Origin: Rhizobium sp. BT03
GTDB lineage: Bacteria > Pseudomonadota > Alphaproteobacteria > Rhizobiales > Rhizobiaceae
NCBI RefSeq assembly: GCF_030053155.1
Contig: NZ_CP125642.1
Location: 248,001 to 312,000 of the forward strand
Direction of reading: 5' to 3'
DNA length: 64,000 nucleotides
Position numbers and translations under genes: made by a program. Below, in pieces: positions 1-64,000 of the stretch. The notes under the pieces are model-generated. The model had not been told where the DNA came from, searched no databases, and was given only the letters and a program-made list of their open reading frames with translations. Every line of letters begins with the position of its first letter. The stretch's first letter is position 1.

Positions 1-496
1 CCAATCCGGTAGCGATGACCGCATCGGGTCTGATCGCCAGCAGATCCTGCGCCATCGTGCCGATGAACATCGGCCCGCCCCAGATATACCGGAAGGCATA
101 GATCGGGATGCCCTCAGCCGAGGTCCCAAGGCGGCGGATATCGGTCTTCAGGCGGCGGTCGGACCACGAGGTACCCGAGGAGCTAGAGGAACTGCTGGAG
201 CTGGATGAGCTGCTTGAACTGCTGGAGCCGCCGCCCATGCCGCCGCCAGAGCCGCCGCCAGAGCTGGAATTCCCACTGGAACTGTTCTCAGAGCGGGCGA
301 AAGCCGGTTGGCTGGTACTTGCAGCCACCTTTTTGACGGGCGTGGTTTTCTTGCCAGGCGTAACGTTCCTGGCCGGCTCTTCACTTGTGAATAGCGTCTT
401 GGCGCCGGGATCGAAGATGCAACTCTGCAAGATTGCGCCTGAGCCCGCAAGGAAGGTCGAGCAAAGCAGAACACGGATGATGAGCTTTCTTGTCAT
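1..496 (-). CDS. Lipoprotein with polyserine linker and S74-like C-terminal domain (partial, 3' end off window)
   Basis: The frame opens with ATG at 496 and runs off the left edge with no stop, giving at least 165 residues. The N-terminus is a lipoprotein signal: a basic start (MTRKLIIR), a hydrophobic stretch, and a lipobox LQSC ending at about residue 26. A Pro/Lys/Ser-rich stretch follows, then Gly-rich sequence and an uninterrupted run of 17 serines written with all six Ser codons, so it is not a simple nucleotide repeat. After this comes SDRRLKTDIRRLG and FRYIWGGPMFIGTMAQDLL, which resembles the start of peptidase S74 / endosialidase-chaperone-like domains of tail-fibre and autotransporter proteins. 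The gene lies 23 bases downstream of the caspase gene on the same strand, so co-transcription is likely. The function is unknown, and the domain call is inference. Confidence 0.7.
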   Translation of the reverse strand, partial: MTRKLIIRVLLCSTFLAGSGAILQSCIFDPGAKTLFTSEEPARNVTPGKKTTPVKKVAASTSQPAFARSENSSSGNSSSGGGSGGGMGGGSSSSSSSSSSSSSSSSSGTSWSDRRLKTDIRRLGTSAEGIPIYAFRYIWGGPMFIGTMAQDLLAIRPDAVIATGL

Positions 497-519
497 GTAG
501 GGCGCCCCCAGACCGCCAT

Positions 520-3102
520 TTAGAAGAGATCGTACCTCGGATTTCGCTTTACCCATGTCGCCTTGGCGAGCTGAACGAGCCTGTCATCGAGCGACTTGGT
601 TTTCGGAAGCGCCTTTTTCTCCTGAGCGGTCAGCTCGGCGGCGAAGGTCTCCTCCGCTTTCTTCTTGGCAGCATTGGGCAAGGTCTTGAGTGCGGCCTTG
701 GCCTGGTTCTTCGGATCGCCGCTGCCCGGCATGTTGATGGCGGTCGCCAGCGCGAAATAACGGGCTGCCGTTACCGGGCTGTCAGTGTCGGCAGCGTCTT
801 CCCTAGCCAAAATCGCGCGGTCGAGCGCGCCCCAATAGTCGCCGCGTTCGGCGCCCATCTCCAGCCACTTCACCGCTTCCGCCTTGTCGGCGGCAACGCC
901 GATGCCGTCCCGGTACATGCGTCCGAGATTGGTCGGGGCATAGGGCTGGCCGCCCTCCGCCGCCCGGGTGAAAAGCTCAAGCGCTTTCGGAAGATCCTCC
1001 GGGGCGCCTTTTCCGAAACGGTAGACGAGGGCAAGATTGTTCAGCGAATAGATGTCGTTGCGCTGGACGCCGGCCTCGTAGAAGCGAATGCCGCGCTCCG
1101 GGTCGGCCGGAACGTTGACGCCGTTCAGGAAGATATAGCCGAGTTCGTTCATCGCATAGGTATGGCCGAGATCGGCGGCCTGCAGCATCAGGCGCAATCC
1201 CAGCTGCTGATCGGCCTTGGTGCCGCGGCCGTAGTAGAGGGCCTTGCCGTAGCTGTGCAGGGCAAAGGGATCGCCCTTGGCCGCACCACCCTTGGCGATC
1301 TCGCTGGCCTTGGCTGCATCGCGGGGAACGGAGGCGCCGAACTCGTAGAAGCTCGACAGTTCGTAGATCGCCCTGACATGCCCGGCATCCATCGCCTTCT
1401 TGATCGTCGCAAAAGCCGTCTTGGTGTCGCGGTTGGCAAGCTGGGCGCGGCCGAGCTGGTAGACGAAGCGCGCCACCTCGGGATAGGCCTTGATCGCGTC
1501 GGAGCAGGCCGGCAGCGCATCGTCGGGGTCGATCTCGTTCGGCAGTTTACCCGCGGTGACGCCCTGCAGGTCGAGGGGGGCTGCGGCTGCGCTGTCGCAG
1601 GCGTCGAGCACCGGCTTGAAATTAACGGTCGCCGGCGGCAGGTTGTCGTTGGCGGCTTGCAGCGTCAGGGCGAAAGGCTGGTTTTCGGTGCCGATCTGCG
1701 GCTCGTAGGAAAGCGCCGGAATATCGGCGGCTTCAAGCACGTGGCCGAGCCCGATCACCCGGTCTCCGGCGCGCAGCGTGCCCTTGTCTGGCAGGGCCGC
1801 AACCTTGAAGGTCATCTCCGCGGCCGATGCCGGCACTTCAGGCAGGCTGGCCGCGACCGGGCCGACGCCGATCGGCGTGTCGACGTCGCGCGGCAGCGTT
1901 TTCAGATAGGCGTCGGCATCGGCAAGCCGCACCTGCTTTTGCTGTTCGAGCTGGGCGAGCTTGGCGCCGGCATCCGCCGAGACGGTGATCGCGACGACGC
2001 CCTGCGTCGCCTGACCATAGGGATCGCTGACGGTATAGCCGATCAGGCCGACGGTTCCGGCGGTTACACCCGAGGAATCATAGGTCAGCGCCGTCAGGGC
2101 CGCGGCCGGCATCTTGGCGCCCTGCTCGACCGGTTTGCCGTCGAAGCTGAGCTTGCCGGTCTGCGGCAGCTGGTTGAGGGTGACGAGCAGCGTCGAGCCG
2201 GTCTCGTCATGCGGCGGGGCGATCGGCAGCTTGGTGGCGGCAGCCCCTTCCGGCACGCTCACCTGCTGCATCGCTTCGACGCTCGGCGGCGGCGGCGCCG
2301 GAATGAAATAGAAGCTGTCCATCAGCGAGGAGTTTTCCCAGGGAACCTGCTTGCCGCCGGTCATGGCGATCACGTCGCGACGGACATCGGTCAGGACCTG
2401 GCGGATTTCCTTATTGGGTTCGCTGGCACGTTTGATGAAGGATTCGGAATAGGGGCTGAGCGCCCCGGCGCCGTCGAGCGCCACCTGACCCGGTTCGGTG
2501 GAGAAGGCGATCAGGCTGCCGAGATCGCTGTCGATGCGGGCAAGGCCGCGGGTGGCGCCGACCGGCTCCAGCTTTTCCGCCATCCAGAATTTCTGGGCGT
2601 TGAAGGGATTGTTGCGGCAGGCATCGAGGAAGATCAGCTGCACCCGCGAATTCTGCTTGAGATGGTTGAGGATGAGGTCGAGCGGCATGGTCTGCGTCTC
2701 GACGTCATAGGGCGTCTCCAGCGTCGCATCGACCGGCACGATGAAATTCTGCCCGCCGACCTGGATGCCGTGGCCCGAATAATAGATCAGGCCGGCCTCG
2801 GCATTGCTGATCGAACGAAGGAAGCGGCGCACCGTATCTTCAAGCCCGATGCGGTCGACATTGACGCCGATCGTCACGTCGAAACCGGCCGAGCGCAGCG
2901 TGTTGGCGACCTCTTCGACGTCATTGGCGGGATTGGGAAGCGAGGGCAGCGTCTTATAGACCGAGTTGCCGATCACGAGCGCGACGCGGCGGCCGTTTTC
3001 GCCTTCCGTGATGGCGGCATATGCGGTGGCCGTCGACAGCAGTATTGCTGCGATGGTCAGCAGATAGGCGCACAGTCTCCTGATGTCGTGAAACTTGGGC
3101 AT
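520..3102 (-). CDS. Exported caspase-like (peptidase C14) protein with Sel1 repeats
   Basis: This 860-residue protein begins with a Sec signal (LLTIAAILLSTATAYA). A caspase/metacaspase p20-like domain occupies about residues 38-270. It opens with RRVALVIGNSVY and carries the catalytic His in YYSGHGIQ and the catalytic Cys in FLDACRNNP. A middle part with paired beta-rich segments follows (about 280-500). The C-terminal third holds Sel1/TPR-like repeats (for example YELSSFYEFG, YGKALYYGRGTK, NELGYIFLNG, NLGRMYRDGIG), typical protein-docking modules. The family is common in alphaproteobacteria, and its substrates are mostly unknown. The gene is followed closely by a lipoprotein gene, suggesting an envelope-located unit. 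A long open frame on the other strand is a high-GC shadow. The domain call is firm; the role is not known. Confidence 0.88.
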   Translation of the reverse strand: MPKFHDIRRLCAYLLTIAAILLSTATAYAAITEGENGRRVALVIGNSVYKTLPSLPNPANDVEEVANTLRSAGFDVTIGVNVDRIGLEDTVRRFLRSISNAEAGLIYYSGHGIQVGGQNFIVPVDATLETPYDVETQTMPLDLILNHLKQNSRVQLIFLDACRNNPFNAQKFWMAEKLEPVGATRGLARIDSDLGSLIAFSTEPGQVALDGAGALSPYSESFIKRASEPNKEIRQVLTDVRRDVIAMTGGKQVPWENSSLMDSFYFIPAPPPPSVEAMQQVSVPEGAAATKLPIAPPHDETGSTLLVTLNQLPQTGKLSFDGKPVEQGAKMPAAALTALTYDSSGVTAGTVGLIGYTVSDPYGQATQGVVAITVSADAGAKLAQLEQQKQVRLADADAYLKTLPRDVDTPIGVGPVAASLPEVPASAAEMTFKVAALPDKGTLRAGDRVIGLGHVLEAADIPALSYEPQIGTENQPFALTLQAANDNLPPATVNFKPVLDACDSAAAAPLDLQGVTAGKLPNEIDPDDALPACSDAIKAYPEVARFVYQLGRAQLANRDTKTAFATIKKAMDAGHVRAIYELSSFYEFGASVPRDAAKASEIAKGGAAKGDPFALHSYGKALYYGRGTKADQQLGLRLMLQAADLGHTYAMNELGYIFLNGVNVPADPERGIRFYEAGVQRNDIYSLNNLALVYRFGKGAPEDLPKALELFTRAAEGGQPYAPTNLGRMYRDGIGVAADKAEAVKWLEMGAERGDYWGALDRAILAREDAADTDSPVTAARYFALATAINMPGSGDPKNQAKAALKTLPNAAKKKAEETFAAELTAQEKKALPKTKSLDDRLVQLAKATWVKRNPRYDLF

Positions 3103-3347
3103 GGCTCGATCGCAAACATTCTATTGTTTAAGTTCAATAAAATTTGCTGGCCTGCTGGTGCTGGGCCCCCTCCGCATTCACCCTTTGAAAATATTCCTCA
3201 CTGCTAAAAAAAGCAAGCTTCGCCCGCCTCCAAGTGAATTGGAGCAGTCCCGTCAGATTGGAAGCCCGTCGGCTGCGGGAAAGACTGTCGTCATCAGGAA
3301 ATCATCCTGCGGCCGGCAGCCGATACGTCAGCACTGGCGAAGTTTTC

Positions 3348-4625
3348 TTATCCTGGAAACGTATAGTTGCTGATCGAGGCCGGTTTCATCTCGATCGAGA
3401 AGCCCGGCAGAGTGGGCGGCATGTAGGCGGCGTTCTCGATCCGGCAGGGGTCGAGGAAGTGTTCGTGCAGATGATCGACATATTCGATGACGCGGCCTTC
3501 CTTGGTGCCGGAGACGGCGACGTAATCGATCATCGACAGATGCTGCACATATTCGCAGAGGCCGACACCGCCGGCATGCGGCCAGACAGGCAGGCCGAAC
3601 TTGGCGGCGATCAGCTGCACGGAGAGAACCTCGTTCAGCCCGCCCATGCGGCAGGAATCGATCTGCACGATGTCGATCGCGCCCTCGGCGATGAACTGCT
3701 TGAACATGATGCGGTTCTGGCACATCTCGCCGGTCGCGACCTTCACCGGCGCAATCGCCTGGCGGATCTTGCGGTGGCCGGCGACATCGTCGGGGCTCGT
3801 CGGTTCCTCGATGAAGAAGGGCTTGGCCGGGGCAAGCGCCTTGACCCAGTCGATCGCCTGGCCGACATCCCAGACCTGGTTGGCGTCGATCATCAGATAG
3901 CGGTCGGGACCGATCACCTCGCGGGCAATCCTCAGGCGGCGGATATCGTCTTCCAGGTCGCGGCCGACCTTCATCTTGATATGGTTGAAGCCGGCGTCGA
4001 TCGCTTCCTTGCAGAGGCGGCGCAGCTTTTCATCCTCGTAACCGAGCCATCCGGCCGAAGTGGTGTAGCAGGCATAACCCTCTCTTTCGAGGGTGGCGAT
4101 GCGTTCGGCCTTGCCGGCTTCGGCGCGCTTGAGGATCTCGACCGCCTCCTCACGGGTCAGCACATCGGTGAGATAGCGGTAGTCGACGATATCGGCGATC
4201 TCTTCAGGTGACATCTCGGCGACGAGGCGCCAGACCGGTTTTCCCGCCTGTTTGGCAAGCAGATCCCAGACGGCGTTGACGACGGCGCCGGTCGCCAGGT
4301 GGATGGCGCCCTTCTCCGGGCCGATCCAGCGCAATTGGCTGTCGCTGGTCAGATGCCGCCAGAATTTGCCGGGATGAGCGAGCACTTCGGCAAGATCGGT
4401 GCCGACGACGAGATGGCGCATCGCCTCGATCGCCATGCAGCAGATGTCGTTGCCGCGGCCGATGGTGAAGGTCAGGCCGTGGCCGGCAAGGCCAAGCGCA
4501 TCGGTATCGAGAATGACATAGGCGGCCGAATAATCCGGATCGGGGTTCATCGCATCCGATCCATCCAGGCTTTGCGAGGTGGGAAAGCGGAGATCGAAGA
4601 CACGAAGGTCGGTGATGCGGGTCAT
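3348..4625 (-). CDS. L-fuconate dehydratase (enolase superfamily)
   Basis: The 425-residue product matches the L-fuconate dehydratase branch of the mandelate-racemase/enolase superfamily. The N-terminus MTRITDLRVFDLRFPTS is characteristic. The barrel carries HIKMKVG (lysine pair region), the metal ligands in LMIDANQVWD, FIEEPTSPDD and VATGEMCQNR, and a late WPHAGGVGLCEY segment with the general-acid His. It would dehydrate L-fuconate (or a related sugar acid) to 2-keto-3-deoxy-L-fuconate in the cytosol. I chose ATG 4625 over an upstream in-frame codon because GGGAGA lies about seven bases before it. It is followed after 67 bases by an SDR gene that would supply the next oxidation, with an IclR regulator divergent from both. 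Confidence 0.88.
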   Translation of the reverse strand: MTRITDLRVFDLRFPTSQSLDGSDAMNPDPDYSAAYVILDTDALGLAGHGLTFTIGRGNDICCMAIEAMRHLVVGTDLAEVLAHPGKFWRHLTSDSQLRWIGPEKGAIHLATGAVVNAVWDLLAKQAGKPVWRLVAEMSPEEIADIVDYRYLTDVLTREEAVEILKRAEAGKAERIATLEREGYACYTTSAGWLGYEDEKLRRLCKEAIDAGFNHIKMKVGRDLEDDIRRLRIAREVIGPDRYLMIDANQVWDVGQAIDWVKALAPAKPFFIEEPTSPDDVAGHRKIRQAIAPVKVATGEMCQNRIMFKQFIAEGAIDIVQIDSCRMGGLNEVLSVQLIAAKFGLPVWPHAGGVGLCEYVQHLSMIDYVAVSGTKEGRVIEYVDHLHEHFLDPCRIENAAYMPPTLPGFSIEMKPASISNYTFPG

Positions 4626-4692
4626 GGTTGTTCTCCCAAATTGCAATAGCCGGATGGCCGGCAGGGCTGCCGGCCGGCTTCCTCAGCTGAAG

Positions 4693-5427
4693 TCAGATCG
4701 TCCAGCCGCCGTCGATGGCGATCGCCTGGCCCGACGTATAGGTGGCACCGGCCAGATAGACGGCGAGATCGGCGATCTCTTCAGGCGAGCCGAGCCGGCC
4801 CATCGGCTGGCGGGCGATGAAGGCGGCGCGGGCCGCGTCATAATCGCCCTGGGCGCGCATGCGGTCCTGCAGCGACGGGCTTTCCACCGTGCCGGGGCAG
4901 ATGGCGTTGCAGCGGATGCCTTCGGCGACATAATCGGCGGCGACGGATTTGGTCAGCCCGATGACCGCCGCCTTGGTGACGCCATAGGCGAAGCGGTTCG
5001 GAACGCCCTTGATGCTGGAGGCGACGGAGGCCATGTTGATGATCGACCCGTCCTTGCGCTCCAGCATGCCGGGCAGCACGGCGCGGATGGTGCGGATCAT
5101 CGCCTTGACGTTGAGGTCGAGGGCAAATTCGAAATCGGAATCCTTCATCTCCAGGATCGAGCCGGCATGAACGAAGCCGGCGCAGTTGAACAGCACGTCG
5201 ACAGCGCCGATTTCGGCGACGAGAGCCTTGACCGCATCCTCTTCGAGCACGTTCAGCTGATGGGTGGAAACCCCGGTTTCCGCGGCAAGCGTCGCCAGCG
5301 CGCCGGTATTGATGTCGGTCGCGTGGACCTTGGCGCCGACCGCGGCAAAGGCTATCGCCGTCGCCCGGCCGATGCCCTGGCCGGCGGCGGTGATGAGAAC
5401 GGTCTTGCCGGAAAGTCTGTTTGTCAT
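4693..5427 (-). CDS. SDR-family dehydrogenase, probable 2-keto-3-deoxy-L-fuconate dehydrogenase
   Basis: This is a 244-residue classical short-chain dehydrogenase. It has the nucleotide-binding [10 protein letters not shown] motif near residue 12, the NCAG motif in [10 protein letters not shown], the catalytic Ser in MASVASS, the YGVTK Tyr/Lys pair, and a PGTVESPS loop. ATDIN after strand two suggests NAD rather than NADP. The C-terminus AIDGGWTI is typical. Placed directly after L-fuconate dehydratase on the same strand, it probably oxidises 2-keto-3-deoxy-L-fuconate, the next step in the oxidative L-fucose route. ATG 5427, preceded by AGAGG, was chosen over a longer unsupported frame. The substrate is inferred from context. 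Confidence 0.82.
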
Positions 5428-5618
5428 GTCACGGGCCTCTTCTGGAATTGTCTGTGCCGAACGATCGAATGCGGTTTCATGTCTTGGCGAAGGCTCGGGC
5501 ATTCACCCTCTTCTATTTTGCGCGCTGTGGCCGCCCTCCGGCAATATGGCGCCGGCAGCCTGCCGTGTTTTCCACGTGCGATATTGCACCCAATGTAAAG
5601 CTGCATCTTCAACGATGA

Positions 5619-5642
5619 TTTGTCTGTTTATAGACAAACAGA
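5619..5642. promoter_or_regulatory. Two interlocked inverted repeats, candidate operator
   Basis: TTTGTCT-N6-AGACAAA (5619-5638) and TCTGTTT-N6-AAACAGA (5623-5642) overlap and share bases. Both are perfect 7-bp arms with a 6-bp spacer. They lie in the divergent region between the SDR gene and the IclR gene, where a regulator binding both promoters would act. Confidence 0.45.
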
Positions 5643-5688
5643 CGATCGGCCAAGGGTCAAGCGCAAACTTTTCCTTTTCCGGCTGCGG

Positions 5689-5706
5689 TTCTGCGTATAT
5701 GCAGAA
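5689..5706. promoter_or_regulatory. Inverted repeat TTCTGC-N6-GCAGAA, candidate IclR operator
   Basis: This perfect 6-bp inverted repeat with a 6-bp spacer lies 21 bases before the IclR start codon. That position suits autoregulation. Assignment to this regulator is inference. Confidence 0.4.
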
Positions 5707-5727
5707 TGATATTCACAGGAGGAAGGA

Positions 5728-6513
5728 ATGGAGACCGAGGAGTCAGACCGCTACCGCGCTCCTGCGCTCGACAAGGGCCTCGATATCCTGGAATTGCTCG
5801 CCGGCGTCGACAGCGGCCTCACCCAGGCCGATATCGCCAAGCGGCTCGACCGCAGCCCCAATGAATTCTACCGCATGCTCGACCGGCTGGTGCGCCGCGG
5901 CTACGTCACCCGGCTGGACGGCGACCGCTATTCGCTGACACTGAAGCTCTTCGGTCTGGCGCAACTGCACACGCCGGTGCGCCGGCTCGCCTCCTATGCC
6001 ACGCCGCTGATGCGCGATCTCGCCCAGCGCTCGCGCCAGGCCAATCACCTCGCCGTCTTCGATCGCGGCGCGGCCGTCGTCATCGCCCAGCAGGAGGCGC
6101 CGGACTACTGGGGCTTCTCGATCCGCATCGGCGCCCATATCAGCCTGTTCGACACCGGTTCGGGGCATGTGCTGCTCGCCTTCCGCAGTCCGGAGGAGCG
6201 GGAAATGATGATCTCCGAACATGTGCGCAGCCGCGCGGAGATCGAACTCGGGCCTGATTTCTACGATCGTCTCGACCAAATCCGCGAGCGCGGCTACGAG
6301 ATGATGGCGAGCGCCCAGACATCAGGCGTCTACAATCTCTCCGCACCCGTCCTCGGGCCGGACGGACGCTGCATCGCCGCCCTCACCTGCCCCTTCATCG
6401 CGCTCGTCAACGCGCCGACGGCGCCCGATATCAGTCAGGCGATCATGCTGGTGCAAAAGACCGCCAACCAGTTGTCGCTGCTGGCCGGCGCCGACGTCGT
6501 AAGCCCTGCCTGA
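5728..6513 (+). CDS. IclR-family transcriptional regulator
   Basis: This 261-residue protein has an N-terminal winged helix (about residues 10-70: [26 protein letters not shown], then [16 protein letters not shown]). The C-terminal IclR effector-binding domain follows, with [27 protein letters not shown] and [11 protein letters not shown] segments. ATG 5728 follows a strong ribosome site (AGGAGGAAGGA). It is divergent from the sugar-acid dehydratase/SDR pair and upstream of the lactonase-type gene, so it probably controls both arms in response to a pathway intermediate. Inverted repeats at 5619-5642 and 5689-5706 are candidate operators. Confidence 0.88.
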
Positions 6514-6591
6514 ACGGGCGGCAATTTCTATTTGAACAATCCATTCACGGGGGATAGCTTGCGCCACAGCCTGCCTTTGGAGGAGAAAAGC

Positions 6592-7428
6592 GTGCTCATC
6601 GACACCCATCTGCACATTATCGATCGCTCGGCACTGCCCTATCCCTGGCTTTCCCAGCTGCCCGATCTCGATCGTGATTTTCTCTATGAAACCTATGCGG
6701 CCGAGGCGCGGCGCTGCGGCATCACAACGGCCCTGCACATGGAGGTCGACGTCGATCCCGCTGCCATGCAGGGCGAGACCGACCACATCGCCGGCATCGC
6801 GGGGAAGGCAGGCAGCCTGATTGCCGGCGCCATCGTCTCCTGCCGGCCTGAGGAGGAAGGCTTTGCCGCCTATCTCGATCGGCAAAAGGCCGATCCTTTC
6901 GTCAAGGGGTTCCGCCGCGTGCTGCATGTCGTGCCCGACGACGTGTCGGAAGGCGCCCTGTTTCGCGAAAACATCCGCCGCATCGGCGGCAGTGGTCTGA
7001 CTTTCGACCTCTGTACCTTGCCGCATCAGGCCGGCCGCGTGGCCGCCCTCGTCGATCTCGCGCCGGATGTGCAGTTCGTGCTCGACCATTGCGGCGTGCC
7101 CGATATTCGCTCCGATGCCTTCGAGCCGTGGAAGGCCGGCATATCGGAGATTGCCCGCCGGCCGAACGTCGTCTGCAAGGTCTCCGGCGTCGTTGCCTAT
7201 GCCGATGCCAGGACATGGACAGCGCAAACGCTGCAGCCCTATATCGAGCATGTGATTGCAAGTTTCGGCTGGGATCGTGTCGTCTGGGGCAGCGACTGGC
7301 CGGTCTGCACGCTCGGCGGCGGCCTGTCTACCTGGGTCGCCGCGACCCATGCGGTGCTCTCCGGCAGCAGCGAGGCGGAGCGGTCCAGGCTGCTCTTTGC
7401 CAATGCACAGCGGCTCTGGTCACTCTGA
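6592..7428 (+). CDS. Amidohydrolase-family lactonase (L-fuconolactonase-like)
   Basis: The 278-residue TIM-barrel protein starts IDTHLHIID, the metal-binding HxH of the amidohydrolase-2 family. It also has VLDHCGVPD, VVCKVSGV and VWGSDWPVC motifs, all typical of L-fuconolactonase and related sugar lactonases. The expected reaction is hydrolysis of the sugar-acid lactone to the acid that the dehydratase at 3348-4625 uses. GTG at 6592 is the likely start: GGAGGAG sits 6-12 bases before it and the family normally begins right there. It runs with iclR on the plus strand. The lactone substrate is inferred from the neighbours. Confidence 0.82.
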   Translation: MLIDTHLHIIDRSALPYPWLSQLPDLDRDFLYETYAAEARRCGITTALHMEVDVDPAAMQGETDHIAGIAGKAGSLIAGAIVSCRPEEEGFAAYLDRQKADPFVKGFRRVLHVVPDDVSEGALFRENIRRIGGSGLTFDLCTLPHQAGRVAALVDLAPDVQFVLDHCGVPDIRSDAFEPWKAGISEIARRPNVVCKVSGVVAYADARTWTAQTLQPYIEHVIASFGWDRVVWGSDWPVCTLGGGLSTWVAATHAVLSGSSEAERSRLLFANAQRLWSL

Positions 7429-7469
7429 CAGGGATCGTTTTGCGGCAGGCGTGCCGCGCCTTCTGCGCG

Positions 7470-8345
7470 CTACTCCCGCAGACCGGCGGCACGCAGCGCA
7501 TCGCCAAGGCATGTCGCAAGCGCCGGTGCGCAGTCAACGCCCGCGAACTGGCGGCCGAAGCGAAACGTCGGATGCAGCTCAAGGACCCGCGCGGCAGCCG
7601 CTCTGGCTTCTTCCAGCCGACCGAGCTTGGCCAGGGCGGCAGTCAATTGCACATGCGCGATGCTGTGTGCAGGATTGGCCTGAACGGACCTGTAGGCGGC
7701 GCGGCAGGCTTCATCATAGCGACCGCGCAACAAATGGCTCATCGCCTGTGCATCGAATGCGGCAAAAGCCCATGGATCGAACGGGCTTAGGCGCATGCCC
7801 CGCTCGCTCCACTCGATAGCCCGCTCCGCTTCTCCGCTCCATCCGAAAATGACGCTTCCCAGGATATAGGTCAGAGCCGATGATGGGCTGATGGAGAGCG
7901 CCGCTTCCAATGCGGTGAAGGCAGCCTTGCGGTCATGCCCATCCATGCCGATGGAGAATCCCGCAAGGGTCAGCGCGGATGCATCATCCTGTCCGTGAAG
8001 GATGGCCGAGCGGGCATGGCGTATCGAGGCGGACCGGTTGACTTCCTGCAAGCCGGCGCGGAGGAAGAGGCAATGATGGCACATGGCGGCATTGCCATGC
8101 GCCAGGGCATAAGCCGGATCGAGTTCTATGGCTCGTTCGAGCAGCACCAGCGCTTGCGCAACCTGCTCCGGCATGCCGGAATCGACGTCGGGTTGAGCCC
8201 GCAGCACGAGATCGTAAGCATCGAGGCTGTCGGGGCGCTTGCGCTTCACCCTATCGATTTCGGCACGTCGCAGGCTGGGGGCGATAGCGCCGACAGCCGA
8301 CAAGGCATGATGCCGAAAAGTCCGAGTGATTTCGGCATCCTGTTC
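7470..8345 (-). pseudogene. 5'-truncated TPR half of a class III adenylate/guanylate cyclase
   Basis: The readable part matches the C-terminal tetratricopeptide half of rhizobial cyclase-TPR proteins: SLRRAEIDRVKRKRPDSLDA, then repeated AxxLLERAIELDPAYALAHG-type helices. Nothing of the catalytic cyclase domain precedes it. Upstream in frame there is only a short tail (EQDAEITRTFRHHALS) before a TGA at 8346-8348. The only possible start is a TTG at 8303 with no convincing ribosome site. The simplest reading is a decayed or deleted cyclase gene whose 5' two thirds are gone. A free TPR protein made from the TTG cannot be excluded. Confidence 0.7.
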
Positions 8346-8398
8346 TCAGCAGCGCCATGAAAGCAACCTGCCCTCCCCGCAGGACGCCGCGTCACGAA

Positions 8399-8408
8399 AT
8401 CACGTGAT
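8399..8408. promoter_or_regulatory. 10-bp palindrome ATCACGTGAT upstream of XRE gene
   Basis: This perfect palindrome lies 26 bases before the sigma-54-like promoter and 184 bases before the XRE start. It could be an operator or activator site. No matching second copy was seen. Confidence 0.25.
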
Positions 8409-8434
8409 GTGCTGTGCCCTATAAAAGTGCTACT

Positions 8435-8451
8435 TTGGCATGTCTTTTGCT
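8435..8451 (+). promoter_or_regulatory. Sigma-54 (RpoN)-like promoter
   Basis: TTGGCATG-N4-TTGCT fits the -24/-12 consensus, with GG and GC exactly 12 bases apart. It points at the XRE gene 142 bases downstream. No clear NifA site (TGT-N10-ACA) was found just upstream. Confidence 0.45.
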
Positions 8452-8592
8452 TCTGTAAGGATGAAGCGACGCTGTGTTTCGGTTTGGGACGACTTACCGC
8501 CAAGCAATTGCTAGCTTTATCCATCTCAGGTAAAAGTTGTCAGACACGGATTTGGCGAATACTTCTAATCCGGTGTCCTCAGGAGGGAAAAA

Positions 8593-8997
8593 ATGAAAGA
8601 AGAACCGCATTCCGTCGACGTTCACGTCGGAAAGACCATTCGCATCCAGCGTCTGCTGAGGAAAGTTTCTCAGACGGAACTGGGCGATCGGGTTGGTGTA
8701 ACGTTCCAGCAGATCCAGAAATACGAAAAGGGTTCCAACCGCGTTTCCGCCAGCATGCTGGTTGAAATCGCCGGCGCGCTGAAGGTCGATGTCAGGACGT
8801 TTTTCGACGATCTGTCGACACCCGATACGGCCAACGACAACCCGGCTCCGAGCGAGGAATTCATCATCTCGCGCGAAGGCGTGCTGCTCAATGCGGCGTT
8901 CTTTTCGATCAAGAACGAAGCTCTTCGCAAGAAGATCCTGAAGCTCGTCCAGGCGATCGCGCATACCGAACAGATGGACGGCGACGCGGCAGAATAA
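8593..8997 (+). CDS. XRE-family helix-turn-helix regulator
   Basis: This 134-residue protein has an N-terminal XRE/Cro-type helix-turn-helix at about residues 14-68 (IRIQRLLRKVSQTELGDRVG, then TFQQIQKYEKGSNRVSAS). A charged C-terminal tail may dimerise. The layout and the FQQIQKYEKG signature match the rhizobial family that includes PraR and related quorum/biofilm regulators, but this is a shorter, distinct paralogue. AGGAGGG lies before the ATG. A sigma-54-like promoter at 8435 suggests nitrogen- or symbiosis-linked expression. Targets are unknown. Confidence 0.8.
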   Translation: MKEEPHSVDVHVGKTIRIQRLLRKVSQTELGDRVGVTFQQIQKYEKGSNRVSASMLVEIAGALKVDVRTFFDDLSTPDTANDNPAPSEEFIISREGVLLNAAFFSIKNEALRKKILKLVQAIAHTEQMDGDAAE

Positions 8998-9034
8998 ACC
9001 CTGATCTTCACGCGGTCCGGGCAAACCGCATGAT

Positions 9035-9168
9035 GATCGATCGGTGATCAACAGTGGCGATCGTGATCGATAGTATCTATCGATCGGGGACCGATCGCGA
9101 CCAATGGCTTCGATTGGGATCTGGATCAATCGGACATTGATCGGGATCAATGGCGATCGATCAGGATC
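9035..9168. repeat. GATC-dense tract
   Basis: Fourteen GATC tetranucleotides occur in 134 bases, many as GATCGAT, GGGATCAAT or GATCRAT variants, so the stretch is a degenerate short-period repeat. About one GATC per 256 bases is expected by chance. It fills the gap after the XRE gene and enters the 3' end of the next minus-strand gene. The role is unknown. Confidence 0.7.
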
Positions 9169-9413
9169 AGATTCTCGCTGGCATCCTTCATTGCGATCTT
9201 GGCTTTGCTGCCGAGCAGTTTTTCGAGATTGACGTCTAGTTCCCTGTCGGGATCTATGCCGTCCCAATCGATTGCGACCTGCAGCAGCGCCATGTTCGTG
9301 AGGTGCATCAGATTCCGCAGCTGAAGCTTTTCAGCCTCCTCCTTGGCTGCCGACAGCAGCCGGAAGATCCTTGCGTATTCGCTGCCTGTACCTTCGTTGC
9401 GTTGTTCAAACAT
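9147..9413 (-). CDS. Small hypothetical protein (88 aa)
   Basis: I do not recognise this 88-residue protein. It has a helical, charged N-terminal half (YARIFRLLSAAKEEAEKLQ) and an acidic centre (DWDGIDPDRELDVNLEKLLG), no signal peptide and no cysteine. GGGGCGGGAACG precedes the ATG. It begins 66 bases after the TfuA stop on the same strand, so it may belong to that transcript, though the gap allows its own promoter. Its last codons lie in the GATC-dense tract. Confidence 0.6.
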   Translation of the reverse strand: MFEQRNEGTGSEYARIFRLLSAAKEEAEKLQLRNLMHLTNMALLQVAIDWDGIDPDRELDVNLEKLLGSKAKIAMKDASENLILIDRH

Positions 9414-9479
9414 CGTTCCCGCCCCTTTGGCCGTGAAACCCTACGATTCCATCACCACTGTATCTTTCCGCCGTGACCG

Positions 9480-10223
9480 TTATTCAAGCGTTACAGGAAC
9501 CGTATTGCGCGTGACTTCGGCGTGCAGCAGCTCCCAATGCGAGGTGGCGGCAAAGCGCCAGTCACGGTTGACGGGCAGGAATTCGTCCCGGCGCAGCCAA
9601 TCCAGCACCAGCCGGGCGTCGCTGCGCTTGCGCTCGACGCGATGCTGGCGGATAGCGGCGAGGATCTGGTCGCGGCGCGGCTTGCGGAAATGGCATTCGT
9701 CGGCGACCTTGGCATAGGTGCGCTCGGAAAAATGCAGGAAACGGCCGGCAAGCAGCAGTTTCTTGCGCTCGCCTGACGAGATCTCGCCACCGGCAAAAAG
9801 CGCATCGATGGTCGGCTCGAAATCGACCCAAGGCACCGAAAGCGGCAGCCAGCCGAGCGCCTGGGGTGCATGCACCAGCGCGACGGCCTCGTCGTCGAGC
9901 AGCCGCCCGGCCTCGTAATCTTCGAAGATCGAGCCAAGCCCGACCATGCCGAAGGGCGCGCATTCGGCCGCCCGCAACGCGCCCATGCTGGCGCCGCCGG
10001 CAACGGCGACATCGTGCTCGAGCGCGAAGAGAATTTCCTTGTGCCAGACCGAGGGCAGATCGCCGAAATATCCGTCGACGAGGCCGATGGCGGTGGCGCC
10101 GTCGTGAACGGCCTTCAGGATATCGCCGCAGGCGGCCGGCGGCCGGAAATCGATGCGGGGGGACATGGCTCTCGCAGCAGTGAGATCGCTGCCAAGGCTC
10201 GGGCCGACGAACAGCACCTTCAT
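9480..10223 (-). CDS. TfuA-like protein, partner of YcaO
   Basis: The 247-residue product has the TfuA core: an N-terminal VLFVGPSLGSDL strand-loop, AIGLVDGYFGD, then the hallmark KEILFALEHDVAVAGGASMG followed by ALRAAECAPFGMVGLG and IFEDYEAG. TfuA is named from the trifolitoxin locus. TfuA proteins work with YcaO enzymes in peptide-backbone thioamidation, as established for methyl-coenzyme M reductase and some thioamide RiPPs, where TfuA is thought to deliver or release sulfide. The start codon overlaps the YcaO stop (ATGA), so the two are translationally coupled. The target is proposed to be the 47-residue peptide at 11598-11741. Confidence 0.88.
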   Translation of the reverse strand: MKVLFVGPSLGSDLTAARAMSPRIDFRPPAACGDILKAVHDGATAIGLVDGYFGDLPSVWHKEILFALEHDVAVAGGASMGALRAAECAPFGMVGLGSIFEDYEAGRLLDDEAVALVHAPQALGWLPLSVPWVDFEPTIDALFAGGEISSGERKKLLLAGRFLHFSERTYAKVADECHFRKPRRDQILAAIRQHRVERKRSDARLVLDWLRRDEFLPVNRDWRFAATSHWELLHAEVTRNTVPVTLE

Positions 10224-11584
10224 GACTGGGCTCCTCTCATGGTGTTGACCGCCCGCATGCCGAGCTGGATGTACTGGCCCGAGATATCGACCTCCAGGCC
10301 CGGCACGATCACCCTGACGACGGAGACGGGCAGGACCCGATGCGCAAACGGCACGACGACGATCTGCTCGATGCCGGTTGCAGCCAGCCGGCCGGCAATC
10401 TGGCCGATGGTGTCCTGGATCGTCGCCGCGCGGGGAAGACGGGCCTGGAACGCGCGCATCCGGCCGTCGCCCTCGCAGAGCTCGACCACCTGCTGCATCG
10501 CCTCGCTCCGGTCGAGCCGCTGATAGACGCGCGGCGAAAAATCGTCGCGGCTGCCGGCAATCGCGGTCAGCCGGCTCTGCGCCGCCTCGGTAATGGCGCG
10601 CAGCGCGGCGCGCACGGGGTCGGGGTGGCAGCCGCAACCGCCGCAGACATGGGCCCAGCGCGCATCGACACGGTCGGAAAGATTGCCGGGCATGATGACG
10701 GCGAGAAAGGCGGGAATGCCGATATCGGTGGTCATGTCGAGCAGCAGCAGCCGCATGCCGGCGCGGGTGATCCGATCGGTCATGATGTCGATGACCGCAT
10801 CGCCGAAGGAGGCGGGGTCGATGCGGCTTTCCTTCAGCCGCTGCGGCGATTTCAGCTGGGTCAGTGCCCAGGCGTCGCGCTCCACCAGCTCGCAAAGCCC
10901 ATGCAGGACCGCTTCGGACGGCGTGTTGCCGGAGGCGAGCCCGTCGCTCGACTGCTCGAAACCCGGCGGCCTTTCGCCGCGGTGATCGAGGCCGACGAGC
11001 CACCAGGGCACGAAGACGCTGCTGCCGGAAAGGATATCGAGCCCGGAGCACCAGGGAATGAGGCCTGTGCCGATCTCGTCGGGCGCGCAGCGGGCGACAT
11101 TGTCGAGATCGATCATGGCGGCATGTTCCGCCCGCATGCCCTCGACCGTCGCCTGCGTCAGGTCGGCGGGTGGGATTTCGGCAATCCGCGTCTCGATCGC
11201 CTCCATGGCGGCCGAGGTCATGGCGGCATCATTGTCGATGCCCTTGCCCTGGAAGACCGAGAGCGTATGGCTGTTCGGCCGCGTGGCGAAGGCGACGGGG
11301 ATGTTCAGGACGTCGAGCGCGGTCAGCAGGCCGATGCGGGTAATGCCGAATTCGCGCAGATGCGGCCTGATGGTCGCCAGGGTCTGCGCCGGCGTGACGG
11401 CGCGGTCATGATACTCGCTGACGCCGGCCGATGATCGTTCGAGGTCACCGGCGAGCGTCTCAAGAGCATTTCCGTTTTTCTTCGGATCACGAAAATGCTC
11501 TATCTCTTTGTTTTCACGCAATCCCGGATGCAAAACCGCTTCACATTTTTGCTGGAATTGCTCTTGATCGGCGAAAGCGGACAT
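10220..11584 (-). CDS. YcaO-domain enzyme (TfuA-associated)
   Basis: The 454-residue protein carries the YcaO ATP-binding motifs: SAAMEAIETR, CELVERDAW and AITEAAQSRLT. The C-terminus lacks the PxPxP tail of azoline-forming cyclodehydratases, and no E1-like or ocin-ThiF partner gene is near. Together with the TfuA neighbour this favours backbone thioamidation over azole formation. It starts 13 bases after the stop of a 47-codon peptide gene, with GGACGAG as ribosome site. Residues about 8-41 are encoded by a rhizobial palindromic repeat lying in frame (11463-11564), so the native N-terminus is interrupted by a repeat-derived segment. Whether the enzyme stays active is unknown; all core motifs are downstream and intact. 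Confidence 0.88.
   Translation of the reverse strand: MSAFADQEQFQQKCEAVLHPGLRENKEIEHFRDPKKNGNALETLAGDLERSSAGVSEYHDRAVTPAQTLATIRPHLREFGITRIGLLTALDVLNIPVAFATRPNSHTLSVFQGKGIDNDAAMTSAAMEAIETRIAEIPPADLTQATVEGMRAEHAAMIDLDNVARCAPDEIGTGLIPWCSGLDILSGSSVFVPWWLVGLDHRGERPPGFEQSSDGLASGNTPSEAVLHGLCELVERDAWALTQLKSPQRLKESRIDPASFGDAVIDIMTDRITRAGMRLLLLDMTTDIGIPAFLAVIMPGNLSDRVDARWAHVCGGCGCHPDPVRAALRAITEAAQSRLTAIAGSRDDFSPRVYQRLDRSEAMQQVVELCEGDGRMRAFQARLPRAATIQDTIGQIAGRLAATGIEQIVVVPFAHRVLPVSVVRVIVPGLEVDISGQYIQLGMRAVNTMRGAQS
11463..11564. repeat. Rhizobial palindromic intergenic repeat inside the YcaO reading frame
   Basis: About 102 bases (34 codons) begin AGAGCATTT, form a hairpin with AAAATGCTCT, continue TATCTCTTTGTTTTCACGCA and end GGAATTGCTCT. 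This arrangement is the common rhizobial mosaic/palindromic repeat normally found between genes. Here its length is a multiple of three and it is read without a stop, giving residues about 8-41 of the YcaO protein (EQFQQKCEAVLHPGL and so on). Recognition as that family is from memory of its sequence. Confidence 0.75.
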
Positions 11585-11597
11585 ACCGGTCTCGTCC

Positions 11598-11741
11598 TTA
11601 ACGGAACCTCAGCGCATGCGTCAGGCTTTCGAGCGCATTGGCGGAAACGTTGAGTTCGTCTTGTTTCATCGCTGCTCTGGCAGCTGCAGAGAAGCGCAGG
11701 GACTGTGTCTGAACTGCGGTGCTTTCAGCATTCGTCTTCAT
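11598..11741 (-). CDS. 47-residue peptide, candidate YcaO/TfuA precursor
   Basis: ATG at 11741 has GGAG seven bases before it, and TAA at 11600-11598 ends 13 bases before the YcaO ATG. The peptide starts MKTNAESTAVQTQ, continues SLRFSAAARAAMKQDELNV, and ends SLTHALRFR. It is rich in Ala, Ser and Thr, has no Cys, and carries LRF twice (residues about 15-17 and near the C-terminus). Size and position match RiPP precursor genes; trifolitoxin's precursor is also about 42 residues and also sits beside TfuA/YcaO-type genes. Lack of Cys argues against thiazoles, while thioamidation could act on the backbone. That it is translated and modified is inference. Confidence 0.68.
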   Translation of the reverse strand: MKTNAESTAVQTQSLRFSAAARAAMKQDELNVSANALESLTHALRFR

Positions 11742-11803
11742 GTTCCATCTCCGATTGGTTGGGCAGCGCGCTGCCGTTAACCATCAGAGGGAAACATTGC
11801 CTG

Positions 11804-11832
11804 CGTCATTTAAGCGTTACAGGCTTCGTTAA
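11804..11832 (-). promoter_or_regulatory. Direct repeats TTAACG / GTAACG / ATGACG upstream of the peptide gene
   Basis: Read on the minus strand, three similar hexamers occur at 12- and 11-base spacing, about one helical turn, in the 102-base gap between the SARP-like gene and the peptide gene. SARP regulators typically bind direct repeats spaced this way. A further TTAACG lies at 11775-11780. Confidence 0.35.
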
Positions 11833-11843
11833 AAGGCCGTGCA

Positions 11844-13796
11844 TCAGGGAAGACCGGCCAGTTGCAGGCCTTTTATCAGCGGTTCGGTGAAGGCCGGATC
11901 GCGATCGGGGACGAAGTGACGGATGTCCTCGCTGCGGAAATCGGGGAAGTTTTCCAGAACCGTCCTGGCGTAGCCATGGGCCTTGCCCGTATTGCCCGAC
12001 ATGGCATGCGAGGCGGCGAGCAGGCGGGCGGTCGCCTGTTTCGTCTTCACCGGTTCCAGCGCATCGATCGCCTTTTCATACTCTTCGCGCATGAAGTGGA
12101 TGCCGCCGAGGTTCCAGTAATAATAGTCCGGCGGCAGCGGATTGAGTTTGAAGGCCGCACGGCTGAGCTCCAGCGCCCGGTCGAAATCGCCGTCATGAGA
12201 AAGCGCGTCGGAGAAATCGGCGAGAATATCGGCATCGTTGGGATTGAGATCCTGGGCCTGCTGGAAATATTCGAGGCTTTGGTCGAAACGGCGGCGATAA
12301 AGCGCGACAAAACCGAGCTCGCGGTAGGCCCGGCCGCTGTTCGGGTCGGACTGCTGCGCCTGCCGGGCGGCGCCGTTCGCCTCATCGAGCAGGTCGGTAT
12401 CGCGCATGCCGCGGATCAGCCATTCCATGCCGAGCGCCCGCGACACGCCGGCATGGGCGGCCGAGAAATGCTCATAACGATTGAGCGAGGATTTGAACCA
12501 TTTGCGCGCCTGGCGCAGATGCTGCAGGTCGGTCTGGGCGATCAGCCGCTTGCCTTCCAGGTAAAGACGATAGGCGGAGGCCGGCGCATCGCCGATCGGC
12601 ATCGCCAGTTCGTGGCGCTCGATCGTGTCGGCGAGCGAGGAGACGATCCGCCGCGTCAGATGCGCGAAGGATTCGCTGATCTTCTGCATCACCAGCGGCA
12701 GTTCCAGCGCCCAGATCACTTCCGACGTCGTCGTCCGCGTCAGCCGGCAGGTGGCATAGACATCCTCGTCGCGGCCCTGGATCGTGACGTAGACCGCATA
12801 GTCGAAGCTGAGGTCGAGCGGGCCGGGCACGGCACGCGCCGGATCGATCGAGCGGCTGAGGATTTCGAGGCTCGTATGCGCCGCGATCACCTTGAAGCCG
12901 CGCTGCTGGCTGAGGCCGATGGTGACATCTTCAAGAAGCGCCCTGCCGACACGCTCCATCAGCGGATCGGTGAAGATGCTTTCCGGCGGCAGGATGATGA
13001 TGCGCGGCTGGCCGAGCAGGTCGCCGAACATGCCAGGCGCCGATGGGCGCTCCGGCGCGGCTGCCTGTGCCGCCGGGATCAGGCCGAGTTCGCGGGCGAG
13101 CGCTGTGGTGCTTTCCTCCGGTTCGGTATCGAACTCGTCCTTCAGCTGGCTCTTGCATTTCAGATAGGCCTGGCGGGCCGCGGCCGGATCGTTCATCCTG
13201 ACATGGGTGCGCATCAGGGCGCGATAGGCCGTCTCACTGGCAGGGTCGAGTTCCAGCAGGCGCCTGGCAAGCGCGACCTGCCCGTCGTCGGAGCGGTCTT
13301 CCGATATTTCGATCAGCCGGGTCAGATGGGCGGAGCGCCATTCGTCGATGCGCTGGCGTTCGAAGGTCAGCCAGTCCTCGGCGCCCTGCGTCGGCGATTT
13401 GGCGCCTTCCAGCAGTTCGCCGTTCAGCATATCGCTGTCTTCGGGGGCGAGCGGCCCTTTCTGTTTCAGGATATGAACGTCGACCTCCCAGCCATCCGCA
13501 AGCCCGATATGGGTTCGGGTCGCGGCAAGCAGCGGCGGAAGGTCGGCGGGAATGCTCTGCTCGATGCGCGACAGCAGCTGGCGCAGGCTGCCTGCCCGTT
13601 TTTCCGGCAGTTCCGATTGCCAGAGCTGCCGCCTGACGGTTTCGCGGTCGAGTTCGAGATTGGCTTCGGCGGCGAGCATGGCGAGGAGAAAATAAGACTT
13701 CTCCGGCAAAGGGAGTTCCCTCCCCGCTGCCAGCAGCCTCGGTCTTCCGAGCAGGCACAGCCTGTTCCTCGACATCAGTCCGGATGTCCGTTGCAT
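11844..13796 (-). CDS. SARP-like regulator: winged helix, BTAD domain and TPR repeats
   Basis: About 650 residues. The N-terminus is an OmpR-type winged helix (LCLLGRPRLLAAGRELPLPE ... KSYFLLAMLA ... RETVRRQLWQSE). A BTAD domain follows (WLTFERQRIDEWRSAHLTRL, ARRLLELDPASETAYRALMR), then a central alpha/beta part (about 270-400), then TPR-like helices to the end (GRAYRELGFVALYRRRFDQS and similar). This is the SARP plan known from actinobacterial antibiotic regulators, also found in rhizobia. It lies directly upstream of, and in the same direction as, the peptide-YcaO-TfuA genes, so it is the likely local activator. ATG 13796 has GGGGTGAG before it; an upstream codon at 13877 and an ATG at 13775 are alternatives. 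Confidence 0.8.
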   Translation of the reverse strand: MQRTSGLMSRNRLCLLGRPRLLAAGRELPLPEKSYFLLAMLAAEANLELDRETVRRQLWQSELPEKRAGSLRQLLSRIEQSIPADLPPLLAATRTHIGLADGWEVDVHILKQKGPLAPEDSDMLNGELLEGAKSPTQGAEDWLTFERQRIDEWRSAHLTRLIEISEDRSDDGQVALARRLLELDPASETAYRALMRTHVRMNDPAAARQAYLKCKSQLKDEFDTEPEESTTALARELGLIPAAQAAAPERPSAPGMFGDLLGQPRIIILPPESIFTDPLMERVGRALLEDVTIGLSQQRGFKVIAAHTSLEILSRSIDPARAVPGPLDLSFDYAVYVTIQGRDEDVYATCRLTRTTTSEVIWALELPLVMQKISESFAHLTRRIVSSLADTIERHELAMPIGDAPASAYRLYLEGKRLIAQTDLQHLRQARKWFKSSLNRYEHFSAAHAGVSRALGMEWLIRGMRDTDLLDEANGAARQAQQSDPNSGRAYRELGFVALYRRRFDQSLEYFQQAQDLNPNDADILADFSDALSHDGDFDRALELSRAAFKLNPLPPDYYYWNLGGIHFMREEYEKAIDALEPVKTKQATARLLAASHAMSGNTGKAHGYARTVLENFPDFRSEDIRHFVPDRDPAFTEPLIKGLQLAGLP

Positions 13797-14037
13797 CCCG
13801 GTTCTCACCCCTGAAAGCCATGGCGCGCAAACATAGCGGTCGCGAAAACATGTTAGAGCTATAAGAGCGCCGCGCATAGCGGTTTTTGCTATAAAGGGAA
13901 GAAGTTTCAGCGAATATTTGCATTTTCGCCTGTCGCTCGCCGAGAAGATGCTTCGCCAACACTTGCCGATGGGGTGCTGCGGGCGCTCTGTGGCGGGGAA
14001 TTGTTTGAGCCTCGGCCGGCCTTCATAGCCAGCAGAG

Positions 14038-14089
14038 TAGAACAGGATGATTTTAGGCCGGATCGGCGGAAAATCTGAATCCTGTTCTA
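14038..14089. repeat. Inverted repeat TAGAACAGGAT...ATCCTGTTCTA
   Basis: Perfect 11-bp ends enclose GATTTTAGGCC and an imperfect return arm. It is a close relative of the perfect hairpin at 59468-59512. It lies after nadC in the roughly 300-base gap before the SARP-like gene, which otherwise shows no gene. It may act as a transcript end. Confidence 0.7.
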
Positions 14090-14099
14090 AACTAAATAG

Positions 14100-14996
14100 T
14101 TAGAGCATCTGCGCAACCCGTTTCGGGCTTGTTTCCGTGGCAGTCGTCTCGACGAAGTCGAGCCCGATATCCAGTACCGGGGCGCTATGCGTCAGCCAGC
14201 CGACCGAAATCAGGTCGACGCCGGAGGCGGCGATTGCGGCGGCCGTTGCCGGCGTGACCCGGCCGGATGCCTCGGTGATCGCCCGGCCGGCGACGATGGC
14301 GACGGCCTGGCGCAGCTGATCCGGTGTCATATTGTCGAGCAGGACGGCGTCAACGCCGGTCTGCATCGCTTCGCGCAGCTGATCGAGCCTGTCCACTTCG
14401 ACCTCGATCTTCACCAGATGGCCGACGCCGGCGCGGGCCCGGCGGATCGCCTCGGCAACGCCGCCGGCGATGGCGACGTGATTGTCCTTAATCAGCACCG
14501 CGTCATGCAGCGCGAAACGGTGGTTCATGCCGCCGCCGGCCCGCACCGCATATTTCTCCAGCGCTCTCAGCCCCGGCGTCGTCTTGCGGGTGCAGGCAAC
14601 GGAGGCTTTGGTGCCGCGGATGGCGGCGGCGATCTCTGCCGTGACCGTCGCGATACCGGAGAGATGGCCGAGGAAATTCAGCGCGGTGCGCTCAGCCGTC
14701 AGCAGGCCGCGTGACGGACCTTCGATGGTGGCGATCACGTCGCCGGGCTTGACCGCGTCACCATCCTGGAGATGGCGGCGCATGGCGATCCCGGGATCGA
14801 CGAGGGCGAAGGCGAGTTCGGCCGCGTCGAGACCGGCGATGACGCCCGGCTGACGGGCGGCCATGACGACCGTCGAGCGGTGATCGTGAGGGATGACCGA
14901 GGCCGAGGTGATATCGCCGGCAAGGCCGAGATCTTCGAGCAGGGCTGCGCGCACCAGCGGTTCGACGATCAGGCGCGGAAGCGGAACAGGGCTCAT
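14100..14996 (-). CDS. nadC: Nicotinate-nucleotide pyrophosphorylase (quinolinate phosphoribosyltransferase)
   Basis: This 298-residue enzyme converts quinolinate and PRPP to nicotinate mononucleotide, the last step of de novo pyridine-ring synthesis. Typical motifs are visible: EDLGLAGDITSASVIP at the N-terminus, ERTALNFLGHLSGIAT, CTRKTTPGLRALEKYAV, NHRFALHDAVLIKDNH, KIEVEVD, VLLDNMTPD and ITEASGRV. ATG 14996 was chosen because AGGAGTG precedes it and it sits one base after the nadB stop (TGAGATG), indicating coupled translation. It is the third gene of nadABC. Confidence 0.96.
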   Translation of the reverse strand: MSPVPLPRLIVEPLVRAALLEDLGLAGDITSASVIPHDHRSTVVMAARQPGVIAGLDAAELAFALVDPGIAMRRHLQDGDAVKPGDVIATIEGPSRGLLTAERTALNFLGHLSGIATVTAEIAAAIRGTKASVACTRKTTPGLRALEKYAVRAGGGMNHRFALHDAVLIKDNHVAIAGGVAEAIRRARAGVGHLVKIEVEVDRLDQLREAMQTGVDAVLLDNMTPDQLRQAVAIVAGRAITEASGRVTPATAAAIAASGVDLISVGWLTHSAPVLDIGLDFVETTATETSPKRVAQML

Positions 14997-14997
14997 C

Positions 14998-16533
14998 TCA
15001 GGCACTCCTGGCAAGGGCATAGGGCGCGCGGGCGATCTCCAGCGCTTCGGAAAGGCGCATGCGGCACCGGTCGGCAGTGCCGAGCTTCAGCGGAAAATCG
15101 GTGCGGGCATGGGCGCCGCGCGATTCCATCCGCAGGCTGGCAAAGACGGCGATCAGCAGCGCGACGATAGCCGGATCGGCGGCAGGCCCGTCGCCTTCGG
15201 CAAGCGGCAGCAAGGCGGCGATCGCGCCCTCAACGGCGCCGGCATTGCGCAGCACGCCGAGATGGCGCGAGACGATCGGCCGGACGAGCGATGCATCGGC
15301 GGGCGCCGGCAGTCTATCGACAAGGATGGTGCCGGCAGCGCGCGCCGGCATGGCCGAGATGTCGCGCGCTGCCCGCATGCCCATCACCGCCGCCTCCAGC
15401 AGCGAATTGCTGGCAAGCCGGTTGGCGCCATGCAGGCCGGTCGAACCCGCTTCGCCGGTGACCCACAGACCGGCAACCGAGCTGCGGCCGTTCGCATCGG
15501 TGGCGACGCCGCCCATGTGATAGTGAACGGCCGGGCGCACCGGAATGAGGTCTTTTGCCGGATCGATGCCGGCCTCGCCGCAAAGGGATGCGATGACGGG
15601 AAAGCGTGCGGCAAAGCGGCTGCCGAGTGCCGCACGGGCATCGAGGAAGACGCGGCCGCCGCGGGCGATTTCGGCGCTGATGGCGCGCGCCACCACGTCG
15701 CGCGGCGCAAGCTCGGCGCCCGGGATGCGGGCCATGAAACGTTCGCCGCGTTCATTGACGAGCAATGCCCCCTCGCCGCGCACCGCCTCGCTGACCAGCG
15801 CCAAGGGCCGGCGGCGGGAATCGAGCGCCGTCGGATGGAACTGGACGAATTCCATGTCGGCGAGATCGGCGCCCGCCCTTGCCGCGAGCGCGATGCCCTG
15901 GCCGAAATTGCCCATCGGATTGGTGGTCGCGTCGTAAAGCCCGCCGATGCCGCCGGTGGCGAGCACCAGTTTTGATGTCGGCAGGATGGCGGCCCCATTC
16001 ACGGTCGCGCAGAGCAGGCCGGCGACATGCTCGCCCTCCATCAAAATCCGCCGCGCCTCAAAACCTTCGAGCACGGTGACGGACGGTGTCTGCTTCACCG
16101 CCCGCACCAGGGCGGCGACGATCGCCGCCCCCGAACCATCGCCTTCGGCATGGACGATGCGGCGGCGACTATGGGCGGCCTCCAGCCCGAGCGAAAGTTC
16201 ACCCGCGGCATTGCGGTCGAAACGCACGCCGGCCTGCTCCAGCGCTGCGATCGCCGCCGGCGCCTCGGCAATGATGCCGGCGGCAACTGTGGGATCGCAG
16301 AGCCCGTCGCCTGCGGCAAGCGTATCGGCAAGATGCAGTTCGGCGCTGTCGTCGGCGCCCATGCCGGCGGCGATGCCGCCCTGGGCCCAGGCGCTCGACG
16401 TCTCCGTGCCGAGGGCGGCGCGCGTGACGATGACGCACGGTTTGGGCGCCAATGTCAGTGCGGTCATCAGCCCGGCAAGGCCGCTGCCGACGATCACCGT
16501 GCGGCCGGCGAGATGGTGGAGAATCTCAGTCAT
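14998..16533 (-). CDS. nadB: L-aspartate oxidase
   Basis: This 511-residue flavoenzyme oxidises L-aspartate to iminoaspartate for quinolinate synthesis. The FAD-binding [11 protein letters not shown] begins at residue about 17. Further succinate-dehydrogenase-type motifs are [74 protein letters not shown], and the C-terminal [16 protein letters not shown]. It overlaps the nadA stop by four bases, so nadA and nadB are coupled. The length is normal for the family. Confidence 0.96.
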
Positions 16534-17501
16534 ATCGCCAGCATCCTTTCGACGGCGCGGCGCGCGGCCACGGCAATCGCCGGATCGACCGTCACTTCAT
16601 GGCGGTTTTCCTCAAGCGCCGCGCGGATATTGGCCAGCGTGATCCGCTTCATATGCGGGCAGAGATTGCAGGGGCGAATGAACTCGACGTCAGGATGGTG
16701 CACCGCGACGTTGTCGCTCATCGAACATTCGGTGAGCAGCACGACCCGCGCCGGTTTCCGGCTGCCGACATAATCCGACATGACGGCGGTCGAGCCGGCG
16801 AAATCGGCCTCCGCCACCACCTCGGGCGGGCATTCGGGATGGGCGAGCACCGTCACGCCGGGATGGTTTTCGCGCAGCTGGCGCACGTCGTCCGCGGTGA
16901 AGAGCTCGTGCACCTCGCAATGGCCGTGCCAGGCGATGATCTCGACGTCGGTCTCGCGGGCGACGTTGCGCGCCAGATATTCGTCGGGGATCATCAGCAC
17001 TTTGGGAACGCCGAGCGATTCTACCACCTGCTTGGCATTGCCGGAGGTGCAGCAGATGTCGGAGGCGGCCTTCACCGCGGCCGAGGTGTTGACATAGGTG
17101 ATGATGGGCACGCCGGGATGGGCCTGGCGCAAGAGCGCGATATCTTCAGGCGTGATCGAATCCGCCAGCGAACAGCCGGCACCGAGATCCGGGATCAGCA
17201 CGGTTTTCTCAGGATTGAGCAACTTGGCGGTCTCGGCCATGAAATGCACGCCGGCCAGCACGATCACGTCGGCATCGACGTCGATCGCCTTGCGGGCGAG
17301 CGCCAGGCTGTCGCCGACGATATCGGCGACGCCATGAAAGATCTCGGGCGTCTGGTAATTGTGCGCGAGGATGACGGCGTTGCGGCGGCGCTTGAGGTCG
17401 AGGATGGCGTCGACATCGTTCTCGAACGACATCCATTCGGCTTTGGGAATGACGCGGCTGACGCGCTCATAGAGCGAGGATGCGGAAACAGGGTGGTTCA
17501 T
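16530..17501 (-). CDS. nadA: Quinolinate synthase (4Fe-4S)
   Basis: The 323-residue enzyme condenses iminoaspartate with dihydroxyacetone phosphate to quinolinate. NadA motifs are clear: [39 protein letters not shown], and the three cluster cysteines in [18 protein letters not shown] and PCNLCPHMK. It is first in the nadABC operon, 69 bases after nadQ on the same strand. Two NadQ-type palindromes occupy that gap, consistent with repression when NAD is sufficient. Confidence 0.96.
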
Positions 17502-17515
17502 GGCCGGCTCCTAAT

Positions 17516-17534
17516 TATGCTCTATTTGAGCATA
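17516..17534. promoter_or_regulatory. NadQ-type operator 1, TATGCTC-N5-GAGCATA
   Basis: A perfect 7-bp inverted repeat with a 5-bp spacer lies 15-33 bases before the nadA start. Its position in the nadQ-nadA gap and the presence of a second copy support an operator. Confidence 0.7.
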
Positions 17535-17549
17535 TCATGGGCAAATAGA

Positions 17550-17568
17550 TATTCTCACCATGAGCATA
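17550..17568. promoter_or_regulatory. NadQ-type operator 2, TATTCTC-N5-GAGCATA
   Basis: This near-perfect copy of operator 1 (six of seven arm positions pair) is placed exactly 34 bases further from nadA, next to the nadQ stop codon. The spacing is about three helical turns. Confidence 0.6.
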
Positions 17569-17570
17569 TG

Positions 17571-18500
17571 TCAATTGCGGGAGAGCGGTAATTTTGTTCC
17601 GGCGAGTGCGCGTTCCTCGAGCACAGTATGGCGGAAGCGGAAGAGCTTGGCCGGCCGGCCGCCGGTTTCGCTTTCCGTGCCGCCGGTTTCCTCGACCAGT
17701 TCCTGCTGCTCGATCAGGCGGCGGAAATTCTGCTTGTGCAGCGTCAGCCCCGCCAAGGCTTCGATGGTGCGCTGCAGGCGCAAGAGCGTGAAACTTTCGG
17801 GCATCAGTTCGAAGACGACGGGGCGGTATTTGATCTTGGCACGCAGCCTGGCGATCCCTGTCGCCAAAATGCGCCGATGATCGGCAAACATCGCCCGGCC
17901 GAGATTGGCTTCGGCGGCGCATCCGGCTTCGGCGACCAGCCCGGCTTCATAGAGCAGTTCGTAGCGCTGCAGCGCCAGATCCTCGTTCCAGCCGCCGCCG
18001 TCGAGGCCGAAGGTGAAATCCGCCCGGCGATGGCGGTGGTCGCGCCTGAAGGGATCGGCATCGGCCCAGTCCCTCAGGCGTGTCATGATCTCGTCGAGCA
18101 CGACTGGCCGGCCGTGGCGATGGTCTTCCCAGGGGAAATATTCGTACCAGCCATGCCATCCCGGCCGGCCGGCGCCCGACTGTTCGTTGACGAGGCCGAG
18201 ATAGCTGATCGAGATCGTTCGCCCGCCCGGAATGTCGTTGTTCCGGTCGCGGTCGGCGAAAGTATAGAGCTGTTCGAGATAGCCGACAGGGTGCTCGGTT
18301 TGCTCCTGCACCCATTCGCGCAGGCCCGATTGCAGGGTGCGATGGCCCATTTCGAAAGGGCCGGACGGCAGCGCATTGCCGGAGCGGATGGTCATCACAC
18401 GCGGCTCGTCCCCCGTCACTGCGACGAGCACCGCAATCAATTCCGCATGCGCAAAGCCGATCGTCACAGGGGACCGAATACTCCGTTCCGAATGGGTCAT
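17571..18500 (-). CDS. nadQ: NAD biosynthesis regulator NadQ (Nudix-related)
   Basis: About 309 residues, with an N-terminal Nudix-like fold (FAHAELIAVLVAVTGDEPRV, LREWVQEQTEHPVGYLEQLYTF, ISISYLGLV) that lacks a catalytic Nudix box. The C-terminal winged helix is TLLRLQRTIEALAGLTLHKQNFRRLIEQQELVEETG. This is the plan of NadQ, the alphaproteobacterial repressor of nadABC. It lies immediately upstream of nadA. ATG 18500 was preferred since family similarity begins at about residue 12, but its ribosome site is weak and an upstream start up to 18560 is possible. Confidence 0.82.
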   Translation of the reverse strand: MTHSERSIRSPVTIGFAHAELIAVLVAVTGDEPRVMTIRSGNALPSGPFEMGHRTLQSGLREWVQEQTEHPVGYLEQLYTFADRDRNNDIPGGRTISISYLGLVNEQSGAGRPGWHGWYEYFPWEDHRHGRPVVLDEIMTRLRDWADADPFRRDHRHRRADFTFGLDGGGWNEDLALQRYELLYEAGLVAEAGCAAEANLGRAMFADHRRILATGIARLRAKIKYRPVVFELMPESFTLLRLQRTIEALAGLTLHKQNFRRLIEQQELVEETGGTESETGGRPAKLFRFRHTVLEERALAGTKLPLSRN

Positions 18501-18640
18501 TCCTGACACAGGCGGGGACGGAAGCCAATGGCGGGCCGAGGAGTTCGGGGTGTTGCCCACATTATCGAGGCGATGTCGGGCGTTACCCGCGGTTTGCCCT
18601 TTGTCTCTGGTTTGTCGTTGCTTGGCGCGGCTTTGCCGCG

Positions 18641-18807
18641 CACCCCCTCATCTGCCTGCCGGCATCTTCTCCCCGCTGGGGAGAAGGGGAATCGCGGCAC
18701 CCTCTCGCGTCCCTCGAGACCTGTGCTGTAGGTATGGTGACCGGGCAGCTTGCTCCCCCTTCTCCCCAGCGGGGAGAAGATGCCCGTTAGGGCAGATGAG
18801 GGGGGTG
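18641..18807. repeat. Long inverted repeat pair of a rhizobial intergenic element
   Basis: CACCCCCTCATCTGCC with CTTCTCCCCGCTGGGGAGAAG (18641-18691) returns inverted at 18757-18807. Each arm also holds its own small hairpin (TTCTCCCC...GGGGAGAA). The same core occurs twice at 62214-62376. It fills the 373-base gap between nadQ and the PanB-like gene, where no gene was seen. Confidence 0.75.
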
Positions 18808-18873
18808 AGGAGCGTCAGCGACGAACGCCTTGAGCGACAAGCGAAAGGCATCTTTCGCTTCTCAGCCAAGCAC

Positions 18874-19692
18874 TTACTCTGAACGATTCCCCCTCTCGCC
18901 AGCCAGCTTCTCCAGAAAAGTCTTCAGCTCCGCTTCGTCAATGCCGACGAGATGGCGTTTTTCCGGGTAGGCGCCGGTGCGGACATCCTCGGCGAATTCA
19001 GTGAAGGCGGCGATGCGTTCGCGCTGCAGCCGGTCGTGTTCGGCGGCGAAGTTGCGGTAGACCTTGGCGTGGCGTGGATAATGGTCGCGATTGGCGCCGA
19101 GCACGTCGTCGGCGAAGAGATATTGGGCGTCGCAGCCGCCGCCGGCGCCCATGGAGATCATCAGCATCGAGGTGTTGCTGCTGATGGCGGCGGCGACATC
19201 GCCCGGCACGACTTCGATTTCGGCGGCGAAGGCGCCGGCCTCTTCGAGCGCCTTGGTCTGCCGCCAGATTTCGGCCGCACTTGCCGCCGTCTTGCCGACG
19301 GCGCGGAAGCCGCCGGTCCAGGTCGCCTTCGACGGGATCAGTCCGAGATGGCCGCAGACCGGGATTCCCTCATCGCGCAGGCGCCGGATCGTCTGCAGGC
19401 TGGCGGCGCAATAGACCGCGTCGCCGCCGGCCTTCAGCGCCGCAAAGGCGGCGCGGAGATAATCTTCCGCCGAGACATGATCGCCATATTCGAGGCCGGG
19501 GATGGCAAAGGGCGTCGGCGCGATCTCCCGAAAGACCGGGCCGAGCAGCGAGGGCGGCACCGAGACGATGTCGATGCCCGCCTTTTCGGCCGCTTCGGCC
19601 TCCTCCAGCGAGGTGACGCGCAGCATGGTGAGCTGGCGCTTGCCTTTTTCCGCCAGCAGGTCGGCGACGGTCGCGCGCTTGTGTTTCTTCAT
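18874..19692 (-). CDS. Divergent PanB-like (ketopantoate hydroxymethyltransferase superfamily) protein
   Basis: This is a 272-residue TIM-barrel protein. The second half follows PanB closely: VCGHLGLIPSKATWTGG, GAFAAEIEVVPGDVAAAIS, ISMGAGGGCDAQYLFADDVL, and a C-terminal AEDVRTGAYPEKRH. The first half does not: the GDS-type and DMPF-type segments that hold the Mg-binding aspartates of true PanB are not recognisable (SVPPSLLG and DAVYCAASLQ stand in their places). It is therefore probably not pantothenate biosynthesis but a related aldolase or lyase. It follows the moc-type genes on the same strand after 29 bases, so it may act in that pathway. ATG 19692 has AAGGAA before it. Confidence 0.68.
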   Translation of the reverse strand: MKKHKRATVADLLAEKGKRQLTMLRVTSLEEAEAAEKAGIDIVSVPPSLLGPVFREIAPTPFAIPGLEYGDHVSAEDYLRAAFAALKAGGDAVYCAASLQTIRRLRDEGIPVCGHLGLIPSKATWTGGFRAVGKTAASAAEIWRQTKALEEAGAFAAEIEVVPGDVAAAISSNTSMLMISMGAGGGCDAQYLFADDVLGANRDHYPRHAKVYRNFAAEHDRLQRERIAAFTEFAEDVRTGAYPEKRHLVGIDEAELKTFLEKLAGERGNRSE

Positions 19693-19721
19693 CGTCAATT
19701 CCTTTGAGTATATCGGGCGGC

Positions 19722-20945
19722 TCAGGCGGCCAGCAGAGATTTCAGTTTGACGCCATTGGCTCGCAGCGCCGCCGGATCGGGATGGGAACGCGCTGCGATC
19801 AGCATTTCAGCGAGGCGGATGTCGCGCGCCACCGCATTGCCCGGGCCGATGCCGCTTGCGGCGATCAGCCGTCCGTCGGCATCGAGATGGAACAGAATGA
19901 AGGCGCCGGCCCCGAGGTCGCGGCGCTGATGCGTGGCCGCCCCTTCGGCAAGACCTGCTATCTGCAGCGTCGTGTCGTATTGATCCGACCAGAACCACGG
20001 CACGGCGGAAACGGCCTGGCCGAGACCGAGCATGTTGGCCGCGGCCAATGTGCCCTGCTCCTGGGCGTTGCGCCAGGATTCGAGCCGCACCCGCCGGCCG
20101 CCGTAAATCGCCAGCGGAAAGGAGCAGCAGTCGCCGGCCGCAAAGACATCCGGCGCCGAGGTCTGGAGATAGCTGTCGACGGCAATGCCGTTTTCGATCG
20201 TCAGCCCCGCCCTTTCGGCGATCTCGGCATTCGGCCGGGCGCCAATGCCGATAAGGGCGAGATCGGCTTCGATCGCCTCGCCGCCCGACAACCGGATCAG
20301 GGCTTTTCCGCCTTCCTCGCTCAGCCTCTCGATCGAGACGCCGCAGCGGATATCGACGCCCTCGGCGCGGTGGCGCTCGGTCAGGAGCTGCGCGATTTCA
20401 TCAGGCACGCCGCGTTTCAGCACGCGTTCCAGTCCCTCGATAACGGTGACCCCGGCGCCGAGCAGGCGGGCGGTCGCCGCCAGTTCCAGGCCGATGAAGC
20501 CACCGCCGATGATGGCGATATGCTTCCCCGGCTTCATCACATCGCGCAGTGCCGTGGCATCATGATGCGTTCTGAGCGCGCGAATATGGGCGCTAGTTTC
20601 AGGCGCGCCGGCAAGCCAACGCGCGGCGGCACCCGTTGCCAGCAGAAGCTTGTCATAGGAAAGCGTCGTCGCGTCGGAAAAGCTGACGGTCCTGGATGCC
20701 GTGTCGAAATCCCTGGCTTCTAGGCCGGTCACCAGGCGGATGCCGCTGTCGGCGTATTTCTCCGCCGCGGCGATGAATTTCGGATCGCCTGCATCGGCAC
20801 CCGCCTTTGAAAGCGGCGGCCGCTCATAGGGATGAAGGGGCTCGGCGCCGACAAGCGTTATTTCGCCGTCAAAACCTTTTTCCCGCAGGGCGAAAGCGGC
20901 GCGTGCGCCGCATTCGCCCGCCCCCAGGATAACGAAATGGGCCAT
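19722..20945 (-). CDS. NAD(P)H:ferredoxin reductase, MocF-like
   Basis: This is a 407-residue FAD protein of the BphA4/rhodocoxin-reductase type. It has an N-terminal ILGAGECGARAAFALRE, the NAD-binding IAIIGGGFIGLELAA around residue 145, YDKLLLATGA, and the FAD-contact DVFAAGDCC followed by RLESWRNAQEQG. It would pass electrons from NAD(P)H to the Rieske ferredoxin encoded 11 bases upstream. The gene order oxygenase-ferredoxin-reductase matches mocDEF of rhizopine catabolism. Confidence 0.85.
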   Translation of the reverse strand: MAHFVILGAGECGARAAFALREKGFDGEITLVGAEPLHPYERPPLSKAGADAGDPKFIAAAEKYADSGIRLVTGLEARDFDTASRTVSFSDATTLSYDKLLLATGAAARWLAGAPETSAHIRALRTHHDATALRDVMKPGKHIAIIGGGFIGLELAATARLLGAGVTVIEGLERVLKRGVPDEIAQLLTERHRAEGVDIRCGVSIERLSEEGGKALIRLSGGEAIEADLALIGIGARPNAEIAERAGLTIENGIAVDSYLQTSAPDVFAAGDCCSFPLAIYGGRRVRLESWRNAQEQGTLAAANMLGLGQAVSAVPWFWSDQYDTTLQIAGLAEGAATHQRRDLGAGAFILFHLDADGRLIAASGIGPGNAVARDIRLAEMLIAARSHPDPAALRANGVKLKSLLAA

Positions 20946-20956
20946 GACAGCTTCCC

Positions 20957-21271
20957 TCAGAGCGAGATGAAGACGGCGCCGCCTTCGACCTTCACAGGAT
21001 AGGTCTTGAGATTGACGCAGACCGGCGGGCCTTTGGCTTCGCCCGTCTTGTAATTGAAGCGGCCGTTATGTTTCGGGCATTCGATGATCTCATCCATGAC
21101 AAGCCCGTCGGCGAGATGGATATGTTCATGGGTGCAGAGACCGTCGGTGGCGTAGAATTCGTCGTCCGGGCTGCGGTAGACCGCGAAGGTGCGTCCGCCA
21201 TGATCGAAGCGGATGACATCCTCTTCGTCGATCTCGTCCTTGCCGCAGACTTCGATCCAATTTCCGCTCAT
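20957..21271 (-). CDS. Rieske [2Fe-2S] ferredoxin, MocE-like
   Basis: The 104-residue Rieske protein has the two cluster ligand pairs, CTHEHIHLADG (Cys-x-His) and CPKHNGRFNYKTGEA (Cys-x-x-His). The soluble single-domain form matches MocE, the ferredoxin of the rhizopine O-demethylase. It lies between the desaturase-type oxygenase and the reductase genes, all read in one direction with gaps of 11 and 21 bases. Confidence 0.88.
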   Translation of the reverse strand: MSGNWIEVCGKDEIDEEDVIRFDHGGRTFAVYRSPDDEFYATDGLCTHEHIHLADGLVMDEIIECPKHNGRFNYKTGEAKGPPVCVNLKTYPVKVEGGAVFISL

Positions 21272-21292
21272 CTTATCCTCCCTCGATGGTGA

Positions 21293-22381
21293 TTATTGCG
21301 CGGCCGCAGCCAGCTCGTTGTGGAACTCTTCGCGATAGGGCCGCGCGGTGGCCGGCAGCTCGCGTTTCAGGCAGTAATCCTCGTTGCGCAGTTGGCGCAG
21401 GAAGGCGGGGATCATCTCGCGATAACCCGACCAGATCGACGGGTTCGGCGCCGGCAGGTCGTGTTTGATCATCGCGTGCAGCCTCGGCAGCGCGTGGTAG
21501 GGCACCATCGGGAACATGTGATGTTCGACGTGGTAGTTCATGTTCCAGTAAATGAAGCGGCTGATCGGGTTCATATAGACCGTGCGGCTGTTCAGCCGGT
21601 GGTCGATGACGTTGTCGGCAAGGCCGCCATGCTGCAAAAGCCCAGTCAGCACATGGTGCCAGGCGCCGTAGAGGCGGGGCAGGCCGATCAACATCAGCGG
21701 CAGGATCGAACCCATGACGAGTGCTGCGGCGATCGTGGCGAGATAGATCGCCAGCCAGATGCGGGCGATGCGGATCGCCTTCGGCTGCTCCATCTCCGGA
21801 ATGAAAGTCTTTTCCGCCGCGCCGATGATGCCGGCGGCATTGCGCAGCATGTCCACGATCGCATGCCAGACATCGAGGATGCCGAAGAAATTGAGGACCA
21901 GCCGGACGAGGTCGGGCGGCCGCATGACGGCGATCTCGGGATCGCGACCGACGATGACGGTATCGGTGTGATGGCGTGTGTGGCTCCAGCGCCAGGTCAC
22001 CGGATTGCGCATGATCATGAAGCAGGCGATCTGATAGACGGCGTCGTTCATCCAGCGCGTCTTGAAGGCGGTGCCGTGGCCGCATTCGTGCCAGCGGCTG
22101 TCGGAGGCCGAGCCGTAAAGCACACCATAGGCAAGGAAGAAGGGCAGCGCGATCCACGAACCCCAGAAATAGACGCCGAGCCCGGCCAGGACCACCATGC
22201 TGCCGAGCCAGATAACCGTGTCACGGATCGCCGGGGCATCCGAGCGCTGCATCAGCGCCTTCATTTCCTTGCGCGGAATTTCCGTGTGGTACCATTGCGC
22301 TGCCGCCAGCCCCGTCTCGACAGCGGTGCGGCCGCTTTCGCCGAGCAGATCGTAGTCCCGTTTCTTTGCCTGGATCGTCAT
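21293..22381 (-). CDS. Fatty-acid-desaturase-type oxygenase, MocD-like
   Basis: This is a 362-residue membrane protein with the three His boxes of the desaturase family: HECGHG, HTRHH, and HVEHH in NYHVEHHMFPMVPYHALP. Hydrophobic membrane spans lie around residues 57-90 and 205-235. In rhizobia MocD, with MocE and MocF, is linked to oxidative O-demethylation of the rhizopine 3-O-methyl-scyllo-inosamine. The neighbouring ferredoxin and reductase genes support an oxygenase rather than a lipid desaturase. Of two adjacent ATGs the second (22381) has better spacing from GGGAGG. The substrate is inferred. Confidence 0.82.
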   Translation of the reverse strand: MTIQAKKRDYDLLGESGRTAVETGLAAAQWYHTEIPRKEMKALMQRSDAPAIRDTVIWLGSMVVLAGLGVYFWGSWIALPFFLAYGVLYGSASDSRWHECGHGTAFKTRWMNDAVYQIACFMIMRNPVTWRWSHTRHHTDTVIVGRDPEIAVMRPPDLVRLVLNFFGILDVWHAIVDMLRNAAGIIGAAEKTFIPEMEQPKAIRIARIWLAIYLATIAAALVMGSILPLMLIGLPRLYGAWHHVLTGLLQHGGLADNVIDHRLNSRTVYMNPISRFIYWNMNYHVEHHMFPMVPYHALPRLHAMIKHDLPAPNPSIWSGYREMIPAFLRQLRNEDYCLKRELPATARPYREEFHNELAAAAQ

Positions 22382-22468
22382 CATCCGCCTCCCGTTATGC
22401 CGTTGCTGAGAGAATAGGTTGACTTCGGAAGAGGCTCAATGCAGGCTTGATGTAATCTATCAAAAACT

Positions 22469-22493
22469 ATCATGAATGGCTCGCATTCATGAT
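22469..22493. promoter_or_regulatory. Perfect 10-bp inverted repeat, candidate LacI operator
   Basis: ATCATGAATG-N5-CATTCATGAT lies in the divergent gap between the MocD-like gene and the LacI-type regulator, ending 20 bases before the regulator start. The odd spacer and long arms suit a LacI-family dimer. Confidence 0.6.
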
Positions 22494-22513
22494 TGAATCC
22501 ATCAGGAACGCCG

Positions 22514-23542
22514 ATGCGCCGCCCCACCATATCCGATCTTGCCCGCGCCTCCGGCGTCAGCATCGCCACCGTCGACCGGGTTCTCAATGCCCGCCACCGC
22601 GTGCGGGAGGAAACGGCGCGGCGGGTCTATGACGCGGCGCAGGAGATCGGCTACCATGCCGTCGGTCTCATCCGGCAGCGCGTCTTCGAGGATCTGCCGC
22701 AATACAAGCTGGCTTTTCTGCTGCAGAAACCGACGCAGGCCTTCTACCAGAGCTTCGTGCGCGAGATCGAAACCGCAGCGCGGCTGGTGACGAGCGCGCG
22801 CATCCAGACGCAGATCGATTTTCCTTCAGCCGCGACGCCGGCGGCGATCGTCGAGAAGATCAGGATGCTCGGCGCCCGCAACCAGGCCGTTGCGCTCGTC
22901 GGCCCGGATTATCCGGCGGTGACGACGGCGGTCGAGGAGCTGAAGGAGCGCGGCATTCCCGTCTTCTCGCTGCTCTCCGATCTCGCCACCGGCGTGCGTG
23001 ACGCCTATGTCGGCGTCAACAACCGCAAGGTCGGCCGCACCGCCGCCTGGGCGATCGCGCGCACGGCGCGCAAGCCCGGCAAGGTCGCCTGTTTCGTCGG
23101 CAGCCACCGTTTCCACGGCCATGAACTGCGGGAAATCGGCTTCCGTTCCTATTTCCGCGAGAATGCACCTGAGTTTGATGTCCTGGATACGCTGATCAAC
23201 CTCGAAACCGCTGAAATCACTCATGAGGCGACGCTGACGCTGCTGCAGAAACATCCCGATCTCGTCGGCCTTTATGTCTGCGGCGGCGGCATGGAGGGCG
23301 CGATCTCGGCGATCCGTGAGGAAAGTCTCGGCGGCAGGATCGTTCTCGTCGTCAACGAGCTGACGCCCGACAGCAAGGCCGGGCTTGCCGACGATATCGT
23401 CGCCATGGCGATCGGCACGCCCCTGCCCGCACTGTGCAAGGAGCTGATAGCGCTGATGACGAGCGCAATCGAAAACAGCGAAACGGCCGTTCCCGGCCAG
23501 TTCTTCCTACCCTTCGATATCCATATCTCGGAGAACATCTGA
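22514..23542 (+). CDS. LacI-family transcriptional regulator
   Basis: The 342-residue regulator begins with a LacI helix-turn-helix (PTISDLARASGVSIATVDRV, then LNARHRVREETARRVYDAA). A periplasmic-binding-protein-like sensor domain follows, with variable sugar-pocket residues (YVGVNNRKVGRTAAW; LYVCGGGMEGAISAI). ATG 22514 (AGGAA before it) was chosen over an upstream TTG because family similarity starts there. Divergent from the mocDEF-like genes and upstream of an isomerase gene, it probably controls both in response to an inositol derivative. The inducer is not known. Confidence 0.85.
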   Translation: MRRPTISDLARASGVSIATVDRVLNARHRVREETARRVYDAAQEIGYHAVGLIRQRVFEDLPQYKLAFLLQKPTQAFYQSFVREIETAARLVTSARIQTQIDFPSAATPAAIVEKIRMLGARNQAVALVGPDYPAVTTAVEELKERGIPVFSLLSDLATGVRDAYVGVNNRKVGRTAAWAIARTARKPGKVACFVGSHRFHGHELREIGFRSYFRENAPEFDVLDTLINLETAEITHEATLTLLQKHPDLVGLYVCGGGMEGAISAIREESLGGRIVLVVNELTPDSKAGLADDIVAMAIGTPLPALCKELIALMTSAIENSETAVPGQFFLPFDIHISENI

Positions 23543-23567
23543 GGAATGATGGGATTCTATCATTTCG

Positions 23568-23584
23568 GCTGAAATTCTTTCAGC
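23568..23584. promoter_or_regulatory. Small hairpin GCTGAAA-TTC-TTTCAGC
   Basis: This perfect 7-bp inverted repeat lies between the LacI gene and the isomerase gene. It lacks a T-tract, so an operator is as likely as a terminator. Confidence 0.3.
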
Positions 23585-23705
23585 AATGAAAGCGGGCGGC
23601 GGCGATGGCCGATGGATTGCCACGGGAATTCCGATAGAGATTCGCAGGCCCATTCACGAGGAACTGCTCCGCTTATGCCGCGGAGACGAGGAGGATATAT
23701 CCGTC

Positions 23706-24518
23706 ATGACTTCGATCCGCTTTGCGCTCAACCATATGGCCGCACCGTCGCTCGCCATCGATGATTTCTTCGCGCTGACAAAGTCGCTCGGCATCGACGC
23801 GGTCGAGATCCGCAACGATCTTTCCGGCAATGCCATTCTCGACGGTACCAAACCGGAAGCGATCAAGGACGCAGCCAGCCGCCACGGCCTGACGATCATC
23901 TCGATCAACGCCCTGCAGCGTTTCAACGAGTGGAATGCCGCAAGGGCCGCTGAAGCGCAGGAACTGATCGATTATGCCAGCGCCTGCGGCGCCGCGGCGC
24001 TTGTGCTCGTTCCGAAGAACGACGGCACCGGCTGCGCCGACGGCGAGCGCCAGGCCAATCTGCGCCAGTCGCTGACGGCGCTGAAGCCGATGCTCGAGAA
24101 AGCCGGCATCACAGGTCTCGTCGAGCCGCTCGGTTTCGAGATCTGCTCGCTGCGTTCGAAGACCGAGGCGGCCGAGGCGATCCGGGAACTTGGCGCACAA
24201 TCGACCTTCAAGCTCGTCCACGACACCTTCCACCATCACCTTGCCGGGGAAGCCGCGACCTTCCCGGAGCTTTCCGGCCTAGTGCACATTTCCGGGGTCA
24301 GCGACCCTGCCGTTTCCGTTGCCGATATGCGCGATTCCCATCGTGTGCTCGTCGACGGCGACGACCGGCTCGACAATGCCGGGCAGATCAAGGCGCTGCT
24401 GCAGGCGGGCTATAAGGGGCCTTTCTCCTTCGAGCCCTTTGCGGCGGAAGTGCACGCCGTGAAGGACCCGGCCGGCGCGCTTCGCGCCAGCATGGATTAT
24501 CTGACCGCGCGGGTTTGA
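23706..24518 (+). CDS. Sugar-phosphate isomerase/epimerase-type TIM barrel (MocC/IolI-like)
   Basis: This 270-residue xylose-isomerase-like TIM barrel starts MTSIRFALNHMAAP. Likely metal ligands are the Glu in LVEPLGFE, the Asp/His in LVHDTFHHHL, the segment GLVHISGVSD and the final Glu in FSFEPF. Such proteins act as inosose isomerases or dehydratases in inositol and rhizopine breakdown (IolI, IolE, MocC). It is downstream of the LacI gene on the same strand. ATG 23706 has GAGGAG some 12 bases before it, a rather long spacing. The precise reaction cannot be told from sequence. Confidence 0.75.
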   Translation: MTSIRFALNHMAAPSLAIDDFFALTKSLGIDAVEIRNDLSGNAILDGTKPEAIKDAASRHGLTIISINALQRFNEWNAARAAEAQELIDYASACGAAALVLVPKNDGTGCADGERQANLRQSLTALKPMLEKAGITGLVEPLGFEICSLRSKTEAAEAIRELGAQSTFKLVHDTFHHHLAGEAATFPELSGLVHISGVSDPAVSVADMRDSHRVLVDGDDRLDNAGQIKALLQAGYKGPFSFEPFAAEVHAVKDPAGALRASMDYLTARV

Positions 24519-24540
24519 AGTCTGAGCGAGACGTCGTCCT

Positions 24541-24570
24541 ACGATCGGCCGCCTGCGAGCGGCCGATCGT
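24541..24570. terminator. 12-bp perfect hairpin between convergent genes
   Basis: ACGATCGGCCGC-N6-GCGGCCGATCGT lies between the isomerase stop (24518) and the cobM stop (24577). The symmetry and position suit a two-way transcript end, although neither side has a strong T-tract. Confidence 0.5.
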
Positions 24571-24576
24571 GACACA

Positions 24577-25335
24577 TTATTCCCGGCCCCTGAACCGGCG
24601 CTGATAGGCCGGGTCGTAGAGCGAGCTCTCGCGGAAATCCGCCGCTGCGAGCGACTGGCCGACGAAGATGATCGCCGTGCGTTCGATCGGTTCGGCCGCG
24701 ACCTTGGCCTCGATATCGGAAAGCGTGCCGCGCAGGATGCGTTCGTCCGGCCAGGAGGCCTTGACGACGATCGCGACCGGGCAATCGGCGCCGTAGAGCG
24801 GTGTCAATTCCTCCACCACCTGCTTCAGCGCATGAATTGCCAGATGGACCGCCAGTGTGGCGCCCGTCGCGCCGAATTTCGCCAGCGTCTCGTCGTTCGG
24901 CATCGGCGACGCCCGGCCGGAAACGCGGGTGAGCACCAGGCTTTGGGCCACTGACGGGATGGTCAGCTCGCGCCCGAGTGCCGAGGCGGCCGCCGCAAAG
25001 GCCGGCACACCCGGCGTCATCGTATAGGCGATGCCGTGTTTCTCGAGCCGGCGCACTTGCTCGGCGACCGCACTCCAGACCGAGAGATCGCCGGAATGTA
25101 GCCGGGCGACATCCTGGCCGGCCGCTGCGGCGCTCAGATATTCCGCCTCGATCTCGTCGAGCGACATCGGCGCGGTATCGACGATACGCGCATCCGGCGG
25201 GCAATATTGCAGCAGTTCCGGCGAGACGATCGAGCCGGCATAGAGGCAGACCGGGCATTGGGCGATGAGATCGCGGCCGCGCACCGTGATCAGATCCGCA
25301 GCACCCGGTCCCGCGCCGATGAAATGCACCGTCAT
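24577..25335 (-). CDS. cobM: Precorrin-4 C11-methyltransferase
   Basis: This is a 252-residue SAM-dependent tetrapyrrole methylase of the aerobic cobalamin route. Visible motifs are [18 protein letters not shown] at the start, [30 protein letters not shown] and [18 protein letters not shown], plus [14 protein letters not shown] near the end. It is last in the minus-strand cob group, four bases after cobL. Confidence 0.94.
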
Positions 25336-25339
25336 TCCC

Positions 25340-26572
25340 TCATCCTTTCGTCCAGCGCCATTGCGTCACCGGCATGGCCGGCCGCCAGCCGCTCATGCCG
25401 CCTATGGGCTCGGCACGCGATATTTCGATCCGTGTGAGAAAGCCGCCGCGTTTTGCGTGTTCACTGAGGAGCACGGCTTCCATCTCCAGCGTCACGGCAT
25501 TGGCGACGATCTGCCCGCCCCGCTTCAGCGCGGCGATCGCGGCATCGATGACGCCGGGCTCGCTGCCGCCGCCGCCGAGGAAGATCGCATCCGGTTCCGG
25601 CAGGCCCGCCAGCGCGCCGGGTGCCGTGCCTTCGATGACGGCGAGATGCGGCACGCCGAAGGCGGATGCGTTGCGCGCAACGCGCGCGGCCCGCTCCGGC
25701 GATTGTTCGATGGCGATTGCCGTCAGCGACGGATTGGCCAGCATCCACTCGATGCCGATCGATCCCGAGCCCGCACCGATATCCCAGAGCAGCTCACCAT
25801 GGCGCGGCGCGAGCGCGGACAGCGTCATCGCCCGGATTTCGCGTTTGGTGATCTGTCCGTCATGCTCGAACAGCGCGTCCTCGAGCCCGGCGGCGAAAGG
25901 CAGAATGCGAGCCCCCTCCCCTGCCGCGATTTGCAGGGCGCAGACGTTGAGGGAATCGATATCCGTGAGGTCGAAATCCGCGGCCAGCGCATGTCTTCGC
26001 CGTTCGCGTGTGCCGCCCAGCGCCTCGAGCACGGTAAGCTGCGACTGACCGAAACCACCGGCGGCAAGCAGGGCAGCCAGATCACCCGGGCCCTTCTCGT
26101 CCGAGGTCAGCGCGATGATGCGCCGCCCGGGGTGTAGATGCGGCCGGATCAGGTCGGTCGGTCTGCCATGCAGCGAAATCGCCGTGACGTCCTGCAGCGG
26201 CCAGCCGAGACGCGAGGCGGCGAGGCTGAAGGCCGATGGCGCCGGGATGGTGCGCATCTCTTCCGCCGCCACATGGCGGGAAAGCGTTGCACCGACGCCG
26301 TAGAGAAACGGGTCGCCGGAGGCGAGCACGACGACGGGCGTGCCGCGCCTCTGGAGGATGGCATCGACCGAGCGCTCGAACGGGCTCTGCCAAGAAAACC
26401 TTTCGCCTGATATCAGCGACGCCGCAAGCGTATGGTGCCGCGCCCCGCCGAAGACAACCGGTGCGGTTTTGATCAGCCGCCTTGCCTCTTCGCCAAGCCC
26501 TTCTGGACCATCTTCGCCGATGCCGATAATAGTCAGCCAGCGCGGGCCGGAAGCAGGGGAGATATCAGACAT
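25340..26572 (-). CDS. cobL: Precorrin-6Y C5,15-methyltransferase (decarboxylating)
   Basis: This 410-residue fusion has two SAM domains. The N-terminal CobE/CbiE-type methylase has [49 protein letters not shown] and [16 protein letters not shown]. The C-terminal CbiT-type domain has [32 protein letters not shown] and [17 protein letters not shown]. It methylates C5 and C15 of precorrin-6Y and removes the acetate carboxyl. Its ATG (26572-26570) overlaps the cobK ATG on the other strand within CATG, so neither gene has a free upstream region. Confidence 0.95.
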
Positions 26573-27341
26573 GGGAAGACCTCGCATTCTGCTCCTCGGC
26601 GGTACCGGCGAAGCGCGCCTGCTCGCCGACGCGCTGGCGGCGCAGGGAAATGGCGATGTTCTTCTGTCGCTGGCCGGCCGCACCGAAAAACCGGCCGCGC
26701 AGCCGGTTCCGGTTCGCATCGGCGGATTCGGTGGGGCTGCGGCGCTGGCCGATTTTCTGAAGGCCGGCGGATATGATCTGCTGATCGATGCCACGCATCC
26801 CTTCGCCGAGCGCATTTCCGCCAACGCCGCCTTTGCCGCCGAGACCACCGGTATCGCCACGATCGCGCTGCGCCGTCCCGAATGGCAGCGCCTGCCGGGC
26901 GATCATTGGCGGGAGGTGCGGAGCATTCCGGCGGCCATCGAGGCGCTCGGCCCCTTCCCTCGCCGGGTCTTGCTGGCGACGGGCCGGCAGGGCGCGCATC
27001 ATGCGGAGGCGGCGCCGCAGCATTTCTATCTCATCCGCAGCGTCGATCCCGTCGAGCCGCCGCTGGCGCTTGTCAATGTCGACTATGTGATTGATCGCGG
27101 TCCCTTCACGCTGGAAGGCGAATGCACTCTGCTGAAGCGACACCGCATCGACGCCGTCATTGCCAAGAACAGCGGTGGCGCGGCCACCTATGCGAAGATC
27201 GAGGCGGCCCGCCTGCTCGGCATCGAGGTGATGATGGTCACGCGCGCGGCGGTCTCCACGGTCAAGACGGTCGAAACTGTCGAGGCGGCGCTGGCAGCGG
27301 TCGATCACCTCTTCCCCCCTGCCATGAAACGCGGGGTATAG
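26571..27341 (+). CDS. cobK: Precorrin-6A reductase
   Basis: This 256-residue NAD(P)H enzyme has an N-terminal ILLLGGTGEARLLADAL and, in the body, LIDATHPFAERISANAA, ALRRPEWQR, VLLATGRQGAHH and VIAKNSGGAATYAKIEAA, as in CobK/CbiJ. It is the only plus-strand gene of the cob group. Its start shares CATG with the cobL start, and its last 37 bases overlap the end of cobJ. AGGGGAG, within cobL codons, is its ribosome site. Longer upstream readings are not supported. Confidence 0.94.
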   Translation: MGRPRILLLGGTGEARLLADALAAQGNGDVLLSLAGRTEKPAAQPVPVRIGGFGGAAALADFLKAGGYDLLIDATHPFAERISANAAFAAETTGIATIALRRPEWQRLPGDHWREVRSIPAAIEALGPFPRRVLLATGRQGAHHAEAAPQHFYLIRSVDPVEPPLALVNVDYVIDRGPFTLEGECTLLKRHRIDAVIAKNSGGAATYAKIEAARLLGIEVMMVTRAAVSTVKTVETVEAALAAVDHLFPPAMKRGV

Positions 27342-28069
27342 ACGAGGTCCGGCCGGCCGGGCCGCGTGACGATCCGCGTTTCGGCCGATCCGATGATGAC
27401 GCAGGTCGCCATATCGGCCATCGAGGCGTCCGCCTGTGACAGCTTCTGCACTACGATACGCTCGTCCGGCCGCCCGGCCGCGCGCCCGAAAATAATGGGG
27501 GTCGTTGCCGGCAGATGGTCGCGCAGCAGTTTGAAGGCTTCGCCGAGTTGCCAGGGCCGCGCCCGGCTGATGGGATTATAGAGGGCGATGACGAAGCCGG
27601 CCCTGGCTGCCAATTCGAGGCGGTTTTCTATTATATTCCAAGGCTTTAAATTGTCGGAGAGCGAGATGGCGCAGAAATCGTGCCCAAGCGGCGCCCCGGC
27701 TCTTGCCGCCACCGCCAGCATGGCGGTGATGCCGGGCAGGATGGTGAGATCGACCGCGCGCCAGGCGGCCGGTCCGTTCTCGATCGCCTCGCAGACGGCG
27801 GCAGCCATGGCGAAGACACCGGGGTCGCCGCCGGAGACGACGCAGACTTTCGAGCCATCCGCTGCCATGGAAAGGGCCGCCCCTGCCCTGTCGAGTTCTT
27901 CGCGATTGTCGGAGGCATGCCTTAGCTGATCGTCGCGAAGCTGCAGCCGGTCGAGATAGGGTCCATAACCAAAGAAATCCGTTGCCGCATCGACGGCGGC
28001 GAGCGCTTCCGGCGTCATCTGCTCGGGATTGCCGGGACCGGTGCCGATCACGAAAAGCCGGCCGCTCAT
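27305..28069 (-). CDS. cobJ: Precorrin-3B C17-methyltransferase
   Basis: The 254-residue methylase carries LFVIGTGPGNPEQMTPEAL, FGYGPYLDRL, VCVVSGGDPGVFAMAAAV, ILPGITAMLAVAARAGAPLG, FCAISLSDNLKPW and FVIALYNPISRAR, all standard for CobJ. It contracts the ring with methylation at C17. It overlaps cobI by four bases upstream and the convergent cobK by 37 bases at its end. Confidence 0.95.
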   Translation of the reverse strand: MSGRLFVIGTGPGNPEQMTPEALAAVDAATDFFGYGPYLDRLQLRDDQLRHASDNREELDRAGAALSMAADGSKVCVVSGGDPGVFAMAAAVCEAIENGPAAWRAVDLTILPGITAMLAVAARAGAPLGHDFCAISLSDNLKPWNIIENRLELAARAGFVIALYNPISRARPWQLGEAFKLLRDHLPATTPIIFGRAAGRPDERIVVQKLSQADASMADMATCVIIGSAETRIVTRPGRPDLVYTPRFMAGGKR

Positions 28070-28797
28070 CGGCTGCCCTCCCAGCCCGGCACAAGGACCA
28101 GCGAAAAATACGGTGCATCGCCTTCAGTCTTGTCGGCGAGCTTTTCCATCGCTGCATTCGCCATGGTGCCGCGCTCGACATAGACGGCCTCCGCAAGCCG
28201 GCCGGCCGCCGCCAAGGCGCGGCGGATCTTCGGCAGATTGCGGCCGACCTTCATGATGACGGCGGCTTGCGTATCGGCAAGGCGGCGAGTCAGCTCGGCC
28301 TCGGCCATCGTACCGGGCAGTACGGAAAGCACGTCGTCCCCCTGGACGATCGGCATGCCTGCCAGGGACCAGCAGCCGGACATGGCGCTGATGCCGGGGA
28401 TTACCTCAGTCGGATAGCGTGTGGAAAGCCTGACATGCAGGTGCATATAGGAGCCGTAGAACAGCGGATCGCCTTCGCTGAGCACGGCGACGGTCAGCCC
28501 GGCATCGAGATGGCCGGCGACGGTTTCGGCAGACCGGTCGTAGAACTGGGTGATCAGGCTCTGATAGCGATCGTCGTTCTTATCGATCTCGGTGGTGACG
28601 GGATAATAGAGCGGCAGCAGCGTCATACCGGAGTTCAGCAGCGGTTCGACGATCGCCTTGCCGTTGCCGCCCCTGCCCTGCTTGGCGAAATAGGCGATGA
28701 CGTCGGCGCTTTCGATGACGCGGACAGCTTTGAGGGTCAGAAGCTCCGGGTCGCCGGGACCCGTGCCGACGCCGATGAGACGGCCTGTTGTCGTCAT
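28066..28797 (-). CDS. cobI: Precorrin-2 C20-methyltransferase
   Basis: The 243-residue methylase has LIGVGTGPGDPELLTLKAV, VIAYFAKQGRGGNGKAI, VAVLSEGDPLFYGSYMHL, EVIPGISAMSGCWSLAG and IMKVGRNLPKIRRAL. It commits precorrin-2 to cobalamin by methylating C20. It overlaps cobH and cobJ by four bases each, so the three are coupled. Confidence 0.95.
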   Translation of the reverse strand: MTTTGRLIGVGTGPGDPELLTLKAVRVIESADVIAYFAKQGRGGNGKAIVEPLLNSGMTLLPLYYPVTTEIDKNDDRYQSLITQFYDRSAETVAGHLDAGLTVAVLSEGDPLFYGSYMHLHVRLSTRYPTEVIPGISAMSGCWSLAGMPIVQGDDVLSVLPGTMAEAELTRRLADTQAAVIMKVGRNLPKIRRALAAAGRLAEAVYVERGTMANAAMEKLADKTEGDAPYFSLVLVPGWEGSR

Positions 28798-29426
28798 AGG
28801 CCCGGCCTCGCCAGCGCGTTGATGGCGGCGGCTGTCATCGCGCTGCCGCCGAGCCGGCCGCGCACGATGGCAAAGGGGACGCCGTAAGAATTCTCCGCCA
28901 GCGCATCCTTCGATTCCGCCGCGCCGACAAAGCCCACCGGCATGCCGAGGATCGCTGCGGGTTTCGGGGCGCCGTCGCGCAGGAGTTCGAGCAGGTGGAA
29001 GAGTGCGGTCGGCGCATTGCCGATCGCAACGACGCTGCCGCCGAGCCGGTCGAGCCAGAGATGCATGGCGGCGGCCGAGCGCGTATTGCCGATCTTGAGG
29101 GCCAGTTCCGGGGTGGCGGGGTCGCGCAGCGTGCAGATGACCTCGTTCAGCGCCGGCAGCCGCGCTCGGGTCACGCCCTGGGAGACCATCTCCGCATCGC
29201 AGAAGATCGGCGCCCCGGCCTTCAGCGCGTCGCGCGCGGCGCTGACGACATCGGCGGAGAACAGGAAATGCTCCGCCGCCTCGACCAGCCCGCAGGCATG
29301 GATCATGCGCACGGCGATGTCGGCCTGATCTTCGGTGAAGCGCGAAAGATCGGCCTCGGCGCGGATGATCGCAAAGGAGCGCTCGTAGATCGCGTCACCG
29401 CTGCGGATATAATCGTAGTCTGGCAT
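28794..29426 (-). CDS. cobH: Precorrin-8X methylmutase
   Basis: This 210-residue isomerase moves the C11 methyl to C12, giving hydrogenobyrinate. MIHACGLVEAAEHF holds the catalytic His. PIFCDAEMVSQGVTR, IGNTRSAAAMHLWLDRL, AIGNAPTALFHLLELL, GMPVGFVGAAESKDAL and PFAIVRGRLGGSAM are family hallmarks. It lies between cobG (two bases upstream) and cobI. Confidence 0.95.
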   Translation of the reverse strand: MPDYDYIRSGDAIYERSFAIIRAEADLSRFTEDQADIAVRMIHACGLVEAAEHFLFSADVVSAARDALKAGAPIFCDAEMVSQGVTRARLPALNEVICTLRDPATPELALKIGNTRSAAAMHLWLDRLGGSVVAIGNAPTALFHLLELLRDGAPKPAAILGMPVGFVGAAESKDALAENSYGVPFAIVRGRLGGSAMTAAAINALARPGL

Positions 29427-29428
29427 TC

Positions 29429-30811
29429 TTATTCCTGTCGCAGCGCCTTCGAAAGACCGGTTGCGCCAAGCCGTGTAAGGCAGGCGGCAGCCGATTCGCC
29501 AGCGCCTCTGTTGTCTTCGATGGACCGGGCGAGCCTCTCTATAGCGAAATCGATCCGACCGCCAGCGATCCGTTCATCCGGCCGATCCGCAGCGAGCCCG
29601 TGGAGAATGAGGTCGTAGCCTTCAGCCGTGCCCGTCAGCGTCAGCGCCGGCCGGGCATGCGCGCAGCCCTTGGCGCAGCCGGAGAGATGCAGCGTCAGCG
29701 AACCGTCGAAGAGGGCAGGTGCCGCCGCCAGGATGCGGCGCGCCAGACTGCGTGTTTTGTAGAAGGCGGAACCGCAGGCGCCGGCGCCGGCGCAAGCGGC
29801 GATATGCTCGGCTTTCTCGCAGGCTTGGGCGCCGAAGCCACTTTCGGCTGCCGCGGTCTGCACGGCCGGCGCCGCCTCTGCCGCAAGCCCGAGCAGGAAG
29901 AAACTGCGGCCGGGCGCCAGCCGGATCGCGGTTGCGCCAGAGGCCTTGGCGAGATCAAGCAGGGCGATCAGATCGGCCGCGCGGATCTGGCCGAATTCCG
30001 GCCGGACGCCGAGCACGGTTTTGCCGTCCGCCAGTCTGTGTAGGCCGGCAAGCGGCCTCTTGGCCACGCGGGATGGAAGGGATCGAGGTTCGCTGATGGT
30101 GGGAAAGCTTGCCCGCAGACGCGCCGGATCGATATCCCGTGCCCGGCTGCCCTGCCCGAGCTTTGCCAGCAGGCTCAGAACCTCGCCCACGGCAGAGACC
30201 GCCGCTTCCGCAGGGCCAACCACTACCGGTGTTGCCGTTTCGCCATCGCCGTTGATCGCAACAAGCCAATGCGCCGGCGATTGTGCAACGAGACGGATAT
30301 CGGCGGAAAGCGCCGACAAGCCGAAGGCTCCGCCGCCGTCGACGACGATCGACAGTTTCGGTGCGAGCCGCGGCGAGGTGAGGAGATCGCGGAGCTTGCC
30401 GCGCAAAGCCAGCTCCATGGCGGCCGGATCGCTCACCTCTTCCGGGTCGATGCCGTGCAGCGGCGAGATCTCGACCGCCGGTCCGTCCGGCACGGCAATG
30501 CCGGCGGCATCGATATCGGAGGCGAGCTGTCCGACGGTCTCGGCCCGCAGCCCGCGGATCTGCAGATTGCCGCGTGCGGTGATCTCGAGAATGCCGTTTC
30601 CGTGTGCCGCGGCTGCGCGAGCCAGTGCTGCGAATTGCGGCAGGGTCAACGCGCCGCCGGCCGGCCGCAGCCGCACCAGCAGACCGTCGCCGGTCGACAT
30701 CGGTGTGGCGAGGGCGGGGCAGGCGCCGCGCGCGCGCATCTTCGCCGCCGCGCGGCGCTGCAGCTCCGTCTCGCCTCTCCCGTCGATAACCTTGGCGGTG
30801 TCGATGCCCAT
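29429..30811 (-). CDS. cobG: Precorrin-3B synthase
   Basis: The 460-residue sulfite/nitrite-reductase-like monooxygenase makes precorrin-3B with oxygen, marking the aerobic pathway. It has the two ferredoxin-like halves (GDGLLVRLRPAGGALTLPQ; ITARGNLQIRGL). The cluster cysteines are in HIAACAGAGACGSAF and HLSGCAKGCAHARPA. ATG 30811 opens MGIDTAKVIDG, within normal family length. It follows cobF by 70 bases. Confidence 0.93.
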   Translation of the reverse strand: MGIDTAKVIDGRGETELQRRAAAKMRARGACPALATPMSTGDGLLVRLRPAGGALTLPQFAALARAAAAHGNGILEITARGNLQIRGLRAETVGQLASDIDAAGIAVPDGPAVEISPLHGIDPEEVSDPAAMELALRGKLRDLLTSPRLAPKLSIVVDGGGAFGLSALSADIRLVAQSPAHWLVAINGDGETATPVVVGPAEAAVSAVGEVLSLLAKLGQGSRARDIDPARLRASFPTISEPRSLPSRVAKRPLAGLHRLADGKTVLGVRPEFGQIRAADLIALLDLAKASGATAIRLAPGRSFFLLGLAAEAAPAVQTAAAESGFGAQACEKAEHIAACAGAGACGSAFYKTRSLARRILAAAPALFDGSLTLHLSGCAKGCAHARPALTLTGTAEGYDLILHGLAADRPDERIAGGRIDFAIERLARSIEDNRGAGESAAACLTRLGATGLSKALRQE

Positions 30812-30881
30812 TCTTTATCCTCTGTCCGTTTCTTACATGATCGCGGCGGACGCGGCAAAACATGGGAAACGGTCGGCGCGG

Positions 30882-31646
30882 CTATTCCTCGAAATCTCGT
30901 CCCTTGCGCAGCAGATAGATATCCATGATCCAGCCATGCCGCTGCCTGGCTTCGGCCCTCAGCATCAGAATGTCGGCCGCGATGTCGCCGAGCCGCCCGG
31001 ATCTGACGATCTCGTCTTCGGTGCCGAGATAGGCGCCCCAGAAGATCTCGGCGTCGGGATCGTCGGTCTTGGCAAAGGCCTGTTCGCCGTCGAGCATGAC
31101 GACGGTGGTGGACGCCTGCAGCCCATCCTGCGCCAGCCTGCGCCCGGTGGTGATCTCGATCGGTTTGCCGACAAGGTTGACGGGGATTTTGTGACTGGCG
31201 GCCAGGGCCTGGATGCTGGTGATGCCAGGAATGACGCTGTAGTCGAAATCCACGCCGCCGTCCTGCCGCACGCGTTCGATGATGCGGATCGTGCTGTCGT
31301 AGAGACTGGGATCGCCCCAGACGAGAAAGGCGCCGCGGCCGTCATCGGGCAGGCCGGAGATCAGCTCTTTATAGATAAGGGCGATCTCGGCGTGCCAGGT
31401 GTCGACGCTTTGCGTGTAGCTTCTGTCCGCCGTCCGCCTCTGCGGTACCGCGAATTCCGAAATCCGGATGCCCGGCCGCGTGACATATCGTTCGCAGATT
31501 TCACGGCGGATCTCGGCGAGCTCTTCCTTGCCGGTGCCTTTGACCGGCAGGAAGATCACGTCGGCTGAATTCATCGCGTTGATTGCCTGTATGGTGACGT
31601 GCTCCGGGTTGCCCGTGCCGATGCCGATGATATGGATGTGCTTCAA
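30882..31646 (-). CDS. cobF: Precorrin-6A synthase (deacetylating)
   Basis: The 254-residue SAM methylase methylates C1 of precorrin-5 and releases acetate. Motifs are HIIGIGTGNPEHVTIQAI, VIFLPVKGTGKEEL, FLVWGDPSLYDSTIRII and VIPGITSIQALAASHKI. The start is TTG at 31646: AAGGGAG is eight bases upstream and similarity begins there, while an ATG about 300 bases further up gives unrelated sequence. It is first in cobFGHIJ and divergent from repA. No cobalamin riboswitch was recognisable upstream. Confidence 0.92.
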   Translation of the reverse strand: MKHIHIIGIGTGNPEHVTIQAINAMNSADVIFLPVKGTGKEELAEIRREICERYVTRPGIRISEFAVPQRRTADRSYTQSVDTWHAEIALIYKELISGLPDDGRGAFLVWGDPSLYDSTIRIIERVRQDGGVDFDYSVIPGITSIQALAASHKIPVNLVGKPIEITTGRRLAQDGLQASTTVVMLDGEQAFAKTDDPDAEIFWGAYLGTEDEIVRSGRLGDIAADILMLRAEARQRHGWIMDIYLLRKGRDFEE

Positions 31647-31715
31647 GCCGATACTCCCTTGAGTCCCGGCGGTCTTGCCGAAAAAGCCGGTTCGCCGCAA
31701 GGGCGATGGCGAAGA

Positions 31716-31731
31716 GTTGGCCGCGGCCAAC
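31716..31731. other. parS-like centromere site 1 (GTTGGCCGCGGCCAAC)
   Basis: This 16-bp perfect palindrome matches the repABC parS plan GTT-N10-AAC with a GC centre. It lies in the divergent cobF-repA gap, 117 bases before repA. An identical copy is inside repB. Confidence 0.8.
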
Positions 31732-31847
31732 CGGGCCGGAATGGGCTCCTGGCCCCGATTGTTGCCGGAAATCCCGAATCGTGTCACTTTCGATACGCTT
31801 TTTGACGCTATGTTGACAGAAAAGCGCATCGAAAAGGATTGGGTGTT

Positions 31848-33044
31848 TTGGACAACATTAGCGTATCGACGACAGATGTGCGGATCGAGCGGCATGCGAA
31901 CCAGCTTTCGCGGCAATTGAAGCTTCTCCGCGACAAGCTGTTTCCGCCGCTCGCGCAAAAGACGCTGCGGACATTTTCTTCAGGCGAGGCCGCCCAGATG
32001 ATCGGCGTGTCCGACGGCTATCTTCGCCAGCTTTCCCTGGATGGCAAGGGGCCGCAGCCAGAGCTTTCCCAGAATGGCCGGCGCTCCTATACGCTCGGCC
32101 AGATCAATGAATTGCGCCAATATATGGCGAAGCTGAAGCCGAAGGATGCGCTCAGCTATCTTCCCTGGCGGCGTCCCGGCGAGAAGCTGCAGACGGTTGC
32201 CGTCACCAATTTCAAGGGCGGCTCGGCCAAGACGACGACGACGCTTTATCTGGCGCAATATCTGGCGCTGGCCGGTTACCGGGTGCTCGCCATCGACCTC
32301 GATCCGCAGGCCTCGCTCTCCTCGATGCTGGGCGTCCAGCCCGAATTCGATCTTTCCGATGGCGATACGCTTTATGGCGCCATTCGCTACGATGCCGGCC
32401 GCAAGCCGCTGAAGGACATCGTCCGCAAGACCTATTTCGACGGGCTCGATCTGGTGCCGGGCAATCTCGAACTGATGGAATTCGAGCATGAAACGCCGCG
32501 GGCGCTCAATGATCGGCAGAAACCGGCCGAGTTGTTCTTCCGCCGGGTCGGCGTGGCGATCGCCGAGGTCGAGGCCGATTACGACGTCGTGGTGATCGAC
32601 TGCCCGCCGCAGCTCGGTTACCTCACCCTCGGCGCCGTCTGCGCGGCAACCTCGCTGCTCATCACCATCCATCCGCAGATGGTCGATGTCGCCTCCATGT
32701 CGCAATTCCTGCTGATGACCTCGGATCTGCTGTCTGTGGTCCGCAAGGCCGGCGGTGATCTGCAGCACGACTTCATCAAATATGTCGTCACCCGTCACGA
32801 ACCCTTCGACGCGCCGCAGTCGCAGATCGTTGCGCTGCTGCGCAGCCTGTTCGGTGACGACGTGTTGACGGCCACCATTCTCAAATCGACGGCGATCGCC
32901 GATGCCGGCCTGACCAAGCAGACGCTGTTCGAAATCGAGAAGGGGCAGGTGCGCCGCTCGACTTACGACCGGGCGCTGGAATCGGTCAATGCCGCCAATA
33001 GCGAGGTTCTCGCCGGCATTCACAAAGCCTGGGGCCGGACATGA
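31848..33044 (+). CDS. repA: Plasmid partition ATPase and repABC autorepressor
   Basis: The 398-residue ParA-type protein has an N-terminal helix-turn-helix (TFSSGEAAQMIGVSDGYLRQ), the deviant Walker A in TNFKGGSAKTTTTLYLAQ, Walker A' AIDLDPQASLSSML and Walker B VVIDCPPQLGYLTL. It drives plasmid segregation with RepB and represses the operon. The TTG at 31848 has AAAAGGA ending nine bases before it; an upstream in-frame TTG abuts that site and is not usable. Its stop overlaps the repB start by four bases. Confidence 0.94.
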   Translation: MDNISVSTTDVRIERHANQLSRQLKLLRDKLFPPLAQKTLRTFSSGEAAQMIGVSDGYLRQLSLDGKGPQPELSQNGRRSYTLGQINELRQYMAKLKPKDALSYLPWRRPGEKLQTVAVTNFKGGSAKTTTTLYLAQYLALAGYRVLAIDLDPQASLSSMLGVQPEFDLSDGDTLYGAIRYDAGRKPLKDIVRKTYFDGLDLVPGNLELMEFEHETPRALNDRQKPAELFFRRVGVAIAEVEADYDVVVIDCPPQLGYLTLGAVCAATSLLITIHPQMVDVASMSQFLLMTSDLLSVVRKAGGDLQHDFIKYVVTRHEPFDAPQSQIVALLRSLFGDDVLTATILKSTAIADAGLTKQTLFEIEKGQVRRSTYDRALESVNAANSEVLAGIHKAWGRT

Positions 33045-34036
33045 GCAGACGTGATCGCCTGAAAGGTCTTTTCGACGATACGGCGCAGGAGTTGGCCGCG
33101 GCCAACTACGAAGAGCCGTCTTCGCGCGGCGCGGCCGGGCCGGTCCGGACGATGGCACTGACGCTCGGGCGCATGGAGGAAGAGAGCAGGGCGATACAGG
33201 AGGCCTTGCTCTCAGGCGAACGCATCGTCGAGCTCGATCCCGATCTGATCGATTCCTCCTTCGTGCGCGACCGCCTCGCCGACCAGCCGCTCGATATCGA
33301 CGACGAGCTGGTGCAGTCGATCGCCGAGAACGGCCAGGAAGTGCCGGTTCTCGTTCGTCGCCATCCCGATGATGAAAGCCGCTACCAGATCGCCTATGGC
33401 CATCGCCGCCTGCAGGCCGTCAAGCTGCTCGGGCGCAAGGTGCAGGCGATCGTCCGCAGCCTTGACGATACCGATGTCGTCATCGCCCAGGGCATCGAAA
33501 ATTCGGCGCGCCGCAACCTTTCCTACATCGAGCGCGCCGTCTTTGCCCTCAATCTCGAGATCAAGGGTTTTGAGCGGCCCATCATCATGAAGGCGCTGTC
33601 GACCGATAAGACCGAGCTGTCGAAACTGCTCTCCGTCGCGAGAGCCATCCCGGCCGAGATCGTCAGATCGGTGGGTGCTGCCCCCGGCATCGGGCGCCGC
33701 AAATGGATGGCGCTTGCCCAGGACTGGAACGGGATGACGGCGGCGCGGCTTGCCAAGCTCGTCGGCTCGGAAAACTTCATGGCTGAGGAGAGCGACCGCC
33801 GCTTTGAGCTTCTGGTTGCCGAGCTCGCCCGGAAAGAGGCGAAGCCCGAGGCCACGGAATATGACTGGAAGCCGAAGGGCGGCGGCAAGATTGCCGGCCG
33901 AATCAAGAGCGCCGGCAATTCCTTCACGATCGCGTTGAAAACCGGCGATGCGCCGGATTTCGGCGCTTACATTTCACGCCGTCTCGATGAGCTTTACGAA
34001 GCCTATCGGGCCGGCAGGTTGCAAGCAGGAGAGTAG
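33041..34036 (+). CDS. repB: ParB-type partition protein
   Basis: This 331-residue centromere-binding protein has a ParB/Spo0J nuclease-like N-terminal core (IVELDPDLIDSSFVRDRLAD, SIAENGQEVPVLVRRHPDD, YQIAYGHRRLQAVKLLGR, IAQGIENSARRNLSYIERAV). A helix-turn-helix region follows (KTELSKLLSVARAIPAEIVR). It binds parS and stimulates RepA. A parS palindrome (33091-33106) is embedded in its own codons for ELAAAN near the N-terminus. It is coupled to repA by an ATGA overlap. Confidence 0.94.
   Translation: MSRRDRLKGLFDDTAQELAAANYEEPSSRGAAGPVRTMALTLGRMEEESRAIQEALLSGERIVELDPDLIDSSFVRDRLADQPLDIDDELVQSIAENGQEVPVLVRRHPDDESRYQIAYGHRRLQAVKLLGRKVQAIVRSLDDTDVVIAQGIENSARRNLSYIERAVFALNLEIKGFERPIIMKALSTDKTELSKLLSVARAIPAEIVRSVGAAPGIGRRKWMALAQDWNGMTAARLAKLVGSENFMAEESDRRFELLVAELARKEAKPEATEYDWKPKGGGKIAGRIKSAGNSFTIALKTGDAPDFGAYISRRLDELYEAYRAGRLQAGE
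33091..33106. other. parS-like centromere site 2, inside repB
   Basis: GTTGGCCGCGGCCAAC is identical to the copy at 31716 and encodes part of ELAAAN in repB. Two copies flanking repA fit a RepB-binding centromere. Confidence 0.78.
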
Positions 34037-34043
34037 GCCGCAA

Positions 34044-34080
34044 AAGAAAAAAGCCTCCGAACGTTGCCGTCGCGGAAGCC
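34044..34080 (-). terminator. ctRNA intrinsic terminator
   Basis: On the minus strand GCTTCCG pairs with CGGAGGC across a 13-base loop and is followed by TTTTTTCTTTT. It ends the antisense RNA, and its complement forms a stem in the repABC leader before repC. Confidence 0.75.
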
Positions 34081-34097
34081 TTTCTCATATCTGGACA
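34044..34097 (-). ncRNA. Antisense ctRNA of the repABC operon
   Basis: The repB-repC gap holds a minus-strand transcription unit. A promoter (-35 TTGACA at 34131-34126, 17 bases, -10 GATTCT at 34108-34103) is followed by about 50 bases ending in GGCTTCCG...CGGAGGC and a T-rich run. This is the standard small countertranscript that blocks repC expression and causes incompatibility in repABC plasmids. The transcript ends given are estimates. Confidence 0.8.
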
Positions 34098-34102
34098 ATC
34101 TG

Positions 34103-34131
34103 AGAATCGCACTTCCTCGAATCACTGTCAA
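34103..34131 (-). promoter_or_regulatory. ctRNA promoter
   Basis: Consensus TTGACA (34131-34126) and GATTCT (34108-34103) are separated by 17 bases, reading against repC. This is the usual arrangement for repABC antisense RNA promoters. Confidence 0.75.
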
Positions 34132-34190
34132 GCATCTTCGGCATCCTTTTGGGTGGTAGATTTCTTTTGCCTTGAAAAAAGGTGAGGGAC

Positions 34191-35405
34191 ATGGAGCCTC
34201 AATATGTATCGACGCCCTTTGGGCGGCGATCGATGACGCTTGGCATGCTGGCAAGCCAGGAAAGTGCCAGCAAGGTCGAACCGGACGCATCGGTCGATAA
34301 GTGGAAGATCTTTCGCGCGCTCTGCGAAGCAAAGGATATGGTCGGCGTATCCGATCGTGCGCTCGCCGTTCTCAACGCGTTGCTGACCTTCTATCCGAAG
34401 AACGAGATTGCCGAGGCCAACGGCTTCGTGGTCTTTCCCTCGAACGAGCAGCTGTCGCTGCGCACGCACGGGATGGCCGGAACGACGCTGCGGCGGAACC
34501 TGGCGATGCTGGTGGAGGCCGGCCTGATCATCCGGCGCGATAGCCCGAACGGCAAACGGTTCGCCCGCCGCAACGGCGAGGGCGGGCTTGGAGAGGCCTT
34601 TGGCTTCAGCCTGGCGCCGCTGCTGGCGCGCGCCGGCGAGATCGAGGCACAGGCGGCTCAGGTGCTCGCCGACAAGCTCGAATGGAAACGCCTGCGGGAA
34701 CGGCTGACGCTCTGCCGGCGCGACATCACCAAACTTATCGAGATCGCCCTGGAGGAGAAAATCGCCGGCGAATGGATCGAGATGCAGACGCATTTCAATC
34801 TGCTGTCGGCAAGCCTGCCGCGCCGCCCGTCGGCCGCCGAGATGGAACATCTGCTGAGCGATCTCGAAGCTTTCCGCGAATTGATCGTCAAGACGCTGGA
34901 ATTGAAAACGAAAACAGAAAAATCAGACGCCAATGGCAGCCAAAACGGTCGGCACATACATAATTCAAACCCACACCCCATATCTGAACTTGAACCAAGC
35001 TTCGAACCGAAGCAGGGCGCAAAGCCGGAGGAAGAACCGCGGCCATGGCGGGAGCCGCCGAAATCCTTCCCCCTTGCCATGGTGCTGCAGGCCTGCCCGG
35101 AGGTCGTCGTTTATGGGCCGGGCGGCGGGATCGGCAGCTGGCGGGATCTGATGGCCGCGGCCGTCATCGTCCGTTCGATGCTCGGCGTCAGTCCGAGCGC
35201 CTATCAGCTGGCCTGCGATGTCATGGGGCCGGAAAATGCCGCCACGGTGATCGCCTGCATCCTCGAAAGAGGCGGACATATCAACTCGGCCGGCGGCTAT
35301 CTGCGTGATCTGACACGGCGGGCCGAGCGCGGCGAGTTCTCGCTTGGGCCGATGCTGATGGCGCTGATGCGGGCCAATGGTCCGATAGCGAGGAAAACAG
35401 GATGA
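34191..35405 (+). CDS. repC: Replication initiator RepC
   Basis: The 404-residue initiator of repABC plasmids starts MEPQYVSTPFGRRSMTLGML, followed by the winged-helix DNA-binding half (KWKIFRALCEAKDMVGVSDR, FPSNEQLSLRTHGMAGTTLR). A charged linker (about residues 235-285) and the conserved C-terminal half follow (FPLAMVLQACPEVVVYGPGG, GPENAATVIACILERGGHIN). ATG 34191 is preferred to a GTG nine bases earlier. The AT-rich linker codons are the likely replication origin, as in other repABC plasmids. Expression is limited by the antisense RNA just upstream. Confidence 0.94.
   Translation: MEPQYVSTPFGRRSMTLGMLASQESASKVEPDASVDKWKIFRALCEAKDMVGVSDRALAVLNALLTFYPKNEIAEANGFVVFPSNEQLSLRTHGMAGTTLRRNLAMLVEAGLIIRRDSPNGKRFARRNGEGGLGEAFGFSLAPLLARAGEIEAQAAQVLADKLEWKRLRERLTLCRRDITKLIEIALEEKIAGEWIEMQTHFNLLSASLPRRPSAAEMEHLLSDLEAFRELIVKTLELKTKTEKSDANGSQNGRHIHNSNPHPISELEPSFEPKQGAKPEEEPRPWREPPKSFPLAMVLQACPEVVVYGPGGGIGSWRDLMAAAVIVRSMLGVSPSAYQLACDVMGPENAATVIACILERGGHINSAGGYLRDLTRRAERGEFSLGPMLMALMRANGPIARKTG
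34899..35005. other. Candidate oriV, AT-rich segment inside repC
   Basis: This stretch (GAATTGAAAACGAAAACAG onward to ATAATTCAAACC and ATATCTGAACTTGAA) is clearly richer in A+T than its surroundings. It lies in the variable linker of repC, where the origins of repABC plasmids have been placed. The boundaries are approximate. Confidence 0.55.
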
Positions 35406-35584
35406 ACGGCTATGAAAAAGCTTCGCGCCAGCTGCGACGGCTAGACGCTAAGCGGCGGCTCGCTCAGCCATCTCGACCGCTTCCTTCCCCGGCCTTTTGT
35501 TGAAATGCGCCGTTAACCATGTCATAGATGGCGGAAGGAAATATCCGTTTTGCTTCCATTTGTGAAAAACCGTAAAGCTTAACA

Positions 35585-36718
35585 ATGCGCTACGAAATCG
35601 ACAGTGCGATGCTTCAAACCTTGCTTCCATCCTTTGCCGCCGCAGAGGATGCGCTGGCGCGGCTGGACGAACGGGTGGTGCGTTCGCCGGTCGGTGAGGG
35701 CTTTGCCGAACGCAGTCATTTCTTCGATGCTGCCGGCGCGCTCTGGGTGGCCGGCGAACTCGTGCATGTCGAGGATCTGGTTTTGCACGATGCGCATATG
35801 GACAGCCGGGCGCCGAGCCACGAATTGACGATCGCCCATTCCGTGCTGCGGGCCCGCCGGCGCATCTGGACCGGCGAACCGGCCTGGGCGCTCGGAGCCT
35901 CGGGGCTTGCGACGCTGACGGCGACGCTCGGGGAAGGGGAGGGGACAGCGCCGGAGGTCAAGAGCTCCGTGGTGCCGCTCGAGACCGACGACGAGGGCGG
36001 CGATGAAGACGGGCCGCTCGCCGCCGAGATGGCCGAGATCGACGCGCTTCTTGCCCGCTCGCAAAAACTGCTCGACATCCATACGGGCAAGCTGCCGGCA
36101 AGCGAGACGGCCGCCGCTGCCCCGGCACGACGCAATGACGATCCTCTCGGCTTGCTGGGTGACGACGAATGGGACGAGGAGCAGCGGCTTGCCGAGTGGC
36201 GCGGCCTCTTGCCATTGGCCGAAAGCTTGCCGCCGGTTCTTGGCGCGATTATCCTTTTCGAAGCCTGGGAAAGAATCGAGCCATTGCGGCGTCAGCACTG
36301 GCTCGGCGGTTTGCTGGTCGCCGGACATCTGCGCGCCCGCGGCAAGGTTGCCTCGCATCTCTTTTCTTTTTACGGCGGGCTGAAGCTGGTGCGCCATGAA
36401 CGTCGCCGCGCGCGCGATCGGGCGACGCGGCTGCAGGCCTTCCTGGAGGCGATGCATCTGGGGGCTGCCGCCGGTCTCAAGGAACTCGACCGGCTCTCGC
36501 TGGCCCGCACGCAGATGGAGCTGCGCTTTCGCGGCCGCCGTTCGAACAGCAGCCTGCCGGATCTTGCCGATTTCATCCTGTCGCGGCCGATGGTCTCGGC
36601 GGCGATGATTGCCCGCCATCTCAGGATTACGCCGCGCGGCGCGCTGAACCTCGTCAACGAGATCGGCATTCGTGAAATCACCGGCCGCGGCCGCTACCGC
36701 GCCTGGGGCATCATCTGA
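35585..36718 (+). CDS. RHE_PE00001-family protein with DUF1612 and helix-turn-helix
   Basis: This 377-residue protein is typical of genes beside rhizobial repABC loci. Its N-terminal half has RSPVGEGFAERSHFFDAAGA, WVAGELVHVEDLVLHDAHMD and HSVLRARRRIWTGEPAWALG. An acidic linker (about 125-165, PLETDDEGGDEDGPLAAEM) is followed by LLPLAESLPPVLGAIILFEA. The C-terminal helix-turn-helix (SRPMVSAAMIARHLRITPRG, ALNLVNEIGIREITGRGRYR) implies DNA binding. I recall the family under the name of the first gene of R. etli p42e. The function is unknown; a plasmid-maintenance or regulatory role is inference. A strong terminator follows. Confidence 0.8.
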   Translation: MRYEIDSAMLQTLLPSFAAAEDALARLDERVVRSPVGEGFAERSHFFDAAGALWVAGELVHVEDLVLHDAHMDSRAPSHELTIAHSVLRARRRIWTGEPAWALGASGLATLTATLGEGEGTAPEVKSSVVPLETDDEGGDEDGPLAAEMAEIDALLARSQKLLDIHTGKLPASETAAAAPARRNDDPLGLLGDDEWDEEQRLAEWRGLLPLAESLPPVLGAIILFEAWERIEPLRRQHWLGGLLVAGHLRARGKVASHLFSFYGGLKLVRHERRRARDRATRLQAFLEAMHLGAAAGLKELDRLSLARTQMELRFRGRRSNSSLPDLADFILSRPMVSAAMIARHLRITPRGALNLVNEIGIREITGRGRYRAWGII

Positions 36719-36720
36719 CA

Positions 36721-36760
36721 TGAAAGCGGCCGGGCGTTAACCCGGCCGCTTTCATTTTTA
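36721..36760. terminator. Strong intrinsic terminator, 14-bp stem
   Basis: TGAAAGCGGCCGGG-N6-CCCGGCCGCTTTCA is a perfect 14-bp stem followed by TTTTTA. It ends the RHE_PE00001-like gene on the plus strand and could also serve the opposite direction. Confidence 0.9.
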
Positions 36761-36842
36761 AGGTGAACACCCGATCTGCCATCCTGTCACAGAGTGCAGA
36801 CCGGGTGCTCTTGCGCTTCCTTTGCCCCCGGAAGCGCGATCC

Positions 36843-37553
36843 CTATTCCCGCTCGCCCGTGAAGTTGAGCAGAAGCTGGAAGATGTTGACGAAGTTCAGG
36901 TAGAGCGACAGCGCGCCGAAGACGGCGAGCTTCTGGTTCGATTCCTGATCGTAGTTTTCCGAATACTGTTCCTTGATGTTCTGCGTGTCGTAAGCGGTGA
37001 GGCCGACGAAGACGACGATGCCGATCACCGAGACGGCGAACTGCAGCGCGGACGAACCCAGGAAGATGTTGACGATGCTGGCGATGATAACGCCGATGAG
37101 ACCCATCATCAGGAACGAGCCCATGCGCGACAGGTCACGCTTCGTCACATAGCCGTAAAGGCTGGTGGCGCCGAACATCGTGGCGGTGATGAAGAAGGTC
37201 CGCGCAATGCTCATCCCGGTGAAGACCAGGAAGACGGAGGCGAGCGACAGGCCCATCACGGCGCAGAAGGCCCAGAAGGTGATCTGCGCGGTGCTGGCCG
37301 ACATCGTCTGGATGCGGAACGAGAAGAAGAAGACGAAGGCGAGCGGCGCCAGCATCACCACCCACTTCAGCGGCGACCCGAAGATCGGCACGTAGAGGGC
37401 CGGCGTCGAGCCGACGACGAAGGCGACGAGGCCGGTGATAACAAGGCCGAGAGCCATGTAATTGTAGACGCGCAGCATATGCTGGCGCAGGCCTTCGTCG
37501 AAGACGGCCTGGGAGCCGGCCACGGCGCCGTAGCGGGAATTGATCGGGTTCAT
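36843..37553 (-). CDS. BAX inhibitor-1/YccA-family membrane protein
   Basis: This 236-residue inner-membrane protein has about seven hydrophobic spans, starting at YMALGLVITGLVAFVVGSTP. It contains the family motif FFITATMFGATSLYGYVTKR and ends LYLNFVNIFQLLLNF, typical of BAX-inhibitor-1 proteins. Homologues are linked to calcium leak and membrane-protein quality control, but the bacterial role is uncertain. ATG 37553 has GAGGAG seven bases upstream. It follows the anti-sigma gene by 20 bases and may be on that transcript. Confidence 0.88.
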   Translation of the reverse strand: MNPINSRYGAVAGSQAVFDEGLRQHMLRVYNYMALGLVITGLVAFVVGSTPALYVPIFGSPLKWVVMLAPLAFVFFFSFRIQTMSASTAQITFWAFCAVMGLSLASVFLVFTGMSIARTFFITATMFGATSLYGYVTKRDLSRMGSFLMMGLIGVIIASIVNIFLGSSALQFAVSVIGIVVFVGLTAYDTQNIKEQYSENYDQESNQKLAVFGALSLYLNFVNIFQLLLNFTGERE

Positions 37554-37573
37554 GCTGATCTCCTCGGTTTGAA

Positions 37574-38341
37574 CTAATAGAGCGAGCGGGCGAGCCGTTC
37601 GGCCGCCTGATCGAGATTGAGACCGCTTTCGTCGGCGATCAGCGCATAGGCGACCTCGCCGATCTGCCAATAGGCGGCTTCTGCTTTCTCAAGCGCGAGA
37701 TGGCTGACCGGCTTGACCTCGAAGGCGCCCGGGCGGACGGCGAAAAGCGACAGCCGCTTTCCATCCGACTGCTCGATCGCCATCTCGACGCTGGGGCCGA
37801 ATTCGGACGGGAAGATCTGCACGTCGGCGACCTTCCAATCTCCAGGCAGTTCCGGCATCACGATCGCGGTGGCGGCGCGAATATCGTCGGCGCTGTAGGT
37901 GGCCGGCGTCTGCGGCGGCATCGATTGGCGTAGCGCCGCGGTCTGGTAGGCGCGGACGGCATCCTCGACATAGGCGGGTGCCGGCACCGATGCCGATACC
38001 TCGGTTGCCGAGAAAGCGCCGAAGGAATTATGCGCCACCCAGCCGGCGGTGACCAGAATACCGACAGCGGCAATGCGCTGCATGGAATGGAAGATGCGGC
38101 CATAGGAAAGACCGCGTTCCAGCCGGCGGGCGGCGTCGCGGGTCTCGGGGCGGCCGAAGGCGCTTTCGCCGGCAAGCGCCAGGCGCAACTCGCCCTTGAC
38201 GCTGAGGTCGGCCATGACCTTGGCGGCAATCGCCGGATGGCCGGAAAGATAGGATTCCACCTGGATGCGGCGGGCGACATCGAGTTCGCCATCCACATAG
38301 GCGTCGAGATCGGCATCGAGGATGGGATCAATTGCTTTCAT
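37574..38341 (-). CDS. Anti-sigma factor, single-pass membrane protein
   Basis: The 255-residue protein has a cytosolic N-terminal part (DADLDAYVDGELDVARRIQV, a common anti-sigma opening). One membrane span follows near residues 88-106 (AAVGILVTAGWVAHN), then a periplasmic domain of about 145 residues. It lacks the zinc HxxxCxxC motif. ATG 38341 (GGAGGGG before it) overlaps the end of the sigma gene by 14 bases, so the pair is coupled, as usual for ECF sigma/anti-sigma modules. The signal sensed is unknown. Confidence 0.85.
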   Translation of the reverse strand: MKAIDPILDADLDAYVDGELDVARRIQVESYLSGHPAIAAKVMADLSVKGELRLALAGESAFGRPETRDAARRLERGLSYGRIFHSMQRIAAVGILVTAGWVAHNSFGAFSATEVSASVPAPAYVEDAVRAYQTAALRQSMPPQTPATYSADDIRAATAIVMPELPGDWKVADVQIFPSEFGPSVEMAIEQSDGKRLSLFAVRPGAFEVKPVSHLALEKAEAAYWQIGEVAYALIADESGLNLDQAAERLARSLY

Positions 38342-38867
38342 TGCCGTCCCCTCCAATCAGTCTCAGATGCGACTTGCGCGGTGTCTTCTCCTCGAATTCG
38401 CGCAATTGCGCGCGGGCGCGGGAGATGCGCGACATCAGCGTTCCCACAGGAATGCCGAGCGCATTGGCGGCTTCCTGGTAGGATAGGTCTTCGATCGCCA
38501 CGAGATGCAGCGCCTCGCGCTGTTCCTCCGGCAGGTCGAAAAAGGCGTCGCGCACCTGCTGCAGGCGCACGGCATGTTCCTGCCCAGCGGGCAGCGACTG
38601 TTCGGCCTCGACAGCCGCCTCGTCATGGCGGCGCGTCAGCGACCGGTTCTGGCGCAGACGGTCGATATGAGCATTGTGCAGGATGGAGAGCAGCCAGGTG
38701 CGCAGATTGCCGCCGCTGCGGAAACTCTTTTTCTTCTCCAGTGCGCGCACCAGCGCATCATGCACCAGATCCTCAGCCTCGTCCGAATTGCGCACCAGCG
38801 AGCGAGCGTAGCGCCTCAGCGCTGCAAGCTGTCCGATGACGTCGAAGGGGCGGTCTTTGCGTTCCAT
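38328..38867 (-). CDS. ECF-family RNA polymerase sigma factor
   Basis: The 179-residue sigma factor has region 2 (ALRRYARSLVRNSDEAEDLV, HDALVRALEK, LRTWLLSILHNAHIDRLRQ) and region 4 (FFDLPEEQREALHLVAIEDL, SYQEAANALGIPVGTLMSRI). It is held by the anti-sigma factor encoded next. No ribosome site precedes ATG 38867, and a promoter-like pair ends eight bases before it (see 38875-38903), so translation may be leaderless. Confidence 0.92.
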   Translation of the reverse strand: MERKDRPFDVIGQLAALRRYARSLVRNSDEAEDLVHDALVRALEKKKSFRSGGNLRTWLLSILHNAHIDRLRQNRSLTRRHDEAAVEAEQSLPAGQEHAVRLQQVRDAFFDLPEEQREALHLVAIEDLSYQEAANALGIPVGTLMSRISRARAQLREFEEKTPRKSHLRLIGGDGNESN

Positions 38868-38874
38868 GATTGAG

Positions 38875-38903
38875 TATACGCAAGCACGGCCGATTTTATT
38901 CCC
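38875..38903 (-). promoter_or_regulatory. ECF-type promoter, GGGAAT-N17-CGTATA
   Basis: On the minus strand GGGAAT (38903-38898) and CGTATA (38880-38875) are spaced 17 bases, as in ECF-dependent promoters. The predicted start of transcription falls at or next to the sigma ATG. Autoregulation is a reasonable inference. Confidence 0.5.
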
Positions 38904-39022
38904 GGCGGCGGTAAAAAAATCACGCTGGCCGCAGACGCCATCGCCGCAGCTTAAATCCGCGATTGTTTATGACAATTACATGACAGATCATGACGCCGCT
39001 GATTTGAAGGGGAAAATCAAGA

Positions 39023-39304
39023 ATGAAGGAAAAGAAGCGGGTCTACGAAGCTCTCGTAGACGGCGCCATGGAAGGGCTGACGGATCAGGCGCTCTATGAT
39101 TTCGTCAAGGCGCGTTGCCCAAACGCCACCAGCAAGAAGATCGTCCGGGCCTCGCTTCTCGCTCTCATCGACCCTCATCTCAGGGACCGCAATATTCTCG
39201 ACGTGATCTACGCGCTTGCGATCAAGCATCGGCTGGATGACGGCGAAGACGGGCGGGCCCCATCCGCGCAGGCAGCCAACCAGAACATGCCGCAGCTTTC
39301 CTGA
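39023..39304 (+). CDS. Small conserved-looking hypothetical protein (93 aa)
   Basis: I do not recognise a named family. The 93-residue protein is helical and basic at the start (MKEKKRVYEALVDGAMEGLT), with one cysteine (KARCPNATSKK), a hydrophobic middle (IVRASLLALIDPHLRDRNIL) and a polar tail. It has no signal or membrane span. AAGGGGA precedes the ATG. It is divergent from the ECF sigma gene, and the shared gap may place it under the same control. Confidence 0.68.
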   Translation: MKEKKRVYEALVDGAMEGLTDQALYDFVKARCPNATSKKIVRASLLALIDPHLRDRNILDVIYALAIKHRLDDGEDGRAPSAQAANQNMPQLS

Positions 39305-39331
39305 AGCTGCCGCCTGCATCTTTCGCGATGA

Positions 39332-39727
39332 TCAGCCGCCGTCCGAAAGCCCTTCGAGGATCGGACAGTCCGGCCTGTCATTGCCGTGGCAGGCATGAAC
39401 GAGATGCTCCAGCGTGCGCCGCAGGTCCGAGAGATCGCGGATCTTGCGGTCGATCTCGGCAAGTTTGGTCTCGGCGATCTCCTTGACGTCGGCGCTCGCG
39501 CGGGCTTTGTCCTCGTAGAGCGCCAGCAATTGCCGGCACTCCTCGACGGAAAAGCCGAGACCGCGCGACCGCTGCAGGAAGCGCAGCTTGTGAACATCGG
39601 TCGCGGCATAGTCGCGATAGCCGTTGCCGCCCCTTTCGGGGCGGATGAGGCCGATATCCTCGTAGTAGCGGATCGTCTTCGAAGGCAGACCTGAACGCTC
39701 CGATGCTTCGCCGATATTCATCGTCAT
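39332..39727 (-). CDS. hmrR: Cu(I)-responsive MerR-family regulator (HmrR/CueR)
   Basis: This 131-residue MerR protein has an N-terminal winged helix (MNIGEASERSGLPSKTIRYY, DIGLIRPERGGNGYR), a long dimer helix, and the metal-binding loop HACHGNDRPDC with two Cys eight residues apart, as in copper sensors. It lies three bases after the copper ATPase gene on the same strand. The matching operator is upstream of that ATPase at 42299-42319, so both should rise with Cu(I). Confidence 0.9.
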   Translation of the reverse strand: MTMNIGEASERSGLPSKTIRYYEDIGLIRPERGGNGYRDYAATDVHKLRFLQRSRGLGFSVEECRQLLALYEDKARASADVKEIAETKLAEIDRKIRDLSDLRRTLEHLVHACHGNDRPDCPILEGLSDGG

Positions 39728-39730
39728 CTC

Positions 39731-42256
39731 CTATAATTTTGCAAAGCGCAGTCTCAGTGCATTTGAGATCACCGAGACGGATGAGAGGCTCATCGCCGCC
39801 GCCGCGATCATCGGCGACAGCAGCAGCCCGAAGATCGGATAGAGCACGCCGGCGGCCACCGGCACGCCGAGCGCATTATAGCCGAAAGCGAAACCGAGAT
39901 TCTGGCGGATGTTGCGCATCGTCGCCTCCGCCAGCCGCCGCGCCCTGACGATGCCGGTGAGATCGCCCTTTACCAGGGTGATGCCGGCGCTTTCCATTGC
40001 AACATCGGCGCCGGTGCCCATCGCGATGCCGACATCGGCGGCCGCAAGCGCCGGCGCATCGTTGACGCCGTCGCCGGCCATGGCGATGATGGCGCCCTTG
40101 GCGCGCAGTTCCTCGATCAGCGCGCTTTTGCCCTCCGGCAGCATGTCGGCGCGGACCTCGTCGATCCCCAGGCTTTTTGCCACCGCCCGCGCCGTGCGCT
40201 CATTGTCGCCCGTCGCCATGATGATCTTCAGGCCGCTGTCGTGCAGCGCCTTGATGGCGGCTTCCGTCGTCGGCTTGATCCGGTCGGCAACGGCGACCAG
40301 ACCGGCAAGGGTGCCGTCGACGACGACGAACATCACCGTCTTGCCCTCGCCGCGCAGGGCTTCGGTCTTCTCGGCCAGCGCCGAAGGATCGATGCCGAGA
40401 TCGGTAAGCATCGCCGCGTTGCCGAGCGCCACCATGGTGTCGCCGGCAAGACCCTGAACGCCCTTGCCGGTCTTGGCCTCGAAGCCGGTGACCTCGACGA
40501 AGGTGGCGCCGCGCTCCTCGGCGCCGGACACGATCGCTTCGGCCAGCGGATGTTCGGAGCCGCGCTCCAGGCTTGCCGCCAGCGACAGCAGCCGGTTCTC
40601 CTCGGTTTCACCGAAGGCGACGACGTCGGTAAGCTTCGGCTTTCCCTCGGTCAGCGTGCCTGTTTTGTCGACGATCAGCGTATCGACCTTGGAAAAGCGC
40701 TCCAGTGCTTCGGCGTCCTTGATCAGCACGCCTTCTCCAGCGCCGCGCCCCGTCGCGATCATGATCGACATCGGTGTCGCAAGGCCGAGTGCGCAGGGGC
40801 AGGCGATGATCAGGACGGCGACGGCGGCCAGCAGCGCATTGGCAAGGCTCGGCTCCGGGCCGACCGCTGCCCAGACGATGAAGGCAAGGATGGCCGCGGC
40901 GACGACCGCCGGCACGAAGAAGGCAGACACCCGGTCGACCGCACCCTGGATCGGCGCGCGCGAGCGCTGCGCCTTGGCGACCATGTCGACGATGCGCGAC
41001 AGCACCGTCTCGGCGCCGACCTTCTCGGCCGACATGACGAGCGCGCCGTTCTTGTTGATCGTGCCGCCGGTCAGTCCGTCGCCTTTCGACTTCTCCACGG
41101 GCAGAGGCTCGCCTGTAATCATCGATTCGTCGACGGTCGACTGGCCCTCGAGGACGGAGCCATCCACCGGCACACGCTCGCCCGGGCGCACGCGCAGCCG
41201 GTCGCCGGTCTCAATCTCGTCCACCGGCACGTCACTCTCGCTGCCATCGGCACCAATGCGGCGTGCCGTCTTCGGCGCGAGATCGAGCAGCGCGCGGATC
41301 GCCGAACCGGTGCGCTCGCGTGCCTTCAATTCCAGCACCTGGCCGACGAATACGAGAGCGACGATGACGGCGGCCGCCTCGAAATAGATCGGCACGGCTG
41401 CGCCGTGGCCGCGGAAACTCATCGGGAAGATGCCGGGCGTAAGCGTGGCGACGAGGCTGTAGACATAGGCGGTGCCGACGCCGAGACCGATCAGGGTCCA
41501 CATATTCGGGCTGCGGTTGACGAGGGAGGCCCAAGCGCGGCGGAAAAACGGCAAGGCCGCCCACAGCACGACCGGCGTTGCCAGCAGCAGTTCGATATAG
41601 GTCGCCTGCGGCTCGCCGATCATCTCCCGCAAAGGCAGGCCGAGCATCGGTCCCATGCCGAGAGCGAGCAGCGGCAGAGCAAGGATGGCGCTCACCCAAA
41701 GCCGTCTGGTGAAATCGACAAGTTCCGGGTTCGGGCCTTCGTCATTAGGCGGAATGCCCATCGGCTCGAGCGCCATGCCGCATTTCGGGCAGTCGCCGGG
41801 GCCGTCGCTGACGACCTCCGGATGCATCGGGCAGGTATAGAGCGTGCCCTTCGGCGCCGGCTTTGCCGGAGGGCGTTTGCCGTCGCGATAGGCTGCGGGA
41901 TCGGCTTCGAGCTTTGTCCGGCAGCCGGCTGAGCAGAAATAGAATTTCTCGCCCTCGATTTTCAGAAAATGCTTCGCCGTCGAGCGATCGACGGTCATGC
42001 CGCAGACCGGATCCTTCGCGGTCAGGTAATCCTGCGGCGCGGCGGCAAACTTCGTCCGGCAGCCCTCCGAGCAGAAGTGATGGAGGCGGCCCGCATGATC
42101 GAGCGAAGGCTTGCCGGCCTCCGGATCGACAGTCATGCCGCAGACGGGGTCACGAATCGTGGCGTCGGCAGTCTTTTCCCCGCCATGGCCGCAACAGCTG
42201 TGATCGCCGGCATGGGCGTGGCCGTGATGATGATCGTGATCGTGTTTGATATTCAT
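39731..42256 (-). CDS. actP: Cu(I)-exporting P1B-type ATPase
   Basis: This 841-residue pump has a His-rich start ([15 protein letters not shown]), then two YHS domains ([15 protein letters not shown]...[10 protein letters not shown] and [15 protein letters not shown]...[10 protein letters not shown]). A heavy-metal-binding segment ([21 protein letters not shown]) comes next, and then the ATPase core. The core shows [10 protein letters not shown], the membrane CPC motif ([13 protein letters not shown]), the phosphorylation site [20 protein letters not shown] and [10 protein letters not shown]. The usual GMTCxxC HMA domains are absent; YHS domains stand in their place. It confers copper tolerance at the inner membrane. 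AGGAGA precedes the ATG. Confidence 0.93.
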
Positions 42257-42291
42257 GACTGTCTCCTATGCCCGAGGGGCAGTTGGAGAGG

Positions 42292-42322
42292 CTTATCCAC
42301 CTTCCAGCAACTGGAAGGTCAA
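42292..42322 (-). promoter_or_regulatory. CueR/HmrR operator-promoter of actP
   Basis: ACCTTCCAG-TTG-CTGGAAGGT (42299-42319) is a perfect 9-bp palindrome. It lies between a -35 TTGACC (42322-42317) and a -10-like GATAAG or ATAAGC at 19-20 bases, the overlong spacer MerR proteins correct by twisting DNA. Confidence 0.85.
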
Positions 42323-42377
42323 GCGCTAATTTCGGCGACGCCGATTTTTCGAAGGCAACCGCTCTGTCGCCCGATCC

Positions 42378-44987
42378 TCAGATCGGGCTGATCAGCCCGA
42401 CGGGCTGGCTGCCGAGCAACCCGGCGACCGCAATGCTGCCGCCGGGTTCGATCGTCTTGCCGGTTACCAGATCCGCCTTCAGCCCGTGAAGAGGGGAGGG
42501 GACGGCGATCGCCGTATCCTCCCAGAATTCCGGGCCGGCAAACAGCACGCCGGGGTCGAGCCAGCCGAACATCAGCCTGGGTGCAGCGACGATGGCGAAA
42601 TTATCCTTGTGCACCCGGGCAAAAGCCAGCACGTGCTCGCGCCGGCCGCCCGTCACCTTCAGCGGCAGATAATCGCCTCTGGCAAAGAGCGCCGGTTGCC
42701 GCTGGCGCAGCTGCAGGCCGATCGCGATGATGCGCTGCTTCAAAGCTGCCGCCTGAAGCTTGGCGATCGGCCCTGCTTCATCAAGCCAGGCCGCCAGCCG
42801 CGCATGATCGGCCGGCCGGCGGTTATCGGGATCGACGAGGCTGAAATCGAATCCCTCGGAGCCTTGGTAGATGTCGGGAATGCCGGGCGCCGTCAGCTTG
42901 AGCAGCGTCTGCGACAGGCTGTTGAGGTAACCCGCCGCGATGAAGGGCTGCAGCACCGTTTCGAAATCTTCGAGGAAGGCGTCATTCTCCGGCGACACCA
43001 GCGCTGCCGCATAGGCCGCCACCGCTTCTTCGTAGGCGGCATCCTGCTCGATCCAACCGGTGTGGAGTTTGGCCTCGCGCACTGCCTTGACCGCGTAATC
43101 GGTGAAGCGCGCGCGAAGCTCTTCCGTCTGCCCTCGGTCGAAATCTTCCGGCCAGACGCCGGCCAGCGCCTGATAGAGCATCCATTCGACATTCGGCTCC
43201 GGCGCCGCACCATCCGGCAGGTCCCTCAGCCACGACCGGTTCATCTCACGCCAGCGCGCCACCGCCTGCCCGAAAACATCCGCGCCCTCGCTCAAGGCAT
43301 AAAGTCTGGCGCGCGCATCCTCGCCGCGTTTGGTGTCGTGCGTGGCGCTGGCCGACAGGCCGTGCGGCTGCAGCCGCGCCCGCTCGGCCATGCGGCGATG
43401 GAATCCCTCCGGGCCGTCGGGCGTCTTGCCCGGTTCGCCGCCGACTTCATTTGCGGCAAGCAGCCTGTTGTAGCGGTAGAACAGCGTGTCCTCAGTCGCT
43501 TTGGCCATCACCGGCCCGCTCAATTGCTGAAAGCGGATCCGAAATTCGTGGGCCGCATCCCCTTCGACCTTGCCTTCGAGAAGCCTCAGCACATGATCGA
43601 GGGCACGCCGATCATCGAGCCGGGCCATGGCCTGCGATGCGGTTGCGGCAAGGACGGCTGAATCCTGCCAGGCGAGCGGACCGCCGTCGCCATAGGTGCG
43701 GTAGACGGGGAAGGCGATCAGCAGTTCGCTCAGCGCCGTGGCGAGCTCATCTCTGTTTATCTCCGGAAAGATCCCCGCGGCGATTGCTGCCAGCCTGCCA
43801 GTCTCGCCGGCGAAGTTGCGCTCGACCATCAGCCGCTTGGCAAGCCGCCGGCCCTCATCGAGATCGCCGGTCTCGCCGGCGAGGCTGCGATAGGCATCGT
43901 CCAATCTGCGCAGGCCGCCGCCGTCGATGAAGAGTTCGCTCAGCGCCGCGATGAATTCATATCCCGTGGTGCCCGCGACCGGCCAGCTCTCCGGCAGCAC
44001 TTCGCCAGGCCCGAGGATCTTTTCCACGACGATATAGCTGTCCGGCCCGACTGCCGCCCTCAGCCGGTCGAGATAGGCCTTGGGTTCGGCGAGCCCATCG
44101 ACATGGTCGATGCGCAGGCCCTGCACCTTGCCATGGCGCACCAGCTCGATCGTCAGCCGGTGCATGTCCTCGAACACGGAGGGATTTTCGACGCGGGTGC
44201 CGACCAGCCCGGTGACCTCGAAAAAACGGCGATAGCTCAGATGCCGTGCCGCCTCCTTCCAATGGGTGAGCCGCCAATGCTGTCCCTCATGCAGGCTTTC
44301 GAGGAAATCGCGATCGGCCGAGATATCCTCGAGCTTTTGCCGGAGCACGGCGCGGTCACCGCCTTCGAACAGGATGTCGCGCATGGCGCGGGCAAAGTCC
44401 TCGCCCGACGTGACGGCTGCGGCCTCCGCCATTCTCGTTGCCACCGGATCGTCGAGCCGGTTTGCGATCGCGCCGTAACTGCTGGGGTTGAGCGGCAGCA
44501 GCGTCTCGAAATAGCCGAAGGCGAAGTTGCCATGCGTTTCGTCGAGCGCGATCCGCAGCTCGCCAGCGGCGAGCGCCGCAGCGAAATCTTGGCCGAGCTG
44601 CGGCAGGGTCAGCGGCTCGTTCCAGTCGATGTCGAAGTGGCCGGCATAGGCGCTCTGCCGGCCGAACGCCAGCACGTCGCGCCACCAGCCGTTCTCAGGC
44701 GAGGCGGCCATGTGGTTCGGGACGATATCGAGGATGAGGCCCATGCCCGCCGCGGCGAGGCTTTCCGTCAGCCGCTCGAACCCCGCCCGGCCGCCGAGCG
44801 CCGGATCGATGTCGTTGGCGTCGATGACGTCATAGCCGTGGGTCGAGCCGCTGACGGCGGTGAAGATCGGTGAGGCATAGAGGTGGCTGATGCCGAGTGT
44901 CTTGAGGTAGGGAATGAGGCCGCAGGCGCGATCGAAGGTCATGCCGTTGCGGAATTGTATCCGGTAGGTCGCGGTCGGAAGGGTCAT
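42378..44987 (-). CDS. treY: Malto-oligosyltrehalose synthase
   Basis: The 869-residue GH13 enzyme turns the reducing end of maltodextrin into a trehalosyl unit. The N-terminus ATYRIQFRNGMTFDRACGLI and HLYASPIFTAVSGSTHGYDV is diagnostic. Further motifs are LILDIVPNHMA, the catalytic Asp in GLRIDHVDGLAEP, and YIVVEKILGPGE, with TAPGIPDIYQGSE near the end. treZ, which releases trehalose, and glgX are not in the window. ATG 44987 opens MTLPTATYR. Downstream of it lies the copper locus, with no sign of shared transcription. Confidence 0.94.
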   Translation of the reverse strand: MTLPTATYRIQFRNGMTFDRACGLIPYLKTLGISHLYASPIFTAVSGSTHGYDVIDANDIDPALGGRAGFERLTESLAAAGMGLILDIVPNHMAASPENGWWRDVLAFGRQSAYAGHFDIDWNEPLTLPQLGQDFAAALAAGELRIALDETHGNFAFGYFETLLPLNPSSYGAIANRLDDPVATRMAEAAAVTSGEDFARAMRDILFEGGDRAVLRQKLEDISADRDFLESLHEGQHWRLTHWKEAARHLSYRRFFEVTGLVGTRVENPSVFEDMHRLTIELVRHGKVQGLRIDHVDGLAEPKAYLDRLRAAVGPDSYIVVEKILGPGEVLPESWPVAGTTGYEFIAALSELFIDGGGLRRLDDAYRSLAGETGDLDEGRRLAKRLMVERNFAGETGRLAAIAAGIFPEINRDELATALSELLIAFPVYRTYGDGGPLAWQDSAVLAATASQAMARLDDRRALDHVLRLLEGKVEGDAAHEFRIRFQQLSGPVMAKATEDTLFYRYNRLLAANEVGGEPGKTPDGPEGFHRRMAERARLQPHGLSASATHDTKRGEDARARLYALSEGADVFGQAVARWREMNRSWLRDLPDGAAPEPNVEWMLYQALAGVWPEDFDRGQTEELRARFTDYAVKAVREAKLHTGWIEQDAAYEEAVAAYAAALVSPENDAFLEDFETVLQPFIAAGYLNSLSQTLLKLTAPGIPDIYQGSEGFDFSLVDPDNRRPADHARLAAWLDEAGPIAKLQAAALKQRIIAIGLQLRQRQPALFARGDYLPLKVTGGRREHVLAFARVHKDNFAIVAAPRLMFGWLDPGVLFAGPEFWEDTAIAVPSPLHGLKADLVTGKTIEPGGSIAVAGLLGSQPVGLISPI

Positions 44988-45114
44988 GAGGCCGTCTGAC
45001 GTTGGAGGAAGCCTCTACCCAACGGTTGTGTCAGGGTTTTGGTTCCCTCACAGCGCCGCGCGTCTTTTGAGACGCGCAAAGGACGCTGTAACATTTTTGA
45101 ATCTACGCATCGTG

Positions 45115-47196
45115 CTAGTCGATGAAAACGCCGACACTGGCGGCGCGTCCGGCCGAGTCGATAACGGTCAGTTTCGAGTAGCCGCCGCCGTCGGGCAGCC
45201 ATTGCTGGGTGCGGCGGCGGGAGAGGTCTGGCAGCGGCCTGCCGTTGGCAAGCCAGCGGAAGGGCGCGCGGCCGCCCTGCAGTTTCAGCATCAGCGGCGA
45301 CAGGTCGCCGGCGCCTGCGCCGAGATCGATATGGGCGCCCTCGGGCGGATAGACGATCTGAGGCGCGGGTTCGCGGCCGGAGGCAACGAGCAGGCCGCTG
45401 GCGTTCAACGCAAAACGCCGCTGGCTGATCGGCAGCTCGGACTGGGCGATACGCACGGCGCCGGCGGGCGGGCGGGGCAGCGGCGTCGTCGCGATGCCGG
45501 ATTTGGCAAAACCTTCGAACAGGATGGGGGCGGCGGTGCCATAGCCGGTCAAGCCGGGCACGGCGCTGTTATCGGGCCGCCCGACCCAGACGCCGAGCAC
45601 ATAACGCCCGTCATAGCCGACCGACCAGGCGTCGCGGTAGCCATAGCTCGTGCCGGTCTTGTAGGCGATGCCGCGCTGCGGCGCGCCGGCAGGCGGAATG
45701 ACGCCGGAGAGAATATCGGCAATGTTCCAGACCGCGACCGGCTCCAAAAGCGGTTCACCGTCGAGCTTGCCCGGTGTGCCGGTGATGCCGTCGCCAAGCC
45801 TTGCCGGCTGACCGCGATTGGCGAGTGCGGTATAGAGCTGCACCAGATCCTTCAGCGTGATGCCGACGCCGCCGAGACCGATCGCCAGCCCCGGCGTCTC
45901 GTTCGGCGGCAGAGCCGGGCGCACGTCGGCGCGGCGGAAGCGCACCAGCAGCCGCGATGGCCCGACGGCGTCGAGCAGTTTGACGGCCGGCACATTCAAG
46001 GAGAGTTGCAGGGCCTCGCGCACGGTGACGTCGCCCTGATAGCTCATGTCGAAATTGCGCGGCCGGTAGCCGAAGAAATCGGCCGGCCGGTCCTCGATGA
46101 TCGTCTCCTGGGAGACGAGGCCCTGTTCGAAGGCGAGCCCGTAGATGAAGGGCTTCAGCGTCGAGCCCGGTGAGCGGTTGACGCGGGTCATATCGATCCA
46201 GCCGGAGCGGCTGGCGTCGAAATAATCGGCCGAGCCGACCTCGCCGACGATGGCGCCGGTCTGGGCATCGGCCATCACCATGGCAAGCGAAAGCTTCGGC
46301 CCGAGTTTCATCGCCGCGGCTCGGGCGACCGCTTCCAGCCCCTGCTGCACCTGCTTTTTCAGTGTCGTCTGGTGCTTGAGGACATCCGGCTGCTTGCGCA
46401 GCGCGGCTTCGGCGACATGGGCGGCGAGCGCCGGCAATTGCATGCGTCGCATCGGGACAGCGACAGCCTCGGCCCGCTCGGCTTCGCCCTCTCCGACGGC
46501 CTCGGCCACCGCGGCGCGCTCGAGCACGCGTTTGCGCGCCTCTTTCGCCGCCTGGAGATTGCGGTCCGGCCGGCGCCGTTCCGGCAATTGCGGCAGGGCG
46601 ACGAGCAGGGCGGCTTCGGCGACGGTCAGGCGGCGCGGCTCCTTGCCGAAATAGGCAAGGCTTGCGGCCCGCACGCCTTCCAGATTGCCGCCATAGGGGG
46701 CATGGGTGAGATAGAGGTCGAGGATCTGCTCCTTCGACAGCCGCCGCTCGATCTGCACGGCGCGCGCCAGCTGCAGCAGTTTTGCCGAAAGCGAGCGCCC
46801 TGCGCGCGGCTCGATCAGCCGTGCCACCTGCATCGACAGCGTTGAGGCGCCGGAGACGATGCGGCCGTTGCGGATGAATTGCGTGGCGGCCCGCCCGAGC
46901 GCCCAGGCATCGACGCCGCCGTGATCGTAGAAACGCTGATCCTCATAGGCGATCAGCATACGCAGGAATTGCGGATCGACGTCGGCAACCGTGGTCTTCA
47001 GCCGCCAGCGGCCTTCCGAGGCCGCAAAGGCGCGCAGCAATTGCCCGTCGGCATCGAGCACTTCGGCGGAGACCACATCCGCTTTGTCGAGCGGCGGCGG
47101 AAAGGCCTTGTCGGCGGCATCGAGCGCGAAGAGGGCCGCGCCGGCAAGGATGATGCCGGCGGCGGACCCGATCGCAAACTTGCGCCACAGCCTCAT
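45115..47196 (-). CDS. pbpC: Penicillin-binding protein 1C
   Basis: The 693-residue class A-type protein has a signal anchor near residues 8-28. Its glycosyltransferase domain (LIAYEDQRFYDHGGVDAWAL, GASTLSMQVARLIEP, KEQILDLYLTHAPYGGNLEG) is followed by a transpeptidase domain with catalytic SPGSTLKP, the second motif SLN in QLSLNVPAVK, and KTGTSYGYRDAW. A C-terminal PBP1C domain has FRWLANGRPL. The start overlaps the alpha-2-macroglobulin stop by four bases. The two are partners in many proteobacteria, probably in cell-wall defence or repair. Confidence 0.93.
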   Translation of the reverse strand: MRLWRKFAIGSAAGIILAGAALFALDAADKAFPPPLDKADVVSAEVLDADGQLLRAFAASEGRWRLKTTVADVDPQFLRMLIAYEDQRFYDHGGVDAWALGRAATQFIRNGRIVSGASTLSMQVARLIEPRAGRSLSAKLLQLARAVQIERRLSKEQILDLYLTHAPYGGNLEGVRAASLAYFGKEPRRLTVAEAALLVALPQLPERRRPDRNLQAAKEARKRVLERAAVAEAVGEGEAERAEAVAVPMRRMQLPALAAHVAEAALRKQPDVLKHQTTLKKQVQQGLEAVARAAAMKLGPKLSLAMVMADAQTGAIVGEVGSADYFDASRSGWIDMTRVNRSPGSTLKPFIYGLAFEQGLVSQETIIEDRPADFFGYRPRNFDMSYQGDVTVREALQLSLNVPAVKLLDAVGPSRLLVRFRRADVRPALPPNETPGLAIGLGGVGITLKDLVQLYTALANRGQPARLGDGITGTPGKLDGEPLLEPVAVWNIADILSGVIPPAGAPQRGIAYKTGTSYGYRDAWSVGYDGRYVLGVWVGRPDNSAVPGLTGYGTAAPILFEGFAKSGIATTPLPRPPAGAVRIAQSELPISQRRFALNASGLLVASGREPAPQIVYPPEGAHIDLGAGAGDLSPLMLKLQGGRAPFRWLANGRPLPDLSRRRTQQWLPDGGGYSKLTVIDSAGRAASVGVFID

Positions 47197-50100
47197 TGTT
47201 GTGCTGCCACGACCTCCATCTTGCCGGTCGCGGTGCGGGCCGAGAGCTCCGGACGGTACATGTCCTCGACGCTTGCGGCCGGATGGTCGTAGGTGCCGGG
47301 GGTGACGGCGCGCACGACATAGGCGACGTTGAATTCGCGGTTGTCGCCCGCCGCGCGGTTGAAGGCGGCGACGAAACGATCATAGCGGAATTCGGTATGG
47401 GCGGTGGAGATCTCGCCGATCCAGTCGAAGTTCGTCATCTGGGCGCTGTCGACGAGGTTCGGATTGTCGATCTCGAAGCCGGCCGGCAGCAGGTCGGTAA
47501 TGACGATGCGCGATGGCCAGTCATTGCTTTCGCGGACATGGATGACGACGACGTAGCGTTCGTTCTGCTTGGCCTCGCTGACATTCGCCTCTTCGCCGTC
47601 GAGCGTGTAATAGCTGCGCTCGATGAGGAAGCCGTCGCCGCCGGCCGGCAGCGGCACGGTCGGGGCGGCAACGGTGGTGACAATGGCCGAGACCGTGTCG
47701 TTCGTCTGGTTGGTCAGCGTCAGCGGATGATCGGCGAGCGCATCGCCGGTCATGCGGGCCATATAGGCGCCGGTATGGGCCGCGCCGTTGACGTCGACCT
47801 TCAACCCGTCATCGCCGCCCTGAATGGCGCGTGCGGCAAGCAGCATCCAGGCTTCTTCCTGGGTGCTCTTGTATTTGCTGCGCTGCCATTCCTTGGCGAC
47901 GGCCTTGGCGAGATCCGGGACGACGGGCGGCACCGGCCGGCTTTCGGCGGCGAGCGCCAGGATCGCCGCGCCGTCGCGCAGGATCGTGCCGTAATCGGTA
48001 CGCGACAGGTTCACGCGCGATACCATCGATTGCTGCGACATCTGCAGCGCGTCGAGGAATATGTTCTTCGAACGCTGGGCATCGCCGTAGAGCGCCAGTG
48101 CTGCGGCGATATGCGCCTTGGCAAGCGGCGTCGGGAAGTCGTTGATCATCGTATCGGCATAATAGCGCAGATCGCTGATCGCCGCCTTCTTGTTGCGGGC
48201 AAGGACATAGATGGCATAGGCGATCTGGTCGCCCTGGCCCTTGATGTCGGTGGTGTAGGAGAGGGTGTTCTGCAGGTTTTCGAGCGCCTGCACGAAGGCC
48301 CTTTCCGGCACGTCGTATTTCATTTCGCGAGCCCGCGTCAGGAAATCGGTGACGTAGGAATCCAGCCAGACGTCGCCCGAATCCGGTCCCCAGAGGCCGA
48401 AGCTGCCGGCCGAGGCCTGGTAGGAGAGCACGCGGTAGATCGCATCCTGCACACGCTTATGCACATCGTCGTCGTTTGCGATGCCGGCCTGCTTCGCCAC
48501 TTCGGCGAGGTAGAGCAGCGGCAGCGCCCGGCTGGTGGTCTGCTCTGCGCAGCCGAAGGGATAACGGTCGAGCGTCATCAGCAGTGCCGGAATATCGAAG
48601 GCGGCCGAACGGGTGACGTTGACGCTGATGGCAGCACCCGGCAGCACGCTGTCGGCGAGCAGGTTCTTGTCGACGGTAAGCTTTGCCCCGGGCTTCAGCG
48701 CCAGCACCCTGCGTTCGGTGATCGGCAGGGATGACGGGCGCACCGGCACGTCGACGGTCTGGTCGAGCGACAGGCCGGAAGCATCCGAGAGGTTGATCGA
48801 GACGCTGCCGGCGCCAGGCTGTTTGCCGATGAGCGACAGCGTCAGCTCGGATTTCGCCCCGGCTTCGAGGCGGATCGTCTGCGCAGCGGAGGCCTGTTCG
48901 ATGCCGACCGCGTCGTTACCGGTCAGCTGCAGCTTGTAATCGCCGGCCGGCGCATCGGTGTTGGCGATGTCGAGGCGCAGATTGGCCTTGTCGCCGGGGG
49001 CGAGGAATTTCGGCAGGCTGGCCGTGACGACGACCGGATCGCGGATGATGACATCCTTGACGCCGTGGCCGACACCGGATTTCGACCATGCCACAGCCAT
49101 GACGCGGGCCGTGCCGTTGAATTGCGGAATATCGAAGGAGACATTGGCCTTGCCTTCGGCGTCGAGCTTCACCGGACCGGAGAAGAAGGCGACGAGCTTC
49201 TGTGTCGGCGGGCTCGACTGCAGCGCAATGGCGCCGCCGTCGCCGCCGGTCCTGAGCTTGCCGGTCGCACCCAGCGAGCCGTCGATCAGGCGGCCATAAA
49301 GGTCGCGGATTTCAAGGCCGAGCTGGCGCTGGCCGAAATACCAATCCTCAGGGTTCGGCGGTTCGTAGCGCGTCAGGTTGAGAATGCCGACATCGACGGC
49401 GGCAACCGTGACATAGGCATCCTCATTGGCGCCGGCACCGGCCACCTGCAGACCGATATTCAACGGCCCGCGCGGCAGCATTTTTTCCGGCGTGTCGAGC
49501 TTGACCTGCAGCGCCCGCTGCTCGGGATCGACCTTCAGCCATTGGATGCCGATCGAGCGCATCGGCATGTGGCTGTCCTGGGCGTCGCCGGGACGGAAGA
49601 GCGTGGCGGTGACATAAGCGCCGGCGCCCCAGTCCGCGGTGACGGGGATGTCGAGCTCGCCGCCGGTCTCGCCGATCGTGGCGTTCTGCACCGCGACCAG
49701 CTTTTCGGTTCCGGCCGTCACCATCAGCTCGCCGCCATAACGCGAGGTGACTTTCAGCTTGGCGGTGTCGCCGACCTTGTAGCTGTCCTTGTCGAGGGCG
49801 ATTTCCAGCCCGTCCGGTGTTTCGGTCGAGGTCGAGGTCACGAACCAGCCGGCGTCGAATTCGACGCTGGAGGTCGGGCCGTCGGCATCCGGGCTTTCCA
49901 CTTCGAGGCGATAGCGGCCCCAGGTGACCGGCACGGAGATCTTGCCGCCGTCGGTCGTCGCGTCGACGCTGCCGTTGGAAATCTGCTCGGCGGTGTAGAC
50001 CGGCTCGTATTTCCAGGCCGTTCCCTCGCGATACCACTGATATTGGCGGTTGAGGCTGTAGAATTTCCAGCGCAGGCCCTTGGTCTCCTGCTTCTCGCCG

Positions 50101-52664
50101 TCGGCGTTGACGCCGATCACCGTGAAATTGGCGATCGAATTCTCGGGCAGCTCGTCGGAAAATTCCGGCTTGATGCCGATCGAAGCGCGGTCATTCTTCA
50201 CCGGAAGGATCAGCGAACGCTCGATGGCGCGGCCGCCGGCTTCCTGCATGCTGATATAGACGGTGGCGTTGAGCAGCTGGGTCGTTGCCGGCAGCTCGCC
50301 GATGGTGAGATCGGTCGAGGCTTGCCCGTTCTCGTCGAGTTCCGGCAGGCCTTCGATCGGCAGGCGCGAATCTTCGCTGGCCTCCTCGTCGGCAAGCCCG
50401 AAGAGGAAGCCCTTATAGGCGGCGCTCTCGCGCGTCGGCTTGACGACGACATTGCCCTCAAGCGTCAGGCCGGCGGCCGGCGCGCCATAGAGATATTTGC
50501 CGGAAACATTGATCGTCGCCGGCAGATCCGGGCCGATTTCCTTGGCTTCGGTCTTGATCTCCATGTCGGTGCGATCCGGCACGAAATCGTCGACCAGGAA
50601 ACTCTTGCTGGCGATCGCGCTGCCTTTGGGGTCGGTATAGATGTTCATCGTCCAGGTGCCGCGCATGGCGTTTTCCTGGGTGGCGAAATCGACGCTGTAA
50701 CCGCCGAGATTGCTGGTCTGGCTGACGATCCGCCGGTCTTCGACGCCATCGGGACGGCTGAAGATGAAGGTGAGCGGCAGGTTCTCGATAGCGTTGCCGT
50801 CGGTATCGCGGGCAAGCGCCTGGGCATGCACCGTCTCGCCGGCGCGGTAGATGCCGCGTTCGGTGAAGGTCAGGACGTCGATCGCGCCGGGTGCGGCACG
50901 GCCGGTGACGCCGCGGTCGGAGAGGTCGAAGCCGGCCCGCGTCATGTCGAGGAAGACGTAGTCCGAGGTGCCGTTCTTGGCGGTTATGACGGCGGGCGTC
51001 AGCGCCGCCGTGCCGCGGATCAGGCCGGCGGTGAAGGTGGCGCGGCCGTTTTCGTCTGTGGTCGCGGTGCCGAGTACTTCATTGTTCTTGGCCAGCAGCT
51101 GCAGCTCGACGCCCGCGATCGGCTTGGCCGAAGCGAGCGAACGGGTGAAGACGTTGAGCCCGTCCGTGCCGGCATAGGTGGTGATGCCGATATCGGAGAC
51201 GAGGAACCATTGCGTCGCCTGCGAATCCCACTCCTGCGCCGGGGCGTTCGGCGCCGTCGCGGTCAGCACGTAGATGCCGGGCTTGCGCTGCGGCAGCGCC
51301 TCGTCGACCGGGAAGCTGGTGACGATGTCCTTGTTGAGCTCGTTGGCGATGTCGATCGAGCCCTGCCAGACGAGCTCGCCGTTCTGATCCTGGATGTTTT
51401 GGGCGCTGTAGCCGTCGAGCTGGCTGAGGAACTGCGAATTGGTCAGGAGCGGCGCAATGGCGCGATCGCCGATGCGGTAGAGCTTGAGGTTGGCAGAGGC
51501 GAGGTTGACCGAGACGATCGGGATGCCGCGGCGCGCCGTCGAGGGCAGCACGAAGCTGTCGCCGGTGAAGCGCACCATCTGGCTGCGGTCCTTGATATAG
51601 ACGTCGATGCTGACCGGTGCTTCGAGCGCCTCATCGACGGATGACGGCAAGCCGGTGCGGAAGGCGATCTTGTAGGTCTCGCCATGGGTCAGCCCCTCGA
51701 CGCAAATCTGCTTGTCCTTGGTTTCGAGCGCCTTGGGGGCGGCGCCGTTCAGCGTCACGAAGGGCGTGTAGTCGGTGGTCTTGACGAGTGCCTCGGAGAA
51801 GCTGACGCAGGCCCGCGGCGTGGCGCTGTCGGCATCGACCGTGTGTTCGGTGATGCGGAATCCTTGCGTCGATTTCAGCTGCAGATAGGCCGCCTGCACA
51901 TCGTCGGAGGCGACCAGCGCCAGGCTGGCCTTGTAGGCGTAAAGGGCAGGGCGGTAATTGGCGTTTCGGTCCAGGGCGTCGGCCAGCACGGCGAGTGCCT
52001 CGGCGCGCTTGGGCTTGGTGCGCGTCAGCTCGTAGCCATTCAGCGCGTCGAGCACGGCCTGGCCGCTCGTGCCGGTCTGGGCGCTGCCGAGCGAAGCGGC
52101 GGCGCGGGCGGTTTCGAGCCAGAGATCGGCATCATCGGGGGTGATCGACAGCGCGCCATGGAAGGCGATCAGCGCGTCGACCAGATTGTTGGCGGTCATG
52201 TCGAGACGGGCATTGGCCGTCAGGCTGTCGACGCCCTGGCCCTGCTGGGCGTCGGTCAGCGCAAGATTATCCTTGAAGTCGTGGGCCTGCTGGATGAGGT
52301 CATTGCTCAGGAAGGTCAGGCGCGGCGCGGCGCCGAGATCCGGTTCCTTCTGGGCGGCGGTTTCGACGATCTTGCCGGCAATGGCGCCGGGGAAGGCGTT
52401 CATCGTCTTGAAATCGGATTTCAGGAAGCACCATTTCACCTTGGGATTGTAGGTAAAGGCCTTGCAGCTCTTATCGCCGATGCAGGAGGTCTTGCACTGA
52501 TCGAGCGAGACGTTCTGCTCGGTGCGAAGATCGAAGCCGAAGAAATCGGCGTCCTTGATCGTCTGGATGTCGCGCTTGGTCTCCGCAGCCGCGGCTGGAA
52601 AACTGGCGGCGATCGTGGAAAAAAATGCAATAGTGGCGAAAGCAAAGAACGAGCGCACGGACAT
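47193..52664 (-). CDS. Bacterial alpha-2-macroglobulin with N-terminal PAN/apple domain
   Basis: This is an 1823-residue exported protein. A Sec signal (FAFATIAFFSTIAASFPAAAA) has no lipobox Cys after it. A PAN-like segment with paired cysteines follows (LDQCKTSCIGDKSCKAFTYN, VKWCFLKSD), then a helical part, MG-type beta domains with the bacterial FTERGIYRAGETVHAQALAR motif, and a thioester site GCAEQTTSRALPLLYLAE with Cys and Gln intact. It ends with a receptor-like domain. The family is thought to trap attacking proteases in the periplasm. It is operonic with pbpC. GGGGGG-rich sequence precedes ATG 52664. Confidence 0.92.
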   Translation of the reverse strand: MSVRSFFAFATIAFFSTIAASFPAAAAETKRDIQTIKDADFFGFDLRTEQNVSLDQCKTSCIGDKSCKAFTYNPKVKWCFLKSDFKTMNAFPGAIAGKIVETAAQKEPDLGAAPRLTFLSNDLIQQAHDFKDNLALTDAQQGQGVDSLTANARLDMTANNLVDALIAFHGALSITPDDADLWLETARAAASLGSAQTGTSGQAVLDALNGYELTRTKPKRAEALAVLADALDRNANYRPALYAYKASLALVASDDVQAAYLQLKSTQGFRITEHTVDADSATPRACVSFSEALVKTTDYTPFVTLNGAAPKALETKDKQICVEGLTHGETYKIAFRTGLPSSVDEALEAPVSIDVYIKDRSQMVRFTGDSFVLPSTARRGIPIVSVNLASANLKLYRIGDRAIAPLLTNSQFLSQLDGYSAQNIQDQNGELVWQGSIDIANELNKDIVTSFPVDEALPQRKPGIYVLTATAPNAPAQEWDSQATQWFLVSDIGITTYAGTDGLNVFTRSLASAKPIAGVELQLLAKNNEVLGTATTDENGRATFTAGLIRGTAALTPAVITAKNGTSDYVFLDMTRAGFDLSDRGVTGRAAPGAIDVLTFTERGIYRAGETVHAQALARDTDGNAIENLPLTFIFSRPDGVEDRRIVSQTSNLGGYSVDFATQENAMRGTWTMNIYTDPKGSAIASKSFLVDDFVPDRTDMEIKTEAKEIGPDLPATINVSGKYLYGAPAAGLTLEGNVVVKPTRESAAYKGFLFGLADEEASEDSRLPIEGLPELDENGQASTDLTIGELPATTQLLNATVYISMQEAGGRAIERSLILPVKNDRASIGIKPEFSDELPENSIANFTVIGVNADGEKQETKGLRWKFYSLNRQYQWYREGTAWKYEPVYTAEQISNGSVDATTDGGKISVPVTWGRYRLEVESPDADGPTSSVEFDAGWFVTSTSTETPDGLEIALDKDSYKVGDTAKLKVTSRYGGELMVTAGTEKLVAVQNATIGETGGELDIPVTADWGAGAYVTATLFRPGDAQDSHMPMRSIGIQWLKVDPEQRALQVKLDTPEKMLPRGPLNIGLQVAGAGANEDAYVTVAAVDVGILNLTRYEPPNPEDWYFGQRQLGLEIRDLYGRLIDGSLGATGKLRTGGDGGAIALQSSPPTQKLVAFFSGPVKLDAEGKANVSFDIPQFNGTARVMAVAWSKSGVGHGVKDVIIRDPVVVTASLPKFLAPGDKANLRLDIANTDAPAGDYKLQLTGNDAVGIEQASAAQTIRLEAGAKSELTLSLIGKQPGAGSVSINLSDASGLSLDQTVDVPVRPSSLPITERRVLALKPGAKLTVDKNLLADSVLPGAAISVNVTRSAAFDIPALLMTLDRYPFGCAEQTTSRALPLLYLAEVAKQAGIANDDDVHKRVQDAIYRVLSYQASAGSFGLWGPDSGDVWLDSYVTDFLTRAREMKYDVPERAFVQALENLQNTLSYTTDIKGQGDQIAYAIYVLARNKKAAISDLRYYADTMINDFPTPLAKAHIAAALALYGDAQRSKNIFLDALQMSQQSMVSRVNLSRTDYGTILRDGAAILALAAESRPVPPVVPDLAKAVAKEWQRSKYKSTQEEAWMLLAARAIQGGDDGLKVDVNGAAHTGAYMARMTGDALADHPLTLTNQTNDTVSAIVTTVAAPTVPLPAGGDGFLIERSYYTLDGEEANVSEAKQNERYVVVIHVRESNDWPSRIVITDLLPAGFEIDNPNLVDSAQMTNFDWIGEISTAHTEFRYDRFVAAFNRAAGDNREFNVAYVVRAVTPGTYDHPAASVEDMYRPELSARTATGKMEVVAAQQ

Positions 52665-52871
52665 AGGTTCCCCCCAAGGATACAGGCGATGCTGGCTCTG
52701 ACCGGCGGCACTCTCGTCACTCTACGCGAGATTGTCAACTCGACTCGCGCGCTGTTTCGTCTTCGTACAGAAGCTTTCGTCCGGCTGTCACATCGGCGTG
52801 AGTGACCGCCTTGTGATTTGCGGCTTTTGCAAGGATGAGCAAGGATTTGGGCCATCGCTGGAGGTAGTGCC

Positions 52872-53579
52872 ATGTTCACGTCTTGCCGCCGCAGGAGCCT
52901 CGCCGCACTCCTGGCAGCCACAATTTTCTCAATCTGTGCGGGTGCCGCTGGCGCGGCCGAAGATGCCGTCGTCATCCCGCCGCCCGACGTTGACGAAGCC
53001 GGCGGGTCCGGCACCGAGACCGCCATTTTCGCCGGCGGCTGTTTCTGGGGTGTGCAGGGCGTCTTCCAGCACGTCAAAGGCGTCAAGAGCGCCGTCTCCG
53101 GTTATGCCGGCGGCGAGGCCAAAACGGCGCAGTACGAAACCGTCAGCACCGGTGCGACAGGACATGCCGAATCCGTCGAGGTGAAATTCGATCCCAAAGA
53201 GGTCAGCTACGGCAGGTTGCTGCAGATCTTCTTTTCGGTGGCGCATAACCCGACGCAGCTGAATTTCCAGGGCCCGGATCAGGGCACGCAGTATCGCTCG
53301 GCGCTGTTCGTCACCGATGCCGGGCAGCGTAAGATCGCCGAGCGCTATATCGGCCAGCTCGACAAGGCGCATGTCTTCGCCCAGCCGATCGTCACCAAAG
53401 TGTCCGACGCCACCGGTTTCTATCCGGCCGAGGCCTATCATCAGGATTTCCTGACGCTCAATCCGACCTATCCCTATATCGTCTACAACGACCTGCCGAA
53501 AATCGAGAACCTGAAGTCGCTGTTTCCCGCCGATTATCGCAGCCAGCCGGTCCTCGTCAGGAAAGGCTCCAAGGGCTGA
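52872..53579 (+). CDS. msrA: Exported peptide-methionine (S)-S-oxide reductase
   Basis: The 235-residue protein has a signal peptide (LAALLAATIFSICAGAAGAA) and then the MsrA domain. It carries catalytic GCFWGVQGVFQHVKGV, SGYAGG, YETVSTGATGHAESVEVKFD, the Asn/Gln-rich HNPTQLNFQGPDQGTQYRSA and AEAYHQDFL. After signal cleavage only the catalytic Cys remains, so there is no resolving Cys. It probably repairs oxidised envelope proteins in the periplasm. GGAGGT lies seven bases before the ATG. It is divergent from the alpha-2-macroglobulin gene. Confidence 0.92.
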   Translation: MFTSCRRRSLAALLAATIFSICAGAAGAAEDAVVIPPPDVDEAGGSGTETAIFAGGCFWGVQGVFQHVKGVKSAVSGYAGGEAKTAQYETVSTGATGHAESVEVKFDPKEVSYGRLLQIFFSVAHNPTQLNFQGPDQGTQYRSALFVTDAGQRKIAERYIGQLDKAHVFAQPIVTKVSDATGFYPAEAYHQDFLTLNPTYPYIVYNDLPKIENLKSLFPADYRSQPVLVRKGSKG

Positions 53580-53586
53580 TTACCCG

Positions 53587-54126
53587 TCAGGGCAGGATGT
53601 CGATGGGCGTATGATCGGGGACGCGAGCCCAGATATCGCGCATCTCAGCATTGGTGACGGCAATGCAGCCATCGGTCCAATCCCACAGCCGATGGGCTTG
53701 CCGGAACAGGCCCCAGCCGTTCGGAAGCCCGTGGATCATGATATTGCCGCCGGGCGGAAAGCCGTTGGATTCGGCATTGCGCCGGTCTTCAGGGCCTGGA
53801 TAGGAAATATGCAGGCTGAGATGCGCCATCGACTTGGGATTGCGCCAGTCGATTTCATAACGCCCTTCCGGCGTTTTTTCGTCGCCTTCCCGTTGCTTGG
53901 GACCGGCATCGGCAGCCTGCCCCAGGGAAATCCGATAGGTCGAAATCGGAACATCCCCTTTGAGAAGGACCATGCGCCGCTCGGATTTATAAACGCGGAT
54001 GAGGTCGGCCTGTTGCGCGGGCGGCGCATCCGGAGGCGGCGAGCCCGAGCCGATCCTTGCCATCAATTTCGTATAGGCGAACAGGCTGACGATCACGATG
54101 GCCAGGACGATAAGTTTGGTTTTCAA
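53587..54126 (-). CDS. L,D-transpeptidase (YkuD family)
   Basis: This 179-residue protein has an N-terminal membrane anchor or signal (LIVLAIVIVSLFAYTKL) and a YkuD domain: IRVYKSERRMVLLKGD, KTPEGRYEID, and the catalytic signature IMIHGLPNGWG ... WTDGCIAVTNAEM with the active Cys. It would make 3-3 peptidoglycan crosslinks or attach proteins to the wall. The start is TTG at 54126, after GGGGCG. It converges on msrA, eight bases away. Confidence 0.9.
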   Translation of the reverse strand: MKTKLIVLAIVIVSLFAYTKLMARIGSGSPPPDAPPAQQADLIRVYKSERRMVLLKGDVPISTYRISLGQAADAGPKQREGDEKTPEGRYEIDWRNPKSMAHLSLHISYPGPEDRRNAESNGFPPGGNIMIHGLPNGWGLFRQAHRLWDWTDGCIAVTNAEMRDIWARVPDHTPIDILP

Positions 54127-54407
54127 TGTGCGCCCCGATCTTCAAGCCAATGGAATAACCATATCGTGTCATTGCGCCTTCATCCAGAAGCTGCGCGCTT
54201 GAGATTGACCACAATTTAGCGCCGGTTTTGCTTTGCCGGCTTTCTTGTTAAAAATTTACCAACGTTAACAATGTCTTAATTGAGAAAAATCGCGTTCCAC
54301 CGCGGAACATATCGTCAAGTTGCCCGTTACGACAAGGAGTTTCGCGCAGGGACAGCTGCCGGAGCGGATGCCTCTTTCGAAGTATGTGCGTAACAAGGGG
54401 ACGTATC

Positions 54408-54848
54408 ATGGCCACCAATGTCGTGCGGCGCTGGCAACGAGATGATCTCATGAGACAGAGAGTATTGATCGTCGAAGATGAATTCCTCATCGCCCTGGAT
54501 CTCGGGGCGACGGTGGAAGGCATGGGCATGCAGGTGGCAGGCCTTGCGAGCGATCGCGAACAGGCGCTGCGGCTGGCGCCGCTTGCCGATATCGCCTTCG
54601 TCGACGTCAATCTCGCCGACGGCCCGACCGGGCCCGAGATCGGCCGGCGGCTGGCGCAGGAGCATGGCATTGCGGTGGTCTTCATGACCGGCAATCCGGA
54701 GGTCGTCGCCGATGGCGTCAAGGGCGCGGTCGGGGTGGTGCAGAAGCCGGTCATGCCCTCCGTCGTCCAGCAACTGGTGAATTACCTTGCCGCGCGCCGC
54801 GTCGGCATGTTCGCGGTCGTGCCCGCGCAGATGACGGTCTTTGCCTGA
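54408..54848 (+). CDS. Single-domain response regulator (receiver only)
   Basis: The 146-residue protein is a CheY-like receiver without an output domain: acidic pocket VLIVEDEFLIALDL, phospho-acceptor Asp in IAFVDVNLADG, the Thr in VVFMTGNPEVV and the Lys in GVVQKPVMPS. Such proteins often act in phosphorelays or general stress signalling. ATG 54408 follows AAGGGGA; an internal ATG at 54450 is possible. No cognate kinase is adjacent. It ends next to the convergent TetR gene. Confidence 0.85.
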   Translation: MATNVVRRWQRDDLMRQRVLIVEDEFLIALDLGATVEGMGMQVAGLASDREQALRLAPLADIAFVDVNLADGPTGPEIGRRLAQEHGIAVVFMTGNPEVVADGVKGAVGVVQKPVMPSVVQQLVNYLAARRVGMFAVVPAQMTVFA

Positions 54849-55553
54849 TCAGCCCGTTGTGGCCGCAAGCTCCGGCGGACGGGCGGCATTATCTGCGGCC
54901 GGCCTGCCATAGGCCCTGAGAAATGTGCGGACGGCATTGCGCGCCGCCTTCTCCAGCTCTTCGTCGGTCGGCGTACCGCCGAACAGCGTCATCATCTGCA
55001 TGTCGGCATTGGCGAGCGCCACGAACTGCCGGGCGGCGACGTCGAAATCGTCGATGATGAGCGCGCCCGTGTGAGCGAGCCGCGCGAGGAGCGCGGAAAG
55101 GGCGGTGGTCAGTTTGCCCGGGCCCTGCTGACGCCAGCTTTCGAACAGGTGCGGATAGCGCTCACCCTCGGTCTGCACCAGCTTGCGCAGGAATTTTCCG
55201 TCGTGATTGCAGATGCAGTTCTTGTTGAGGCGCACGGCAAAAGCCGTCAGCCCGTCCTCCAGATTGTCGGTATTCTCGGGGAAGCTCGACAGCACGGAGA
55301 AGAGCATGGCGTTGGCGCGGTTCATGACGTCCTCGACGACGGCGACGAACAGCGTTTCCTTCTCGCGGTAGTGATTGTAGATCGTCTGGCGGGAGACGCA
55401 GGCGACGGCGGCGATCTCGTCGATACTGGCACCGGCAAAACCCTGGCGGCAGAAGACGTCGGCGGCGGCATCGAGGATCGACATGCGCTTGGCGCATTGT
55501 CCGCGCTGCGTATGCCCTCCCATCCGGATTGCCGGTGTCATGCGATCTTTCAT
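54849..55553 (-). CDS. TetR-family transcriptional regulator
   Basis: About 234 residues. The N-terminal TetR helix-turn-helix is MSILDAAADVFCRQGFAGAS, IDEIAAVACVSRQTIYNHYR, EKETLF. The C-terminal ligand domain includes KNCICNHDGKFLRKLV with a cysteine pair. It is divergent from a Bcr/CflA exporter, and palindromes in the shared gap are candidate operators, so it probably represses the exporter until a toxic compound binds. The start is uncertain among ATGs at 55553, 55541 and 55523; none has a clear ribosome site. Confidence 0.85.
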   Translation of the reverse strand: MKDRMTPAIRMGGHTQRGQCAKRMSILDAAADVFCRQGFAGASIDEIAAVACVSRQTIYNHYREKETLFVAVVEDVMNRANAMLFSVLSSFPENTDNLEDGLTAFAVRLNKNCICNHDGKFLRKLVQTEGERYPHLFESWRQQGPGKLTTALSALLARLAHTGALIIDDFDVAARQFVALANADMQMMTLFGGTPTDEELEKAARNAVRTFLRAYGRPAADNAARPPELAATTG

Positions 55554-55581
55554 GGCGACGAAGATAAGACGTCTTGACGTT

Positions 55582-55599
55582 TTAGACAATGGTGTCTAA
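55582..55599. promoter_or_regulatory. TetR operator candidate TTAGACA-N4-TGTCTAA
   Basis: This perfect 7-bp inverted repeat lies 28 bases upstream of the TetR gene start in the divergent gap. TetR-family dimers typically bind such 18-bp sites. Confidence 0.6.
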
Positions 55600-55608
55600 T
55601 TTTACATC

Positions 55609-55630
55609 CGTGTCCAAATTTATTGACACG
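55609..55630. promoter_or_regulatory. Second inverted repeat CGTGTC-N10-GACACG
   Basis: This 6-bp perfect repeat shares the GTGTC half-site with the site at 55582. It overlaps a TTGACA that could be a -35 for the exporter gene. Confidence 0.4.
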
Positions 55631-55762
55631 CCTGATTTCGCCGCTGGAGATATGAGCTCCCAACTTCGTCTCCGCGCGAACGATCATCTTGAGCCCTTAA
55701 GAGTACTGCGGCGGAGCGACGATTCGGCGCCTTCGCCCGCGCTTTTATGAAAGATCACTATT

Positions 55763-56962
55763 ATGACGGCTTCCTTCTTTCGCATCGCCCTCATTCTCGG
55801 CCTTCTCTCGGCCATCGGACCTTTCGCCATCGACATGTATCTGCCTGCGCTGCCATCCATCGGCCAGGATCTGCATGCCGATAACAACGTCACCCAGCTA
55901 ACCCTTCTCGCCTTCTTCATCTCCTTTGCGCTTGCCCAGCTCGTCTATGGTCCGCTGTCGGATATGTGGGGCCGCAAGCTGCCGCTTTATCTCGGCATCG
56001 GCCTCTTCGCCGTCGCCTCGATCGGCTGCGCGCTCGCGACCAGTATCGAAACGCTGATCGCCTTCCGCTTCGTCCAGGGCATCGGCGGTGCCGCCGGCAT
56101 GGTCATCCCGCGTGCCATCGTCCGCGACATGCATACCGGCGTGCAGGCCGCGCGCCTGATGTCGCTGCTGATGCTGGTCTTCTCGATCTCGCCGATCCTG
56201 GCGCCGCTGACCGGCAGCGCCGTCATCGAGTTCTACGGCTGGCGCGGCGTGTTCTGGGCGGTGATGATCGCCGCCTTCATCGGCCTCGTCCTGCTCGCCA
56301 CCCAGCTTGAGGAAACCCGGACCGCCAAGGAGCGCGGCGGCAGCGGCCTGAGAAGCGCCCTGAGCGCCTACCGGCTGCTGCTTGCCGACCGCAACTTCCT
56401 GACGCTGACCTTCATCGGCGGCCTCGGCATTTCGAGCTTCCTCGTCTATCTCGCCAATTCGCCCTTCGTGCTGATCCAGCATTACGGGCTGACGCCGACG
56501 CAATACAGCTTCGCCTTCTCGATCAATGCCGTCTCCTTCTTCGCGGTATCGCAGGCGACAGGCTGGCTCGGCGAGCGGTTCGGCCTAGTGCGCGTCATGC
56601 GCATTGCGGTCAGCGCCTTCGCGCTTGCCATGGTCGTCATGGCGGTGGTGATGGCCTCAGGCTTCAACCAGCTGCCCGTCATGGCGAGCTTCCTGTTCAT
56701 CGGCTACGGCTTCCTCGGCCTGGTCATTCCGACGAGCGCCGTGCTGGCGCTCGAGGATCACGGCGCGATCGCCGGCACTGCCTCGTCGCTGATGGGCACG
56801 CTGCATTTCGTCATCGCCGCCGTCGCCATGGTGATATCGAGCCTGTTTTTCGACGGCACGGCCGTTCCGATGGCCGCCGGTATCGCGCTCTGCGCCTCCG
56901 CGGCCTTCGTGCTGACCCAGGCAACGATCGGCCGCCGCGCTGCCGTCGCCGCCGCCGAATAA
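55763..56962 (+). CDS. Bcr/CflA-type multidrug exporter (MFS)
   Basis: The 399-residue protein has about 12 membrane spans. Signature sequences of the DHA1 Bcr/CflA group are present: LSAIGPFAIDMYLPALPSIG in span 1, the loop 2-3 motif GPLSDMWGRKLPLYLG, RFVQGIGGAAGMVIPRAIVR and SPILAPLTGSAV. It exports drugs such as bicyclomycin or chloramphenicol in relatives; the substrate here is unknown. It is divergent from the TetR gene, which likely represses it. Confidence 0.9.
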   Translation: MTASFFRIALILGLLSAIGPFAIDMYLPALPSIGQDLHADNNVTQLTLLAFFISFALAQLVYGPLSDMWGRKLPLYLGIGLFAVASIGCALATSIETLIAFRFVQGIGGAAGMVIPRAIVRDMHTGVQAARLMSLLMLVFSISPILAPLTGSAVIEFYGWRGVFWAVMIAAFIGLVLLATQLEETRTAKERGGSGLRSALSAYRLLLADRNFLTLTFIGGLGISSFLVYLANSPFVLIQHYGLTPTQYSFAFSINAVSFFAVSQATGWLGERFGLVRVMRIAVSAFALAMVVMAVVMASGFNQLPVMASFLFIGYGFLGLVIPTSAVLALEDHGAIAGTASSLMGTLHFVIAAVAMVISSLFFDGTAVPMAAGIALCASAAFVLTQATIGRRAAVAAAE

Positions 56963-56973
56963 GCAAGGAGAGG

Positions 56974-56995
56974 CCGCACCCGCTGCCGGGTGCGG
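56974..56995 (+). terminator. Hairpin after the Bcr/CflA gene
   Basis: CCGCACCCG-N4-CGGGTGCGG, a 9-bp stem 12 bases after the stop codon, lacks a T-tract. It may be a weak terminator. Confidence 0.45.
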
Positions 56996-57100
56996 TCACC
57001 AATCAGGGTTGCGTCGTCGGAGAAAATACCTCGCGCAATTGAATATTGGTGGGTAGCGCTATCTACGCCTGACGAAGCATTGTCATTCCGGAGAAGACGC

Positions 57101-58393
57101 ATGGTCGACGAGAAGCGGCTCATCTCGAAAATCACCTGGAAGCTGATGCCGTTTCTCGGCATCCTCTATCTCATCGCCTATATCGACCGGCAGAATGTCA
57201 GCTTCGCCAAGCTGCAGATGGTCGATGCGCTCGGAATGAGCGAATATGCCTACGGTCTCGGCGCTTCGCTGTTCTTCATCGGCTATTTTCTCTTCGAGGT
57301 GCCGAGCAACCTCTTCCTCGACAGGCTCGGCGCCCGCGTCTGGTTCGCCCGCATCCTGGTCTCCTGGGGCCTCGTCACCGTGGCGCTCGCCTTCACGCAG
57401 AACGCCACGATGTTCTATATCCTGCGTTTCCTGCTCGGTGTCTGCGAAGCCGGCTTCTTTCCCGGCGTGCTCTATCTGCTGACGCTGTGGTTTCCCGCCG
57501 CCTATCGCGGCAGGATGGTCGGGCTGTTCATGATCTTCAGCGCCATCGCCAATGCCGTCGGCGCGCCGCTCGGCGGCGTGCTGCTCGATCTCGATGGCCT
57601 CTACGGCTTTGCCGGCTGGGAATGGGTGTTCCTGGCGACCGGCATTCCGGCGGTCCTCGCCGGTATCGTCACCTTCTTCTATCTTCCCGGCCGGCCTGAG
57701 AATGCGAGCTTCCTGAGCAGTGAGGAAAAGGCCTGGCTCGAACGCCGGCTCGCCTCGGAAAATGCCGGCATGGGCGAAAACGCCGGAGATGGTTTCAAGG
57801 CGCTCATCGACCCGCGCGTGCTGCTGATGGCGCTCTGCTATATCGCCTTCCCGCTGTCGGCCTATGGGCTGAGCTACTGGCTGCCGACCATCGTCAAGGC
57901 CTTCGGCGTCAGCAACACGGTGAACGGCTTCCTCAACGTCATTCCCTGGCTGCTGGTGGCGGTGGCGCTCTATGCCGTGCCTGTCATGGCCGACAAGGCG
58001 CAATCGAAGACACCCTATATCGTCATTCCGGCCTTCATCGGCGCCGCCTGCCTGCTGCTCTCGGCGCTGATCCCGAACCACACCCTGCAATTCGCCTTCC
58101 TCTGCATCGCCGCTGCGGGCATCTTCGCGCCGCAGCCGGTGTTCTGGAGCCTGCCCTCGCGCTTCCTGAAAGGTGCGGGCGCCGCCGCCGGCCTTGCCGC
58201 CATCAATTCGGTCGGAAATCTCGGCGGTTTCGTCGCCCAGAATGTCGTGCCCTGGATCAAGGATGAGAGCGGCAGCACGATTGCGCCGATGTTCTTCCTG
58301 GCCGCCTGCCTTGCCGCCGGCGCCCTCCTGGTCTTCTTCGTCACGCGTCAGCTGTCGAGCCGGGAGGCTTCGGCGGCGCCGAGCCGGGTCTGA
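57101..58393 (+). CDS. MFS transporter, anion:cation symporter (ACS) family
   Basis: This 430-residue, 12-span carrier has ACS-family features: LIAYIDRQNVSFAKLQM in span 1, GYFLFEVPSNLFLDRLGARV, FLLGVCEAGFFPGVLYLLTL and the cytosolic NASFLSSEEKAWLERRL loop. Relatives take up organic acids such as tartrate, phthalate or sugar acids. ATG 57101 has GGAGAAG before it, and the longer frame upstream is unsupported. It converges on a LacI regulator gene five bases away, which may control it. The substrate is unknown. Confidence 0.88.
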   Translation: MVDEKRLISKITWKLMPFLGILYLIAYIDRQNVSFAKLQMVDALGMSEYAYGLGASLFFIGYFLFEVPSNLFLDRLGARVWFARILVSWGLVTVALAFTQNATMFYILRFLLGVCEAGFFPGVLYLLTLWFPAAYRGRMVGLFMIFSAIANAVGAPLGGVLLDLDGLYGFAGWEWVFLATGIPAVLAGIVTFFYLPGRPENASFLSSEEKAWLERRLASENAGMGENAGDGFKALIDPRVLLMALCYIAFPLSAYGLSYWLPTIVKAFGVSNTVNGFLNVIPWLLVAVALYAVPVMADKAQSKTPYIVIPAFIGAACLLLSALIPNHTLQFAFLCIAAAGIFAPQPVFWSLPSRFLKGAGAAAGLAAINSVGNLGGFVAQNVVPWIKDESGSTIAPMFFLAACLAAGALLVFFVTRQLSSREASAAPSRV

Positions 58394-58398
58394 GGACT

Positions 58399-59436
58399 TC
58401 AGCCGGTCAGCGTGAAAGCGTCGCTTTCGCCGGGAACGAGCTCCAGCGGCCAGATCCGGTTGCGGGCGCCCTGCGGATAGTGCTCGGCATAGGCCGGCAT
58501 GCTGGCGAGCAGGGTTTCGCCGAGCTGGGCGCCGAGATCGCGCAGCGACATGCGGAACGAGGTCAGCGACGGCTGCAGGAAATGCGTGCGCGGCTCCTCG
58601 CGGAAGCCGACGACGGCGAGGTCGCGGCCGGGCACGATGCCGGCCTCTGCCAGCCGGCGGTAAAGCCCGATCGCCATCAGTTCATGGATCAGGATGATCG
58701 CGGTCGGCCGCTCTTCGATCATCAGCAGTTCGTGGCCGGCCTGATAGCCCCCCTGTTCGCTCGACTTGACGCGGATGACCAATGCCGGGTCGAAGGCAAT
58801 ATCGTGGCGTTGCAGCGCCTGACGGTAACTGTCGAGGAAGATATAGCCGAGATTGATATCGGAGGAGGGGGCGGCCACCGCGATGCGCCGATGGCCCTTG
58901 GCGACGAGCCGGTCGACGCCGCGCGCCGCCACGCCCTCGAAATCGAGGTCCATCCAGGTATAGCTGCCGCCCGACGCGCTGCGGCCGAGCGCCACGAAGG
59001 GGATGCGGGCCTTCTCCAGAAGCTCGATGCGCCGGTCGGTGCGCCGCGTCGCCGAGATGATCATTGCGTCGACCAGGCGGCGCGCCACCATGCGCTTCAG
59101 ATATTCGTGCGGATCCTCGTCGTCAGGGCAGGGCAGCATGACCAGATCGAGCTTGTGGCGGGAAAAGACGCTCTGCAGCCCGTCGGTGACGCCGAGGAAG
59201 AAGTCGTCGCTGTTTTCCACCGTCTCGCGGCTGACCTCGAGCATCAGCCCGATGACGTTGGTCATGCCCTGGCGAAGGCTGCGACCGGATTGATTGGCGA
59301 CGTAACCGAGCTCTTCGGCGGCCGCCAGCACGCGCCGGCGCGTTTCGTCATTGACATCGGGCTTGCCGTTCAGCGCACGCGACACGGTGCCGATCGAAAT
59401 GTCGAGATGCTCGGCGAGCTGGCGAATACCCTTCAT
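58399..59436 (-). CDS. LacI-family transcriptional regulator
   Basis: The 345-residue regulator begins MKGIRQLAEHLDISIGTVSR ALNGKPDVNDETRRRVLAAA, a classic LacI helix-turn-helix and hinge, then a sugar-binding-type sensor domain (GLMLEVSRETVENSDDFFLG, RPTAIILIHELMAIGLYRRL). ATG 59436 was chosen because the domain starts there; GGAGGAAG is about 12 bases upstream. Palindromic repeats fill the region before it. The target could be the adjacent ACS transporter, but this is not shown. Confidence 0.87.
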   Translation of the reverse strand: MKGIRQLAEHLDISIGTVSRALNGKPDVNDETRRRVLAAAEELGYVANQSGRSLRQGMTNVIGLMLEVSRETVENSDDFFLGVTDGLQSVFSRHKLDLVMLPCPDDEDPHEYLKRMVARRLVDAMIISATRRTDRRIELLEKARIPFVALGRSASGGSYTWMDLDFEGVAARGVDRLVAKGHRRIAVAAPSSDINLGYIFLDSYRQALQRHDIAFDPALVIRVKSSEQGGYQAGHELLMIEERPTAIILIHELMAIGLYRRLAEAGIVPGRDLAVVGFREEPRTHFLQPSLTSFRMSLRDLGAQLGETLLASMPAYAEHYPQGARNRIWPLELVPGESDAFTLTG

Positions 59437-59467
59437 CTCTGGCGATCTTCCTCCCGTGCAGCGCCTG

Positions 59468-59512
59468 GAACAGGATGATTTTAGGCCCGCTTGGCCTAAA
59501 ATCATCCTGTTC
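59468..59512. repeat. Perfect 20-bp inverted repeat of the GAACAGGATGATTTTAGGCC family
   Basis: A 20-bp arm, 5-base loop and perfect return arm. It is related to the copy at 14038-14089 and lies upstream of the LacI gene. The roughly 410 bases between 59437 and 59849 hold this, the next repeat and a terminator, but no recognisable gene. Confidence 0.85.
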
Positions 59513-59527
59513 TACATTTAAAGAATT

Positions 59528-59577
59528 AGAGCATGATGTCGCCCGAAAACCGCTCACACTTTTCGGCATCATGCTCT
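59528..59577. repeat. Palindromic repeat AGAGCATGATG...CATCATGCTCT
   Basis: Perfect 11-bp ends enclose GCCCGAAAACCGCTCACACTTTTCGG. The sequence is that of a common rhizobial intergenic element, 15 bases after the previous repeat, giving a compound structure. Confidence 0.8.
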
Positions 59578-59767
59578 GGTGTCATGGCCCTTCTTGCCAC
59601 AGGACGACGCCTGCGAAAAGCCATGGGAGGGAAGGTTACGGCTGGGAGCTTCGGGGGACGTGCCCCGCGAGACGTTGGCGAGGGACGGAGAGGTCGCGGC
59701 GGCTTGGTCCCCTCGCCCCGTTTGATGAGGGGCGGCTCTCCTGGTCGACATGCCGTTGATATGCACT

Positions 59768-59799
59768 AAAAAAACCGAGGCTGCGCAACGCAGCCTCGG
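59768..59799 (-). terminator. Intrinsic terminator of the glycine-zipper gene
   Basis: CCGAGGCTGC-N5-GCAGCCTCGG is a perfect 10-bp stem. On the minus strand it is followed by seven Ts, 50 bases after the stop codon at 59850. Confidence 0.9.
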
Positions 59800-59849
59800 C
59801 TGAGGGGCGAGCGGCGCTGACGATTCAGCACCACTTCAAAACTTCAGAT

Positions 59850-60164
59850 CTACTCGCAGACCCGCACGGTTTCGGCGTGGTAGCCGCCGTCATAGCGATT
59901 GCGCACGTCGCGGTCCTCATACCAGCATCTCGGTTCGACATAGCGGGGGCTCTCCACATAACGAGGGCCTTCATCGACGTAGCGAGGGCCGCCGCCATTC
60001 GCGATTGCGCCGCCGATCAGGCCGCCGACCACACCTGCGGCGACGCCGCCGGCGATGATGCGGCCGGTATTATCGTGATGGTGGTGGTCACGCGCGGCAG
60101 CGGGCTGAATAGCCGATCCAACAAGGGCCGTCGCGATCAACAGGCTGCTAATAATTCTCTTCAT
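59850..60164 (-). CDS. Small exported glycine-zipper protein
   Basis: This 104-residue protein has a signal peptide (MKRIISSLLIATALVGSAIQ PAAA), a His run (DHHHHDN) and a glycine-zipper stretch (AGGVAAGVVGGLIGGAIANG). It then has a triple repeat of PRYV followed by E/D/S residues and a C-terminus with two cysteines (PRCWYEDRD, VRVCE) that could form a disulfide. Similar rhizobial proteins are annotated only as hypothetical or glycine-zipper. AGGAGAG precedes ATG 60164. It has its own terminator. Confidence 0.82.
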   Translation of the reverse strand: MKRIISSLLIATALVGSAIQPAAARDHHHHDNTGRIIAGGVAAGVVGGLIGGAIANGGGPRYVDEGPRYVESPRYVEPRCWYEDRDVRNRYDGGYHAETVRVCE

Positions 60165-60259
60165 AACGCTCTCCTCAGTGGGCACTCGCCCCGGATAAAA
60201 GGAAAATGCGGCAGCAAGGCGTTTGTTCGTTCAAACTTTGCGACAGTCGGTAACGCACG

Positions 60260-62158
60260 TCAGGTTGCCGATTGCGTCGCCGTCGTCTCCTCCAAGACAT
60301 CTTCGGGAATATCGTCGAAAGAGGCGTAATTGAGGTTGTAGAGCCTGGAGTATAGCTTGTTGTTTTTCATCAGCTGGCGATGGTCGCCGCTCTCGATGAT
60401 TTCGCCGTTCTGCAGCACGATGATGCGGTCGGCCTCGCGGATCGTCGCCAGGCGATGGGCGATGACGAGGCCGGTGCGGTTTTCGAGCAGCTTCACCAGC
60501 GCCTTCTGGATCAGCATCTCGGTATAGCTGTCGATATTGGCCGTCGCCTCGTCGAGCACCAGGATCTTGGCATCCGCCACCAGCGCGCGGGCAAAACTCA
60601 AAAGCTGGCGCTGGCCGAGCGAAAGATTGCCGCCGCGTTCGCCGAGAACGCTGTCGTAACCATCGGGCAGGCGCATGATGAATTCATGGGCGCCGACCGC
60701 CTTGGCCGCCTCGATCACCTGTTCGCGCGTCGCCTCAAGCTTGTGGTAGCGGATGTTTTCGAAGACGGTGCCGGTGAACAGGAAGGGTTCCTGCAGCACC
60801 ATGGCGATCTGCGCACCAAGCGAATCCTGGGTCAGATCACGCACATCGTGGCCGCCGACCAGCACCTGGCCCTGCTGCACGTCGTAGAAGCGGTGGATCA
60901 GCGACATGCAGCTCGATTTGCCGGAGCCCGTCGGCCCGACCAGCGCCACCGTCTCGCCGGGATTGACCTTGAAGCTCACATCTTTCAGCACCGGATGCTT
61001 CGGATTGTAGCCGAAGACGACGTCCTTGAATTCGACCGAACCGTCCATGTCGCGCGATAGCGCCTTGGCGTCGGGCGCGTCCTTGATGTCGACGGGCACG
61101 TCGAGCACTTCGGTCAGCCGCTGGCCGGATGCCATGGCGCGCTGCATCACCGAATATTGCAGGGTCAGCGAACGGATCGGGTCGAAGAAGCGCTGGATGT
61201 AGAACAGGAAGGCGACGAGCACGCCGACATCGAGCGCCTGGTTGAGAACGCGAGCGCCGCCGACGACGATGACGAGCGCCATCGCGACGCCGGTCAGGCT
61301 GTCGACGATCGGCACCATCACCTGCGCATACCGCGCCGCCGTCAGATGCGTCTTGAGGTTGGCATGCGCCTTGTCGTCGTAAAGCGTGAAGTTGACGCCC
61401 TGCCTGTCCATGCTCTGGACGGCGCGCACGCCGTGGATCGCTTCGGCGAGCGCGCCGTTCGCCACCGAATTGGTCTCGTGCGCGGCCATGAAGGATTTGC
61501 GGGCGAGCGGCAGCCAGAAGAGGCGGACGACGAAGAGCACCGGCAGCACCGCAAGCGTCAGCAGCCCCAGCTTGAAATCGAGATAGAGCATGACGAAGAC
61601 GATGCCGAAGAGCAGCACGATGTCGCCGACCGAGAGAACCGAGGTTTCGAGGAATTCCTGCATCGAATTGACGTCGCCCTGCAGGCGCGACATCAGCCGC
61701 CCCACTTCGGTCTTGTCCATGAAGGAGAGCGAGACGCGCTGGAGATGCGAAAACATCGCCCTGCGGATATCGAAGAGCACGTCTTCCGCCACGCCGCCGA
61801 CCAGCGTCTCCTGCGCATAGCTTGCCGCATAGTTGATAAGGATGGCGACGGCGAAGGCGGCGATCGCCCAGATCAGCGCCGAAGGGCTGCCGCCCGGCGC
61901 CATGCCGTGATCGATGGCATAGCGGATGATCAGCGGGATCAGCAATTGCATCATCGTGAAGGTGAGGACGGCGACGACCGACCAGGCGACCTGGCGGCGA
62001 TAGGGATGAACGAAAGCCCAGATACGCTTGATGATGTTGCCGTCGAAGGCCTTGCCGAACATCTCCTCCTCGATGCGATGCGAACCGACCACCGCCCGCG
62101 GCGGGCGGCGCCCATCCTCGCGAACGTCGGGACGCTCGGTTTCCAGTTCCTCGGCCAT
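60260..62158 (-). CDS. ABC exporter half-transporter A (degenerate signature motif)
   Basis: This 632-residue fusion of a six-span membrane domain (about residues 50-330) and an ATPase domain has Walker A GPTGSGKSS, Q-loop VLQEPFLF, signature NLSLGQRQLL, Walker B ILVLDEA with the catalytic Glu present, and H-loop IAHRLATIREAD. The signature reads LSLGQ in place of LSGGQ. ATG 62158 follows AGGAGGAATGAG; longer frames run into the intergenic repeat. The next gene on this strand is a second half-transporter, so they probably form a heterodimer exporting lipids or drugs. The cargo is unknown. Confidence 0.9.
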   Translation of the reverse strand: MAEELETERPDVREDGRRPPRAVVGSHRIEEEMFGKAFDGNIIKRIWAFVHPYRRQVAWSVVAVLTFTMMQLLIPLIIRYAIDHGMAPGGSPSALIWAIAAFAVAILINYAASYAQETLVGGVAEDVLFDIRRAMFSHLQRVSLSFMDKTEVGRLMSRLQGDVNSMQEFLETSVLSVGDIVLLFGIVFVMLYLDFKLGLLTLAVLPVLFVVRLFWLPLARKSFMAAHETNSVANGALAEAIHGVRAVQSMDRQGVNFTLYDDKAHANLKTHLTAARYAQVMVPIVDSLTGVAMALVIVVGGARVLNQALDVGVLVAFLFYIQRFFDPIRSLTLQYSVMQRAMASGQRLTEVLDVPVDIKDAPDAKALSRDMDGSVEFKDVVFGYNPKHPVLKDVSFKVNPGETVALVGPTGSGKSSCMSLIHRFYDVQQGQVLVGGHDVRDLTQDSLGAQIAMVLQEPFLFTGTVFENIRYHKLEATREQVIEAAKAVGAHEFIMRLPDGYDSVLGERGGNLSLGQRQLLSFARALVADAKILVLDEATANIDSYTEMLIQKALVKLLENRTGLVIAHRLATIREADRIIVLQNGEIIESGDHRQLMKNNKLYSRLYNLNYASFDDIPEDVLEETTATQSAT

Positions 62159-62213
62159 CTCATTCCTCCTGCGGCCATGACGTCGGGTGGCCTGCATCTC
62201 ATTGATTTTCCTC

Positions 62214-62376
62214 TCTTCTCCCCAGCGGGGAGAAGGTGCCCGGAGGGCGGATGAAGGGGCCGCACGGCACGCCCTTATTTGCCCTTCGCTTCCGCTCAGC
62301 GCACTCGTCGCTATCGCGCCTCGCCCCCTCATCGCCTCGCTTTGCTAGGCACTTCTCCCCAGTGGGGAGAAGAGGG
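62214..62376. repeat. Inverted pair of the CTTCTCCCCAGYGGGGAGAAG element
   Basis: Two copies (about 62214-62260 and 62321-62376) face each other in the gap between the two ABC genes. They share their core with the pair at 18641-18807. The element separates two genes that would otherwise be a tight operon. Confidence 0.7.
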
Positions 62377-62378
62377 AA

Positions 62379-64000
62379 TTACGCGCTCAACACCTCGTCG
62401 CCCGGCCGCACCTGCAGCTCGTAGAGCGCCTTGTAGCGCCCACCGAGCGCCAGCAGCGCTTCATGCGTGCCGCGCTCGACGATCCTTCCGTCTTCGACGA
62501 ACAGGATCTGGTCGGCATGCATCAGCGAGCTCAGGCGATGGGCGACGATGATCGTCACGCGGTCGGCGGCATAACGGCGCATGGCGCTGCGGATGCGCTG
62601 CTCGGTGGCCGCGTCGATCGCCGCGGTCGAATCGTCGAACACCATCACCGCCGGCTTCAGCATCAGGGCGCGGGCGATCGAAAGACGCTGCCGCTGGCCG
62701 CCGGACAGCGAAACGCCGCGTTCGCCGACGACGGTGCCGTAGCCGGTGGGCAGGCCGAGCACGTAATTGTGCAGCTGAGCGCTTTCACTGGCGCGTTCGA
62801 TGCGGCCTTCCTTCGCCCAAGGGTCGCCATAAGCGATGTTGTTTTCGATCGTCGTGGTGAACAGGAAGGAATCCTGCTGCACGACGGCAACGGCCCGGCG
62901 CAGCGATTGCAGCGTCGCCTTGCGGATGTCCTGGCCGTCGATGGTGATCCTGCCGGCGCCGACATCGTAGAAGCGCGGAATCAGATGGGCGATCGTCGAC
63001 TTGCCGCTGCCGGGAGGTCCGACGATGCCGATCGTTTGGCCGCGCCTGGCTTCGAAGGAGACGTCGTGAAGCACGGTGCGTTTTTCCGAACCCGGATAGG
63101 CGAAGCCGACATTTTCGAAGCGCAGCACGCCGTCGCTCACCGCCAATTCCCTGGCATCCGGCGCATCCTTGATCGATATGTCGAGATCGAGCAGGTTGAA
63201 GAGGCGCGAGCCGCAGGTGGAGGCGCGGGCAAAGGCATTGACCATCAGGCCGAGCTGGCGCACCGGCATCTGCAAAATGGTCATGAAGGTCAGGAACGAG
63301 GCGAGCGTGCCGACGGTGATCTCGCCCGACATGACCTTGCCGCCGCCGACGAAGAGCACCAGTCCCATCGCCGCGAAGAAGGAAAAGGTCATCGCGCTGG
63401 TATTCGTCACGCGGATGCCGACGCGCTGATGGGCGAGCGCCAGCGCGTTTTTCGACGCCGCCTCGAATTTCGACATTTCGTGGTCCTGTGCGGCAAAGGC
63501 GCGCACGACGCGGATGCCGCCGAGATTTTCCTCCATGATGCGGGTCAGCACCGACAGCCGCTCCTGCAGGTCGAGCCAGGTGGCGCGCAGCCTGAGCTGC
63601 GTCACCGAGGAGCGCCAGCCGACGAAGGGCACGAAGGAGAGCGCGAGAAGGCCGAGCACGATGTCGGTCGACAGCAGCATATAGGCGCCGATGCCGATCA
63701 GGATCGACAGCAGGATCATCCGGACGAGCGCCGTGGAAAAATACATGCGCACGCCTTCGAGATCGAGCAGGCCGATGGTGATCAGATCGCCGGAATGCAC
63801 CGTGTCGTGAAAGCTGAAGGAGAGCCGCTGGATCTTTTCATAGCAGGCCAGCCGCAATTCGTAGCCGATGTGATGGCCGACGGCTTCGCTGTAATAGTTC
63901 TGGACCATGGTGAAGAGGCCGCGCAGCACGCTGGCGCCGAGCAGGAGCAGCGCCGTCGTCAGAAGCGCGTCCTGTGCCGCCTGGCCCGCCGCGCCGCCGC
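62379..64000 (-). CDS. ABC exporter half-transporter B (partial, 5' end off window)
   Basis: At least 539 residues, open at the right edge; the frame continues past an internal GTG at 63929. Membrane spans come first (ILLSILIGIGAYMLLSTDIV; MTFSFFAAMGLVLFVGG), then the ATPase domain: Walker A GPPGSGKST, Q-loop VVQQDSFLF, intact signature VSLSGGQRQR, Walker B VMVFDDSTAAID and H-loop VAHRLSS. The residue after the Walker B Asp is Asp, not the catalytic Glu. Together with LSLGQ in partner A this predicts one degenerate and one active ATP site, as in known heterodimeric exporters. Confidence 0.9.
   Translation of the reverse strand, partial: GGAAGQAAQDALLTTALLLLGASVLRGLFTMVQNYYSEAVGHHIGYELRLACYEKIQRLSFSFHDTVHSGDLITIGLLDLEGVRMYFSTALVRMILLSILIGIGAYMLLSTDIVLGLLALSFVPFVGWRSSVTQLRLRATWLDLQERLSVLTRIMEENLGGIRVVRAFAAQDHEMSKFEAASKNALALAHQRVGIRVTNTSAMTFSFFAAMGLVLFVGGGKVMSGEITVGTLASFLTFMTILQMPVRQLGLMVNAFARASTCGSRLFNLLDLDISIKDAPDARELAVSDGVLRFENVGFAYPGSEKRTVLHDVSFEARRGQTIGIVGPPGSGKSTIAHLIPRFYDVGAGRITIDGQDIRKATLQSLRRAVAVVQQDSFLFTTTIENNIAYGDPWAKEGRIERASESAQLHNYVLGLPTGYGTVVGERGVSLSGGQRQRLSIARALMLKPAVMVFDDSTAAIDAATEQRIRSAMRRYAADRVTIIVAHRLSSLMHADQILFVEDGRIVERGTHEALLALGGRYKALYELQVRPGDEVLSA

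What the first reader, a model, noticed from the sequence alone, without database searches (positions are those of the whole stretch)
9147..13796. Candidate undescribed RiPP locus: SARP-like regulator, 47-residue peptide, YcaO and TfuA
Seen: on one strand, a BTAD/TPR regulator, then a 47-codon gene with its own ribosome site, then YcaO (13-base gap) and TfuA (ATGA overlap), then an 88-residue unknown. Known: YcaO-TfuA pairs carry out backbone thioamidation, and TfuA is named from the trifolitoxin locus. Inferred: the peptide, which lacks Cys, is the substrate and the product is a thioamidated peptide controlled by the SARP-like protein. No protease or dedicated exporter is adjacent, so a non-secreted or signalling role is possible.
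Basis: partly seen in the sequence, partly recalled or inferred. Interest (0 to 1): 0.85.

Follow-up and report, generated by a model that had tools for sequence, protein, structure and literature searches.

The report
PraR/CinS-linked thioamide peptide cassette
This Rhizobium locus very probably makes a small sulfur-modified peptide, and its genes travel with likely relatives of a known quorum-sensing repressor and anti-repressor, which hints that the peptide may belong to a regulatory switch rather than being an ordinary antibiotic.

Summary
The 47-codon gene is real: in 148 Rhizobium genomes it and the orthologous TfuA are together in 91 and both missing in 57; the 88-aa gene adjoins in the same 91 (7 of the 57 hold a 60-62% relative elsewhere). 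Peptide dN/dS is 0.18. In divergent loci the slot between a BTAD/TPR regulator and YcaO-TfuA holds unrelated short ORFs, some with tandem C-terminal repeats, as RiPP precursors have.

Best reading: a thioamide-RiPP cassette under repressor/anti-repressor and translational control. Thioamidation, its site and the peptide's role are inferred. Rhizobium TfuA clusters are already catalogued (PMC8120280); no held paper has PraR with TfuA or YcaO.

The parts
8593..8997 (+). X: XRE (HTH_3) regulator of the PraR type, convergent with the cassette
   Evidence: HTH_3 1.7e-12; PraR-like XRE genes within 900 bp of 121 of 121 loci that carry an S gene; 36% identical to the PraR-like protein of L141, its 3841 counterpart 37%
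9147..9413 (-). S: 88-aa small protein, proposed CinS-like anti-repressor (no fold model)
   Evidence: adjacent in 91 of 91 genomes with the orthologous TfuA; family found after TfuA in 121 of 180 loci; 60-62% relatives directly after LuxR-LuxI in L268, L269, L271, L272; CinS-like 67-mer scores 11.8 bits
9480..10223 (-). T: TfuA
   Evidence: PF07812 1.7e-36; NF033432 165 bits, below its cut-off of 235; nearest solved chain 6xp8 9.7e-28
10220..11584 (-). Y: YcaO, TfuA-associated type, no PxPxP at the C-terminus
   Evidence: PF02624 1.5e-65; TIGR03266 (McrA thioamidation) best NCBIfam at 199 bits, below its cut-off of 365; nearest solved chain 6pe3 MJ1094 3.5e-31
11463..11566 (-). about 102 bp of a dispersed repeat inserted in frame near codon 6 of ycaO (limits approximate, by eye)
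   Evidence: absent from L068, L070, L082, L098; 27 other matches in the genome, most partial
11598..11741 (-). A: 47-aa precursor peptide; conserved leader block RFSAAA..A..KQ and C-terminal N..LE.LTHAL(R/K)FR
   Evidence: 99 of 148 genus genomes at E<=1, 91 at E<1e-3; dN/dS 0.18 overall, 0.065 for residues 15-26, 0.077 for 38-47; S18, A21, N35, H42, A43, F46, R47 invariant in 14 aligned sequences out to Aureimonas
11740..11797 (-). hairpin in the leader of A that pairs the Shine-Dalgarno GGAG (11752-11749) and the edge of the start codon
   Evidence: -27 kcal/mol, z -2.83, 1 of 200 shuffles as good; 55 distinct leaders: 91% z<-2 against 2% (type B precursor), 13% (S), 0% (TfuA); covariation
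11844..13796 (-). R: BTAD/TPR (SARP-like) regulator; start may be 13877
   Evidence: BTAD 6.2e-13 and TPR hits; homologue upstream, same strand, in 123 of 180 TfuA loci

Best explanation
A six-part cassette (X repressor, R BTAD/TPR regulator, A precursor, Y YcaO, T TfuA, S anti-repressor). Shown by comparison: A is a conserved coding gene that goes with Y and T; its slot in sister cassettes holds other short ORFs, some with repeated cores; X and S go together; A's ribosome site sits in a conserved hairpin. Inferred: X, a PraR-type repressor, keeps R (and itself) off; S, a CinS-type protein, binds X and lifts repression, giving a positive-feedback switch, as CinS does for PraR; opening of the hairpin lets A and the downstream Y-T be translated; Y (with ATP) and T (sulfide delivery) turn one or more backbone amides in or near the C-terminal N..LE.LTHAL(R/K)FR segment into thioamides; the leader is then removed by a general protease. 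With no dedicated exporter, protease or immunity gene found and a strongly conserved core, the product is more likely a signal or internal effector than an antibiotic.
For: 91 of 91 co-occurrence and adjacency of T, A and S. Purifying selection on A. Sister precursors in the same slot with tandem cores: 11 of 57 type B by my pattern, plus L134 and type C L120, L138 by eye. All cassette YcaOs lie on one side of a branch, support 100 (with 5 rows that have neither R nor a recognised precursor); type A 99, type C 99. Closest NCBIfam and PDB relatives are the McrA thioamidation enzymes; ThiS-like carriers in the genome. X beside S in 121 of 121 loci against 7 of 59 without S. S relatives directly after Pfam-confirmed LuxR and LuxI in L268, L269, L271 and, by similarity, L272; the CinS-like 67-mer scores next after six S relatives among 9943 background ORFs. 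TTGA-N5-TCAA at R in 15 of 15 and at X in 13 of 15 loci of one sister clade, 0.032 per kb overall. Hairpin. PraR/CinS biology: PMC4149787 (abstract and passages).
Against: No chemistry is shown. The S-CinS link is weak by sequence (11.8 bits, E 0.12 in that background; subgroup profiles give 0.01 and 0.04 for a single sequence), and hhalign between the 88-mer group and the main 84-mer group gives probability 35% (P 4e-4), with a third subgroup 0.2%. The window's X is 36% identical to the PraR-like protein of L141. The palindrome is at neither R nor X in 42 of 42 loci of the window's own clade and at X in 0 of 61 loci with X upstream. The hairpin is confined to type A; in the sister clade only 1 of 8 consensus pairs shows a change on both sides. 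Seven loci keep X-Y-T-S without R and A, and one keeps X-R-S without A, Y, T, so the parts are separable. 91 of 91 is not corrected for phylogeny. Loci were sorted into type A by their C-terminal motif, so its uniformity there is partly built in; one search is the fairer view.
Confidence: 0.6

Rival explanations
1. An ordinary thioamidated RiPP (narrow-spectrum antibacterial or plant-active peptide) with household export and proteolysis; X, R and S merely control production.
For: The known thioamidated RiPPs made by TfuA-YcaO come from Actinobacteria and include bioactive compounds, and over 500 such clusters were counted in Rhizobium (PMC8120280, abstract start, passages); repeat cores in sister precursors suggest bulk product.
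Against: No exporter, peptidase or immunity gene among genes shared by divergent loci: across four type A clades (ten loci) the only cross-clade pairs at E<=1e-5 are one LacI-like regulator at 21-24% identity in non-matching places; nine type B/C loci share nothing at E<=1e-10. The C-terminal segment is strongly conserved out to Aureimonas, unlike arms-race peptides.
Confidence: 0.25
2. YcaO-TfuA modifies a resident protein (as for McrA or uL16) and the 47-mer is a regulatory or adaptor peptide, not the substrate.
For: Y and T are closest to the McrA-modifying enzymes; seven paralogous loci keep Y-T-S without a recognisable precursor; YcaO acts on uL16 in Pseudomonadota (PMC13063428, passages).
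Against: Orthologs never lack the peptide (91 of 91); sister precursors have tandem cores, hard to explain for an adaptor; the precursor-less loci sit inside the precursor-bearing clade; [quoted passage not shown]
Confidence: 0.1
3. The S protein is unrelated to CinS and the X-S linkage is just operon inheritance; S could be a small partner of TfuA or YcaO.
For: S lies downstream of T in 121 loci; sequence similarity to the CinS-like 67-mer is marginal.
Against: 60-62% relatives lie after LuxR-LuxI with no YcaO or TfuA hit in the fetched stretch (L268, L269, L271, L272); an X-R-S locus without A, Y, T exists in the same genome; X accompanies every S in the 180 loci.
Confidence: 0.3

Closest known systems
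TfuA-associated thioamidated RiPP clusters (thioviridamide/thiovarsolin type, recalled; TfuA clusters catalogued in PMC8120280)
   Same: Adjacent ycaO and tfuA with a short precursor gene; some sister precursors have repeated cores.
   Different: BTAD/TPR regulator, PraR-like XRE gene and CinS-like small protein as regular neighbours in Rhizobiaceae; no tailoring, export or protease genes found; conserved core without Cys; leader hairpin in type A.
YcaO-TfuA of McrA glycine thioamidation
   Same: Nearest solved and curated relatives of both enzymes.
   Different: Below the curated cut-offs; the putative substrate is a 47-aa peptide, not a metabolic enzyme.
PraR-CinS repressor/anti-repressor pair of Rhizobium leguminosarum quorum sensing (PMC4149787)
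   Same: XRE repressor of the HipB type and a small protein from a regulated operon; X and S are their likely relatives.
   Different: Here the pair flanks a peptide-modification cassette; the window's X is 36% identical to the PraR-like protein of L141 and S-CinS similarity is marginal.
Trifolitoxin locus (source of the name TfuA)
   Same: tfuA and a Rhizobium peptide (recalled; the name is noted in a passage of PMC4603692).
   Different: Not compared: no tfx genes were searched for.

Membership tests
YcaO-TfuA thioamidated RiPP | Adjacent YcaO and TfuA genes | tested here: met
   ATGA overlap
YcaO-TfuA thioamidated RiPP | Short precursor gene that goes with the enzymes | tested here: met
YcaO-TfuA thioamidated RiPP | Backbone thioamide in the product | not testable with these tools
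   needs mass spectrometry
YcaO-TfuA thioamidated RiPP | Leader removal | not testable with these tools
   no linked peptidase among genes shared by divergent loci
Azol(in)e-forming TOMM cluster | C protein or C-D fusion linked to YcaO | tested here: not met
   YcaO matches only the YcaO family; no such gene among the cassette parts or shared neighbours; the window's other genes were not scanned
Azol(in)e-forming TOMM cluster | PxPxP at the YcaO C-terminus (recalled) | tested here: not met
   C-terminus read has no such motif
uL16- or McrA-modifying YcaO | NCBIfam equivalog score above cut-off | tested here: not met
   TIGR03266 199 of 365 bits; NF033432 (TfuA) 165 of 235; NF040716, the S12-named E. 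coli YcaO model, 13 of 700
CinS anti-repressor family | Sequence relation to CinS | tested here: inconclusive
   11.8 bits, next after six S relatives among 9943 background ORFs, E 0.12; the 67-mer is taken for CinS by position and recall
CinS anti-repressor family | Family members encoded directly after a LuxI gene | tested here: met
   L268, L269, L271 (Pfam) and L272 (same order): four of four inspected, of eight such hits; the window's S itself is not beside a LuxI
CinS anti-repressor family | Binds a PraR-type repressor | not testable with these tools
   needs pull-down or gel shift
PraR-type XRE repressor | HTH_3 domain and similarity to PraR-like proteins | tested here: met
SARP regulators | OmpR-like DNA-binding domain plus BTAD | tested here: inconclusive
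   BTAD 6.2e-13 clear; Trans_reg_C E 0.054, below cut-off
Known RNA elements (ROSE thermometers and others) | Rfam match at the leader hairpin | tested here: not met
   no match with E<=1 among 4227 families for 11500-12000

The most novel reading that the evidence does not exclude
The cassette is a self-contained peptide-signal switch of Gram-negative bacteria: the thioamidated C-terminal peptide is not an antibiotic but the ligand read by the TPR part of the BTAD regulator, while X and S set the threshold; the PraR-CinS pair of Rhizobium quorum sensing is a domesticated piece of such cassettes.
Probability: 0.2. Interest if true: 0.92.

Novelty: new variant of a known kind. Interest (0 to 1): 0.72.

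Why it matters
TfuA genes abound in Rhizobium (96 of 100 sampled genomes), while the known thioamidated RiPPs of TfuA-YcaO were all from Actinobacteria when last surveyed (PMC8120280, passage), so what the Rhizobium clusters make is open. A defined precursor family, its likely core, a leader hairpin and a repressor/anti-repressor pair with a studied relative give a directly testable system, and would tie sulfur-modified peptides to the kind of regulators that control root biofilms and nodulation competitiveness (PMC4149787, abstract).

Tried and rejected
Considered and set aside: azole-forming cluster (no C protein, no PxPxP, no Cys in the 47-mer); uL16/McrA-type substrate (see rivals); GG-type leader export (no such motif in the type A peptides, by eye); known RNA thermometer (no Rfam match); a shared operator in the window's own clade (one search shows conserved stretches such as CAATTG upstream of X, but TTGA-N5-TCAA is at R or X in none of 42 clade loci, and at X in none of 61 loci with X upstream); PraR consensus TTGCAA (six bases, too short to test). 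The 88-mer's cobA hit (E 0.033) is chance-level. No structure model exists for S: the job was interrupted and the tool then switched off; 'helical' would be a guess. The search on TfuA-like/YcaO-like with nodulation (6,828 papers at two of four terms, 12 listed) showed only general papers. I made no literature search for the leader RNA element and none pairing CinS alone with TfuA or YcaO; one search listed 12 of 122 papers, none with PraR or CinS. The 7,799 RiPPER peptides of PMC8120280 are in supplements I could not read, so I cannot say whether they include this 47-mer.

Rows dropped or chosen: one search holds the 91 peptide places at E<1e-3 (8 genomes with only weaker hits left out), the 91 TfuA places at E<=1e-70, and the 91 S places at 74% identity or more (left out: 7 genomes and 1 second copy at 60-62%, and the more distant second copies). 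One search used 180 loci: those over 4 kb in L061-L160 and L188-L273 with a TfuA hit; some are the same or near-identical strains and were not merged. One search used 41 distinct genes, 55 distinct type A leaders and 45 each of the controls (its 'ribosome site paired' shares count only leaders with a recognisable site, number not printed), 36 clade-1 leaders picked by me. One search merged 166 YcaOs to 109. In one search three of 123 loci gave no candidate because ORF limits overlapped, 7 of 123 fell outside types A and B by pattern. L108 was left out of the 15-locus palindrome count (its one site is 348 bp before R). One search printed only its 22 best-linked ORFs; redid the cross-clade check for type A in full.
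Full report
What is there.

The peptide is real. In 148 genomes of the genus the peptide is found in 91 at E<1e-3 and in 8 more only at E 0.1-1, the TfuA ortholog in 91 at E<=1e-70, and the 88-mer in 98. The first two and the close 88-mers (74% identity or more) fall in the same 91 genomes, next to each other in all 91; the other 57 have neither TfuA ortholog nor peptide by these cuts, and 7 of them carry a 60-62% relative of the 88-mer elsewhere. I did not correct for phylogeny. Over 41 distinct genes dN/dS (Nei-Gojobori, summed pairs) is 0.18: 0.48 for residues 1-15, 0.065 for 15-26, 0.10 for 27-37 and 0.077 for 38-47. S18, A21, N35, H42, A43, F46 and R47 are invariant in 14 aligned sequences out to Aureimonas. 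In 297 genomes sampled evenly over the family only 8, in 2 of 109 genera, hold this peptide type.

It is very probably a precursor. Of 180 TfuA loci over 4 kb that I examined, 123 have R, Y and T in this order on one strand. By pattern, the slot between R and Y holds a type A peptide like the window's in 59, an unrelated type B (mostly about 70-120 aa, with a leader like GLWLADLDAGTV) in 57, and something else or nothing recognised in 7. Eleven of the 57 type B ORFs end in repeated cores such as A(A/S)GR(M/L/F)DE by my pattern; by eye L134 has nine near-copies of a 14-residue unit, and type C ORFs (L120, L138) repeat VMFTMRSEPTE or VLTTMRAQ. Repeated cores are typical of RiPP precursors (recalled, e.g. 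thiovarsolin). In a quick YcaO tree of 109 rows all cassette enzymes lie on one side of a branch (support 100, 86 rows, among them 5 with neither R nor a recognised precursor), with type A (99), type C (99) and type B (98, with precursor-less loci nested inside) as groups (several long branches, joins there unsure).

The enzymes. NCBIfam's best for Y is the McrA thioamidation YcaO and for T the matching TfuA, both below cut-off; nearest solved chains are MJ1094 (6pe3) and a TfuA (6xp8). There is no PxPxP ending. ThiS-like carriers exist in the genome; a passage of PMC13063428 says that thioamide-forming YcaOs outside high-sulfide settings tend to use a ThiS-like carrier and the TfuA hydrolase. 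Thioamidation is therefore the likely reaction, not a shown one.

S and X. Iterated profiles gather S-like proteins after TfuA in 121 of 180 loci, 114 of them in the 123 R-Y-T loci. PraR-like XRE genes lie within 900 bp of all 121 (58 downstream and convergent, 63 upstream; 22 of them 9 bp before R) and of 7 of the 59 loci without S. One search gave eight hits at 60-62% identity away from TfuA; I inspected four. In L268, L269 and L271 Pfam names a LuxR (Autoind_bind, GerE) and a LuxI (Autoind_synth) directly before the S relative, and L272 has the same order; none of the four stretches has a YcaO or TfuA hit. In R. leguminosarum cinS is co-transcribed with the synthase gene cinI and CinS inactivates the repressor PraR (PMC4149787, abstract and passages). 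The 67-aa ORF right after its LuxR-LuxI genes, which I take for CinS by position and recall since no call names it, matches the S profile over residues 14-51 with 11.8 bits; among 9943 background ORFs only six S relatives score higher and the next scores 9.6 (E 0.12). That is suggestive, not proof; hhalign between the 88-mer group and the 84-mer group is also weak (35%). In a sister clade the palindrome TTGA-N5-TCAA lies within 150 bp of the R ORF start in 15 of 15 loci and upstream of X in 13 of 15, against 0.032 per kb overall, which fits X controlling itself and R there. It is at neither place in the 42 loci of the window's clade, and at X in none of 61 loci with X upstream.

The leader hairpin. 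The 74 nt around the start of A fold at -27 kcal/mol, z -2.83, 1 of 200 shuffles as good, with the GGAG paired. Among 55 distinct type A leaders 91% have z<-2, and 95% of those with a recognisable ribosome site pair it with P>0.8; controls are 2% and 11% for type B precursors (45), 13% and 22% for S (45), 0% and 18% for TfuA (45). On 36 clade-1 leaders 96.4% of cells pair; 41 cells carry changes on both sides against 16.0 (sd 3.5) in shuffles, none of 500 reaching it, and the covariation score (0.317 against 0.220) likewise; slid versions give at most 15 such cells. The number of pairs with such changes (5) and of pair types (17) is not unusual (90 and 122 of 500). In 13 sister-clade leaders 8 pairs are predicted, 1 with a change on both sides. 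Both Aureimonas leaders fold with the site paired. No Rfam family matches. No U run follows, so translational control is my reading.

Decay and copies. Of the three TfuA loci of this genome only the window's is complete: L141 is X-Y-T-S without R and A, and L142 is a YcaO-TfuA pair outside the cassette clade. L280 is X-R-S without A, Y, T. Among ten type A loci from four clades the only cross-clade neighbour pairs at E<=1e-5 are one LacI-like regulator at 21-24% identity in non-matching places; nine type B/C loci share nothing at E<=1e-10 for ORFs of 90 aa or more. Only what lies within the fetched 6.7-12.8 kb was seen.

What is new. TfuA clusters in Rhizobium, over 500, were reported; the main text holds no 'SARP' or 'BTAD' (PMC8120280; passages and section 12). 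Full-text searches of the held library found no paper with both PraR and TfuA or both PraR and YcaO. The library lacks most subscription papers and I could not read supplements, so 'new' means new to what I could search; the RNA element was checked against Rfam only.

Judgement. Precursor status is strong; thioamide chemistry likely; X-S control plausible; the peptide's role open. The boldest reading, a thioamide peptide as the ligand of the TPR regulator in a PraR/CinS-type switch, is allowed by the data and untested.

Noticed in passing
window 11463-11566: A dispersed repeat (27 other matches in the genome, most partial) sits in frame near codon 6 of ycaO, adding about 34 residues; L068, L070, L082 and L098 lack it.
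   Followed up: partly
L143 2993-3712; L190, L192, L194, L203, L204, L210, L212: TfuA genes with a divergent BTAD/TPR regulator and no YcaO detected in the fetched stretch (9 loci of this order): a possible stand-alone TfuA type.
   Followed up: partly
L126 5445-6729; L137 5450-6729: Ensifer and Sinorhizobium loci with a PraR-like XRE gene directly before TfuA and no YcaO detected.
   Followed up: no
L280 4070-6877 (own genome, C6): An X-R-S locus without precursor, YcaO or TfuA: the regulatory parts can stand alone.
   Followed up: partly
window 8998-9147: The stretch between the convergent X and S genes is packed with GATC (11 in 150 bases; 614 in the 64 kb window).
   Followed up: no
L142 (own genome, C3): A distant YcaO-TfuA pair in the same genome outside the cassette clade, substrate unknown.
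   Followed up: no
L270 5801-6067; L273 5597-5977: S-like proteins (44% and 49% to the 88-mer over the matched part) with no TfuA detected, in the same stretch as an XRE gene and, by my reading, an acyltransferase-like gene.
   Followed up: no
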